A DNA stretch of 64,000 nt from Xanthostigma xanthostigma (lineage: Eukaryota > Arthropoda > Insecta > Raphidioptera > Raphidiidae). Location: the NCBI GenBank assembly GCA_963575645.1, contig OY754475.1:21738509-21802508 (forward strand). Direction: 5' to 3'. The notes below the pieces were generated by a model. The model was not told where the DNA came from. It worked only from the letters and a program-made list of their open reading frames with translations, and did no database searches. The stretch's first letter is position 1. Every line of letters starts with the position of its first letter. The position numbers and the translations under genes were made by a program. Positions 1-64,000 of this stretch are shown here, in pieces.

Positions 1-2916
1 TCGGAAAAAGTAAGAAGGGGGGACCCTTCTTACAAAAATGAAAAATTTTTGAAAAATAGATTTGTTTGATATCATGCATACTTATAGAAAAAATCATTCT
101 GAATCGATTCCGACCACCCGCAGCCTCGTATCTCTTTTGGTTTCGGAGATATAGCCGTTTTAAAGTGTTTACATTTTTTTACACTTTAAACCGTCATAGC
201 GTCTAAACTAAGCGATATACGTATTTGGGCGTAGGCCCAATCGATTCAGCGTACTTTTTTCTATAAGACACGTTACTATTAAGCATATCTGAAAAAAATA
301 TATATTTTGCCAAATATCGCAAAACGTTCATGTTTTCATATGCGTTTTGCAAAAATGCAACTTTTTAAGACACTAAGCGACTTTTGGACCGTTCTATACT
401 AACCGAACTTATAGAAAATTTCAAGCTGAATCGATTCCGACAATCCACAACCTTGTATCTCTTTTAGTTTCAGAGATATTAGCGTTTATTTATTTTATTT
501 GAGAAAAATTTAAAAGCGCCGTAACTTTCAAACGACTAAAGATACAGATGCGGGGGTGGCCGGAATCGATTCAGCGCGATTTTTTACATAAGAATAACCT
601 CAGTTGTAAATCGTATACGAACAATATGACAGTGATTTTTGTGTTTTTTTAAAATCGGAAAAAGTAAGAAGGGGGGACCCTTCTTACAAAAATGAAAAAT
701 TTTTGAAAAATAGATTTGTTTGATATCATGCATACTTATAGAAAAAATCATTCTGAATCGATTCCGACCACCCGCAGCCTCGTATCTCTTTTGGTTTCGG
801 AGATATAGCCGTTTTAAAGTGTTTACATTTTTTTACACTTTAAACCGTCATAGCGTCTAAACTAAGCGATATACGTATTTGGGCGTAGGCCCAATCGATT
901 CAGCGTACTTTTTTCTATAAGACACGTTACTATTAAGCATATCTGAAAAAAATATATATTTTGCCAAATATCGCAAAACGTTCATGTTTTCATATGCGTT
1001 TTGCAAAAATGCAACTTTTTAAGACACTAAGCGACTTTTGGACCGTTCTATACTAACCGAACTTATAGAAAATTTCAAGCTGAATCGATTCCGACAATCC
1101 ACAACCTTGTATCTCTTTTAGTTTCAGAGATATAAGCGTTTATTTATTTTATTTGAGAAAAATTTAAAAGCGCCGTAACTTTCAAACGACTAAAGATACA
1201 GATGCGGGGGTGGCCGGAATCGATTCAGCGCGATTTTTTACATAAGAATAACCTCAGTTGTAAATCGTATGCGAACAATATGACAGTGATTTTTGTGTTT
1301 TTTTAAAATCGGAAAAAGTAAGAAGGGGGGACCCTTCTTACAAAAATGAAAAATTTTTGAAAAATAGATTTGTTTGATATCATGCATACTTATAGAAAAA
1401 ATCATTCTGAATCGATTCCGACCACCCGCAGCCTCGTATCTCTTTTGGTTTCGGAGATATAGCCGTTTTAAAGTGTTTACATTTTTTTACACTTTAAACC
1501 GTCATAGCGTCTAAACTAAGCGATATACGTATTTGGGCGTAGGCCCAATCGATTCAGCGTACTTTTTTCTATAAGACACGTTACTATTAAGCATATCTGA
1601 AAAAAATATATATTTTGCCAAATATCGCAAAACGTTCATGTTTTCATATGCGTTTTGCAAAAATGCAACTTTTTAAGACACTAAGCGACTTTTGGACCGT
1701 TCTATACTAACCGAACTTATAGAAAATTTCAAGCTGAATCGATTCCGACAATCCACAACCTTGTATCTCTTTTAGTTTCAGAGATATTAGCGTTTATTTA
1801 TTTTATTTGAGAAAAATTTAAAAGCGCCGTAACTTTCAAACGACTAAAGATACAGATGCGGGGGTGGCCGGAATCGATTCAGCGCGATTTTTTACATTAG
1901 AATAACGGCAGTTGTAAATCGTATGCGAACAATATGACAGTGATTTTTGTGTTTTTTTAAAATCGGAAAAAGTAAGAAGGGGGGACCCTTCTTACAAAAA
2001 TGAAAAATTTTTGAAAAATAGATTTGTTTGATATCATGCATACTTATAGAAAAAATCATTCTGAATCGATTCCGACCACCCGCAGCCTCGTATCTCTTTT
2101 GGTTTCGGAGATATAGCCGTTTTAAAGTGTTTACATTTTTTTACACTTTAAACCGTCATAGCGTCTAAACTAAGCGATATACGTATTTGGGCGTAGGCCC
2201 AATCGATTCAGCGTACTTTTTTCTATAAGACACGTTACTATTAAGCATATCTGAAAAAAATATATATTTTGCCAAATATCGCAAAACGTTCATGTTTTCA
2301 TATGCGTTTTGCAAAAATGCAACTTTTTAAGACACTAAGCGACTTTTGGACCGTTCTATACTAACCGAACTTATAGAAAATTTCAAGCTGAATCGATTCC
2401 GACAATCCACAACCTTGTATCTCTTTTAGTTTCAGAGATATTAGCGTTTATTTATTTTATTTGAGAAAAATTTAAAAGCGCCGTAACTTTCAAACGACTA
2501 AAGATACAGATGCGGGGGTGGCCGGAATCGATTCAGCGCGATTTTTTACATTAGAATAACGGCAGTTGTAAATCGTATGCGAACAATATGACAGTGATTT
2601 TTGTGTTTTTTTAAAATCGGAAAAAGTAAGAAGGGGGGACCCTTCTTACAAAAATGAAAAATTTTTGAAAAATAGATTTGTTTGATATCATGCATACTTA
2701 TAGAAAAAATCATTCTGAATCGATTCCGACCACCCGCAGCCTCGTATCTCTTTTGGTTTCGGAGATATAGCCGTTTTAAAGTGTTTACATTTTTTTACAC
2801 TTTAAACCGTCATAGCGTCTAAACTAAGCGATATACGTATTTGGGCGTAGGCCCAATCGATTCAGCGTACTTTTTTCTATAAGACACGTTACTATTAAGC
2901 ATATCTGAAAAAAAAT
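1..2916. repeat. Satellite A: 654-bp tandem repeat, 4.5 copies
   Basis: The start of the monomer (TCGGAAAAAGTAAGAAGGGG) recurs at 1, 655, 1309, 1963 and 2617, an exact 654-bp spacing. The array enters from outside the window, and the fifth copy is cut off after about 296 bp. Copies differ at only a few positions: copies 1 and 2 share CATAAGAATAACCTCA near the end, while copies 3 and 4 share CATTAGAATAACGGCA. This indicates recent homogenisation. The monomer is itself modular, with four ~160-bp segments that each carry an ATCGATTC motif followed by a TATCTC..TTT.GTTT..GAGATAT-like block in alternating orientation (see findings). No coding potential is apparent. Confidence 0.97.
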
Positions 2917-2920
2917 CTTT

Positions 2921-3400
2921 CAAAAGATTTCCTGGGCAAAGGGAAAGTTGTTTATAACTTCTAAAGATTTCCTGGGCAAAGGGAAAGTTGTTTATAACTT
3001 CTAAAGATTTCCTGGGCAAAGGGAAAGTTGTTTATAACTTCTAAAGATTTCCTGGGCAAAGGGAAAGTTGTTTATAACTTCTAAAGATTTCCTGGGCAAA
3101 GGGAAAGTTGTTTATAACTTCTAAAGATTTCCTGGGCAAAGGGAAAGTTGTTTATAACTTCTAAAGATTTCCTGGGCAAAGGGAAAGTTGTTTATAACTT
3201 CTAAAGATTTCCTGGGCAAAGGGAAAGTTGTTTATAACTTCTAAAGATTTCCTGGGCAAAGGGAAAGTTGTTTATAACTTCTAAAGATTTCCTGGGCAAA
3301 GGGAAAGTTGTTTATAACTTCTAAAGATTTCCTGGGCAAAGGGAAAGTTGTTTATAACTTCTAAAGATTTTTTGGGCAAAGGGAAAGTTGTTTATTAGTT
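2921..3400. repeat. 40-bp minisatellite, 12 copies
   Basis: Twelve head-to-tail 40-bp units (CTAAAGATTTCCTGGGCAAA followed by GGGAAAGTTGTTTATAACTT) run without spacers. Ten of the units are identical. The first starts CAAAAG and the last has TTTGGG in place of CCTGGG and ends TTTATTAGTT. The array abuts the truncated satellite A monomer. Units are contiguous with no unique spacers, so it is not a CRISPR array. Confidence 0.97.
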
Positions 3401-3520
3401 CAGAAGCAAACAAAAAAAACTGTTTTAGTACCAAGTAGCGACATCTGTCCCAATTCGCTCAAAGCTATTAGTTCAGAAGCAAATCTGGTAGAATTTGGTC
3501 AAAGCTATTAGTTCAGAAGC
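3393..3520. repeat. Three copies of a TATTAGTTCAGAAGC motif
   Basis: The motif occurs at about 3393, 3466 and 3506, just after the minisatellite. The last two are preceded by CAAAGC. They look like decayed remnants of a further short repeat at the array edge. Confidence 0.7.
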
Positions 3521-4160
3521 CGGGCCGCAAATGAAATACATTTTGCTGAATTATATCTAGCGCACCCGGGTCCTCTTATAAAATAAGCTGGTTTTAATGC
3601 CCCTATACCGAAATTAAAATGATCCGATGGTATATGAACCAAAACAAATAAACACAAGACTAATTTTCAAAAGAAGAGCCGTCAAAATCAGATCGCGCTT
3701 GAAAGTCGTCAAATAGCCATTACCGACAGCTGAATGGGGCTACAAATAACATTTTGAGATACTCTGTTACCATCTGGTCATTATAAAACCGACTCAGTAA
3801 CATAAAAACCTATTAATAACTCACATTTTTTATTATAAAAATGTAATAATAACTTGAAATACATAAAGATTTAAATGTCAATAAATAAAGTGTGTGGACA
3901 GTAGACTTTTTTTGTGAAAGGCCTACCATCTGACGAGAGATCGACGACAAAGACAGACATACGCAACGACAATGAAACGTCGCTATTGTTGTCTCTATTG
4001 TTGTGGCGGCAGAACAAACGATGGCAGATGAGCAACTGTAGGCATGCGGATGACCTTGCCGTTACGATGACATAAATATGTCGCTAATAAGGATGTATCT
4101 CGCCGGGCTCCGTTACTCTCGCGCGTTAGAAGTGAAACTTCTTAAATTCTATCATCTTTA
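3521..4160. other. Intergenic DNA, nothing recognised
   Basis: AT-rich sequence without a credible open frame. The stretch around 3935-4010 is a low-complexity GACGA/TTGTTG-rich segment. No splice-bounded exon was found. Confidence 0.5.
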
Positions 4161-4161
4161 G

Positions 4162-4616
4162 CGTTCCGTACCTCAAAAGGAACCCTTATAGGATCACTTT
4201 AATGTCCGTCTGTCTGTATGTCTGTCAAGACTCTTGGTAATAAAGCTGTAACAAACCGTATGTATTCGTTACTGAGTAACGGGTACATCGTCTGACTCGA
4301 AGTAACGAATCGTTACTTACAAATTCATTTCGTTACTTGCATTTGTCGTATCCATGTCAGTTCGACTCGTTTGATGCGGTTATACGTTATACTTACGAAC
4401 GAAGTCATACCGTATCACGTATGCGACGCGCCTCGATGCGATGGTACATGCTTGATGCTGTTAGTACACGATTGTATGTCGTATGAAAAGTAACGAGTAA
4501 CGTAACGATACGAAAGTAACGGGTACTGGTTCTTTAAGTAACGAATACATACGGGTACACAATTTCTCGTTACTTTTACAGCTCTACTTGGGAATCAAAA
4601 CCTATAGGATCTATAT
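4162..4616 (+). mobile_element. Fragment of dispersed family R, split by a hAT-like MITE
   Basis: 4162-4240 (GTTCCGTACCTCAAAAGGAA, then GGATCACTTT and the TCTGTCTGT run to CTCTTGG) matches the start of the longer copy at 13658-14150. The match resumes at 4587 with CTTGGGAATCAAAACCTATA. The intervening 346 bp is a separate insertion. The family is a common lepidopteran non-LTR-type repeat by recollection; the class is not proven here. Confidence 0.65.
4241..4586. mobile_element. hAT-like MITE with 8-bp target-site duplication
   Basis: The left end reads TAAAGCTGTAAC and the reverse complement of the right end reads TAGAGCTGTAAAAG, giving imperfect terminal inverted repeats of the TARAG type. 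The element is flanked by CTTGGTAA (4233-4240) and CTTGGGAA (4587-4594), an 8-bp duplication with one mismatch, as expected for hAT elements. The interior is rich in GTAACG and CGTTAC subterminal repeats. It contains no transposase. It interrupts the family R fragment, so it inserted later. Confidence 0.75.
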
Positions 4617-4904
4617 CAATTGCAACTGATCATTGAACGATGTATTTCATAAATGACACATTCAAGTCAGTTGCAATTGATGTTATCAATGATATAGAAT
4701 GAAATTTGAAATGAGCAGAGTCAATTTGCACCCAAAACTTTATTACTTTCTTATTTCTCTGAGCCGACATTTTAACGCTCAAAGTCTAACTGTAGCAGCC
4801 AAATTACCATAAAGATGAGTATTATTTTGTTTTAATATTTTTTCGAAAGTGACGTTTTTTTTTGAGATTTTGCTCTGAATGAATAAGTAATTTATTTATA
4901 TATG

Positions 4905-5182
4905 CAGGCCCGTAGCTAGAACCTCGGGGGCCCCGGGGCAAAAATTAAAATTGGGGTCCCCTACGTAGAATTTAAAGTGTTTAAAAAAGCCCATTACTTA
5001 CTATGTTCACAAATACTATTTTTTTCGATGTTTTTTTTACATAGGCACAATTCTAGACGTAATTTGTGGAAGGGCCCCAAAAAGTAAAAAACAAGTGTGG
5101 ACACATTCGAACCCCTAAAAAATAGACAACGAAAATGGCCCCGGGCACTGCCCCGCTTGCCCTATTTTCGATACGGCCCTGC
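4905..5182. mobile_element. GC-rich-ended MITE (GCAGGSCCGTA termini)
   Basis: The left end GCAGGCCCGTAGCTAGAACC with GGGGCCCCGGGGC inside mirrors the right end, which on the reverse strand starts AGCAGGGCCGTATCG and contains GGGGCAGTGCCCGGGGCC. The GC-rich ends contrast with an AT-rich middle. No coding capacity is apparent. Confidence 0.5.
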
Positions 5183-5189
5183 TATTACG

Positions 5190-8120
5190 TTTTTGGTCAA
5201 ACATAATATGAGAAACGTTGCCTCATTGTGGTAATTTGTACGGCTATGACTTCAATAAAATTAGTTACTATATGATTGAGATGATACATTCATATATAAT
5301 AATATGATATATAGAATCAATAACTTTGATTTAAAATTACAGATAAAAAATTGTAAGCAATTACAGCGGGTTTGTTGAATAAAATAAGACAACTGCAGTC
5401 AATTACCGTTCATAATTTTTAATTATGATATTCATCAATAATAATCTTATTATGATTTTGTGAAGAATGTCAGAAGCTAGGACAACAGCTAATTTGACTT
5501 TTGTGCAGGTCATTTGATGCAACAACAAATGTCAACAGGTCATCAAGGTAACGTGCTGCTTTAGGAAATCTTTTACGTTTTAGAGTTGTTCTAATCGTTC
5601 CATTGATTCTAAATAACAGTAGCCTCTCGTTAAGTCAACGCTAGTCCGTTCCCTTCTTCGAGTCTCGCACCAAAATGATAAAAAAGTGGTGCGTCTGCTG
5701 GTTAACACACGACAAAAGCTATGCTTCTTACGCATTTAAAAAAACAACATAAATTTGAAATTTTAATTTATAGAGATTTATAAAAAACGGTCATTTGAGA
5801 CTTAAATCTGAGATGTTTAAAGCTTACAAGTATGCTCCCCATTGACTAGGTATATATAATATCAACGACATACGGTGTTCGCTTTGTTTATATGGTTCTT
5901 TCTTCGCTTAAGCTATAATCTGAACATAAATACGCGTGTGCGCCGTTGTTTAGGAACGCTTGCTCGTTCCTTTTTCACTGCCAATTCCGAAGCACAGCTT
6001 TAGAGAACTCGCCGCTTTAGAGAACTTTTACTGTTTCTCACATTTAAAAAATTGATTCTTATTGACGTATATTTTCGTGCTGCATAAAAAAGCGCACTTA
6101 AAAAAATTCTTGCAAGTTCCCTATTATATTAATCCATTTTTTCGAACATCTTGTATATAGTGATAAAACGAATCATGTCATTTTATATCATATTGACAAT
6201 TTTACAATATCTTATATTTGGCAAATGCATTTTATTGTTTAGAAATAAAAAATATTATTGCAAAAGAATCGAGTATAAATAAATGGTTGTCCACAAACAA
6301 ATTTTAATTACAAAATTTCTGAAGATCATAAAATCTGTTCGCAATGAATTATTTTGAAACAATGATTAATTTATGCGTGCAGATTTGGAAATAGTAAATG
6401 TCATTTTATTGATTAAACTGAGTGAAGATTAATCAATTAAAAACTATTATCCCCTAAAAAAACTTTCCTTTTAAATGGGTCAAAATACCTTGAGAGTTGA
6501 GGTTCATCGCATTCGCGTCTAATTTTTCACAATCACTTTGAAAATAAACATGGCGACTCTTGAACAGCTGATTTATTTTAGGTTATGTTAACTTCAATAC
6601 GATCTGTTTTCCTGTTATCAGTTTGAATAACTTTAAAACCTAATCATGTAACTATCGCAAAAACAAAATGGAGAACTTTCTTAATTTTATAAAATTTAAA
6701 TGAAAAATCATACTTCCTCTTGATACGCCTCTGTCAAAATATTGAACGCTTCTTTTAAGAGTGCTTTAATGTGACAAATTCAAGGCTACTTCAACTAAAA
6801 TCTAAAGGATTGTCTACGCAAAAGGAAATACTTCCTACCTTCCTATTTATAAGTATTTCTCGAGATGATGTTTTTTTCTGTAGAGTAGCTCAGCAAGCCC
6901 AAGTACCTACGTAAAATAAGGTGTTCAAACCTTTCTTTTTTAATTTTCACCTAATGTAATTACTTCCGAAAATTTCATCATTTTACCATTACGCCATAAA
7001 ATAAAGCACAAGCATGGTTTATAAAAATCTGCTGTGAGCGCTTTATTACTGCTTGAACTACAACAGTTTTTTTTTATTCATGTGTGTTTAGTTCGGTATC
7101 AGGTAACGAGTGTTCAAAAGGTTTTTTAATCCTAGGCGAGATGCATATTATACGAAAATAGTAAAGACATGCGTCTTACAACATCAAGAGCCCAGGAGTG
7201 GTTTGTAAGAATAAGCCTTGTGTAAGCGCTTTATTACTGCTCGAACGTAGATCGTATTATAACTAGATTTCGCATAGCAAAGCCTCGCAACCTTTCATTT
7301 CTGGCATGTAGTACTAGCAATTAAATTAAAACAGTAGCTCGTCCATGTGCCGCTTACCTTAACTAAGGCTTTAAGAATGTAAATCGATCCAAAACTGTAT
7401 ACACTAATAAGATGTTTGTTTCTTCGATTAGCAAAAAGTTTTGATATAATTTTGTTTTATGATTGTTGGCTGCCCTGTTTAACGGACGCTACTGATCCCA
7501 CGGGTAGTGGATCTAACCATAGAGACTGGCCCTGTATTTGTTTGCACTACACTAGCGATTATTTATTTTTGACATCACTCTACAAAGAACACCTATATTA
7601 CCGACCTCGGTTCATTATAGCTATGGCGTTGTTATTAATTATTTAAGTGATAATACACAATGAAATTAATGCCAAAGTACATTCTCTTGAACGAATAAAA
7701 AATATTTTAGTTTTATAAATAGGTAATCAATCTTTACATACAGTAAATTCCAGTTAAGCGAGGTATGTGTAGCTATGGAAATCGTTAATGCATTAGAGAA
7801 AATCGTTTCACTTAAAATGCAACATTCATCGAAAAAGAACACGCTTGACAAATGGAATTACAACTAAAGGTTTTTATATATCTATTATTATTTATTGTTG
7901 ATATTATATATAAACAATCAATTAGCATAAATTCTGTAAATTACCTTATTTTAGTTATTGAGAGTCTATTAAAACAATACAAGTGATGTAAGTAATTATA
8001 GAAAATTACGCAATAAGTTTTACTTAACGCTTTTCCTTTAATATTTGCACTACGATTGCTTACTAACTTAAGAAATTCCTTGTTTTTCTGGTAGGTGTAA
8101 CGTTGCTAACATAATATTAC
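5190..8120. other. Gene-free AT-rich interval
   Basis: About 2.9 kb without a supportable exon. The only structure seen is a repeated GAGCGCTTTATTACTGC / TAAGCGCTTTATTACTGC motif near 7036 and 7224, which suggests an old dispersed element. Short open frames here have no splice context and no recognisable protein features. Confidence 0.5.
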
Positions 8121-8124
8121 CATG

Positions 8125-8530
8125 AAAAAAATTATAAAATAAAAACTTTTTAACAAAAAAATTAAACCGCCGAAAAACTGAAAAGCAAAAAATAATAAAT
8201 ATTTTTATTTAACTAAGTTCTATTTAAGTAGTTGAACGTATGTGACAGTCTAGTATATCGAAGTAATTTTGAGTCGGCGTCAACAATCCTTCGCCGGAAA
8301 TCTCTGGGAGTTCACAAGAGTTCTCTAATTTTATTTGGTTATTTCTTTTAGTGATCTTTGTTCATTGATTGTTTGACGCCGACTCAAAATTACTTCGATA
8401 TACTAGACTGTCACATACGTTCAACTACTTAAATAGAACTTAGTTAAATAAAAATATTTATTATTTTTTGCTTTTCAGTTTTTCGGCGGTTTAATTTTTT
8501 TGTTAAAAAGTTTTTATTTTATAATTTTTT
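8125..8530. mobile_element. Foldback element / MITE with ~160-bp inverted arms
   Basis: The arm at about 8126-8288 (including AATTAAACCGCCGAAAAACT and GAACGTATGTGACAGTCTAG) is repeated as an almost perfect reverse complement at about 8367-8530. A loop of ~80 bp separates the arms. Near-identity of the arms implies a recent insertion or arm conversion. No open frame is present. Confidence 0.85.
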
Positions 8531-8569
8531 GTGGCTATATAATTTATAATTGTAATACACAACTCAGCA

Positions 8570-8985
8570 TGAAAATCTGTGAGTGAACAATAAATCACCC
8601 CTATTTTCCCACCCTTAGGGTAGGAATTTTTTTTCCAAATTTATATGAGACCAACCTCGAGGTATACCCTATCCAATAAAAAAATAATTATCAAAATCGG
8701 ACTACTCTGTAAAAAGTTATGTGTGGTCATACATTACAATCAGTGAGTGAACAATCAATCATCCCCTGTTTTCCTACCCTTAGGGTTGGAATTTTTTTAC
8801 CAAATTTATATGGGACCAACTTCGGGGTATACCCTTTCAAACAAAAAAATATTTATCAAAATCGGACTACTCTGTAAAAAGTTATGCGTGGTCATACATA
8901 AAAAAAAAAAAAATAAAAAAAAAAAAATATACGCGTCGACTTGAGAACCTCCTCCGTTTTTGTTTTTCGTCGGTTAAAAAATTGC
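8570..8985 (+). mobile_element. Non-LTR retrotransposon 3' end, internally duplicated
   Basis: Two diverged tandem copies of a ~165-bp segment (GAGTGAACAAT ... CCCTTAGGGT ... TTATCAAAATCGGACTACTC ... GTGGTCATACAT) start at about 8580 and 8747. They are followed by an A-rich tail at 8899-8930 and the block GTCGACTTGAGAACCTCCTC at 8936. That closing block is typical of lepidopteran RTE-type LINE tails by recollection. The open frame at 8747-8944 lies wholly in this repeat and is not a gene. Confidence 0.6.
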
Positions 8986-9104
8986 ACATATCTCTACAAA
9001 ATAGTTGTTTGCCATGCCTGTACAGCGATAGTAAAATGACCCATTTCGCAAAGTAAAACAAAAAACTCCAATTCAACCCTTTTTGTTAAAGTGAAGTTAG
9101 GAAT

Positions 9105-9235
9105 AGTATACCTACACCATACTGGCCGAAAGTTTGATATTCTTGCACTGCACGCCATGATGCCCGAGGCGGCCAAGGGCATAATGGCTCGCAGTGCAAG
9201 AATATCAAACTTTCGGCCAGTGTGGTGTATAATAT
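9105..9235. repeat. Near-perfect 130-bp hairpin
   Basis: The arm from TGGCCGAAAGTTTGATATTC through TTGCACTGC (about 9123-9152) is matched by its reverse complement at 9190-9220. Pairing continues outward (TACACCATAC against GTGTGGTGTA) and imperfectly inward (GCCATGATGCCC against GGGCATAATGGC). It is a MITE-like or hairpin-RNA-like structure without a protein frame. Confidence 0.85.
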
Positions 9236-9299
9236 TTTTCTTCATACCTCGGTCGTAACTACGCTTATTAAATACATTAATTAATTAATTACTTCTTAA

Positions 9300-9895
9300 A
9301 TACATAAGAGCACAGATAAATTCCAAGCATGCAGTTTTGAGGTCATACGTAAAAACACTAATGACAGCTGTCAGCGACTATTAACTAAAATGTAATAGGG
9401 TTGCTATGGAAGCGACATCTAAACGACAGTTGATATTTTATTGAAGTGAAAACTTCTTTAGCGGCGTTGTACACTTTTTTTGTAATGGGTAAAAAATGTT
9501 AAACTCGCGTTAGGTAAAGTAAGAACTCTCTAAGTGATATACAACATCTAGCGTTGAAATATCGTACATAAAAATGCAATCTATGATACAAACCATTTTA
9601 TTTACAAGTGTTGCCAATATTTATACAACGTTAGACATCTAGCGTTGAAATATCGTACATAAAAATGCAATCTATGATACAAACCATTTTATTTACAAGT
9701 GTTGCCAATAAATAAACAATGCTTCTAAATGCAAAAAATTAAGACGTTAATATTCAAGTTTTCACTCCCGTCTTTTTTTTTCTTTACTGCCGCCCGAACG
9801 TACGTACTTCCCGCATCAGTGCGTGTAATCCCACCAATGCGTAAATGTTAGACTTTCTGCCTTACAATTGATGCCGAAAGTATGTACTTTCGATC
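9300..9895 (+). mobile_element. Dispersed repeat family X, interrupted by MITE Y
   Basis: 9300-9434 (ATAAATTCCAAGCATGCAGT through ACGACAGTTGAT) and 9781-9895 (CTTTACTGCCGCCCGAACGT through GATGCCGAAAGTAT) match, inverted, the continuous segment at 22908-23150. In that copy the two halves are nearly adjacent. The copy here is therefore one element opened by an insertion at about 9435-9781. Confidence 0.8.
9435..9781 (+). mobile_element. MITE Y copy 1 (GAAGTGAAAACTT ends)
   Basis: It begins GAAGTGAAAACTTCTTTAGC at 9443 and ends near AATATTCAAGTTTTCACT at 9765, which is the left end inverted. Related copies lie at 14834-15010 and 23879-24160. This copy carries an internal 91-bp tandem duplication: ACATCTAGCGTTGAAATATC occurs at 9544 and 9635. 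No coding frame is present. Confidence 0.8.
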
Positions 9896-10650
9896 AAGGT
9901 ATATGAAGAAAAAGATAGTTTATTATATTTAAATTACAACTTTATGGATTCCAACATCAAATTAATATGCTAATAGAAGTGTCCTTGAACTTTCTTAGCA
10001 TCCAAAAGAACATCGAAAGTGAAAATGGTCGTCGAATTCTGTTTTTGTTAAAAATTAAAATATGTAAACTACTTTACAACAATTTAGAATTAAACAGATA
10101 AACAGGTCCAATTAAAGCGTTGGATTTTTTAAGAAATATCTGACAAAGGTCACACAGGTATAAATAAACAATATCAATATGAGAAATAATGATTGAGTAT
10201 TTTAATTGTGAGCAGTGCCGTATTAACATATTGGCTAACAAGGTCGGGGCCTAAGGCCTAACGCATCACTCTAAAAATATAGGTAGTCGCAAAGCCTCAA
10301 ATACACATTTTTGAATGAACTTTTTATAAAAAAAAATTAAACTGCCTTCAAAAAGATCCGCCCAAAAGAGGAAAGTAATAAAATTATAATATCAATTTAG
10401 GAGGTTTTTTAGTGTACAAACCTATTTTTTATTACCAGTTTCACAATTTTTTTGTGGTAGGGGTAGGTTCAAATTTAAGTTTGTAGATGTTCATTATTTA
10501 AGTAGGTACAATATTATATTAAATATAATCTTACCATGTTCATAATTGTAGTGAAAGAACTTTTGCACATTTTGATCGCGTTTTATTTTTTATTTTAAAC
10601 ACTGTAATTTTAATGTCCTTATGAGTTATTTATATCACTACATATTATAA
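9896..10650. other. Intergenic DNA, nothing firm
   Basis: AT-rich sequence without a supportable exon. A short GC-rich patch near 10215-10265 (GCAGTGCCGTATTAACATAT, GTCGGGGCCTAAGGCC) resembles the end of a decayed transposon. Confidence 0.4.
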
Positions 10651-11010
10651 AACAAAGCCGCGTCTGTCTGTCTGAACGCGATAAACTCAAAAACTACCGA
10701 ACGGATTTTCATACGGTTTTCACTAACAGAAAGAGCGATAAACGAGAAAGGTTTATGTGTATAATTCATTCATGTTTTGTGTAAATTGGTTGAAATATAT
10801 GACGATGGTTGTTGAAGCCGAATGGAGGAGCTTTCATCGAAAACACTGCCTAATTCCTTCGAGATATAATAAAACAAAGCATGGTGGAATTGTTCCTCTT
10901 TTAAAGGTTTACAGAAAAGTCCGCGATGGCATATGTCTATCTTTTAAAGATAACTTACTATACCCATTTTCGTGGATTTCAATTTTGGCAACGTAAGTCG
11001 ACGAAAAACG
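10650..11010 (-). mobile_element. Dispersed family Q copy (inverted)
   Basis: AAAGCCGCGTCTGTCTGTCT through GCGATAAACTCAAAAACTAC and AGAAAGAGCGATAAACGAG is the reverse complement of the tandem copies at 12880-13185. The block continues to about 11010 with a GTCGACGAAAAACGGTGGCA motif that also closes family Z copies. The frame at 10757-10996 lies inside it and is not supported as a gene. Confidence 0.65.
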
Positions 11011-11529
11011 GTGGCAATCTACAAATTCTAGCGTCGCCGGACCGGGCTAGTAGGCCGTGATCCATTGATATTTCTGCCTGACGTTTCGTCTGCAACTGCG
11101 GTAGACATTAGCAAAGACGAAATTATTAATAAATACATATTTTTCTTGCATTTATCTCAGCTTTGTTAAATATTAGAATAATCAGTTTTTTGTTTTTTTT
11201 TTAGTAAACTTTAGCTATATTTGTTGATGATTGCATTCGATGTAGTCAGTATGGCACTGATAAGTTACTTTAATGTAATAAAAAAAAACAAGCGACACAA
11301 GATCCGGATCTAATATAAAAAATTATCGGATGACCTTTTAACATCGGTTTTCAAGGTAGGTCATTAGTATTTCGTGTTGAGGAATTTTAATAATATTTAA
11401 AACAAATCAATACAGTAGATGCTTCTTAACTCAGCACCTGCTGGTGCAGAAAGAAGCAGTCACTAAACGAGAGCCCCTCCTCGTTATCTCTTCATATTCC
11501 AAACCAAACAGTAGAAACTAGAATCTTTG

Positions 11530-11760
11530 ATTAACGTCTGAATAGAACTCTTCAAATAAATTTATAAATTTATTTGAAGTAGAAGTTAGAACTAATGTAT
11601 TTTCAACCTGTCGGAACTACTATTTGCAACTTCTCTTTCCTCCTCATTTCGCGGCAATCATAGACCAATCAGATAGAAACCTTTATTAATTTGAAATTAA
11701 ACTTTATCAAACGTATTTTTTTATCGGCTGAGCAGCGTAGAAAACCTTGAAGTAGGTACT
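11530..11760. repeat. Dispersed repeat shared with 21.74-22.25 kb
   Basis: TGTATTTTCAACCTGTCGGA and CTTTATTAATTTGAAATTAA, ending GAGCAGCGTAGAA, recur at 21755-21775 and 22180-22245. There they flank a gypsy RNase H remnant that is absent here, so this copy is internally deleted. At 11530-11580 a short palindrome AAATAAATTTATAAATTTATTT lies after GAATAGAACTCTTCAAATAA, a motif also seen at 28350. Confidence 0.6.
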
Positions 11761-11769
11761 TACTATAAA

Positions 11770-12115
11770 CTTGAAAAAAAACAAAAATTTAAGCGAGATT
11801 CTAGTAACTAAATTTCGCCCTGTCGACTAACTAAATATCATCCTGTATCTAAATTTTGCCCTGTCATCTAGTTGTTGCCTTTAACAAAAGTCAAGTTATA
11901 ATCCAACGCATACACAAAGCAAGCGTCACGCGCTGTCATCTAACGAAATACTAGAAACTAAATTTCGCTCTCTTATCTAGATGTCGCCTTCAACTAAACC
12001 AGTGTTTAATCCAACGCACACAAACGTAACGTCGTCCCATAAAAATGCCTCGCCAATTGCACGGTTTTACTCCCAGCCAAACGCGCCATTAGATATTATT
12101 CATCAAAATAAGTGA
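11770..12115 (+). repeat. Repeat family W, two diverged tandem halves
   Basis: ACTAAATTTCGCCCTGTCG ... ATAATCCAACGCATACACAA is followed by a second diverged copy (ACTAAATTTCGCTCTCTTAT ... TTAATCCAACGCACACAAAC) and the block TTTTACTCCCAGCCAAACGC. The second half and that block recur inverted at 24405-24515. Confidence 0.6.
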
Positions 12116-12729
12116 GTAGAATCAGATGAAAATGGATGGACCTGTTTTATGAAGTCTGATTTACCGCAATTTCATCACGACGTACAAGAGTGAGGTTGAA
12201 AACAGTAAGGCGCACGGAAAATTAGACATAAAGCGCAATTTTAACGCGCGACGACTTAGAGAGAGGTTACTGTATAATAGCCGTACACTATTAGCTAAGC
12301 AATAATTTATTTGCGACATTGGGTCATATCCTGCTACATGTTATATGAACAATCTATAAGCTGCCTGATTTCTGGATTTAAAAAATTACTGTATCACTAA
12401 AATCACAATTTCGCTTACTGCTCATTCTTCTGTTGTCGTAGAGTAATAATACAGGGTACGGCAAAATTTACTATCCAGTTTATTTCTTTAATATAGGGTC
12501 AAATCTAATCCTGGTAGGCTTGGGAATTTGGCAATTGAGAAAATGGAGCGTTGGGCAATAGAACATCGCGTTTTTTTGTTGAAAAATGTATTCAATTTAA
12601 TTCAGTTGTTACTGTACCATTCCGTAGTCAAATTTGTAAAAATTGGCATTTTCTTTATTTAGCCCAAGTTCCAATTATCCAATCATTTATTTATTATCAA
12701 GGACGATATCAATTTTAATTACATTATTA

Positions 12730-12775
12730 ACTAGCGGCCCGTCCCGGTTTCACCCGGGTGCAAAAAACTGTTCTG
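12730..12775 (+). mobile_element. Head fragment of dispersed family P
   Basis: CTAGCGGCCCGTCCCGGTTT then CACCCGGGTGC matches the starts of the longer copies at 17338 and 26254. The body that follows is not alignable, so this is a short or diverged copy. Confidence 0.45.
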
Positions 12776-12842
12776 GAAATATTATATTGACCTTCCCATC
12801 TACACAGCAGAACTATCAAAGTACATTGTTTTGATGTATCTC

Positions 12843-13190
12843 TAAAGATTTGGCAAGCGTTGGCCATATACAAAAAATATTTACAAATTATATACAGAAA
12901 CCTTCCTCGTTTATCGCTCTTTCTATTAGTGAAAACCGCATGAAAATCCGTTCGGTAGTTTTTGAGTTTATCGCGTTCAGACAGACAGACGCGGCGGGGG
13001 GACCATATTTTATATGTCTCTCTAAAGGTTTAGTCAGCGTTAGCCATGTACAAATTATATACAGAAACCTTCCTCGTTTATCGCTCTTTCTATTAGTGAA
13101 AACCGCATGAAAATCCGTTCGGTAGTTTTTGAGTTTATCGCGTTCAGACAGACAGACGCGGTGGGGGAACCATATTTTATATATTTAGAT
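12843..13190 (+). mobile_element. Dispersed family Q, two tandem copies
   Basis: AGAAACCTTCCTCGTTTATC through CCGTTCGGTAGTTTTTGAGT to AGACAGACAGACGCGG occurs at about 12895-13008 and again at 13063-13175, each followed by GGGGG.CCATATTTTATAT. Offset is about 167 bp. The open frames at 12850-13110 are repeat-derived. Confidence 0.7.
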
Positions 13191-13657
13191 ATTGATAAAA
13201 AGGTTATGATCGATTACAAGTATCGATGATAATAATTGATCACTTAGCGCAGCTTAAATACCATTTCGCACGACGCGATCAATCCAAGAAACGATTATTA
13301 TCGATGTACAGTTATTGATTCGACGTGCCATGCGTGCCAAGTAAAAGTGAAATAACTTACTATAAACAGTATTACTGTATTATGCTCACTAGCTTATACG
13401 ACAGTGGCGACGCATAAACATTTTTAAAACGGTCAACCGGAGGTACCCCCTAAACACGAGCCAAGAGCGACAGGAGATACTTAAATTATGAATCTCATCT
13501 ACCTATATTTACATTGATTATTTTCAAACACTGTTGATAACAAACTACAAAATACACTGTAACACTAATCACTACTGCCATAAGCCGTGTATGACACGAA
13601 TATAGATGCATTTTTGTTATTCTTTTTTACACCGAGAGATGGCCTTACTGTGCTCTT

Positions 13658-14155
13658 TTCTAGGGTTCCGTACCACAACAGGAAAAAAGGAACCCTTATA
13701 GGATCACTTTGTTGTCCGTCTGTCTGTCAAGACTCTTGGGAATCAAGACCTATAGGGTACTTCCCGTTGATCTAGAATAATGAAATTTGGCAAGAAGCAA
13801 TGTTTTCTAGCACAAGTCAAGAGAAATCTTGCTATGCACGTACACAGTAACAGTTCTAATACAAAACAAGCGTTTGCTACCGGTGCGTTTATACAGAACA
13901 ATATGAGAACTCTCGCATACAACACGGTGCGACAACTAGGCTATCAGATATAGCCAAGAGGTACAATACAGTTCAGTAATCCATCTGAACTCATTGCAAT
14001 TGACTGTGACGTTTGTCGATGTGTGCGGACAACAGTTTTCTAACGGCTAAGCGGGAAAAATCTTCGAGATTCGATTCCCGTGATGGACGAACTATTTACA
14101 TACGGAACTCTCGGTGCGCGAGTCCGACTCGCACTTGGCCGGTTTTGAATATATT
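13658..14155 (+). mobile_element. Dispersed family R copy with tRNA-like promoter block
   Basis: It starts AGGGTTCCGTACCACAACAG, contains GGAACCCTTATAGGATCACT and the TCTGTCTGTCAAGACTCTTG block shared with 4162-4240, and ends CGAGTCCGACTCGCACTTGG CCGG. A B-box-like GATTCGATTCCCG lies at about 14071. This is a well-known lepidopteran SINE/LINE-tail type by recollection. Short frames on both strands inside it are not genes. Confidence 0.65.
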
Positions 14156-14159
14156 ATAA

Positions 14160-14830
14160 TCATAATACTGAATCGTTTAAAAGTTTATACATGAATAGGG
14201 CTTTGGTGCCAGTACGTATGGGTTAAAAAATTAAGATGACAATTTTAAGTCCCTTTTACAAACAATCTCACGCTGCCACTGGTGCGACTATAATGTAATA
14301 TATCAATCAAGACCTGTGTACACCAAATGTCACCCATGTGTAATCCGAAAGCTTTTTTGTACGGCACGTAATTTTTGGTGTAGTAAAAACGTTTCAGCAT
14401 TACATAAAATAAAACTTTTGAAATATAAAATATGGGAAAAATATACAAGAATGCGACGAACAGCCAGTCGGTTTACCTTGAACGGAGTAGCTACTGCTAG
14501 TTACTAATGAATACTACTCTTTTCAGTCAAATAAAAAAAGCAATGAAGTAAGAATGTGATAACACAATCTATCGCATGCTGCTTTAGAGCACGGTTGTAG
14601 GGCCAAATTTAAATCACTATGTCACGTGGTTGAAAATAGCCAAGACCGTAGGGCTACCGTTTTTAAAGTGGTTAATAAATCCCCAAGTTATAAATTTTAA
14701 ATTGAATTTTAATTTTATTGTCAAAAATAATTACATGACCACTCGACCCGATTTTGCAAACGGTAAGACAGAGGTAGATTGATTGAAATTTTTACTCGTC
14801 TTTATGCGATCTATTTTTTTATTTCAAATT
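14160..14830. other. Gene-free interval
   Basis: No exon, RNA gene or clear repeat could be supported. The two small overlapping frames near 14245-14507 lie on opposite strands of low-complexity AT-rich DNA. Confidence 0.4.
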
Positions 14831-14833
14831 TTT

Positions 14834-15010
14834 GAAGTGACTACTTCTTTAGCGGCGTTGTACACTTTTTTTGTAATGGGTAAAAAATGTTAAACTCGCG
14901 TCAGGACACGTGACCTGATCGAAAATTCGTAAGACGGATGGAGAGTAGAGGTAATATTCAAGTTTTCACTTCTGCCGGCACTCCCGGAGTGCAACCCGTC
15001 TTTTTTTTTC
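14834..15010 (+). mobile_element. MITE Y copy 2 (short form)
   Basis: GAAGTGACTACTTCTTTAGC at the left and TTCAAGTTTTCACTTCTGCC at the right match copies 1 and 3. The tail GCACTCCCGGAGTGC is shared with copy 3, and the copy runs into a T-run. It lacks the interior ACATCTAGCG segment of the longer copies. Confidence 0.75.
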
Positions 15011-15189
15011 TTTTAAAATACCTCTGTCGTTAATTGCTTGTAGGTAGGTCCTGTGGATAATACATTTTGAGTAATTTTATGGGTCAAAATTTGAAGTTCT
15101 TGAGTGCTAAAAAACAAGTGATTACGAGAGTATAGTAAGAATAAAATTACTAGAACGAACTCATCGATTGACGACTCAAAATAATAAAT

Positions 15190-15435
15190 CCATACTAATA
15201 TTATAAAGAGGTGAAGTCTGTAAGTTTGGAAGAAGGAGGTACTCTCCGAAACTGCTCATCGGATTTCAAAAAATGTTTCACCAATATTTAGAATGGACCT
15301 TCAGGATGGACACAGGTTTATATATTATCGCTTTGAAATAAAAACGCTTTTCGTAGAGACCAGTTTTGCAACATAAGTCGACAAAAAAACAACGCCAATC
15401 TATAAATTTGGACACGGTCAATTAGTTCGTTTTAT
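15190..15435 (+). mobile_element. Dispersed family Z copy
   Basis: TAATATTATAAAGAGGTGAA, CTCATCGGATTTCAAAAAAT, ACCTTCAGGATGGACACAGG and CATAAGTCGACAAAAAAAC occur in this order. The same blocks appear in reverse at 16560-16815, 20525-20670 and 21498-21710. Confidence 0.65.
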
Positions 15436-15977
15436 CTTACTACACTCTCGATTCCTGACACTTGCACTCACGAACTTCACGTTTACATTGCAAACGTTTT
15501 TTTGATAATGTGTTTTAAGAAACTGACGGCAGATAGATTGTAGATTATAGACGCTCAACAGTTGAGTGTATAAAATAACTTGCCAGCCAGCAAACACTAT
15601 TCGACTGGTACGAGATCAAATTCCTGTGAGCGCTAGTTCCCAAAAAAAAAAACATTGGGAACTGCATTCCAATGTCACCCTGAGGGGTTAGCAAACTAAG
15701 AATTACCGCAAGGTCGTTATATAGATTAATTAGTGTAAATTATAGACGCTCGTCAACAGTGATCATAAACGAGTACCGCAAAGCGTAGTAGTGGGTCCCT
15801 TTATTGCACGTACATTAGTCGCGTCGTCTTTGGTATTATTACTTTGGTACCGCATGAGATGACACCGACATTATGACATAAGGAGTACCGCAGGTTCAGT
15901 TATGGGTCTCTTTATAATCATATGCAACAATATATGTTGGTGTCTTCTTTTATTTAAATAGCCGATTGCTTAACGCC

Positions 15978-15985
15978 TATATAAA
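15978..15985 (+). promoter_or_regulatory. Candidate TATA box of the extensin-like gene
   Basis: TATATAAA lies about 210 bp upstream of the ATG-only exon proposed at 16196-16198. Initiation some 30 bp downstream (around 16008-16012) would give a 5' UTR of about 190 nt containing one four-codon upstream frame (ATG at about 16135). TATA boxes are common in arthropod cuticle genes. No initiator element is clear, so this is inference from spacing. Confidence 0.4.
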
Positions 15986-16007
15986 CGGTGATTATACCAA
16001 AGATGTC

Positions 16008-16198
16008 TTCAAATCGTTATATTGTCGACTACCCGACGCAGGATTAACATCTGGGATTAATTATTCGCTTTAATTAGTTCGGTTAATTAATTAATCCTGG
16101 TGAGGTGACGTGTTTGTGAGTTGATTTTGTTAAAATGACATTTGATTGATTGACAGTGTAAATATTGTGAGTTAAGTTTTCTTATTTCGGGAGACATG
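16008..16198 (+). CDS. Predicted first exon of the extensin-like gene (ATG only)
   Basis: The coding exon at 27045 opens with a hydrophobic KLLVLCTATLLAVLSS stretch right after a good acceptor (TTTGTTTCAG) but has no in-frame ATG, so the start must lie on an upstream exon ending in phase 0. At 16196-16198 an ATG is followed immediately by the donor GTAAGA. Joining the two gives a signal peptide beginning MKLLV, a layout frequent in insect cuticle-protein genes. The inferred intron is 10.85 kb, 16199-27044. Only the final ATG of this exon is coding. Other ATG-GT pairs noticed before 27 kb have poor donors, but the link is unproven without a transcript. Confidence 0.5.
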
Positions 16199-16560
16199 GT
16201 AAGATTAAAAATGTTTTTGATTTTTTTTTTTGTGATTAGATTTTTGACTTGTTTCGGATCGTTGTTATTTAATGATTATTTTTCATATTCTATGTAAAAA
16301 TTTGATTGTTTTTTTTACATTTTAAATCACAATTCACAACACACAATGGTTTAATTTATTTACACTTGAGAACTTTATTGTTTCGCACAGTATAAGATTC
16401 GTCGAACAAAGATCTTAAACTAAAGTATGATACTATGATTGTACATTGCGTCATAAAATATTCGTCTGTGTCGGCCGAAAAACAAGTTTTTAACAATGTA
16501 AATAAAATTAAAGCACGGTGTGTTTATTTGATTTAAAATATATATCATTCAATTACATTG
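16199..16560. other. Start of the inferred first intron, nothing recognised
   Basis: T-rich sequence after the GTAAGA donor, without repeats matched elsewhere in the window. Confidence 0.35.
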
Positions 16561-16815
16561 AGTAACGGTCAAATCTATAAAAGCCCAGTCCGGTTTTGCC
16601 CCAATTTGTGCATTGGCAGCTTTTTTTTCGTCGACTTACGTTGCAAAATTGATCTCCAAGAAAAACGCTTTTCATTTTAACGCGACAATATATAGTCCAT
16701 CCTGAAGGTCCGCTCTAAATATTGGTGAAAATTTTTTTTAAATCGGATGAGTAGTTTCTGAGATAACCTCCTATATCCAAAGCTACCAATTTTGCTTTCT
16801 CATAATATAAAGATA
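16560..16815 (-). mobile_element. Dispersed family Z copy (inverted)
   Basis: AGTCCGGTTTTGCCCCAATT, TTTTCGTCGACTTACGTTGC, TAGTCCATCCTGAAGGTCCG and AAATCGGATGAGTAGTTTCT follow the reverse order of the copy at 15190-15435. Confidence 0.65.
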
Positions 16816-17276
16816 TTAGTGCTTACTGTGCCGAAGCATTTATTTTAATATTCATTAAATGAGTTAGAGAGAGATTGTTTAAGATTATAGACGCTAAACA
16901 ACTGAGATTATCGGCTTGAGTAACCGCTATTTTCCAGTGCAACCAGTGTTTTGTTTCGACTGAAAATTTAAACAAATAATCGTCTATTGTTTTCCAACAA
17001 CAGTAAAACAATATAATCTAAGCGGGAAACAATTGCTTAAATGTTAATGAATTCATTGATACATTTATGCATATCGTCAACGTATAGTATGTTCGATTCA
17101 TTCATAATTCAGATCACGTTTTCTAAAGTGCCGTTTGAATCCGGGTAAAAAATTATGTAAAAAACATTTAAATTCCGCTATTAGTACTTATCTTATTTAC
17201 ACTGTGATGCTATTTATTTTGCTTCTGTATTCTAAAATACAGCGTCATATTTTTCAGTTGGTAAATTTTTACGTTC

Positions 17277-18066
17277 GAGATACATACTACACTACATTTT
17301 TTGCACGTACCTCATCTAAATATCCTGCTATATTATATACTAGCGGTCCCGCCCGGTTTTACCCGGGTGCAAAAGAACGAATGGGGAGGAAGGACATGAG
17401 TACGCACGTTCATCTTAGTTTACCGAGATGAATGTTGTGTCCAAATTTCATAATGATCGGAGTTACCGTTCAAAAGTTTTAGTCGTACGGACTAATTTTG
17501 AGTTATATTTTGCAACATTTTTCATTGATGCTCCGCTCCTATTGGTCGTAACGTGATATTATATAGCCTAAAGCCTTCCTCGATAAATGGAATATCCAAC
17601 AAAAAAAAATGTTATAAATTCGAACCAGTAGTTCCTGATATTAGCGTATTCAACCAAACAAACAAACTCTTCAGCTTTACATATTAATATATAGATAATA
17701 TAATATATTACAAACAGATGATTTTATTTAATTGTATAGATTATTTGAATGATAATATCGTGGAAGACACTATAAAATAGGTGCTTTTTATGTCTGTAGG
17801 TATAGCGGTAGTAAAATAGCAATTAAACACTAGTGCGCAAAGTAAAATAAAAGAAATACGATTTTATCAGTACAATAGTAATTTCTCTGTCAGTTGTCGT
17901 TTAAATCCACACGAACGACAGAGACAGCAAAGTAGGCGTTGTCTTCGTAAACTATTCAAATATAGATTCCAATATGGCCGAACGCTCAACTGTCAGATAT
18001 ATATATTTATTATGAAGTGATTTGCAGCTGTTTTATAGGAGGTACGTGCAAAAAATTTAGTATCTC
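17277..18066. mobile_element. Possible DNA transposon remnant bounded by 23-bp inverted repeats
   Basis: The 23 bp at 17291-17313 (core ATTTTTTGCACGTACCTC) match the reverse complement of 18039-18061 at 22 of 23 positions. A further GAGATAC / GTATCTC pair lies just outside each end. The interior holds a family P retroelement copy (17338-17695) and no transposase frame. It could alternatively be two independent solo ends. Confidence 0.5.
17338..17697 (+). mobile_element. Dispersed family P copy (retroelement 3' end type)
   Basis: It begins TACTAGCGGTCCCGCCCGGT and passes through GAATGTTGTGTCCAAATTTC, TGATGCTCCGCTCCTATTGG and GATATTATATAGCC to CAAACAAACAAACTCTTCAG and TTAATATATAGAT. The same order is seen at 26254-26596 and, 5'-truncated, at 34237-34506. 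5' truncation and variable heads are typical of non-LTR retrotransposition. Confidence 0.7.
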
Positions 18067-18119
18067 AATTGTCAATTGCCACATAAGAAGTTTCACTTAA
18101 ATAATTTTACAATGACGTG

Positions 18120-18320
<201 letters not shown>

Positions 18321-18823
18321 AATTTGTAAATCTAGAGCAGCTTTGTGTATAGTAACTGCTTTGATTATGTTATTTTTTGAATTCAAAACCATCACTTTCG
18401 TTATCTATACTAGTATGTTATTTACTTAATTTGCATAATATATTATATTCTGCGTAATAATTAACCAAGAATGTCCGTTGCCAATCTATATACACTTGTA
18501 TAATCGTTTTTACTTATTGCACTAAAATTTACCAAGATAAAGTACAGTAATTATACTTATATCACACTAAAAACCACTTGATATATCAGAAGTACAATGC
18601 AATCAGTGAGTAGGGGAAAGTCGACCTAAATAGATATATCGCCTTATGAAATGGCACTTCGACATGAATGTAAATTACAAAAATAGTTTTTTTGTAAAAG
18701 TCAAAAGGATATTCTCTTCGGTTTGTAGAATAGCCGAGCGCTTAGCGATGCCGTTGTCTACTCTATTACAAGCCCTCAGCTCACAGATTCTAATCCTAAA
18801 ATTGATAAAAGTGTCTATTAATT

Positions 18824-19374
18824 TTCAATTTACTATCAGCGAAAAAATAAATCGAAAATATGAACTTGAATTCAAATAATCCTGACTGTTAATGGAAATT
18901 CTGTTACTGGTTTGAAGAAAAAGTGTAAACTCCATTTAACGTCACGCGATATAACGACAAACTCCTTAAAACGTCGAAATTGCTTAACTCTAGTTGGTTT
19001 ACCTTGTTGCTAATACAAATGATACACTCTAAATAGCGACACGCCCACTCTAAATAACGACAACGATATACGTCATCGTTAAACAATAAACAGTACTTGT
19101 TCGTTGTTTTGTTGCTTTGTTGTCGGCATCATGCGTACCGAAGATTCTAAGAAAATCGTTTTGTTTTTGTTGTTATGATTATCTTTCATAAGTTTAGCTT
19201 AGCTGCTTATCGATAAGTTATCATATTCTTAGTTGCCCACAAACTTGCAAACTGTGAACATGAAAATCTTTGTGTATTAACGATTATTTCTTCTCTCCGT
19301 TTAACGTCAACTCTCAATAACGAAATCTCGAAAATAAAAAGCTTTATCGACTTTGTTAGGATGCCAATCGAAAC
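18824..19374 (+). repeat. 550-bp segment duplicated at 24835-25384 (copy 1)
   Basis: From TTCAATTTACTATCAGCG to GGATGCCAATCGAAACT this stretch is nearly identical to 24835-25384. Differences noticed include TTAATGG against TTAGTGG and AATCGAAACT against AATCAAAACT. It contains TTAACGTC and TATAACGAC motifs recalling pogo/Tigger-type ends. A 60-codon minus-strand frame present in both copies is preserved only because the copies are nearly identical. Confidence 0.9.
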
Positions 19375-19375
19375 T

Positions 19376-20525
19376 TATTGACGTCAGTATGGTCCTAAAG
19401 TAATTTTATCAAAATCGGTTCTGCCGTTTTGTGTTTTTTTTTTTTGTTTAAACAAAGAACTGCGAAAAACTGTATTGTAGAATTTTTTGAAAAATTCTCC
19501 TGGGCTCTAAGTTGTTAATTACATTTATTCAATATTTATCATACCTGGAAGTTGGTAGTATGGACCTCAAGAGTCCCAATAAACGACCCACCTCATGGTT
19601 TGTTTTTTTTTAAATTTTTTTTTAAGTCCGTTCTGCCCAATCTCTATAGATTTGTATAGCCAATTCAATGTATAGCAAGTTGCAAATTATTATTAGATAT
19701 TGTTGAACGTTAGTTGACCCAGTTAAAAAAGTGTCAATTGGAAATATTTGTTTGGTAAATAACAAAATATCAAAACGTTTCTTTTGCAAGTCGTAAACGT
19801 GCGAAACCTTTACTCAAACGATGAATAAATTACACGTTTAAATTCGTTTTTTTTAAAGATTTCTGCTTTTAGAAACTAACAAAAAAATCACAAGTGGTGA
19901 TGTCACTAAAATATGTCGTAAGTGGGAATTCGTAATTTATTTATTGAAGACGGTTTATTAGTAGAAATAAACGTAAAAATGCATAAATATTGTTTACTTC
20001 TTTTGACTTTTAACAAAGTCTAGACACATTATTAAATTAATTAAGTCGGGAAGAGCACGAGCAAAGACCCCTATTTATAGCTTAATTCAAGGCTAGTTTA
20101 CAAACACTGACCAAGTGCGAAATTTCGAAGATTTCGGCACTCCAATTTTTCATCAATGTCAGAAAACTATTTTAACATTGTGGCACTTACTTATTTTAGT
20201 AACCCGTAAAAAAAGATCAAGCTATTAAAAGTTAATTGTATTTTTAGCACACCACCCTGTAAAACAGCTCCTTTTTATGCCCCATTTCACACTAGTGCGT
20301 AAAGTAAAATAAACGTAGACGTAATACCATATCCGAATGAGAATTGAACGCACCCTACAAGTTTAGAAGTACTCAAAATTGAACTGTCAAAAGTTTTGAA
20401 ATCTGGTAGCTATCGAAATCATTACTGCATTATACAGAACCTTCCTTGGGTGTCCTCTCTATGTTGTATTTTATGTGGAACGATTTTCAGTATTACATTA
20501 ATGATTCCATAGCTACCAAATAAAC
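19376..20525. other. Intronic or intergenic AT-rich DNA, nothing recognised
   Basis: No splice-bounded frame. The block ACACTAGTGCGTAAAGTAAA at about 20290 recurs in diverged form at 17828, so part of this is an old dispersed repeat. Confidence 0.4.
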
Positions 20526-20670
20526 AAAACGCTCGATCCGGCTTCGCCCGAATTTGTAGATTGCCACCGTTTTTTTCGTCGACTTAATTTGCAAAATTGC
20601 ACTCCACGAAAACCTCTTTTATTTTAACGCGATGTCCATCCCGAAGGTTCAATCTAAATAATAATAATAA
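20525..20670 (-). mobile_element. Dispersed family Z fragment (inverted)
   Basis: GATCCGGCTTCGCCCGAATT, TTTTTTCGTCGACTTAATTT and ATGTCCATCCCGAAGGTTCA match the distal half of the family. An ATA trinucleotide run follows. Confidence 0.55.
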
Positions 20671-20869
20671 TAATGCGTTTAACATCCGTTTCTCGACTTT
20701 ATGTCATAACAGACGCCATTCGCACCATTACTATTTTTTTTCCTATCACACTTCCCGTTATTTTCTACAATTTTTAATTTTCAACTTAATTAATAGCAAT
20801 GGGTGAATAAAGGAATTTTTATGAAATTAGGATAATCTAGGCAAATTTTGAGCATAGAAGTTTGACAGG

Positions 20870-21096
20870 TAAAATCGTCCATGGTCTTGAATAAGGAACC
20901 ATCTCGATATTTATCTGGAATTATTGAGGGAAACCATGGAAAACCTCAACAAGATGGCCGGTACAGGAATTACCGATTCTCGGCAAGAGGCAGTAGGAAA
21001 AAGTCCCAGCCACATCTGCTCCCGCCGGGATTCGAACCCGGTACCTCCCGAATGCGAGTCTAGTGCTCTCACCGCTACGCCACCCCGTGCCGAAAA
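20870..21096 (-). mobile_element. tRNA-derived SINE
   Basis: Read on the minus strand, the element starts near 21096 with a tRNA-like head holding an A box (TGGCGTAGCGG, 21072-21082) and a B box (GGTTCGAATCC, 21028-21038) of the RNA polymerase III type. It is followed by an unrelated body down to about 20870. The short head-to-box spacing and the non-tRNA body mark it as a SINE rather than a tRNA gene. Three short plus-strand frames overlap it and are not genes. Confidence 0.85.
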
Positions 21097-21497
21097 TTGT
21101 TTTATACTTTTTTTGTCAACCTGTATGCTTTATAAAGCAGCTGTTACTCATCATCAAAAAATGTTCGATGGATAATAATCAAACAGAAATTAATAATTCC
21201 GATAAACAAATCTTTCACAATCAGAAACATTTTTACGTATTAGATTACAAAAACTGCGAGGCTGTATTAAAAAAAAGAAGGCGAAAACAATTCTCAAGGT
21301 CGTCTTTATCATTTTTGTTAAGAAATTCTTGCATAAATTAATCCCTATTGAAGAAGCTGCACTGCAGTAATAATAAAGAAAAATGACAGCACTATAAATG
21401 AATTAGTTGGTTTTGACTTGCATTGTTCAAGCAATAAATTATTATTTACAGTCACGTCACTGAGCTCTCTTTTTTTTCAGCATTTGCTAGATGATAG

Positions 21498-21715
21498 TAA
21501 TAATAATAATTTTTTTCGTCGACTTACGTTGCAAAATCGATCTCCGCGAAAAGCGCTTAAATTTTAACGCGATATATATAGCCCGTGTCCATCCTGAAGA
21601 CCTGCTCTTAATATTGGTAATTTTTTTTTAAATCGGATGAGTAGTTTCGGAGATTACCTTCTACATACAATCTTACAAACTTTACCTCTTTATAATATTA
21701 GTAATAGATAAAATT
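21498..21715 (-). mobile_element. Dispersed family Z copy (inverted)
   Basis: TTTTTTCGTCGACTTACGTT, CCGTGTCCATCCTGAAGACC, AAATCGGATGAGTAGTTTCG and CCTCTTTATAATATTAGTAA follow the reverse order of the 15190 copy. Confidence 0.65.
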
Positions 21716-21957
21716 GGAATCTGCTTGAAATGTTAATAAACCACAGGAGGAACTCATGTATTTTCAATCTGTCGGAACCTCCTGTATTTTCAACTTCTCC
21801 TTCATCCTCAGTCATAGAACAGTCAGAAAATACTGTAGCAAGCTTTGTTACAATAACTCTCTCTCTCTCTTTTGTAATATTGTCAAAATCATTTTTCCAG
21901 CGTAGCACTGTTAAGTTCTTACTACAAAAAAAAAATGGTTGTCTGTAATTAAAAATA

Positions 21958-22180
21958 ATTCGAAAGTTGATGTTTTCTTTGCCTTTAATATGACAAACAT
22001 CAGACGTAAATTGTTGTATAAATAAGAGCTGTCTAAGTTCTCAGGGTAAATAATTGTCTGACTTAGATTTCAACGCCAAAGTAATTGGGCGATGATCAGT
22101 AAAAACTGTGAAATGACGACCTTCAATATAATATCTGAACTTCTTAATTGAACAATAAATTGCAAGCTTGCTACAATACC
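21958..22180 (-). pseudogene. Ty3/gypsy retrotransposon RNase H remnant
   Basis: The minus strand from about 22176 reads a gypsy-type RNase H segment with the family's LAIY.SIKKFRYYIEGRHF and FTDHRPIT motifs. It is followed by an ELRQLLFIQQF and HIKGKENI block like the connection to integrase. An in-frame TGA interrupts it just before ELRQ (near 22050), so it is dead. The flanks on both sides match the shorter repeat at 11530-11760. No LTRs were found. This is an endogenous retroelement fossil, with reverse transcriptase and integrase proper absent. Confidence 0.8.
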
Positions 22181-22745
22181 TTTATTAATTTGAGATTAAG
22201 CCTTGTCAAACTTATTTTTCGATTGCCTGAGCAGCGTAGAAGGAGAAACTTTGCGTAAAAACTTAAAAATGCGTGAGTAAAATCATTCGAAAAAAGTTGC
22301 TGTTGAAAATACATGAGTCCGACTGTAGCAAGAGAGAGAGAGATTGTAAATTATAGACGCTCAACAGCTGACGTCAACAGCGTCTATATTATGTGTATTA
22401 ACAACTGTAGCAAGATATACTCGTTGGATTGGGAGTGTGAGTAAGTCAGTGAGTCAGTTTTATTATATACAAAAATGGATGACACAGTTTGTGCGTATTG
22501 TTCAAATACACAGTTATGACTGTTATGTAAGTGACAGTGAATTCAAATAACAAAAAACAGGTATAGCAAATGGTCAATCAATAAGACAGTTATTACCTTA
22601 ACGCAGTACCAATTCGCTTGCGACAGTGCGCGTCTTCAATTTCAATTTCTCTCGAGACATAATATCAGCGGCGTCCGTAGTATTCATTAACCTTAGAGCG
22701 CGCTAAAATATGTTTTCTTCATACCTTTAGGCATAGGACACATGA

Positions 22746-22887
22746 AGAGCGTTCAACGCGCGTTTACAATTTCTATACAATTGTATATAACTGTTTACAT
22801 GATAACGCGCGTTATCATGTAAACAGTTATATACAATTGTATAGAAACTGTAAACGCGCGTTGGGCTAACGCGCGTTGAACGCCTCT
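22746..22887. mobile_element. Palindromic MITE
   Basis: A nearly perfect palindrome centred at 22808/22809 (GATAACGCGCGTTATC) extends over 22754-22863. Outer ends AGAGCGTTCAACGCGCGTT and, inverted, AGAGGCGTTCAACGCGCGTT frame the whole 142-bp element. No open frame belongs to it. Confidence 0.85.
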
Positions 22888-22907
22888 CATATAAACTAGG
22901 CCTTATA

Positions 22908-23150
22908 CTTTCGGCATCAATATTATTGTAAGGCAGAAAGTCTAACATTTACTCCTTAGTGGGATTACACGCACCGATGCGGGAAGTTCGTACGTTCGGG
23001 CGGTAGTAAAGCAAAAACGACCTATCAACTGTTGTTAAGATGTCGTTGCCATAGCAACCCTGTTACATTTTAGACAATTTATAGTCGCGAGCAGCTGTCG
23101 TTCGTGTTTTTACGTGTAACCTCAAAGCTGTTTGCTTGGAATATATCTGT
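22908..23150 (-). mobile_element. Dispersed family X copy without the MITE Y insertion
   Basis: ATACTTTCGGCATCAATATT, GGCAGAAAGTCTAACATTTA and GTTCGTACGTTCGGGCGGTA are followed directly by CTATCAACTGTTGTTAAGAT and the rest of the inverted 9300-9434 sequence. It therefore serves as an empty-site reference for the insertion at 9435-9781. Confidence 0.8.
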
Positions 23151-23439
23151 ATTCAGTAGATAGATAGAATAGATTTTTATTGTCAATTGGAAATTACAAA
23201 ATTTAAAGTTAATAATTTCGTTGATAGAATAGAATCCATTTGAAAGAAGTAAATCCTTAATTTTTTTCACTACTGCTTATTATACATATATACATACATA
23301 TAAAGCTAAAGAAGTTTTACTTCAATCGTGTGGTCTAAAGTACACTCGTTTTTTTTCTAGGTTTTAGAAATATTCAGTTTTTTCTCTATACATTCATATA
23401 AAATTTAAGGTTACATAAGAAAATATTCGAGGAAAGCAT

Positions 23440-23600
23440 TATCAGTTATATTATTAATTTAATTATTAGTTATTATTATAAATTAAATTAATTAATTATT
23501 ATTGTTAATTAAATTAACTAATTTGTTATTATTATTATTTTAATTAATTATCATTGTTAATTAAATTAGCTAATTTATTATTATTATTAATTAAATACAC
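23440..23600. repeat. AT-rich TTAATTAAA/TTATTA imperfect repeat
   Basis: Three diverged ~55-bp units of the type TTGTTAATTAAATTA.CTAATTT.TTATTATTATTA run in tandem. It is simple-sequence DNA. Confidence 0.7.
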
Positions 23601-23878
23601 AGTATTGTGACTTTTAAATATATCCGTCCCCCATTCGGTCTTTCGAAGTGTACGCCTCTGTGATATCTAGATAATATTAGTTTAAAACACATGCTTTCAG
23701 AAGGTCGACCACGTTATCCCATGACATAAAATGAAAAGCCGGATTTCTTCATTAAGCACAAGACGGTCAAGATATTCATATAGTTATATTTTCAACAAAA
23801 ATGTGTGCTGTCCGTAGCGATGACGTTAAAATAAATGTAAACAAAATGAAATAAAAAGATAAAAAGTATTTTTTTTTA

Positions 23879-24160
23879 AGTGAAAACTTCTTTAGCGGCG
23901 TTGTACACTTTTTTTGTAATGTGTAAAAAATGTTAAACTCGCGTCAGGTAAAGTAAGAACTGGGTGAGCACTCTCTAAGTGATCGTCAGGTCACGTGTCC
24001 TGATCGAAAACTTTTATTTATACAACGTTAGACATCTAGCGTTGAAATATCGTACATAAAAATGCAATCTATGATACAAACCATTTTGATCGAAAATTCG
24101 TCAGACGTTAATATTCAAGTTTTCACTTCTGCCGGCACTCCCGGAGTGCAAACCTTTTTT
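23879..24160 (+). mobile_element. MITE Y copy 3
   Basis: AAGTGAAAACTTCTTTAGCG opens and TTCAAGTTTTCACTTCTGCC, GCACTCCCGGAGTGC and a T-run close the element. The interior has a single ACATCTAGCGTTGAAATATC block where copy 1 has two, plus a GATCGTCAGGTCACGTG region missing from copy 1. Confidence 0.8.
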
Positions 24161-24404
24161 TTTTTTTTGTTTTTCTGGCTATAGTCAAGTACCTAATTCT
24201 AAGAATGTCAGTGCGCCGAGAGTGAACTGGGCCTCTGTAAATTGAGTTTCTAAAAAGTGGGTCGCAATTATTAAAATTTTGGGAGCCCCTGCCATAACGT
24301 ATTTCAGTTTTAAGCAATTAGTGTTGTTGGCAAAACAGGAAACTGAAATACCTGAAGCAGCATAACTCAAAAAATCATTTTTTAAGATTTTTTTTATGTG
24401 AAAC

Positions 24405-24515
24405 ATCTAATGGCGCGTTTGCTTGAGAGTAAAACCGTGACACTTTTATGGGACGACGTTACGTTTGTGTGCGTTAGATTAAACACGACTTTAGTTGAAG
24501 GCGACATCTAGATAA
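24405..24515 (-). repeat. Repeat family W fragment (inverted)
   Basis: CTAATGGCGCGTTTGCTTGA, GAGTAAAACCGTG, GGGACGACGTTACGTTTGTG and GTTGAAGGCGACATCTAGAT are the reverse complement of about 11975-12100. Confidence 0.65.
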
Positions 24516-24606
24516 CGTGTATAAAACATTATGAATTAAAGTAGTACTACTGAAGGCTCCATGGATCGCTGCCGTGTTTCATCTTCATCGCATGCGAAGC
24601 CGCGGG

Positions 24607-24834
24607 TAGCAGCTACTATCCGACATTTGTATATTTTTTTAGCGTAAATTCGTTTTTCATTTTGAGTTGAGCCACAGTCGCAGCGAAATGAGAGAAATTA
24701 TCGCAAGACCCCATTTCATTCTTTATTCATCTCAGTAAAGGCAGCTGCACACGAGGCTAGAAACGCTGCTAGATTCCTTGCTAGATTTGCCTACTAGTTT
24801 TCTAGCGCTGGTTTTCTTGATTCCCATGTTATGT
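24607..24834 (+). repeat. 228-bp direct repeat D, left copy
   Basis: TAGCAGCTACTATCCGACAT through TTCCCATGTTATGT is repeated at 25385-25613 with a one-base T-run difference. Together they flank a 550-bp segment copied from 18824-19374. The 3' part (from 24737) is the left end of the transposon that is complete at 25517-25942. Confidence 0.9.
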
Positions 24835-25384
24835 TCAATTTACTATCAGCGAAAAAATAAATCGAAAATATGAACTTGAATTCAAATAATCCTGACTGTT
24901 AGTGGAAATTCTGTTACTGGTTTGAAGAAAAAGTGTAAACTCCATTTAACGTCACGCGATATAACGACAAACTCCTTAAAACGTCGAAATTGCTTAACTC
25001 TAGTTGGTTTACCTTGTTGCTAATACAAATGATACACTCTAAATAGCGACACGCCCACTCTAAATAACGACAACGATATACGTCATCGTTAAACAATAAA
25101 CAGTACTTGTTCGTTGTTTTGTTGCTTTGTTGTCGGCATCATGCGTACCGAAGATTCTAAGAAAATCGTTTTGTTTTTGTTGTTATGATTATCTTTCATA
25201 AGTTTAGCTTAGCTGCTTATCGATAAGTTATCATATTCTTAGTTGCCCACAAACTTGCAAACTGTGAACATGAAAATCTTTGTGTATTAACGATTATTTC
25301 TTCTCTCCGTTTAACGTCAACTCTCAATAACGAAATCTCGAAAATAAAAAGCTTTATCGACTTTGTTAGGATGCCAATCAAAAC
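24835..25384 (+). repeat. 550-bp duplicated segment (copy 2) between direct repeats
   Basis: Near-identical to 18824-19374 in the same orientation. Its edges coincide exactly with the ends of the flanking 228-bp repeats, so both formed in one event or the segment filled a duplication junction. Confidence 0.9.
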
Positions 25385-25613
25385 TAGCAGCTACTATCCG
25401 ACATTTGTATATTTTTTTTAGCGTAAATTCGTTTTTCATTTTGAGTTGAGCCACAGTCGCAGCGAAATGAGAGAAATTATCGCAAGACCCCATTTCATTC
25501 TTTATTCATCTCAGTAAAGGCAGCTGCACACGAGGCTAGAAACGCTGCTAGATTCCTTGCTAGATTTGCCTACTAGTTTTCTAGCGCTGGTTTTCTTGAT
25601 TCCCATGTTATGT
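25385..25613 (+). repeat. 229-bp direct repeat D, right copy
   Basis: Second copy of 24607-24834. Sequence continues beyond 25613 into the rest of the 25517-25942 transposon, so this is the parental copy. Confidence 0.9.
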
Positions 25614-25942
25614 GCTCGCTTCACACTAGACTATTTTTCAAGCTTGTTTTGTGGATAGATCTGGTTCAATATGAACACAGAGCAAAACGTGTCTGTTGTC
25701 TGACTGTGAGCATAATGACGCCATGTTGGTTTGTGGGCGTTTGTTCAAGTGCCCACGTGACAAGATACTTACTGCTTCCTGATTGATTCTTGCTAGCAAG
25801 GTAAATAGCCCCTGTTCTAATTTTAAAACCTATCTTGTGAGTTAGCAGGCCAGCCCGCAGTGACGTCATTTCCAGCTTCGTAACCAGCCTACCGGCTAGG
25901 AGAACTCCTAGCAGCGTTTCTAGCCTCATGTGCAGCGGCCTT
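25517..25942. mobile_element. MITE with ~35-bp inverted ends
   Basis: AAGGCAGCTGCACACGAGGC and the following TAGAAACGCTGCTAG at the left are matched by the reverse complement of 25908-25942 (AAGGCCGCTGCACATGAGGC and TAGAAACGCTGCTAG). Subterminal CTAG repeats lie inside both ends. The 97-codon minus-strand frame inside is not homologous to any transposase I recognise. Confidence 0.75.
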
Positions 25943-26253
25943 AAATATGAGATGCGCAATATACATATATATACAGATTTCCAGTAATCTTGTTTAGCAA
26001 TGCGTTGATAAATGAGATAGCCGTCTGATGAATGGTTATATTCTTCTCAGTAAAACAACTTTCACTCTCGATGATCGCTCCATGGCGTCTCAGCTATGTT
26101 GATAATAATGTGTTCGATGTTACCTTTGACCCTGCATTGAATTTAGGCCGAAAACTGTATTTCATAAACTCGACATTTGTATATAATATATGTCAAATTG
26201 ACACAGTAGTTTTATGTTGTGAAGTAATTTTGGTTCAGTTCGTATATTTTAAA

Positions 26254-26600
26254 TAGCGGTCCCGCCCGGTTTCACCCGGGTGCCAAAGAACGAATGGGGG
26301 AATGGGAGGAACATGAGTACGCACATTTATCTTAGTTTAGCGAGATGAATGTTGTGTCCAAATTTCATGATGATCGGAGTTATCGTTCAAAAGTTTTTGT
26401 CGGCTGGACAAATGAATTACATTTTTCGTTGATGCTCCGCTCCTATTTGTCCTAGCGTGATATTATATAGCCTATAGCCTTCCTCGATAAATGGGCTATT
26501 CAACAATTTTTTTTTTCAATTCGAACCAGTAGTTCTTGAGATTAGCGCGTTCAACCAAACGAACAAACAAACTCTTCAGCTTTATATATTAGTATAGATG
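26254..26600 (+). mobile_element. Dispersed family P copy
   Basis: AGCGGTCCCGCCCGGTTTCA, CCGGGTGC, GAATGTTGTGTCCAAATTTC and TGATGCTCCGCTCCTATTTG occur in the family order and end AACAAACTCTTCAGCTTTAT and TTAGTATAGAT. Confidence 0.7.
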
Positions 26601-26607
26601 TATTTCT

Positions 26608-26850
26608 CACAAAGTCTGTAATCAGGAGACCTATTCTTGCCGTTTTTCGAGACGGACCGGCGAGATGGCGTTGTTACCACTACCTATGGGAAAACTTCGG
26701 TTCTTTCCGCCTGTTTTCGTCATTGTTTAACTTCACAGACACTACACGGATGTAAGCCATGACCGAGTGCGCGTTATCCAGTAGCTGACGCCATATTGAT
26801 TCATGCGACAGATATCACTCGAGTTGGGTCTCCTAGTTACAGACTTCGTG
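26608..26850. mobile_element. MITE family V, short copy
   Basis: CACAAAGTCTGTAATCAGGA at the left mirrors CACGAAGTCTGTAACTAGGA at the right (reverse strand). Internal blocks GCGAGATGGCG, AACTTCACAGACAC and ATCCAGTAGCTGACGCCATA recur inverted in the larger copy at 31999-32652. No clear target duplication survives. Confidence 0.7.
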
Positions 26851-27044
26851 CATTTTTTTCAACAGAGACATTTAATTTTTTTTTGTAAAGGTATTAGGTA
26901 CTAGTAGTGACCCTTTTAGATGTACCTATTATATTTTTTCAAATATGAATATTGCAATGTAATATCAGTTATTTTGAAGAATATAAATCTTATTTCGTTT
27001 CAATTACTGAGCGAATAAAATTTAATGTCGGTTGTTTGTTTCAG

Positions 27045-30000
27045 AAACTCCTGGTGCTTTGCACTGCCACATTGTTGGCCGTCTTGTCCAGTAATCCCCC
27101 GCCGATCAACGCTCAACAAGCTCAACAATTCATATTTGTCAGAGGTAAGAAATATATTAAGATAACGCAAATCTGCTCAATATATTATGAAAAACTGTTT
27201 CACAAGAAAAATGAAATGTCCCGGGAAAATGGGAGGATGTATTAGGTATTTCAAGTAAGAAAGGTTCATACGAACATGTAGCCCTTAAATGATTAAAGGG
27301 ATACTAGTGTAACCTGTGCGAATTATTCGCACTAAATAAGTATAATAATGATCACTTTACGAAATTATTTTTTAGATATGATTGCAGGTATTCAATTTGT
27401 TTCTAATTTTGCACACTGCTTATAACGTTCTTCTTTTTGTTGTATTACAATATGAAGCTCAGATGACAGATCGAAGAAATATTTTACTAAAATTGTCATA
27501 TAGAGGCGCAAGTAGCAAAAGCGTTGAGCTAAGCCGTCAGATGGCATCATGCAGCATTGCTGTGACGTTGTTCAGCGTTGCTCGCTGTTTCAAAATTAAA
27601 GTCGTCAGATGGCAGTATGCAGTATTGTGTCTGTTGTATTACAATATGAAGATCACATGACAGATCGAAGTGTTGACGTTGTTTCAAAATTAAAGCCGTC
27701 AGACGGCAGACGTTGTTCAGCGTTGCTGTATTTTAATTAATTTACAAAAACAAAAGCAATAATAAATTTTTTAGTTGTCGATGTCAGTAGAGCAAGCAAA
27801 TTATCTGTAAAATGATATATAATTTATGTGGAAAAATTGTGAGGTTTTTTCTAAAAAGGGAAGCAAACATCTTTAACCTTAGCGTATTAATATATATGAT
27901 ATAAATTATTATTCGAAAATTTAAAAAAATCGAACAGTTGATATAAATTTTATAAATTTTTATTAGACGCGATTAAGCATTAAAAAACACGTTTTTTGTC
28001 CTGAAAATTGTATCACAAAACTTGGCATTTCTTTACAGCATGACATTTCAAACAACAAGAAATCTAATTTACTTTTAGACTTTTTTTTAAATGTGTATTA
28101 AAAATACTGCGAAATTTAGGTTGTTCAACATTTTTTTTTATTTGATTGAACGTTGCAGATGTAGCCGCCCCTCGTAAAATTCGAGCAATCGAATGGGACG
28201 ATGCAAGCGAACAGGATTTGTGTTCTCATCCGTTGCATTCCTTCCTCTGCGCTTCCGGCACCCGGAAGACGCAAGTGCCTTGGAGGAAAACCGGATTCGA
28301 GACTGACAACAGCTTGCGTTAGTATTTCTATAGATTAAAATTTTTGATTAACGTCTGAATAGAACTCTTCAAATAAATAAAAAAATAAATAAATAAATAA
28401 AAGAAGATTTCTATAGATTAATTGCACCACGCTAACAAAAAAGTGACCAAACGATAAAAATCTATATGACAATTGTGGACGTAATTATTGATTATATATC
28501 GGTATGACTGATGAGTTATGACATTATGTCACACGAGTCATAATAGCATTGCGTTCAAGATACATATGGCATTTTTTTTCCTATCCGTTCATAAATAATT
28601 TTAGACGAGGAAACTTTAGAACTTTAACTCTACGAGCAATCGATTAAAGGCTATCAAAAAAAATAAATTAATTAACGATTAATATCACCCGACAATTAAT
28701 TTGAAATAATGCTTTCGAAATTATTAATTGCTCTTTAGAGATATTATGTAATTAGATTTTTCCAATTTATTTAATATCCCTTGCAAGTTAATGTTTTATA
28801 TTAATAAAACTTAAGGAAGGTTTTGACGTGATAACGTCTTATAAATTGATGAAACACCGGCTGCACGCACGAAAAAGTGTCACGTTCCGCCTGAGCCTGA
28901 GCGTGCAAGCGAGAGCGCGATATAAGCGATAGAGAGGCACGATCGGCCCAAGCGTCGGCTTGTACGCATTTCAATGTTTCTTTATGACGTTATCACGTAA
29001 AACTATCGTCCGTAAACCGACTTTACAGACAACCAATTTTTTTTAACACAGTGTCAGCTTCGAACGTATTTGGTCAACGCTTGAAGCCACGAACTCAGTC
29101 TCGCGTGGAACCCGATCGGTCCGGTTCAGATGTCAGCTCTACAAACGACAACTTCAGCATTCTAGGACCTGCGGATTTGTCCGTAGCGAGCGCAAACGAA
29201 GACGGCTATTTATATCCTAAACCTTCGATACCGTTCGAAATACAGCGTCCTACTCCGACGACTCAAAGGCCGACACCCAGACCGACCACAGCTCGTTATG
29301 TGCCGCCTCCCACACGTCCGCCGCCTCCGCCGCCCGTAGATCAAGGCTACCAGTATCCTAAGCCATCTATTCCGTTTGAGGTCTTCAGAACAACAACACG
29401 ACCGCCTCCACCGCCGCCAAGACCAACTCCCAAACCGTATGTTCCTCCTCCTCCGCCACCGCCAAGACCAACTCCCAAACCGTATGTTCCTCCTCCTCCG
29501 CCACCGCCGAGACCAACTCCCAAACCGTATGTTCCTCCTCCTCCGCCACCGCCGAGACCAACTCCCAAACCGTATGTTCCTCCTCCTCCGCCGCCGCCAA
29601 GACCAACTCCCAAACCTTACGTACCTCCGCCAGTAGATCAAGGGTACGAGTATCCAAAACCATCTATACCGTTCGAAGTTGTGCGAACGACAGCAAAACC
29701 TACGACGCGTTACATTCCGCCAACCACTAGACCAACTACTCCAAGACCTACAACGCCTAGACCCACTACGCCTAGACCGACTACGCCCAGACCAACAACG
29801 GCACGTTATGTTCCGCCCCCAACAACACGCCCGCCGTATGTTCCACCTACAGAGGGATATCAATACCCAAAACCATCTGTTCCATTCCCTCCACCAACTA
29901 CTACAAGACGTCCGACACCGCGTCCTACAACACCTCCTCCGCCTCCAAAACCTTACTTGCCACCTGTACAATCCACTATACAACAAGTGTATAGAACAAC

Positions 30001-31120
30001 ATCAACAACTCCAAGACCTACAACGAGACCACCAACAACCACTAGAAGAACTACGCCGTACAGACCGCCGCCGCCACCACCGACTACAAGACCTCCACCG
30101 CCTCCAAAACCATACTTACCTCCAGTACAATCAACAATTCAACAAGTGTTTAGAACTACTACAACTCCAAGACCTACAACGAGACCTCCAACGACTACAA
30201 GACGTACAACTCCTTACAGACCTCCTCCTCCTCCAACGACAAGGCCTCCTCCCCCGCCTAAACCATATTTACCTCCAGTACAATCAACAATTCAACAGGT
30301 GTTCAGAACTACTACAACTCCAAGACCTACAACAAGACCTCCTACGACTACAAGACGTACAACTCCTTACAGACCTCCTCCTCCTCCAACGACAAGACCT
30401 CCTCCACCGCCTAAACCATACTTACCTCCAGTACAATCAACAATTCAACAAGTGTTTAGAACTACTACAACTCCAAGACCTACAACAAGACCTCCAACGA
30501 CTACAAGACGCACAACTCCTTACAGACCCCCTCCTCCGCCAACGACAAGGCCTCCTCCCCCGCCTAAACCATATTTACCTCCAGTACAATCAACAATTCA
30601 ACAGGTGTTCAGAACTACTACAACTCCAAGACCTACAACAAGACCTCCTACGACTACAAGACGTACAACTCCTTACAGACCCCCTCCTCCGCCAACGACA
30701 AGGCCTCCTCCACCGCCTAAACCATACTTACCTCCAGTACAATCAACAATTCAACAAGTGTTTAGAACTACTACAACTCCAAGACCTACAACAAGACCTC
30801 CAACGACTACAAGACGTACAACTCCTTACAGACCCCCTCCTCCGCCAACGACAAGGCCTCCTCCCCCGCCTAAACCATATTTGCCGCCAGTGCAATCAAC
30901 AATTCAACAAGTGTTCAGAACTACCACAACTCCAAGACCTACAACAAGACCGCCAACAACAACGAGAAGAACCACGCCCTACACAACACCTAGACCTACA
31001 ACGACGTATAGACCTCCCACTACACCTTACAGACCACCTTCTACCACTCCTAGAGCATACATCCCGCCGAAAGAAGAAGGCTATTCATACCCTAAACCAG
31101 CTATTCCGTTCAACTTCTAA
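27045..31120 (+). CDS. Secreted extensin-like Pro/Thr-rich cuticle or matrix protein (exons 2-4)
   Basis: Three joined exons are visible: 27045-27144 (donor GTAAGA), 28159-28317 (acceptor TTGCAG, donor GTTAGT) and 29052-31120 (acceptor ACACAG, stop TAA). Both junctions are phase 1 and keep one frame. With the proposed ATG exon at 16196 the product is 776 residues. The order is a signal peptide (KLLVLCTATLLAVLSS), an unrecognised ~110-residue region with few cysteines, then repeats. There are five Y.YPKP(S/A)(I/V)PF motifs, the first at about residue 139 and the last at the C terminus. Between them lie five 15-residue P7-RPTPKPYV units and seven ~51-residue units built on KPYLPPVQSTIQQV.RTT. 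This composition points to a structural protein of cuticle, chorion or peritrophic matrix, not an enzyme. I do not recognise a named orthologue. The repeat lengths are multiples of three, which also keeps the other frames open artificially. Confidence 0.88.
27439..27720. repeat. Diverged ~195-bp tandem duplication in intron 2
   Basis: TTGTATTACAATATGAAG followed by ATGACAGATCGAAG occurs at about 27440 and 27635. CGTCAGATGGCA and GTTGTTCAGCGTTGCT motifs recur between. The open frame 27382-27660 lies on this repeat and has no splice support. Confidence 0.65.
28821..29002. mobile_element. MITE in the last intron, 49 bp from the exon 4 acceptor
   Basis: The left end TTTTGACGTGATAACGTCTT and the reverse complement of the right end TTTTACGTGATAACGTCATA form inverted repeats. 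The interior is unusually GC-rich (GCACGCACG, GAGCGTGCAAGCGAGAGCGC). The acceptor of the large repeat exon lies just downstream at 29051, so the element may contribute the branch-point region's immediate context. Confidence 0.65.
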
Positions 31121-31384
31121 AGCTGGCAGCTTAGAAAATGTTTTGAAATTCAAAAGTAACGATATAATATAATACGTCCAGTCTTGAAATAAAAGTGGAA
31201 AAATGTGCCATCGAAAATTGGTAGCTTTTAAACTTCAATTTTAACATTTCGTTCAGATATCTGCCAGTATCATGTAAAACTACGAAAAATGAAAATACCT
31301 TAAAGTTAATCGGTCGTATTAAGTTAGGTTTTAAAGATAGCTTGAGTTTAACAGTAAAAATCATACAAACGAGATTATTATTTC

Positions 31385-31442
31385 AATAAAAATGCAAAAA
31401 CGTTGCACGAATTGTTTTTTTTTTAAGAAATTATACAATAAA
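31385..31442 (+). terminator. Polyadenylation signals of the extensin-like gene
   Basis: AATAAA occurs at 31385-31390 and 31437-31442, 265-320 nt after the stop codon, in a T-rich context. Either could direct cleavage, and the site used cannot be told from sequence alone. Confidence 0.5.
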
Positions 31443-31444
31443 AT

Positions 31445-31998
31445 GAATTTAATCGTATTTATGTTATAAAAATGTACAAAACGTAATTGAATTATTTTAT
31501 TCCTGTATAAATACTAATATTATATTATTCTTTGTAACAATTTTTTTTTTATACTGTAATTAAAGTATATTAAAGTCAATGTCGTTTTGTATTGTTTATT
31601 TATTTAATTGGCAATTTCTCTGCTTTCCCTTTTTCTCTCTTAATTTAACAATGATACCGAAGAAAGATGAGAACGCTCCGATGATTTCAAATTGAATTAT
31701 AAGTGGACACGATACATGGTCAGTTCGCCTCGGCATTACATTTTGCTGGCTTGCAGAATACATTGTCAGAAAAACGGATTTGACAATGACCTTAGTTGTG
31801 TTCGTTAAATACATGCAGGAACAAAATAGTGACACAGAATAGATCTTCTTTACAAATAAGGTTTGTTTCTTACCTCTGTATTACATACCAAAACAATGGG
31901 GGAAGTTGTATCTCAGCCTAGCGTCGTAAATAGGGTCTGGTAATCGGGAGGACGCAATCAGAAATGCGGTTATTATTGTTTGATTTGAATATATCAAC
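31445..31998. other. Intergenic DNA, nothing recognised
   Basis: AT-rich 3' flank of the extensin-like gene. A 79-codon minus-strand frame at 31596-31835 has no recognisable features. Confidence 0.4.
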
Positions 31999-32652
31999 CA
32001 AGAAGTCTGTAATCAGGAGTCCCAGCTCGAACGTAGCTGTGGACCATATACTTTTATTCTATACTGAGCATAGGAATAAAATCGTAATCGAACCATTAAG
32101 AAGGAAACATATACTTCTGTCTTTTTTTAAGCCGTAAGCACTGGCGTATCCAAAACAAGTACGGGGGACCCGGCTTAAGAAATTTCTAATTTGCCATCTC
32201 CTGGGCCAAAAGCTGGGTACATTGAAAAAGACAAAGTTTTTGAAACAGAGATACCTTATTCAGATTGAATGCAAGTACATCAACCAATCCTAACATCGGA
32301 GAAATCAGGGAATTACATCGAAGAAAGAGACGCAGATATATTTTCGATACGCTTTGTTGCCTTCACTCACCGCACATTGAGTAGATAGACAATGATTCAT
32401 ATAGTAAATTATTAAATATATGCGGTGAACCGATATCTGTGACATAAACCAATATGGCGTCAGCTACTGGGTAACGCACACACGTTCATGACTTACATGT
32501 GTGTTGTGTCTGTGAAGTTAAACAACTTTGGTAACTATGGCAAAAACAGACGGAAAGAAGGTGATAACAGCGCCATCTCGCGTGCGGCAGAAAACGGTCC
32601 GTCTCGAAACAGGGCACGCAGCACGCTAAGTCTCCTGGTTACAGACTTCGTG
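31999..32652. mobile_element. MITE family V, 654-bp copy with 8-bp target duplication
   Basis: The left end CAAGAAGTCTGTAATCAGGA and inverted right end CACGAAGTCTGTAACCAGGA are flanked by ATATCAAC (31991-31998) and ATATCAAA (32653-32660). This is an 8-bp duplication with one mismatch, as in hAT elements. It shares blocks CAATATGGCGTCAGCTACTG, AGTTAAACAACTTT and GCGCCATCTCGCGTGC with the short copy at 26608, in opposite orientation. No transposase frame is present. Confidence 0.75.
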
Positions 32653-32660
32653 ATATCAAA

Positions 32661-33585
32661 CGACAATATTTTGAAAACGCGAAAGGCGCCGATGAATCCA
32701 ACTGCGGCACTGTCTAAAATTAAACAAATCATTTAGCCTGCTTCAATTTAATGTAAATAAAAATTTTTATTGGAAGATTAAAAAGGAAGAATCCTTGTGA
32801 CATAGGATCGATGAACAAAGCAAATACTGAAGATTTTTGTTGCATTTTATTGTCTGACGTTTCGGCAATCTTGATGCCATCTTCGGAGAATCAATGCTGT
32901 CTGTTTTCTCAGTATTGTTGTTGTGTATAAAGTAAATTAAAATAAAAAATGTCATCAAAAGGTATTAAAATTACTATTTTTCTTGAAAGAACGACTAGAT
33001 TTTTACTGAAAACTGTATAAATGTGTCTGTTACTTGTTTAAAAATTATACTAACAGTATAATTTTCTTCCAACATTTGAACAGGATCATCATCTCTCTAA
33101 ATTATTAGAGTTATCTTTCATAAAAATTTTTATAGTACGATTTAGTGGCCAGACTCTGTCGATTTCACCCAATTTGAGTTAGTCTCCATGGTTTAACTCT
33201 TGCATTCGAACGACAGTGTTTTTTTTTTTAACAATGATTGTGTACGGTGCATTGTTCCAGTATTTTCATGGCCCACTTAACCACGTAGCATGCAACAAGA
33301 AGATGACATGTGACAAGAAGGTAACATATTTAACGCTTCTACCGTGAACCTTACGCGAATAATTATATGTCTCTGAATTGCGACCAAACACGTTATTATT
33401 AATATTGTCATTTAGATCAATTAAACTTAATTTGAATATTTTAAATACGTCTACAGGGTGCGGAGTTGAAAACGTGAAGGCATTAATGCTTATATCAGCC
33501 TTTCGGACCGGCTTTGCAAGTGCTCCATAAAATGTTTATGGGGATTTAAAGTTTTTACCATTTAAAGGCATTCATAGATATTGTG
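32661..33585. other. Intergenic DNA, nothing recognised
   Basis: No exon or clear repeat. The block GACGTTTCGGCAATCTTGAT at about 32857 looks repeat-derived but has no second copy in the window that I found. Confidence 0.4.
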
Positions 33586-33586
33586 T

Positions 33587-33689
33587 TTTAACGGTGTGGG
33601 AGGCAGTCGTCAACAGTCGGAATGAAGCTTTGGACATTTTCTCAAATCATTTTCCCTTGGACTCCCCCACGCACACACGCACCGTTAAA
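33587..33689. mobile_element. Small inverted-repeat element
   Basis: TTTAACGGTGTGGGAGGCAG at the left is mirrored by the reverse complement of the right end (TTTAACGGTGCG, then CGTGGGGGAGTCC), with GTGTGT-type slippage between. About 100 bp, no coding content. Confidence 0.5.
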
Positions 33690-34236
33690 GCGAAATTCAT
33701 ATAAATAAATTACTTAAAACAGAAATAACTTTCAACTCCTATAAAAATGTTATGCGACTCTTGCGCCAAAAATCCTTTGGGAGTTTTCTATGTCGCACCA
33801 AAGTCAACAAATGCCCAAAGTTTCATCCCGATCGATTCGGAACTACACCCTAATTTACTGATGTCATTTTTGTGTTAACGATCTTCTGACAATATAATTC
33901 TAAAAGTTCTGATCGACGTACGTGTTCCAGGCATGACGAAACAATTAAATTAGGGCCAAAAGTCACCATCATAAAACGCTAATTAATATTTTCTCCATTA
34001 AAAATCTAGTTAAGTACAAAACACAGTACATAAAACATAAACAATACACACCGCAGAACAAAATCAACAAGCGTTAAATCTCATTCAAAAACCTTTTAAA
34101 AAGTGTGTATTGTATGCTTTGAATAACTTTGGAATGACGTCATAACTTCAAAGCAGCGCTATATCTACGGGTCGGCGGAAAGCTGCCCAAGTCGGAGGCG
34201 TTTGAAGTAAGGAGACGCCGTGTAACAGTAAAATTA

Positions 34237-34506
34237 CAGAGATGAATGTTGTGTCCAAATTTTTATAATTATCAGAGTTACCGTTCAAAAGTTTTTGAAG
34301 ACGGACAAATTTTGAGTTATATTTTGCAACATTTTTCATTGATGCTGCTCTCCTATTGGTCGAAGCGTGATATTATATAGCCTATAGCCTTCCTCGATAA
34401 ATGGGCTATCCAACAAAAAAATATTTTTCAATTCGAACCAGTAGTTCCTGAGATTAGCGCGTTCAACCAAACAAACCATCTCTTCAGCTTTATATATTAG
34501 TATAGA
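34237..34506 (+). mobile_element. Dispersed family P copy, 5'-truncated
   Basis: It starts within the family at GATGAATGTTGTGTCCAAAT and runs through GATATTATATAGCCTATAGC to CTTCAGCTTTATATATTAGT. The GC-rich head seen at 17338 and 26254 is missing. Confidence 0.7.
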
Positions 34507-34509
34507 TTT

Positions 34510-35679
34510 CTCGTTTTAGGTATATTTTCGTGAGGTTAAAATATTTTATTTACGCCAAAAAAACATGGCGTGCAGGTCTTCCCTTATATTTGACCTTCAC
34601 CCAAAGTTCTGAGGTTCCGACTTTTTAACTGATACATATCATGGCAGCGTATTCTCCGTTCCATGCACCAGTGTAATTTATGCACTGTTTTTCAAACACA
34701 ATTAACGATTCGAATGTGTGTGTGTGTGTGTTTTGCTTCGGTCGTGCCTGTGTGCGCTAAGTTCGCCTCGGGAACTCTGCAAAGAGCATTTGACAGTTGA
34801 ATTTCAAACGCTCACGAAGATGCTACGTGCTAACATCAGCAACATGTCGCCCAACGAACGTTATTCTCTGAGTGCGAACTTATGACGTATTTTTAAGCGC
34901 GAATTTTGAATTTTAATATTGCTTAAAATTTAAAAAACAAGTGCGAGATGATAATGTTGATTGTGCGAAATGTTTTGAAGTCGTTATTTTGATTTATTCA
35001 GCGATATATTTTTACGTTTTGAAGTGATAATTCATGGACTTGTGACATAAATAATTAAAGTTTCAAAAACTCAAAACTCAAAATAACTGTTTATTAAAAC
35101 AATAACATTGTTTTGTGAAATGTGACTCCGCTTTGATAATTTAGTTTTATAAAACAATTGATTACACAGCTTGAATCAAAGAGTTCACTACAGTGAAACA
35201 CATTTAAATGGATAATGTCCAGTAAGATTACTGCATGAAAATAATTGTAAGTAAATTATTTATAATTTCCAATCAATATTTTAAGAGAACAAAAAACATA
35301 GAATAGTACCTATCACTTTAGCATGTTTCCGTAATTTTTATTTATGTACATTGGATTCAAATTAAACTAAATAGACTAAAAGATCGCGCACACCTGTCAA
35401 GCATAGACCAGCACGGCTGCACTATGTCGCACACTAGACCAGCACAAACCAGCAGTTTTTAGTGCGGTCCCGCGAACGGCGCATCACCAGTTCTATTTTC
35501 ACTTTCAATAAACATTGCTCACTGACATACGGAAAATTTGAGCTTGAAGCTTCCCCTAGTGCTCACCACAAACGTTCGCATCGAAAAAATTTTAACTCCG
35601 CCTCCCTGCACATAGCCCATAGATATGGTTTATTTGAGAATTGTATCTAATAAAATAATTGTATTTTTAAAGCGGAACC
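34510..35679 (+). promoter_or_regulatory. Upstream region of the membrane-protein gene
   Basis: This 1.2-kb stretch before the ATG at 35680 contains a (GT)n run at about 34717-34730 and a GC-richer patch (34735-34880). A direct repeat of TAGACCAGCAC occurs at about 35405 and 35437, just upstream of GTGCGGTCCCGCGAACGG. No TATA box at a convincing distance was found, and a non-coding 5' exon may lie here. The 62-codon frame at 35462-35650 does not join the main frame. Confidence 0.35.
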
Positions 35680-38600
35680 ATGTACGACGAAGTGAAATAC
35701 GGACGCGAACGGAAACCATCGAGGTATCGATGGTCGTATCAATTCGGCTTGTATAAATCGCCCGATGCCGATTCGCTCAAGGACGACAATGTATTAACCA
35801 ATAGGAAATATGCTAGGTACTTTGCAGTCATTGCGCTGGCAGGATTTGCTATTATTCTTGTAAGTAATTAAAATATTATTAATTAATTGGAAGCAGCCAA
35901 GGTATTGCTTTATTTGCACAAAATGTCACAGATTACTGTTAAAAAGCTCTTAAAACATTCGATTGTCATATTTAGAACTGAACCGACTGGGAAAGGATCG
36001 GACAGTTCTCGGATTCACATCAAGGAACTAGTAAAAATATGATAGTATGAATTAGTTCAAATAGCCCCAGCTGTTGGTGGCCTAAAAATGCAATAGAAAG
36101 CAATAGAATCGAAGAGTTGGGGTGACGGTGGTGATATTAAAACAATACTGTCCGTGATAATCGTAAAACAACTTTTTGTGTACAGTCACGAAGCAACATT
36201 TTGGGATAACTCTAAAGAAGTTAGACTCACGCGTTTTTTTTTATTTGCTTTCAGATATGCCTTCTTATTTATGATACATCAGAATACAACAATACGTACG
36301 ACTCTCAAAATATAACAAACGAAACCAGCAATGAAAATACGACCGCGACATTTACAACAATGACTACAGAAATCCCAACGGAATCGTCTTTCGAAACAAA
36401 GACCTCGTTGCCAAGCACAACAGAAACCGGTTACGACATTATCGACAGCGTAGACGATACAAACAATTCACTAATTGAAAACGCTTCACTTTTGTTGATA
36501 AATGATACACGCACTCCAGAAAAGTGGGTTCAAAAAATACCGAGTCCTTATCTCACACCGCCTGGAATTGTGAAGTCAATAAGCGACGATCGACTGAAGT
36601 ATTCTCGAAAACCGCTCGTCGTAGACGAAACAACGAAACACGAGGACCTGACGCCTCCTTTGATTCGGAAGAACAAGGCTTTGGTAATCAACGGCTTGCG
36701 AGGTTTGAATATCAAAGCCAGTTTGATGAATACTGATCCAAAACCGAAAGAAGACAATGATAGCGAAATTGTTACAACCACAAGTCAAACAGATTTACTC
36801 GACGGTAAGAATTATTTCCAAATCGAAAATTCCGGCGAGAGTACAAATAGACGTAGCAACAGTGCATCTATAATGAGTGCGACAATTCCAAAACCAAAAC
36901 CGTTTCATTTCGAATTGCAAGGTTTGAAGCCGCAAGCGTTTACGACAAGTCAGAATACACCGAAACGTCAAGGACCGTATCCACAGTTGCAAGGCTATCG
37001 TTATCCAACGTCAGCTAAAAATATTCAGGACATTATAGATTTCTTGACAAACAACAAGGAGAAGAATGATAACGAAGGAAGTGAAGATCAGACTCCGACG
37101 AAACTAAAATTTACTGGTAAATACAAAACCGGTGGAAGTGTGGATGTTGATCAAGAGCAGGTACACAACAGGAAAACCAGGAAGAACAAGGATAATGGCT
37201 TGGTAAATTACAATACAGATCCGTTTTTCTATTATAAGCCTTCGAATCCTTACGAAGTCAATCTATTGGCTGGTCAAAAATATCGTTTCGCTCCAAATAT
37301 GATACACAATCACTTCACAATACCGGACGAAGAAGATTACGCAAACGGAGATGTTGGAGACAAACGAAAAAGGAAACCGCTAAGTGTCATGCTGGATATT
37401 TATCCGATGTCTCATGAAGAGGATGAAACTGTTGCTATCAAACAAAACTCTGAATTGAAGAAGAATCCAACCAAAAGACCTAACGTGATGATGCCGCATC
37501 AATATATGGGTCACAATTATGCGCCCGGGCATGATTACAATAATTTGAACGCTCTTTATCATTACAGCAACACTTTGAACAATAATAATCAACAATATGC
37601 TCAAGAAATGAGCAACCATTACAAACAACAGCAACAATACAGTGCGTCCAATAATTATTATGACAATTATCCACAGTATAGACCGTATGCTCAACAAAGT
37701 ATGAATTATATCCAGAGAAAAAAGCCTTCTCTAGAAAGAGGAAGTACTAAAGAAGGACCTCAAAAGATGGTTGTTCATTTGAACTTGTATCCGCGGAAGA
37801 AACCGAACCAGCGAGCTTATGATACTAACGCATTGTATTTTGATACCGCTGGCCGATATGACATACGTAGTGGAAAAGATTTGGAGTTGGGCGAATCGAA
37901 GAATTACAATTCGAGTTTGATAGTTCCGAATAATACCGACACTAAACGAGAAATGTTCATTGAAGATTTAATAAATGAACAAAACGTTTGCGAAAAAGTG
38001 TTGAATCTGTTGAAAAATAAAGATGATTCCAAAGCTGTACAGAATTCTGTTAGTTTTAAAATAACTGTACCAGATCCAACGAAAATTGTTACGAACAAAA
38101 AGTCTGAGGATACTATGGATGTGTCTGAAACGTCTGATCATATTGTGTTGCCAGGTGGTGTTGAATATAAAATAAAACCAACACCGAATTCCAATATGGA
38201 AGATTTCAAAAAGTTTCAAGCTAATATTAAAGAATATATTGATAATTTGAATAAAACGATACATGAACAGCACAAGGAAATGAAAGAATCTGCTAAACGT
38301 GTACCAAACTTGCATCATTTCAACACCGAGAAAAATAAACATTCTCAGGAAACTGTTTTTCCTACACTGCCGCCTGAATACCGGCCTGATTTAAATTTGT
38401 TTCAAAACGAATTCAGCGATTTCAATAATAATTTGAATCCTGATGTTCATCATAACATCGATAGTTCAGTAGTGACTGAAAATCATCATCCGAATTACCA
38501 AATCGTAAATGGCGTTCGAGGTTATATACCAAGTCCTAATGAATACAAGCCAGGAGATGATTCTTTTAATAACGAATTTAATCCAAAAACAGCATCAATT

Positions 38601-39545
38601 AATCCTTTTAAACCATCGACTTCATATGATAGTCCAGTACCAAAGCCAAATTACCCGAACATACACAATCACCGTTTGAATCCAAACGAACCAGTAAGAC
38701 CTCCTTATCCAGGCTATCCTAATTACCCTCACGCTGAAACTCCACAAAAGCCGTCATATTATCCGAACCACCCTAGTTATCCGAATCATCCGAGTGTTAC
38801 GAGTCACACAAGCATTCCGAATTATCCACCAGGAGAAACACCTAAAAGACCACATCCTGACGCTCCGACGAAACCGATTGTATTTCCTCCATCCGATCAC
38901 AATCTTTACAATAATCCTCATCAAAATAACAACGGCTTTGTACAGTACGAAAACGAACGATTAAGACCCACTGCAAACATATTCCCCCAAACCGGAAATT
39001 CGTTCACTGCATTTCCGTACGATAAATTGATATTGAAAAAAGAACCGGACGAAGATACGGTTAATAAGCCTGAAGTGGAGGGAGGTTTTCAGCCAATGAC
39101 TTCACTGAATATCGGGGAAGTACCGTACGATCCACCAGATGAATATCAAGAGAGCGGCGACATTAAAACTCCAGGTGTCAATAAGAGAGAGGGAATTGTT
39201 GAAACCAGTAGCCAAGAAGGAGAAGGTGAATTATACAGTACCGAATCTGCCAGCACCGAAGAAAAATTTGATAGCAGTGAAATAAACGTCAGAAGGAGTG
39301 ATGATAATTCAGATGATCTAATATTTACGGATACTTCTTTAAGTAGCGAAGAAATAACTACCGAAGCGGTTGATACGACTCAACTGTCAGATGAAATCAC
39401 GTCGATGGAAAATAAAGACATTGTAGAAACTAACAAAGAAGAAATGAATACTACTATAAGTGATGATAGTGATTCGAATTTGAAAAATCATAAGTTAGTT
39501 TTTTCTGATATTTCAGGTAATAAAACCGGTGAAGCGAAGGAGTGA
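35680..39545 (+). CDS. Large single-pass membrane protein with disordered ectodomain
   Basis: Two exons, 35680-35859 and 36255-39545, join in phase 0 (donor CTT|GTAAGT, acceptor TTTCAG) to give 1156 residues. The start ATG has a good context (GGAACCATG). Residues 1-46 are basic and Tyr-rich. Residues 47-66 (YFAVIALAGFAIIL plus ICLLIY) form one transmembrane helix that exists only when the exons are joined, preceded by RKYAR, so the N terminus is probably cytoplasmic. Right after it lie four N-glycosylation sequons (NNT, NIT, NET, NTT), supporting an extracellular C-terminal part. That part is hydrophilic and low-complexity, with Gln/Asn/Tyr-rich, Pro/Tyr-rich (YPNHPSYPNHP near residues 850-880) and acidic Ser/Thr-rich stretches. 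Two similar short motifs, LSVMLDIYPM and KMVVHLNLYPRKKP, stand out. No enzymatic domain or named family was recognised. A matrix- or cuticle-associated role is inference. Confidence 0.87.
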
Positions 39546-39609
39546 AAGAAGGTTTTAAAACATGCATAGCTTATTTATAGCCAAGATAAAAATTAAATTA
39601 TTAAACTGC

Positions 39610-39615
39610 AATAAA
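39610..39615 (+). terminator. Polyadenylation signal of the membrane-protein gene
   Basis: AATAAA 65 nt after the stop codon. A second AATAAA at 40252-40257 would give a ~0.7-kb 3' UTR. Confidence 0.5.
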
Positions 39616-39619
39616 AAAT

Positions 39620-40335
39620 GTAACTTTATGCTGGTGTATTTTCGCAAGGTCAGCTGACTTATTCTGCTGATAAGAGAAGAAATATTTGATTAGGAAGAAA
39701 AATACATGAAATTATTTTTCTCCGTGTGATTAAAACCGGGTTTTCATGACTGATTTTGTACTGCGGCATAAAAATCTTCATTGTTTTTACTATGATCATA
39801 CGATTCTTTATCATCTGTATGTTTAAAACACGAGGGCTACTGAACGAATTTGAATGACATTTTTTACTATTCGTTAGTTTTTCTCTTGGAGAAGGTTTAG
39901 GGCTGTAATAACAGTTCACCTTGGCAAATCGTATTAAATCTGCTGTTAACAGGACTTTTTTCCTTAGAATTAGCCAAGGAATCACACCCTTATATTCCAA
40001 CACGTGTTTTGGAACACTTTGTATATCCAAAGCCGGACGGGGCTGCTAGATATAAAGGTGCTGTTATTTGTAAAATTGTGAGATTTTAGATAGACAATCG
40101 ATTTTAAATAATTGTTATGTTTTGTTACGAATTTTGTACTTTTTTTGTACGAAAATATAAGTTATTTTGTTATTTTAATACTTTTGTTACATAGTAAAAA
40201 ATAAATCAATATGTAGATTTATAATGTACCTTCTATATTTTAACGTGGATTAATAAAATTTTAATTATAAAATGTTTTTTTTTTTGTTTAATCCCGTAAA
40301 TAAAAGACATGATACGAGTGTGATGTCTTATAACA
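39620..40335. other. Intergenic DNA or long 3' UTR
   Basis: AT-rich, possibly the extended 3' UTR of the upstream gene. A 123-codon minus-strand frame at 39659-40030 has no recognisable domain. Confidence 0.4.
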
Positions 40336-40336
40336 T

Positions 40337-40724
40337 GTTGGATTTTCCAAAATTAAGAAAACAATGTACTTGACGTTTAATTACACTTATGCTTAATTTT
40401 AAAATCAGATATATGCAAAATTTCGTTATTATAATGACAAAATATTACAAAATTGATATTTAGCTACCTCTATTAATGTTGTAGCTAATCAATTTGTGCA
40501 GGAAACCTCTTGAATCGAACATTAACATCACCAAAATGAGGCACAAACGTAATATTGCACTTTAGAATGGCTATTACGGGTAGCAATGTTTTAAACGCCT
40601 GTGGTGCAGGCAATTGCATTACATGCATGTATGGAGGATTGCCTGCTTGCAGGCGTTTAAAGATAATTTTTTTGAAAACTACAACTAGTGGTTTTATGAT
40701 GTTATAGCGGTTGGATAATTTTTT
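40337..40724 (+). repeat. Solitary fragment of satellite B
   Basis: From GTTGGATTTTCCAAAATTAA to ATAGCGGTTGGAT this aligns with ~380 bp of the 912-bp monomer of the 47-61 kb array, in the same orientation, at perhaps 90% identity by eye. It includes the conserved hairpin (40592-40659). Both ends fall at a GGTTGGAT-like motif, and ACATGT lies just outside each end (40333-40338 and 40725-40730), a possible 6-bp target duplication. Confidence 0.85.
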
Positions 40725-41000
40725 ACATGTCTCATAGCATAACAATAAAACGTAGTCTTTTGTTGATACATCGTTTTATGATATATATAGATAGTAGATT
40801 ATAGACGCTAATATGGTTTTAAAAGTACATAATCCATGTTTATAGTATTTTAATTAAACGGTTTCTCCTAACAGCCAAAAAACTCTATTAACTGTTAAAA
40901 GATCTCAGTTCAATTAAAATATGTCAAACAAAAAATTCGTTTATTTTACGAGAACAGTGTCACGTTGGGAAAATATTTACTTCGACAAAAAATTGATAAA

Positions 41001-42551
41001 ATGAGTAATTTATCAATAACTAGAAAGAATCAAAATAAATTATGTAGATTGTGTATGAACAGTGAGATAACATCAGTTAATATATATTCGTTTTTATCGG
41101 AATTTAAATCAGTACTGGCAAATGTCATTATGGAGTGCACTCCGGTTCAGGTATTTGCAAACATTTTATACCATGTAACAATTAATTTCTAGAATATCGA
41201 AATGTTGACACTTTAAACTAACCGCACTTACTTTAGCTCTATTATTTATAAGTAACTTTTATTCAATATTTTTCCATTAAAATTAATGATGGAATAGTAA
41301 TTCTAACTACATATTTGTAGAAGTTGTGATCCAATAGTCAAATGATGTATAAGGAAGATATAAAAGTCGCCACTGATGTTCAATTATACCTACTTTTAAT
41401 ACTAATTCTTAAATCTAAACCTTATTTTTGATAACCGCTTTTCACTCAGATAGCCAAATGCGACGGTCTTCCAGATATAATCTGTACGTCCTGTTACTCA
41501 GAAGTCAGAAAAATACACCAGTTCCAAGCGCAAGCAGCCAAGTCTGACAAAACATTACGACTTCGTCTACAGCAGCTATACAGACAGAGTGAACCAGGTT
41601 GTTCGTCTGAGACCTTTGAAAATTCGGACATTAAAACCGAACCTTTGGAAAATACAGACCTAAATATATTGTGTCGACTTTGTATGGCCACCGATGGAAC
41701 AATGGTTAACATATTCATTGAGGAGAAACTTGCAGAGGATATCATGAAATATACACCTATTTCAGTAAGTATTTCATACAGAATTTGAAATTAGAATGGA
41801 ATCTAAAGATGAAGCATCGATTCGTAATAAACTAAACGACGTACTTGTATAATTCTAGATATCGGAATACGACGACTTGCCGAATGTCATCTGCACAGCT
41901 TGTCACACAGAACTGGACAAAGTTCATCGGTTTCAAACAAAAGCAGTTGAATCAGAACGTGCGCTTCGCGGTTGTTTTTTACAACGCTCAGTTGTCATTC
42001 AAAATGGATCCGAGGTATCGGGAGATCATAAAAAATTTGACTTTGTTGACGTTAGAATAAACGCACAAGACGGCGGAGTCGACATTTTCGATGCGCTAGA
42101 AGTTAGAATGGAAGAACCTTCAAATGACCTTGTAGAAGGTCATAATTATGATGAAAATAACTGGAATGCCAAAGGAAACGTGCGTCCCAAAATGAAAGAA
42201 AAAAAACACATATGTGCCGTTTGTAATAAAGGCTTCGGTGAGACGAGCAGCCTAAAAAAACACATGTTAGTGCATACGGGAGTAAAACTGTGTCGATGTG
42301 ACCTTTGCTCTAAATGTTTCACACTCCCGCATCATTTAAACAGACACAAATTAACGCATACTGGAGAGAAACCGCACGAATGCGATGTCTGTAATAAAGG
42401 TTTTATTCAGTTAACTAATTTGAATAGGCATAAACTTACACATACTGGAGAGAAACCGCATAGATGTGATATTTGCGACAAAGGTTTCGCCCGGCCGGAT
42501 AGAGTGATGAAACATAAGCGAGCTGTACATTTTAAAATAAAAAAGAAGTAG
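41001..42551 (+). CDS. Double-ZAD C2H2 zinc-finger protein, paralogue 1 (4 fingers)
   Basis: Three exons, 41001-41150, 41450-41764 and 41859-42551, all joined in phase 0, encode 385 residues. ATG 41001 is the first ATG in the frame; the frame upstream of it opens only with TTG. Two ZAD domains are present, each with a CRLC pair (exon 1 and late exon 2) and a second Cys pair (CTSC in exon 2, CTAC in exon 3). Each ZAD is cut by an intron at the same place, after TPVQ and TPIS. An IKTEPLE sumoylation-type motif lies between them. Residues ~272-382 hold four C2H2 fingers with TGEKP-type linkers; the last has HKRAVH spacing. ZAD proteins are insect nuclear DNA-binding factors that dimerise through the ZAD. 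Paired ZADs are uncommon. The gene lies head-to-tail with a paralogue at 43283 and ends 1.2 kb after a satellite B fragment. The donor after exon 1 (GTATTT) is weak. Confidence 0.88.
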
Positions 42552-42762
42552 ATACATAATATATGGACTTATATAATAATATTAAACTTGAGGCGGCGTG
42601 TATAAAGATAAAAATATTTATTGAAGAGTTCTGATCAGACGTTAATCAGAGATTTTAAAGATAAAAATATTCAGGTCTATTTTAACGATTGTTTACCAAG
42701 TGCTTAACAAAATACGCACTCTGTTTTTTATTCTGCTAAACAAATGACTACGTAAATCTTGT

Positions 42763-42936
42763 GCATACTGACGAGAAACCGTATCGGTGTGACGTTTGCA
42801 ACGCTAGCTTCAAGTGAACTCATTTAGAAAGACATCTGTTAATTTATTCGAGTATTAAACGGCTTGAGTGTGATATTTACAACATACGTTTTGTTCGAAG
42901 ACAGACTTATAAAGCATAAACGAATTCATTCTAAAA
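42763..42936 (+). pseudogene. Decayed C2H2 fingers downstream of paralogue 1
   Basis: After the stop of the 41001 gene the sequence still reads VHTDEKPYRCDVCNASFK, then a TGA, then THLERHLLIY (second His replaced by Tyr). CDIYNIRF follows (second Cys replaced by Tyr), and finally, in a shifted frame, LIKHKRIHS. These are remains of two to three zinc fingers inactivated by stops, a frameshift and loss of metal ligands. They show that an ancestor had a longer finger array, or that another gene copy lay here. Confidence 0.8.
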
Positions 42937-43282
42937 ATACTATGTACCTACTTACATATTATAGCCGTGTGAAAAAAATATCAATCAAGCAAAACTTGCG
43001 CGATAGAAAGACTTTGCCCTTATGAATAGGCAATAGCACGGCTATAGAATATCCCGGATGCGTGTTTGATTTCCTCGTTGCGTAAGAAAATAGGTGTCCG
43101 AGTGAGGTTAGATTCTGAATGTTTACTTCGATGCAAATGATATTTAATTGAAATGTATTTTACAAAATTATAATAAACTGTTTTCCTTAACAAAATACTG
43201 GTGTAGATTTAAAGTTCGGAAGTAGATTGCATGTTACATCATACATTTATAATGCCTATCCTAGGTTTAAAACATTTTTAAA

Positions 43283-45511
43283 ATGTCGAATGAAGTCAAT
43301 AATTCAGAAAAAGATAATTCGTCTTTAATTAATAAATATATAAACAAATTGTGTAGATTATGCATGGATAGAGATATAAGCACAATTAATTTGTTTACAT
43401 TTTTGCCAGGAATTAACACAGAACTAGTAAATATTGCTATGGAGTGTGCTCCCGTTCACGTAAGTATTTTAAAAAAGTATGAACTTGTGAAAAAAAGTTT
43501 GCTTTAATTGTCTAAGCAAGCTATGTATACAGAGATATGTTTTTATACTTTTTTACAGATATCAAAACATGATGGTTTGCCTAACGTCATCTGTCGGTCG
43601 TGTTTCTGTGAACTGAAAGAAATCCACCGATTTCAAGAAAAAGCTGCCGAATCAGACAAAACACTTCGTCATCATGTGCAGATGTTACATGCTGCTAACA
43701 AACAAAACAAAGCAGGATCTTCTGTGGTTGATGCAGCCAATAATTTATTTGAACTAAGTAATTCCATCGTTAAAGCTGAGCCCTTGGAGACAGTTCAAAT
43801 GTTTAGTGCAGAAGAATTAAATAAATTCTGCAGATTATGCATGACAACTGTAGTGACAATGGTTAATATATTTAAAAAGAAACTTCTGGCAGAAAATATC
43901 ATGAAATGCACACCGGTTTTGGTAAGCTTTATTTTCTGTGATTTTCATTTTTAAAATCAATACGGTATGGTAATGCCATTTATGTTCATGTAGATATCAA
44001 AACATGACAGCCTTCCGGATATTATCTGTACATCGTGTGACACAAAAGTCAAAAAGATCCACCAATTCCAAACACAGGCGGTTGAATCTGAACTCTCCCT
44101 TCGACGCTATTTAATGCAGTTGGAGCCCCGTGACTATCAAATCGGATCAAAATCTACTACAAACTTCATAGCTCTCGGAGTAAAAACTGAAAATAACAAA
44201 GACGTTGATTCGCCTAAATTAGTTATCGAAGAAGAGGTATCGAGCATAGATAACGTTGATCCGTTAGCAGTTAAAGTTAAAGAAGAACCCTTCGATGACA
44301 TTGGCGAAGGTCAAAGTTGTAATGGCGGAATCAACCGGAAATACATTAAAACGGAAATGAGTTCAGACAGCGAAGATGAAAAACCTTCAAAACAGATCAA
44401 ACCGGAGATGAGTTCGGATAGAGACAACTCTAGATCGATTACCGATGGTAAGAAGAAGACACAAGATGATCTTGACGCTGTTCAGACGTCTAATGTGATT
44501 AAGGTTGAGTCATTTGATGAAGATCAACTTGAGGTGACTACGCCGAGTGGCTTGAATGAAAACACTAGCAATACTGTTAAAAAACACCAGTGTGACGTTT
44601 GTAATAAGTTCTTTAACCGTTTAAGCAATTTAAAAATTCATAAACTGTCGCATACTGGTGAGAAACCATATCAGTGCGACGATTGCTGTAAATGTTTTAA
44701 TCAGTTAAGTGCAATGAAAAGACACAAAGTCAGACATACGGGTGAGAAGGCGTATCGGTGTGACGTTTGCAAGAAGTGTTTCACCGAAGCGGGAAATTTA
44801 AAAAAGCACGCCTTACTACATACCGGTGAGAAACCGTATCAGTGCGAAGTTTGCAGCAAGGGTTTTACGCAGTTGAGTAGTTTGAAAAGACACAAACCTG
44901 TCCATACCGGTGTTATGTTGGATCAAAGTATTATTCGTGACGATAAATTTGAAAAACCTAGTTCGTTCAAAAAACACGACTCTGCGAATTCAGGCGAGAA
45001 AATACATCGGTGTGACGTTTGTAATAAGTGCTTCACTGAAAACGGAAATTTAAAAATCCATATGTATATACATTCAGGTGAAAAACCGTTTCGGTGTGAC
45101 GTTTGCAATAAGTGCTTCACACAGTCAAGCAGTTTAAGTAAACATAAACTTACCCATACTGGTGAGAAACCTTACAAATGTGACGTTTGCAATAAGTGTT
45201 TCGCCGAGTCGGGCAACTTGAAAAAACATGTCCGGGTGCATACAGGCGTGAAACCGTATCGGTGTGACGTTTGTAACAAGTGTTTCAATCATCTAAGCAA
45301 CTTAAAAATCCACAAACTGACCCATACCGGTGTGAAACTTAACCGATGTGACATTTGCAATGACAGTTTTATTCAAACGAGTGCTTTGAAGAAACACAAA
45401 TTAATACATACCGGTGAGAAACCACATTTGTGCGACATTTGCAATAAGTGTTTCACACAGTCGAGCAATTTAACTAAGCATAAACTTACTCATACAGGTA
45501 AGAAACCATAG
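43283..45511 (+). CDS. Double-ZAD C2H2 zinc-finger protein, paralogue 2 (10 fingers)
   Basis: Exons 43283-43459, 43559-43921 and 43994-45511, all phase 0, give 685 residues. The architecture is as in the gene at 41001: ZAD 1 (CRLC in exon 1, CRSC in exon 2) and ZAD 2 (CRLC in exon 2, CTSC in exon 3), both split by introns at the same point (after APVH and TPVL). A ~170-residue acidic linker follows with several sumoylation-type motifs (VKAEPLE, IKTEMSSDSEDE, IKPEMSSD, IKVESFDED), some followed by acidic/Ser residues. From about residue 378 there are ten intact C2H2 fingers joined by TGEKP-like linkers. An eleventh position between fingers 4 and 5 has lost both cysteines (IIRDDKFEKPSSFKKH). 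The protein ends right after the last linker. It is probably a nuclear sequence-specific DNA-binding factor; the target is unknown. Confidence 0.92.
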
Positions 45512-45855
45512 CGAGGTATAATACGCGCCACAAATCTAAAAGGCTCGAAAGTAAGATGCGAATGCGGGCTTGCGCTTGTACTGTCTGTTGAAAAACTACA
45601 AACTCGCGACTCAACAAAACTAAAATAGCAATAACAACTTGACAATAGCGTACTCGACTGTAATTTAAAGCAGGAAAGCGACAAGTGACAAAGGCAACGA
45701 GCGATCACGGCCAATCTACTACTTTACCAAAGTTTTTGTTTAATTGTTACAGTTCTTGGGCCGGTACTGCATTAATCGAGGGCTTTGATTAGACTGTGAT
45801 TATTCGTTTCTTTTTCGATTCATCTTGCTAATTATGTTTATTTTGTTTTATGTTA
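45512..45855. other. 3' flank of the zinc-finger gene
   Basis: No clear AATAAA and no second gene. The minus-strand frame at 45490-45714 overlaps the gene end and has no support. Confidence 0.35.
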
Positions 45856-46339
45856 CAGTAGAGACGCGTTAATCCGAACCTTCATAATCCGGATTTTTTG
45901 GTAATTCGGACAGTCGTTTGATAGTATTATGTACATTGTAGTCCGGATTTTTCCAGTTTCAGTAATCCGGATCATGATACTTAGTTACTGAGTAGCTGTA
46001 CCGGCACTATTTACGTCAACACTATTGGCCGGCGGTGTGTTACAAACAGTTACATACATATTTGTTGCCAGAGAAGTGAGAGAAGTTAGGTGGTTTTAGT
46101 ATGTATGTAGTCGTTGTCAAACTCAGATAGAAATACATAGAGAACGCACTATGGCGCCGCGTGTAAAAAGCGAAATTCTTGACAAATTAAAAAAGGGAGC
46201 CTCAAATAAACAGTTAGCCGCAAAATATGAGCATTTTAGTTTGTTTTCTTGATAATTAAAATTACATCCAGTAATCCGGACATTTTGATAATCCGGATCA
46301 GCTGTGTTTTAATTAATCCGGATTATCGCGTCTCTACTG
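45856..46339 (+). mobile_element. pogo/Tigger-like MITE, 484 bp
   Basis: Terminal inverted repeats CAGTAGAGACGCG(T/A)TAATCCG sit inside TA dinucleotides (45854-45855 and 46340-46341), the target duplication of Tc1/mariner-pogo elements. AATCCGGA motifs are repeated subterminally (about six, in both orientations) and are likely transposase-binding sites. The element keeps the 5' end of a transposase gene but no catalytic part. Confidence 0.9.
46151..46252 (+). pseudogene. Truncated transposase N terminus (CENP-B-type helix-turn-helix)
   Basis: A 33-residue frame starting ATG at 46151 reads KSEILDKLKKGASNKQLAAKYE, matching the first helices of the pogo/Tigger (CENP-B N-terminal) DNA-binding domain, and then stops. 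It is an internal-deletion relic of an autonomous pogo element. Confidence 0.75.
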
Positions 46340-46341
46340 TA

Positions 46342-47060
46342 TCGAGAAACTCTAAAGTCTAGTGGATCTTTGATCAGAAATAATTTAAGCAGGATCTTTC
46401 TTCCTGATTTAATAAGCAACTGTCATCAAAAAGTTTTATTTTATTGCTTAAATACAGATCTTTTTGCAGAATCACAACTTCGGTCTTCTTTGACGTGAAT
46501 GGAGCTCTCATTGGACAGTATACAAACTGCTGAGTGACCAGACTTTGTATTTACTGGAGAAAGTTGTAGATTATAGACGCTCGACACCAGACTTCATAAG
46601 CGGAGGAAGCGTCGAAACGTTTCTTTCTAATCGCATCGTTCGTTACTAGGACTGCCACTTCTGCATGACTTCAAACTCAATATGGGAATACGGGGCCGGA
46701 TTAAGCCACATAGAGACCCTTAGACGATGCTAGTCCTGGGGACCCTCTTCTTCTAGGTGGGTGAGTGACAAGCCGGGACGCTTATCACTGTACTATCGAG
46801 GACATATTCGCTACAGACGTAAATACTGCTTTCCGCGGCATACAATAGTACAATAAAGCTAATAAAAACGTGATAAAATTAATTATTACAAGTTAAATTG
46901 CTTAAATAAAGAATTACATATTTGTCACTTCAGTTGTCTACATTTATTTGAATGTTATTCCTTTGTAGTTTTGTCGATTGTCTCAAAGCATTTCTCTGCA
47001 CAACAAAGTCGCACTCTTTTTTAAATATGAACCACTGTAAAGGATAAAAAAAAACAAGGC
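46342..47060. other. Intergenic DNA before the satellite B array
   Basis: No exon. A GC-richer repeat-like patch lies at 46690-46800 (GGGGCCGGATTAAGCC). A GTAGATTATAGACGCT motif at 46565-46580 also occurs at 15540 and 40794, with close variants at three other places. Confidence 0.4.
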
Positions 47061-47061
47061 T

Positions 47062-50000
47062 ATAGTGACTAAATATTACAAAATTGATATTAAGCTACCT
47101 CTATTAATGTTGTAGCTAATCGATTTGTGCAGGAAAACCTCTTGAATCGAACATTAACATCACCAAAATGAGGCACAAACGTGATACTGCACCTTAGAAT
47201 GGCTATAACAGGAAGCAATGTTTTAAACGCCTGTGGTGCAGGCAAATGCGTTACATGCGTGTATGGCGGATTGCCTGCTTGCAGGCGTTTAATGATAAAA
47301 TTTTTAAAAACTACAACTAGTGATTTTATGAAGTAATAGCGGTTGGATTTTTTTGAAAATAGGTAGACCCCTGTAAAATGACTCGCTGAGTCCAAAAATG
47401 CAAACAAAACTTGCGTATCTCGTTTGGTTTAGAAGTTACGGGCCTTTCGCATTTTTGGCGATTTTTCGCTGTTTAACGCCTATAACTTCGAAACGAATAG
47501 AGATGGGACAGTTTTGTTCGACTTTTCAGAATCAGCGGGTCGGTTTACATCAGTGTACTTGATTTGAAAAAGATCTGAAACATTTTCCAAAAACACGTGA
47601 AAAAAAACTAAGGCTATAAGCCTTCTCTTTTTTTCGCGTTTTACGACAAAAAAAATAGATCTTCTTCAAATTAAGTATACCGATGCAGAAAGATGCACTG
47701 AGCTCAAAAATGCAAACAAAAAGTGTCTATCTCGTTTGGTTTAGAAACTGGGCGTGTTTTAAGATTTCAACGATTATGGCTCTTAAGTCCCAAACGAAAA
47801 ATTTTGAAAATGACGTCGAAGCGTTTTTGAACTCGTAATTTCGTTCTCTATCAGTGTACGTAATTTAAAAACAAACGAACGGTTGGAATTTTCGAAATTA
47901 AGAAAACAATATACTTGACGTTTAATTTCTATAAGCGTAATTTTAAAACCAGATATACGCAAAATTTCATTATTATAGTGACTAAATATTACAAAATTGA
48001 TATTAAGCTACCTCTATTAATGTTGTAGCTAATCGATTTGTGCAGGAAAACCTCTTGAATCGAACATTAACATCACCAAAATGAGGCACAAACGTGATAC
48101 TGCACCTTAGAATGGCTATAACAGGAAGCAATGTTTTAAACGCCTGTGGTGCAGGCAAATGCGTTACATGCGTGTATGGCGGATTGCCTGCTTGCAGGCG
48201 TTTAATGATAAAATTTTTAAAAACTACAACTAGTGATTTTATGAAGTAATAGCGGTTGGATTTTTTTAAAATTAGGTAGACCCCTGTAAAATGACTCGCT
48301 GAGTCCAAAAATGCAAACAAAACTTGCGTATCTCGTTTGGTTTAGAAGTTACGGGCCTTTCGCATTTTTGGCGATTTTTCGCTGTTTAACGCCTATAACT
48401 TCGAAACGAATAGAGTTAGGACAGTTTTGTTTGACTTTTCAGAATCAGCGGGTCGGTTTACATCGGTGTACTTGATTTGAAAAAGATCTGAAACATTTTC
48501 CAAAAACACGTGAAAAAAAACTAAGGCTATAGCCTTCTCTTTTTTTCGCGTTTTACGACAAAAAAAATAGATCTTCTTCAAATTAAGTATACCGATGCAG
48601 AAAGATGCACTGAGCTCAAAAATGCAAACAAAAAGTGTCTCGTTTGGTTTAGAAACTGGGCGTGTTTTAAGATTTCAACGATTATGGCTCTTAAGTCCCA
48701 AACGAAAAATTTTGCAAATGATGTCGAAGCGTTTTTAAACTCGTAAGTTCGTTCTCTATCAGTGTACGTAATTTGAAAACAAACGAACGGTTGGAATTTT
48801 CGAAATTAAGAAAACAATATACTTGACGTTTAATTTCACTTAAGCGTAATTTTAAAACCAGATATACGCAAAATTTCGTTATTTTAGTGACTAAATATTA
48901 CAAAATTGATATTAAGCTACCTCTATTAATGTTGTAGCTAATCGATTTGTGCAGGAAAACCTCTTGAATCGAACATTAACATCACCAAAATGAGGCACAA
49001 ACGTGATATTGCACATTAGAATGGCTATAACAGGTAGCAATGTTTTAAACGCCTGTGGTGCAGGCAATTGCATTACAAGGATGTATGGAGGATTGCCTGC
49101 TTGCAGGCGTTTAATGATAAATTTTTTAAAAACTACAACTAGTGGTTTTATGAAGTAATAGCGGTTGGATCTTTTTGAAAATAGGCAGACCCCTGTAAAA
49201 TGACTCGCTGAGTCCAAAAATGCAAACAAAACTTGCGTATCTCGTTTGGTTTAGAAGTTACGGGCCTTTCGCATTTTTGGCGATTTTTCGCTGTTTAACG
49301 CCTATAACTTCGAAACGAATAGAGTTAGGACAGTTTTGTTCGACTTTTCAGAATCAGCGGGTCGGTTTACATCAGTGTACTTGATTTGAAAAAGATCCGA
49401 AACATTTTCCAAAAACACGCGAAAAAAAACTAAGGCTATAGCCTTCTCTTTTTTTCGCGTTTTACGACAAAAAAAATAGATCTTCTTCAAATTAAGTATA
49501 CCGATGCAGAAAGATGCACTGAGCTCAAAAATGCAAACAAAAAGTGTCTATCTCGTTTGGTTTAGAAACTGGGCGTTTTTTAAGATTTCAACGATTATGG
49601 CCCTTAAGTCCCAAACGAAAAATTTTGCAAATGATGTCGAAGCGTTTTTAAACTCGTAAGTTCGTTCTCTATCAGTGTACGTAATTTGAAAACAAACGAA
49701 CGGTTGGAATTTTCGAAATTAAGAAAACAATATACTTGACGTTTAATTTCACTTAAGCGTAATTTTAAAACCAGATATACGCAAAATTTCGTTATTTTAG
49801 TGACTAAATATTACAAAATTGATATTTAGCTACCTCTATTAATGTTGTAGCTAATCTATTTGTGCAGGAAAACCTCTTGAATCGAACATTAACATCACCA
49901 AAATGAGGCACAAACGTGATATTGCACATTAGAATGGCTATAACAGGTAGCAATGTTTTAAACGCCTGTGGTGCAGGCAATTGCATTACATGCATCTATG

Positions 50001-53000
50001 GAGAGTTGCCTGCTTGCAGGCGTTTAATGATTAATTTTTTAAAAACTACAACTAGTGGTTTTATGAAGTAATAGCGGTTGGATCTTTTTGAAAATAGGTA
50101 GACCCCTGTAAAATGACTCGCTGAGTCCAAAAATGCAAACAAAACTTGCGTATCTCGTTTGGTTTAGAAGTTACGGGCCTTTCGCATTTTTGGCGATTTT
50201 TCGCTGTTTAACGCCTATAACTTCGAAACGAATAGAGTTAGGACAGTTTTGTTCGACTTTTCAGAATCAGCGGGTCGGTTTACATCAGTGTACTTGATTT
50301 GAAAAAGATCCGAAACATTTTCCAAAAACACGCGAAAAAAAACTAAGGCTATAGCCTTCTCTTTTTTTCGCGTTTTACGACAAAAAAAATAGATCTTCTT
50401 CAAATTAAGTATACCGATGCAGAAAGATGCACTGAGCTCAAAAATGCAAACAAAAAGTGTCTATCTCGTTTGGTTTAGAAACTGGGCGTTTTTTAAGATT
50501 TCAACGATTATGGCTCTTAAGTCCCAAACGAAAAATTTTGCAAATGATGTCGAAGCGTTTTTAAACTCGTAAGTTCGTTCTCTATCAGTGTACGTAATTT
50601 GAAAACAAACGAACGGTTGGAATTTTCGAAATTAAGAAAACAATATACTTGACGTTTAATTTCACTTAAGCGTAATTTTAAAACCAGATATACGCAAAAT
50701 TTCGTTATTTTAGTGACTAAATATTACAAAATTGATATTTAGCTACCTCTATTAATGTTGTAGCTAATCTATTTGTGCAGGAAAACCTCTTGAATCGAAC
50801 ATTAACATCACCAAAATGAGGCACAAACGTGATATTGCACATTAGAATGGCTATAACAGGTAGCAATGTTTTAAACGCCTGTGGTGCAGGCAATTGCATT
50901 ACATGCATCTATGGAGAGTTGCCTGCTTGCAGGCGTTTAATGATAAATTTTTTAAAAACTACAACTAGTGGTTTTATGAAGTAATAGCGGTTGGATCTTT
51001 TTGAAAATAGGTAGACCCCTGTAAAATGACTCGCTGAGTCCAAAAATGCAAACAAAACTTGCGTATCTCGTTTGGTTTAGAAGTTACGGGCCTTTCGCAT
51101 TTTTGGCGATTTTTCGCTGTTTAACGCCTATAACTTCGAAACGAATAGAGTTAGGACAGTTTTGTTCGACTTTTCAGAATCAGCGGGTCGGTTTACATCA
51201 GTGTACTTGATTTGAAAAAGATCCGAAACATTTTCCAAAAACACGCGAAAAAAAACTAAGGCTATAGCCTTCTCTTTTTTTCGCGTTTTACGACAAAAAA
51301 AATAGATCTTCTTCAAATTAAGTATACCGATGCAGAAAGATGCACTGAGCTCAAAAATGCAAACAAAAAGTGTCTATCTCGTTTGGTTTAGAAACTGGGC
51401 GTTTTTTAAGATTTCAACGATTATGGCTCTTAAGTCCCAAACGAAAAATTTTGCAAATGATGTCGAAGCGTTTTTAAACTCGTAAGTTCGTTCTCTATCA
51501 GTGTACGTAATTTGAAAACAAACGAACGGTTGGAATTTTCGAAATTAAGAAAACAATATACTTGACGTTTAATTTCTATAAGCGTAATTTTAAAACCAGG
51601 TATACGCAAAATTTCGTTATTTTAGTGACTAAATATTACAAAATTGATATTAAGCTACCTCTATTAATGTTGTAGCTAATCGATTTGTGCAGGAAAACCT
51701 CTTGAATCGAACATTAACATCACCAAAATGAGGCACAAACGTGATACTGCACATTAGAATGGCTATAACAGGTAGCAACGTTTTAAACGCCTGTGGTGCA
51801 GGCAATTGCATTACAAGCATGTATGGAGGATTGCCTGCTTGCAGGCGTTTAATGATAAAATTTTTAAAAACTACAACTAGTGATTTTATGAAGTAATCGC
51901 GGTTGGATTTTTTTGAAAATTGGTAGACCCCTACAAAATGACTCGCTGAGTCCAAAAATGCAAACAAAACTTGCGTATCTCGTTTGGTTTAGAAGTTACG
52001 GGCCTTTCGCATTTTTGGCGATTTTTTGCTGTTTAACGCCTATAACTTCGAAACGAATAGAGTTAGGACAGTTTTGTTCGACTTTTCAGAATCAGCGGGT
52101 CGGTTTACATCAGTGTACTTGATTTGAAAAAGATCCGAAACATTTTCCAAAAACACGCGAAAAAAAACTAAGGCTATAGCCTTCTCTTTTTTTCGCGTTT
52201 TACGACAAAAAAAATAGATCTTCTTCAAATTAAGTATACCGATGCAGAAAGATGCACTGAGCTCAAAAATGCAAACAAAAAGTGTCTATCTCGTTTGGTT
52301 TAGAAACTGGGCGTGTTTTAAGATTTCAACGATTATGGCTCTTAAGTCCCAAACGAAAAATTTTGCAAATGATGTCGAAGCGTTTTTAAACTCGTAAGTT
52401 CGTTCTCTATCAGTGTACGTAATTTGAAAACAAACGAACGGTTGGAATTTTCGAAATTAAGAAAACAATATACTTGACGTTTAATTTCTATAAGCGTAAT
52501 TTTAAAACCAGGTATACGCAAAATTTCGTTATTTTAGTGACTAAATATTACAAAATTGATATTAAGCTACCTCTATTAATGTTGTAGCTAATCGATTTGT
52601 GCAGGAAAACCTCTTGAATCGAACATTAACATCACCAAAATGAGGCACAAACGTGATACTGCACATTAGAATGGCTATAACAGGTAGCAACGTTTTAAAC
52701 GCCTGTGGTGCAGGCAATTGCATTACAAGCATGTATGGAGGATTGCCTGCTTGCAGGCGTTTAATGATAAAATTTTTAAAAACTACAACTAGTGATTTTA
52801 TGAAGTAATCGCGGTTGGATTTTTTTGAAAATTGGTAGACCCCTACAAAATGACTCGCTGAGTCCAAAAATGCAAACAAAACTTGCGTATCTCGTTTGGT
52901 TTAGAAGTTACGGGCCTTTCGCATTTTTGGCGATTTTTCGCTGTTTAACGCCTATAACTTCGAAACGAATAGAGTTAGGACAGTTTTGTTTGACTTTTCA

Positions 53001-56000
53001 GAATCAGCGGGTCGGTTTACATCGGTGTACTTGATTTGAAAAAGATCTGAAACATTTTCCAAAAACACGTGAAAAAAAACTAAGGCTATAAGCCTTCTCT
53101 TTTTTTCGCGTTTTACGACAAAAAAAATAGATCTTCTTCAAATTAAGTATACCGATGCAGAAAGATGCACTGAGCTCAAAAATGCAAACAAAAAGTGTCT
53201 ATCTCGTTTGGTTTAGAAACTGGGCGTGTTTTAAGATTTCAACGATTATGGCTCTTAAGTCCCAAACGAAAAATTTTGCAAATGATGTCGAAGCGTTTTT
53301 AAACTCGTAAGTTCGTTCTCTATCAGTGTACGTAATTTGAAAACAAACGAACGGTTGGAATTTTCGAAATTAAGAAAACAATATACTTGACGTTTAATTT
53401 CTATAAGCGTAATTTTAAAACCAGGTATACGCAAAATTTCGTTATTTTAGTGACTAAATATTACAAAATTGATATTAAGCTACCTCTATTAATGTTGTAG
53501 CTAATCGATTTGTGCAGGAAAACCTCTTGAATCGAACATTAACATCACCAAAATGAGGCACAAACGTGATACTGCACATTAGAATGGCTATAACAGGTAG
53601 CAACGTTTTAAACGCCTGTGGTGCAGGCAATTGCATTACAAGCATGTATGGAGGATTGCCTGCTTGCAGGCGTTTAATGATAAAATTTTTAAAAACTACA
53701 ACTAGTGATTTTATGAAGTAATAGCGGTTGGATTTTTTTGAAATTAGGTAGACCCCTGTAAAATGACTCGCTGAGTCCAAAAATGCAAACAAAACTTGCG
53801 TATCTCGTTTGGTTTAGAAGTTACGGGCCTTTCGCATTTTTGGCGATTTTTCGCTGTTTAACGCCTATAACTTCGAAACGAATAGAGTTAGGACAGTTTT
53901 GTTTGACTTTTCAGAATCAGCGGGTCGGTTTACATCGGTGTACTTGATTTGAAAAAGATCTGAAACATTTTCCAAAAACACGTGAAAAAAAACTAAGGCT
54001 ATAGCCTTCTCTTTTTTTCGCGTTTTACGACAAAAAAAATAGATCTTCTTCAAATTAAGTATACCGATGCAGAAAGATGCACTGAGCTCAAAAATGCAAA
54101 CAAAAAGTGTCTATCTCGTTTGGTTTAGAAACTGGGCGTGTTTTAAGATTTCAACGATTATGGCTCTTAAGTCCCAAACGAAAAATTTTGCAAATGATGT
54201 CGAAGCGTTTTTAAACTCGTAAGTTCGTTCTCTATCAGTGTACGTAATTTGAAAACAAACGAACGGTTAGAATTTTCGAAATTAAGAAAACAATATACTT
54301 GACGTTTAATTTCACTTAAGCGTAATTTTAAAACCAGATATACGCAAAATTTCGTTATTTTAGTGACTAAATATTACAAAATTGATATTAAGCTACCTCT
54401 ATTAATGTTGTAGCTAATCGATTTGTGCAGGAAAACCTCTTGAATCGAACATTAACATCACCAAAATGAGGCACAAACGTGATATTGCACATTAGAATGG
54501 CTATAACAGGTAGCAATGTTTTAAACGCCTGTGGTGCAGGCAATTGCATTACAAGGATGTATGGAGGATTGCCTGCTTGCAGGCGTTTAATGATAAATTT
54601 TTTAAAAACTACAACTAGTGGTTTTATGAAGTAATAGCGGTTGGATCTTTTTGAAAATAGGTAGACCCCTGTAAAATGACTCGCTGAGTCCAAAAATGCA
54701 AACAAAACTTGCGTATCTCGTTTGGTTTAGAAGTTACGGGCCTTTCGCATTTTTGGCGATTTTTCGCTGTTTAACGCCTATAACTTCGAAACGAATAGAG
54801 TTAGGACAGTTTTGTTCGACTTTTCAGAATCAGCGGGTCGGTTTACATCAGTGTACTTGATTTGAAAAAGATCCGAAACATTTTCCAAAAACACGCGAAA
54901 AAAAACTAAGGCTATAGCCTTCTCTTTTTTTCGCGTTTTACGACAAAAAAAATAGATCTTCTTCAAATTAAGTATACCGATGCAGAAAGATGCACTGAGC
55001 TCAAAAATGCAAACAAAAAGTGTCTATCTCGTTTGGTTTAGAAACTGGGCGTGTTTTAAGATTTCAACGATTATGGCTCTTAAGTCCCAAACGAAAAATT
55101 TTGCAAATGATGTCGAAGCGTTTTTAAACTCGTAAGTTCGTTCTCTATCAGTGTACGTAATTTGAAAACAAACGAACGGTTGGAATTTTCGAAATTAAGA
55201 AAACAATATACTTGACGTTTAATTTCTATAAGCGTAATTTTAAAACCAGGTATACGCAAAATTTCGTTATTTTAGTGACTAAATATTACAAAATTGATAT
55301 TAAGCTACCTCTATTAATGTTGTAGCTAATCGATTTGTGCAGGAAAACCTCTTGAATCGAACATTAACATCACCAAAATGAGGCACAAACGTGATACTGC
55401 ACATTAGAATGGCTATAACAGGTAGCAACGTTTTAAACGCCTGTGGTGCAGGCAATTGCATTACAAGCATGTATGGAGGATTGCCTGCTTGCAGGCGTTT
55501 AATGATAAAATTTTTAAAAACTACAACTAGTGATTTTATGAAGTAATCGCGGTTGGATTTTTTTGAAAATTGGTAGACCCCTACAAAATGACTCGCTGAG
55601 TCCAAAAATGCAAACAAAACTTGCGTATCTCGTTTGGTTTAGAAGTTACGGGCCTTTCGCATTTTTGGCGATTTTTTGCTGTTTAACGCCTATAACTTCG
55701 AAACGAATAGAGATAGGACAGTTTTGTTCGACTTTTCAGAATCAGCGGGTCGGTTTACATCAGTGTACTTGATTTGAAAAAGATCTGAAACATTTTCCAA
55801 AAACACGTGAAAAAAAACTAAGGCTATAGCCTTCTCTTTTTTTCGCGTTTTACGACAAAAAAAATAGATCTTCTTCAAATTAAGTATACCGATGCAGAAA
55901 GATGCACTGAGCTCAAAAATGCAAACAAAAAGTGTCTATCTCGTTTGGTTTTGAAACTGGGCGTGTTTTAAGATTTCAACGATTATGGCTCTTAAGTCCC

Positions 56001-59000
56001 AAACGAAAAATTTTGCAAATGATGTCGAAGCGTTTTTAAACTCGTAAGTTCGTTCTCTATCAGTGTACGTAATTTGAAAACAAACGAACGGTTGGAATTT
56101 TCGAAATTAAGAAAACAATATACTTGACGTTTAATTTCTATAAGCGTAATTTTAAAACCAGGTATACGCAAAATTTCGTTATTTTAGTGACTAAATATTA
56201 CAAAATTGATATTAAGCTACCTCTATTAATGTTGTAGCTAATCGATTTGTGCAGGAAAACCTCTTGAATCGAACATTAACATCACCAAAATGAGGCACAA
56301 ACGTGATATTGCACATTAGAATGGCTATAACAGGTAGCAACGTTTTAAACGCCTGTGGTGCAGGCAATTGCATTACAAGCATGTATGGAGGATTGCCTGC
56401 TTGCAGGTGTTTAATGATAAATTTTTTAAAAACTACAACTAGTGATTTTATGAAGTAATCGCGGTTGGATTTTTTTGAAAATTGGTAGACCCCTACAAAA
56501 TGACTCGCTGAGTCCAAAAATGCAAACAAAACTTGCGTATCTCGTTTGGTTTAGAAGTTACGGGCCTTTCGCATTTTTGGCGATTTTTCGCTGTTTAACG
56601 CCTATAACTTCGAAACGAATAGAGTTAGGACAGTTTTGTTCGACTTTTCAGAATCAGCGGGTCGGTTTACATCAGTGTACTTGATTTGAAAAAGATCCGA
56701 AACATTTTCCAAAAACACGCGAAAAAAAACTAAGGCTATAGCCTTCTCTTTTTTTCGCGTTTTACGACAAAAAAAATAGATCTTCTTCAAATTAAGTATA
56801 CCGATGCAGAAAGATGCACTGAGCTCAAAAATGCAAACAAAAAGTGTCTATCTCGTTTGGTTTAGAAACTGGGCGTGTTTTAAGATTTCAACGATTATGG
56901 CTCTTAAGTCCCAAACGAAAAATTTTGCAAATGATGTCGAAGCGTTTTTAAACTCGTAAGTTCGTTCTCTATCAGTGTACGTAATTTGAAAACAAACGAA
57001 CGGTTGGAATTTTCGAAATTAAGAAAACAATATACTTGACGTTTAATTTCTATAAGCGTAATTTTAAAACCAGGTATACGCAAAATTTCGTTATTTTAGT
57101 GACTAAATATTACAAAATTGATATTAAGCTACCTCTATTAATGTTGTAGCTAATCGATTTGTGCAGGAAAACCTCTTGAATCGAACATTAACATCACCAA
57201 AATGAGGCACAAACGTGATACTGCACATTAGAATGGCTATAACAGGTAGCAACGTTTTAAACGCCTGTGGTGCAGGCAATTGCATTACAAGCATGTATGG
57301 AGGATTGCCTGCTTGCAGGCGTTTAATGATAAAATTTTTAAAAACTACAACTAGTGATTTTATGAAGTAATCGCGGTTGGATTTTTTTGAAAATTGGTAG
57401 ACCCCTACAAAATGACTCGCTGAGTCCAAAAATGCAAACAAAACTTGCGTATCTCGTTTGGTTTAGAAGTTACGGGCCTTTCGCATTTTTGGCGATTTTT
57501 CGCTGTTTAACGCCTATAACTTCGAAACGAATAGAGTTAGGACAGTTTTGTTTGACTTTTCAGAATCAGCGGGTCGGTTTACATCGGTGTACTTGATTTG
57601 AAAAAGATCTGAAACATTTTCCAAAAACACGTGAAAAAAAACTAAGGCTATAAGCCTTCTCTTTTTTTCGCGTTTTACGACAAAAAAAATAGATCTTCTT
57701 CAAATTAAGTATACCGATGCAGAAAGATGCACTGAGCTCAAAAATGCAAACAAAAAGTGTCTATCTCGTTTGGTTTAGAAACTGGGCGTGTTTTAAGATT
57801 TCAACGATTATGGCTCTTAAGTCCCAAACGAAAAATTTTGCAAATGATGTCGAAGCGTTTTTAAACTCGTAAGTTCGTTCTCTATCAGTGTACGTAATTT
57901 GAAAACAAACGAACGGTTGGAATTTTCGAAATTAAGAAAACAATATACTTGACGTTTAATTTCTATAAGCGTAATTTTAAAACCAGGTATACGCAAAATT
58001 TCGTTATTTTAGTGACTAAATATTACAAAATTGATATTAAGCTACCTCTATTAATGTTGTAGCTAATCGATTTGTGCAGGAAAACCTCTTGAATCGAACA
58101 TTAACATCACCAAAATGAGGCACAAACGTGATACTGCACATTAGAATGGCTATAACAGGTAGCAACGTTTTAAACGCCTGTGGTGCAGGCAATTGCATTA
58201 CAAGCATGTATGGAGGATTGCCTGCTTGCAGGCGTTTAATGATAAAATTTTTAAAAACTACAACTAGTGATTTTATGAAGTAATAGCGGTTGGATTTTTT
58301 TGAAATTAGGTAGACCCCTGTAAAATGACTCGCTGAGTCCAAAAATGCAAACAAAACTTGCGTATCTCGTTTGGTTTAGAAGTTACGGGCCTTTCGCATT
58401 TTTGGCGATTTTTCGCTGTTTAACGCCTATAACTTCGAAACGAATAGAGTTAGGACAGTTTTGTTTGACTTTTCAGAATCAGCGGGTCGGTTTACATCGG
58501 TGTACTTGATTTGAAAAAGATCTGAAACATTTTCCAAAAACACGTGAAAAAAAACTAAGGCTATAGCCTTCTCTTTTTTTCGCGTTTTACGACAAAAAAA
58601 ATAGATCTTCTTCAAATTAAGTATACCGATGCAGAAAGATGCACTGAGCTCAAAAATGCAAACAAAAAGTGTCTATCTCGTTTGGTTTAGAAACTGGGCG
58701 TGTTTTAAGATTTCAACGATTATGGCTCTTAAGTCCCAAACGAAAAATTTTGCAAATGATGTCGAAGCGTTTTTAAACTCGTAAGTTCGTTCTCTATCAG
58801 TGTACGTAATTTGAAAACAAACGAACGGTTGGAATTTTCAAAATTAAGAAAACAATATACTTGACGTTTAATTTCTATAAGCGTAATTTTAAAACCAGGT
58901 ATACGCAAAATTTCGTTATTTTAGTGACTAAATATTACAAAATTGATATTAAGCTACCTCTATTAATGTTGTAGCTAATCGATTTGTGCAGGAAAACCTC

Positions 59001-61130
59001 TTGAATCGAACATTAACATCACCAAAATGAGGCACAAACGTGATATTGCACATTAGAATGGCTATAACAGGTAGCAATGTTTTAAACGCCTGTGGTGCAG
59101 GCAATTGCATTACAAGGATGTATGGAGGATTGCCTGCTTGCAGGCGTTTAATGATAAATTTTTTAAAAACTACAACTAGTGGTTTTATGAAGTAATAGCG
59201 GTTGGATCTTTTTGAAAATAGGTAGACCCCTGTAAAATGACTCGCTGAGTCCAAAAATGCAAACAAAACTTGCGTATCTCGTTTGGTTTAGAAGTTACGG
59301 GCCTTTCGCATTTTTGGCGATTTTTCGCTGTTTAACGCCTATAACTTCGAAACGAATAGAGTTAGGACAGTTTTGTTCGACTTTTCAGAATCAGCGGGTC
59401 GGTTTACATCAGTGTACTTGATTTGAAAAAGATCCGAAACATTTTCCAAAAACACGCGAAAAAAAACTAAGGCTATAGCCTTCTCTTTTTTTCGCGTTTT
59501 ACGACAAAAAAAATAGATCTTCTTCAAATTAAGTATACCGATGCAAAAAGATGCACTGAGCTCAAAAATGCAAAGAAAAAGTGTCTATCTCGTTTGGTTT
59601 AGAAACTGGGCGTTTTTTAAGATTTCAACGATTATGGCCCTTAAGTCCCAAACGAAAAATTTTGCAAATGATGTCGAAGCGTTTTTAAACTCGTAAGTTC
59701 GTTCTCTATCAGTGTACGTAATTTGAAAACAAACGAACGGTTGGAATTTTCGAAATTAAGAAAACAATATACTTGACGTTTAATTTCACTTAAGCGTAAT
59801 TTTAAAACCAGATATACGCAAAATTTCGTTATTTTAGTGACTAAATATTACAAAATTGATATTTAGCTACCTCTATTAATGTTGTAGCTAATCTATTTGT
59901 GCAGGAAAACCTCTTGAATCGAACATTAACATCACCAAAATGAGGCACAAACGTGATATTGCACATTAGAATGGCTATAACAGGTAGCAATGTTTTAAAC
60001 GCCTGTGGTGCAGGCAATTGCATTACATGCATCTATGGAGAGTTGCCTGCTTGCAGGCGTTTAATGATAAATTTTTTAAAAACTACAACTAGTGATTTTA
60101 TGAAGTAATAGCGGTTGGATTTTTTTGAAATTAGGTAGACCCCTGTAAAATGACTCGCTGAGTCCAAAAATGCAAACAAAACTTGCGTATCTCGTTTGGT
60201 TTAGAAGTTACGGGCCTTTCGCATTTTTGGCGATTTTTCGCTGTTTAACGCCTATAACTTCGAAACGAATAGAGTTAGGACAGTTTTGTTCGACTTTTCA
60301 GAATCAGCGGGTCGGTTTACATCAGTGTACTTGATTTGAAAAAGATCCGAAACATTTTCCAAAAACACGCGAAAAAAAACTAAGGCTATAGCCTTCTCTT
60401 TTTTTCGCGTTTTACGACAAAAAAAATAGATCTTCTTCAAATTAAGTATACCGATGCAGAAAGATGCACTGAGCTCAAAAATGCAAACAAAAAGTGTCTA
60501 TCTCGTTTGGTTTAGAAACTGGGCGTGTTTTAAGATTTCAACGATTATGGCTCTTAAGTCCCAAACGAAAAATTTTGCAAATGATGTCGAAGCGTTTTTA
60601 AACTCGTAAGTTCGTTCTCTATCAGTGTACGTAATTTGAAAACAAACGAACGGTTGGAATTTTCGAAATTAAGAAAACAATATACTTGACGTTTAATTTC
60701 TATAAGCGTAATTTTAAAACCAGGTATACGCAAAATTTCGTTATTTTAGTGACTAAATATTACAAAATTGATATTAAGCTACCTCTATTAATGTTGTAGC
60801 TAATCGATTTGTGCAGGAAAACCTCTTGAATCGAACATTAACATCACCAAAATGAGGCACAAACGTGATACTGCACATTAGAATGGCTATAACAGGTAGC
60901 AACGTTTTAAACGCCTGTGGTGCAGGCAATTGCATTACAAGCATGTATGGAGGATTGCCTGCTTGCAGGCGTTTAATGATAAAATTTTTAAAAACTACAA
61001 CTAGTGATTTTATGAAGTAATCGCGGTTGGATTTTTTTGAAAATAGGTAGACCCCTACAAAATGACTCGCAGAGTCCAAAAATGCAAACAAAACTGGCGT
61101 ATCTCGTTTGGTATAGAAGTTACGGGTCTT
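47062..61130 (+). repeat. Satellite B: ~912-bp tandem array, 16 monomers
   Basis: Counting from the CTACCTCTATTAATG block, monomers begin at about 47090, 48003, 48912, 49825, 50738, 51650, 52562, 53475, 54388, 55300, 56212, 57124, 58037, 58949, 59861 and 60774. Spacing is 909-913 bp and the last copy is partial. Variants fall into types: a (GAAGTAATCGCGG and CCCCTACAAAATG), b (GAAATTAGGTAGACCCC), c (GGATCTTTTTGAAAATAGG) and d (ATCTATGGAGAGTTGCC). The order is ..c d d a a b c a a a b c d a, giving a 4562-bp five-monomer higher-order period. The minus-strand frames of 105 and 62 codons and the plus-strand 69-codon frame recur with the monomer and are not genes. Confidence 0.97.
47224..47291. 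repeat. 68-bp hairpin in the satellite B monomer (first of a series)
   Basis: TAAACGCCTG..TGCAGGCAA and TTGCCTGC..CAGGCGTTTA form a ~20-bp stem with a ~25-nt loop. The same structure recurs in every monomer (for example at 48137, 49046 and 51783) and in the isolated fragment at 40592-40659. The loop varies (ATGCGTGTATGGCGG, AAGCATGTATGGAGG, ATGCATCTATGGAGAG) while the stem is nearly constant. Confidence 0.85.
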
Positions 61131-61810
61131 TTTCTATTTTGGTAATTGATCGAAGTAATAGCGTTTGGATTGTTTTAAAATTTGGTAGACCCATATAAAG
61201 TCACGCAGATTCCGAAACAGAAAAGAAAACTTGTATATTTTTACGTTCCGAATAGATTTGTCAAGTGTCGTCAGAAAATACAATTGACTTTTTGGAGATA
61301 CCCTGACAAGTGTCTTCGGCAATTCACAACTTTCTGCGCGACGAAGGTCAACACATGCTTAAATTGAACATAGGTGGGTTGGTTCACATTTTATCGGAGT
61401 CCGAGGAATGGTAATCGTCGAAGAACCGTTCTGTCAAGAGAATACGCCCCTATCTTCGTCATGAACTGTCCGGCGGACTCGAAGCAGTCACAGCTCGTGG
61501 AAGAAATTACGTCTGTTCTCAGAAAATGGGGCTCACACTGGAAACATTTATATGTCGTAAGTCTATTGAGGTACAAAATTTAAGTATGGCAAAAACGCAC
61601 TTCCGTGTAAAATCTCAGAGTGCAAATAGCGAAACACTTTCTGTATTTAAATTTCTTTCAGTCGGAGCTGAAAAAGAAATTTCGTGAATGATCGTTCACT
61701 CTTCGTTTCTGTGCCGTAATGGTACCAGACCTCCGGGTGCGCTCGTTGAATTCAGCGTGTCGTCTTCTATCAGTACACCGAATTTGAATTGCATCAGATA
61801 CAGAGTCTAG
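61131..61810 (+). repeat. Decayed satellite B edge
   Basis: GAAGTAATAGCGTTTGGATT, TTTGGTAGACCCATATAAAG and ACTTGTATATTTTTACG follow the monomer order with many substitutions, and TATCAGTACACCGAATTTGA at about 61770 recalls the monomer's TATCAGTGTACGTAATTTGA. Identity falls away from the array. Short frames here are repeat-derived. Confidence 0.65.
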
Positions 61811-63720
61811 GGGCGTCAATATTTGAAAAGTTAAATATGCAAACAATCTTACCTTTTTTTTCGGCCGGCGCTAAAATCGCTACCCTACCATCAGAAACAG
61901 TGAATGGGAAAAACAAAAACGGCGTGATTCATTCAATATAATTGTTTTATTGTTAATTCATCTTGTACCTAATATTTTAACATATAAAACTGTTGGGCCT
62001 ACTATAATTTCAAGATTTACACACATTTTAAATTTTTCGAAATAATATTTTTTAGAGATACTTAAACTTATATTTATAGCTAAAATTATTTTCTGTTCCG
62101 ATCGCAAAATCACGTCGCAGAGCGTGCCGGTCGCGTTGCAAATAGGTAATATAAAAATACGTTGAACGGAGGCCGAAACACTCCCGAGATCGATTTCCGT
62201 ACGAAACCCGTTACTTTATACTTACTAGATGAAAAAAAGAAAAATAATAAATCAGTTGTAAAAATGGGAGAAGACATGATAATAAGCATTCAAGAAAACG
62301 TCTGTCTTACAAAAATACATTCGAATCGGTAAAAACGAAAGAACAAGAAAAAAAAAACAAATTGTCATTATTTTTAACTAAACCTAAATATATATATGTA
62401 TATATTTAGTTTGCAAATATTTATACAGCGCTGAATATCATATTCCACAAAAAAAAAAAGATTCGTGCTTATCAGGGACTTTTAGGATTTGTAACTTTTA
62501 TCTCCGGTTGGCAAAATTACAAAAAAAAAAGAGTATATCTGAAATAAAAAAATATAAAGAAACTTTTGCCACAACCATGTATTAAAAAAGTAGTTACAAA
62601 AAATTAGGCCCCGATACAATTAATAATAATTATTTAAACATATAATATGATTATCGCGTTTTTATATTTTTCCGACAAAATCAAAACATGTAAATTATTT
62701 AAATTGTGATGCTTACTTGTTCACCCATTGTTCTTACATCAAAATTAAGCCATTCCAATGTACATTTTTTTTTATCTGAAATAAACTGGAATGATATCTA
62801 CACCGATATGTTAATTTTCAACAAATATTTCTACTTCTTTTAAAACAAAAAATTATACATGTAGTTCGTAACCAATTCATATGTTTTCATATTAAAGAAG
62901 AAAAAATAAACGACGAGCTGACATTTGCAAACCGAACTTTTGATCTTTATTTATGTCGCTCGACCGCTCGACACAAAAAATTTTAACGGTCTCTGTTCAT
63001 ACCGCCACGTCAAAAGAATTCTTGATTTCCGTGGATAAAATAACTAATAAACGACCGAAGCTCTCTTTTTTATTATTTATACTTAATCGGCGGACTAAAC
63101 TTCGAACCGTCAAAAAGAAAACAAGTTTCGTCGAACAGTCATCTGTTTTCGTAATGTCGAATGTATGTTTAGACTCACACATTCGACGTTAGGATAAAAT
63201 AAACCTCTGAACAATATAGGTTATGTCTTAGCAGTTAAAAATCAGTCGTGGCCAAATACTGGAAACAGTTACGACACAAATAATGTAATATATTATATTC
63301 TGATCGACTGTACTATTTAGCGCTTAGCTTTTAAACGGATTGAAATATTTATTCATCTAAATGTGAGGTTATGTATACGTACTCTAATGCGCGCTAAAAA
63401 GAGTCAAAAGTTACGGAATCGCCGTGTCGGCCATCGATAATTTTCTGCATTACCGATAAAGTTTTGATATCTCGATATCAATTTAGAAAACAATAAATGT
63501 ACAATCAAATCACTTTGGAATGATTTCTTTTATAAACGATACTTTCATTTTTACAACGATTGAAAAGAAAATTGAATTCAACCAACGCCAATTTAAAAAA
63601 AAATACTATTTTCGCATAGCGAGAGCGATTACAAAACAAATTTTCTTTCGCATATCAATTATTTTTTTCTACATAAAACATAATATATACAATAATTATT
63701 ACGAATATGATTTTAAAGTA
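61811..63720 (-). other. AT-rich DNA, possible 3' UTR of a minus-strand gene
   Basis: A minus-strand AATAAA (TTTATT at 61946-61951) sits at the left end of a 1.8-kb AT-rich, repeat-poor stretch. This would fit the terminal exon of a gene reading leftwards from beyond 64000. No coding exon is visible, so this is a weak inference. Confidence 0.25.
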
Positions 63721-64000
63721 TACGACGAATAAATCAATTTCCCGTCATCGAAACAAAAATAGAGAGAAAGAGAGTTCACAAAACAGATTTTGTACGTCGC
63801 ACGTCGCTCAAAAGTTGCCGCCCGCGAGCGAAGCTGCACTGTGTCGTTCCTAGCGGAGCCCGCAAACTGCCTGTATGATAGATACGATCACCTATTTACA
63901 AAGACGGATTCGCTAGCGACGAGGCGGCGCAGCTTCGCTCGAATTGCGACGGCGAACTCGACGAGAAACAAAGCAATTTAAAAAAAGATGAAGAATCGAG
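63721..64000. other. GC-richer segment at the right edge with an inverted repeat
   Basis: CGAGCGAAGCTGC (about 63825) and GCAGCTTCGCTCG (about 63929) form a 13-bp inverted pair. The segment is clearly richer in CG dinucleotides than its surroundings. It could be a 5' exon or promoter, or part of a transposon end; the open frame 63790-63981 is unconvincing. Confidence 0.3.

Follow-up and report, generated by a model that had tools for sequence, protein, structure and literature searches.

Among insect zinc-finger proteins, those of the ZAD-C2H2 type are described as the most numerous group (PMC9531945). In known ZADs four cysteines hold one zinc, and the ZAD of Grauzone is dimeric in the crystal (PMC5509000, PMC5081699, PMC9531945). 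The roles reported for this domain comprise nuclear localisation, chromatin binding and distant contacts (PMC5509000, PMC5081699, PMC9531945), and some ZAD-C2H2 proteins are described as using paired ZADs to keep distant chromatin sites in contact (PMC5509000). For Kipferl, loss of the ZAD is reported to remove the ChIP-seq signal, and co-localisation with Rhino to be rescued by a foreign dimerisation domain or by the ZAD of another protein (PMC9531945); for this protein, therefore, the role of the ZAD lies largely in joining two chains. At the level of gene organisation, 37 of the 91 ZAD-ZNF genes of D. melanogaster are placed in 13 clusters, many of them matching the exon structure of their neighbours (PMC7655104), and intron positions common to 26 genes are reported for the Cucoid clade (PMC9810180).

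Here, we describe two adjoining genes, A and B, on the plus strand of a window of 64,000 nucleotides (the whole stretch of DNA that was analysed). Both encode two ZADs followed by C2H2 fingers. This order, proposed in the initial annotation, was recovered once the exons had been joined and translated, with hmmscan placing two zf-AD stretches and then zf-C2H2 matches on each protein.

Gene structure and the four ZADs

Gene A has three exons, all of them open, which together give a single frame of 385 aa. Exon 1 (41001-41150) encodes the N-terminus and the first half of ZAD1 with the first CxxC, and its open frame ends at TPVQ, in phase 0, before a GT donor after 41150. Exon 2 (41450-41764; 315 nt), flanked by AG before 41450 and GT after 41764, is stop-free and symmetric (0-0), and combines the second half of ZAD1, a linker bearing IKTEP and the first half of ZAD2. 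Exon 3 (41859-42551) completes ZAD2 with its second half and continues through a linker and four C2H2 fingers to the stop. Gene B is built in the same way and, from an ATG at 43283, encodes 685 aa in a single open frame. Its exon 1 (43283-43459) holds the N-terminus and the first half of ZAD1, ending at APVH before the GT after 43459; exon 2 (43559-43921; 363 nt, symmetric 0-0) holds the second half of ZAD1, a linker bearing VKAEP and the first half of ZAD2; and exon 3 (43994-45511) holds the second half of ZAD2, a linker with five psi-K-x-E sites, ten C2H2 fingers and the stop. Fingers were counted by pattern in both proteins.

The four introns (299 and 94 nt in gene A, 99 and 72 nt in gene B) are predicted from sequence alone. 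All are GT-AG and phase 0, and they cut all four ZADs at the same site, after TPVQ, TPIS, APVH and TPVL, exactly where they had originally been proposed. The anatomy is that of a domain repeat built on a symmetric exon, with one intron site and one phase per repeat and a middle exon that is a multiple of three. Among 2000 first-order Markov sequences each, built on positions 40001-47000, frames of exon 2 length were stop-free by chance in 5 (A, 315 nt) and 3 (B, 363 nt) cases, and frames of exon 1 length in 72 (A) and 40 (B). At the protein level, exon 2 of gene B is 56% identical to exon 2 of gene A, and the view of the two genes as tandem paralogues, already taken in the initial annotation, is one that we share. 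A tblastn search of the window with both proteins (E up to 1) gave no match outside 41001-45526; in a search of viral contigs for relatives, 11 stretches fitted a pattern and none was confirmed.

Scanned singly, all four ZADs pass the curated cut-off of the zf-AD profile (Pfam PF07776; 28 bits), with 49.0 (A1), 59.4 (A2), 48.2 (B1) and 49.3 bits (B2). These scores speak against a chance origin of the domains. The initial annotation had suggested a search of this kind and had named loss of a Cys pair as an outcome that would count against the two-ZAD reading; each of the four ZADs has both CxxC pairs. The hallmarks of ZAD-C2H2 transcription factors, a C-terminal C2H2 array and one or more ZADs with two CxxC pairs, are therefore found in both proteins, which have two ZADs in place of the single N-terminal copy that is usual, if not strictly defining, for such factors. 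Between ZADs, NG86 estimates of dN range from 0.25 to 0.44 in all six pairs; dS lies at 1.5-2.3 in four pairs, values that are rough, and is undefined in two, which we took as saturated. Wherever both are defined, dN is well under dS, and the ZADs are shown, at the level of sequence comparison, to be under constraint. Matches to solved structures, namely Grauzone (1pzw) and 6fp5, 7pok and 7po9, which we take to be ZAD structures, are weak (E 0.004-0.06, none below 0.001).

The profile scan also returned two matches on the finger region of protein B, BolA (40.4 bits, cut-off 25.7) and Complex1_49kDa (19.3 bits, under the cut-off of 24), both of which we attribute to chance similarity with the repetitive finger sequence. 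Separately, protein B contains six psi-K-x-E sites of SUMO type, where shuffled sequences contain 1.27 (sd 1.10); they span residues 130-352, or 43769-44509 in the window. Protein A contains one (0.68 in shuffles, sd 0.81), at residues 111-114 (41630-41641). In each protein one such site lies between the ZADs, IKTE in A and VKAE in B.

Origin and age of the doubling

The initial annotation explained the growth in ZAD number by in-frame duplication of an exon composed of the second half of one ZAD and the first half of the next. This explanation does not hold as the founding event, since such an exon arises only once two ZADs are present; its duplication could raise the number only from two to three. 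Each gene has one exon of this kind, with no repeat of it within the gene. Judging from the exon anatomy, we infer that the middle exon is the product of the doubling and not its unit, a whole ZAD with its internal intron having been copied first, with breakpoints in the flanking linkers. The ancestral gene would have had one ZAD, arranged as a first half, an intron, and an exon with the second half, linker and fingers. A head-to-tail copy, made within this gene, of a segment that starts shortly ahead of the first half, includes the intron and ends in the linker past the second half would give three exons and create a middle exon consisting of the second half of ZAD1, a linker and the first half of ZAD2. 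Later duplication of this two-ZAD gene would have produced A and B as tandem paralogues, both inheriting the doubled ZAD.

How the four ZADs group bears on the order of these events. In the alignment, five residues are common to ZAD1 of A and B and absent from both ZAD2s. Nucleotide sites in the first halves group the ZADs by position (A1B1|A2B2) in 13 cases, by gene (A1A2|B1B2) in 2 and by the crossed split (A1B2|A2B1) in 3, and the codon bootstrap for grouping by position is 0.995 (parsimony, 2000 replicates). At the amino-acid level only two first-half sites are informative, both grouping by position, and by identity A1 is closer to B2 (18/32) than to B1 (17/37); the signal in the first halves is therefore mainly one of nucleotides and of a common length difference. 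The second halves settle on no split: nucleotide sites number 9 by position, 4 by gene and 10 crossed, amino-acid sites 2, 0 and 5, and bootstrap values are 0.42, 0.02 and 0.56, respectively. Since grouping by gene has the weakest support of the three splits in either half, and given the five ZAD1-specific residues and the grouping of the first halves, the doubling of the ZAD probably predates the duplication that gave A and B. The difference between first and second halves is no more than suggestive (Fisher p 0.078), and for this reason we make no firm claim of recombination between second halves. An exchange of second halves between ZADs, with the halves meeting at the intron, is conceivable, but the contrast could equally result from parallel changes in a domain this small.

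Pairing, splicing and the state of gene A

In the arrangement that we favour, the C-terminal fingers would bind DNA and the N-termini would join two chains through ZAD1:ZAD1 and ZAD2:ZAD2 contacts, giving a doubly locked and more avid homodimer. We prefer pairing between chains because stable homodimers alone are reported for the ZADs of proteins treated in PMC5509000, and because ZAD1 and ZAD2 are identical at just 33 of 72 aligned positions in protein A (16/32 + 17/40 for the two halves) and likewise in protein B (12/32 + 21/40). The history outlined above together with a homodimer doubly held in this way is an account to which we give moderate confidence, with the splicing, DNA binding, dimerisation, pairing pattern and duplication event as its predicted elements. 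It is also possible that the ZAD ends pair with different chains, which would lead to longer assemblies. Were ZAD1 and ZAD2 instead to pair inside one chain, the protein would be a monomeric pseudo-dimer that no longer bridges distant sites. Known ZADs are described as dimerising antiparallel (PMC5509000, PMC9531945), and the compared ZAD stretches are separated by 33 residues in A and 49 in B, which looks long enough for such pairing; nevertheless, the reported restriction to homodimers and an identity of 38-53% per half within the same chain make this arrangement unlikely.

Splicing offers a different reading of the middle exon. Skipping of exon 2 would leave one fused domain, with its first half from ZAD1 and its second from ZAD2; these hybrids score 53.2 (A) and 44.4 bits (B) against the zf-AD cut-off of 28, and the shorter products would thus be likely to retain a ZAD. 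If exon 2 served as a cassette, each gene would yield two-ZAD and hybrid single-ZAD proteins, and splicing would set the number of dimerisation domains. The hybrid scores are in keeping with this, as is the length of the exon in both genes, a multiple of three between phase-0 introns. However, whenever a domain that contains a phase-0 intron is duplicated, a symmetric exon results, with no need for selection. By visual inspection, exon 2 has ordinary splice sites; the donor of intron 1 in gene A (GTATTTGC) appears weakest. We therefore think it improbable that exon 2 is a cassette. More speculative, and quite unlikely, is a combined reading. Here the doubled ZAD would be a conserved dimerisation module that splicing can adjust, present either as a two-ZAD chain (an avid dimer or chain-forming) or as a one-ZAD hybrid with a different choice of partner, and second halves, but not first halves, would have been exchanged between positions.

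A last alternative concerns gene A itself, whose two-ZAD layout would be a relic if the gene were decaying and only gene B functional. It has four fingers where B has ten, and decayed C2H2 finger remnants lie on the plus strand 3' of its stop (42758-42913; tblastn with protein A, 48% identity over 48 aa, E 1.2e-7). These remnants are interrupted by stops, suggesting that the finger array of gene A was formerly longer. Against decay, every exon of gene A is open, its eight ZAD cysteines are all retained, and its ZADs score about the same as or above those of gene B despite high synonymous divergence, and we hold this alternative to be very unlikely. The reading that we retain is that of two genes, each with a doubled ZAD, whose products would dimerise between chains.

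The surroundings of the pair include a satellite array of units of about 913 bp, which starts 1.5 kb past gene B and runs from 47063 to about 61142. It comprises 14 full copies (reference unit included) and two partial ones, 96.6-100% identical to the reference unit and in one orientation. On the opposite side of the pair, shortly before gene A, a detached piece of the same unit (387 bp, 92.8%) occupies 40337-40722. The evolution of ZAD-ZNF genes has been linked to heterochromatin and its repeats (PMC7655104); the satellite next to this zinc-finger pair may be a coincidence. Two further open frames, one of 1106 aa upstream of the pair (36225-39545) and one of 710 aa (28988-31120) that is rich in proline and threonine and carries a 153-bp tandem repeat in 6.7 copies, were without a Pfam match (E up to 0.01). 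Another tandem repeat, of a 40-bp unit in 11.9 copies with 99% matches, lies at 2919-3395.

Comparison with described ZAD-C2H2 genes

The insect ZAD-C2H2 factors Grauzone, Pita, Zw5 and Kipferl have an N-terminal C4 ZAD, a variable linker and a C-terminal C2H2 array, and the same layout is found in A and B. Some two-ZAD architectures are listed in public domain databases. Among the literature matches listed and consulted, no two-ZAD protein is described, which is weak evidence of absence given that subscription journals fall mostly outside the scope covered. Where 'two ZAD' wording occurs among these matches, it refers to two genes, two molecules or the two domains of a dimer, and the one match for 'duplicated ZAD' counted for PMC7655104 is absent from the main text of that paper.

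With two ZADs, a chain could dimerise more tightly or connect three or more partners, and the symmetric exon in its gene would be a natural switch between one- and two-ZAD states. Moreover, the presence of two ZADs in one protein makes the self-preference of this domain directly testable there.

The tandem ZAD-ZNF clusters of Drosophila, including the Cucoid clade, resemble A and B in that neighbours have a common exon-intron structure, a pattern attributed to segmental or tandem duplication (PMC7655104, PMC9810180). They differ in that the accounts of these clusters that we drew on mention extra N-terminal domains of other kinds and no doubled ZAD (PMC7655104, PMC9810180). The described examples of ZAD-C2H2 proteins, as presented in the sources cited, have one N-terminal ZAD (PMC8618245, PMC9822104, PMC9531945), whereas A and B have two per chain. 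Thus, the components of both proteins are familiar from the ZAD-C2H2 family, and it is their doubled ZAD arrangement that is unusual.
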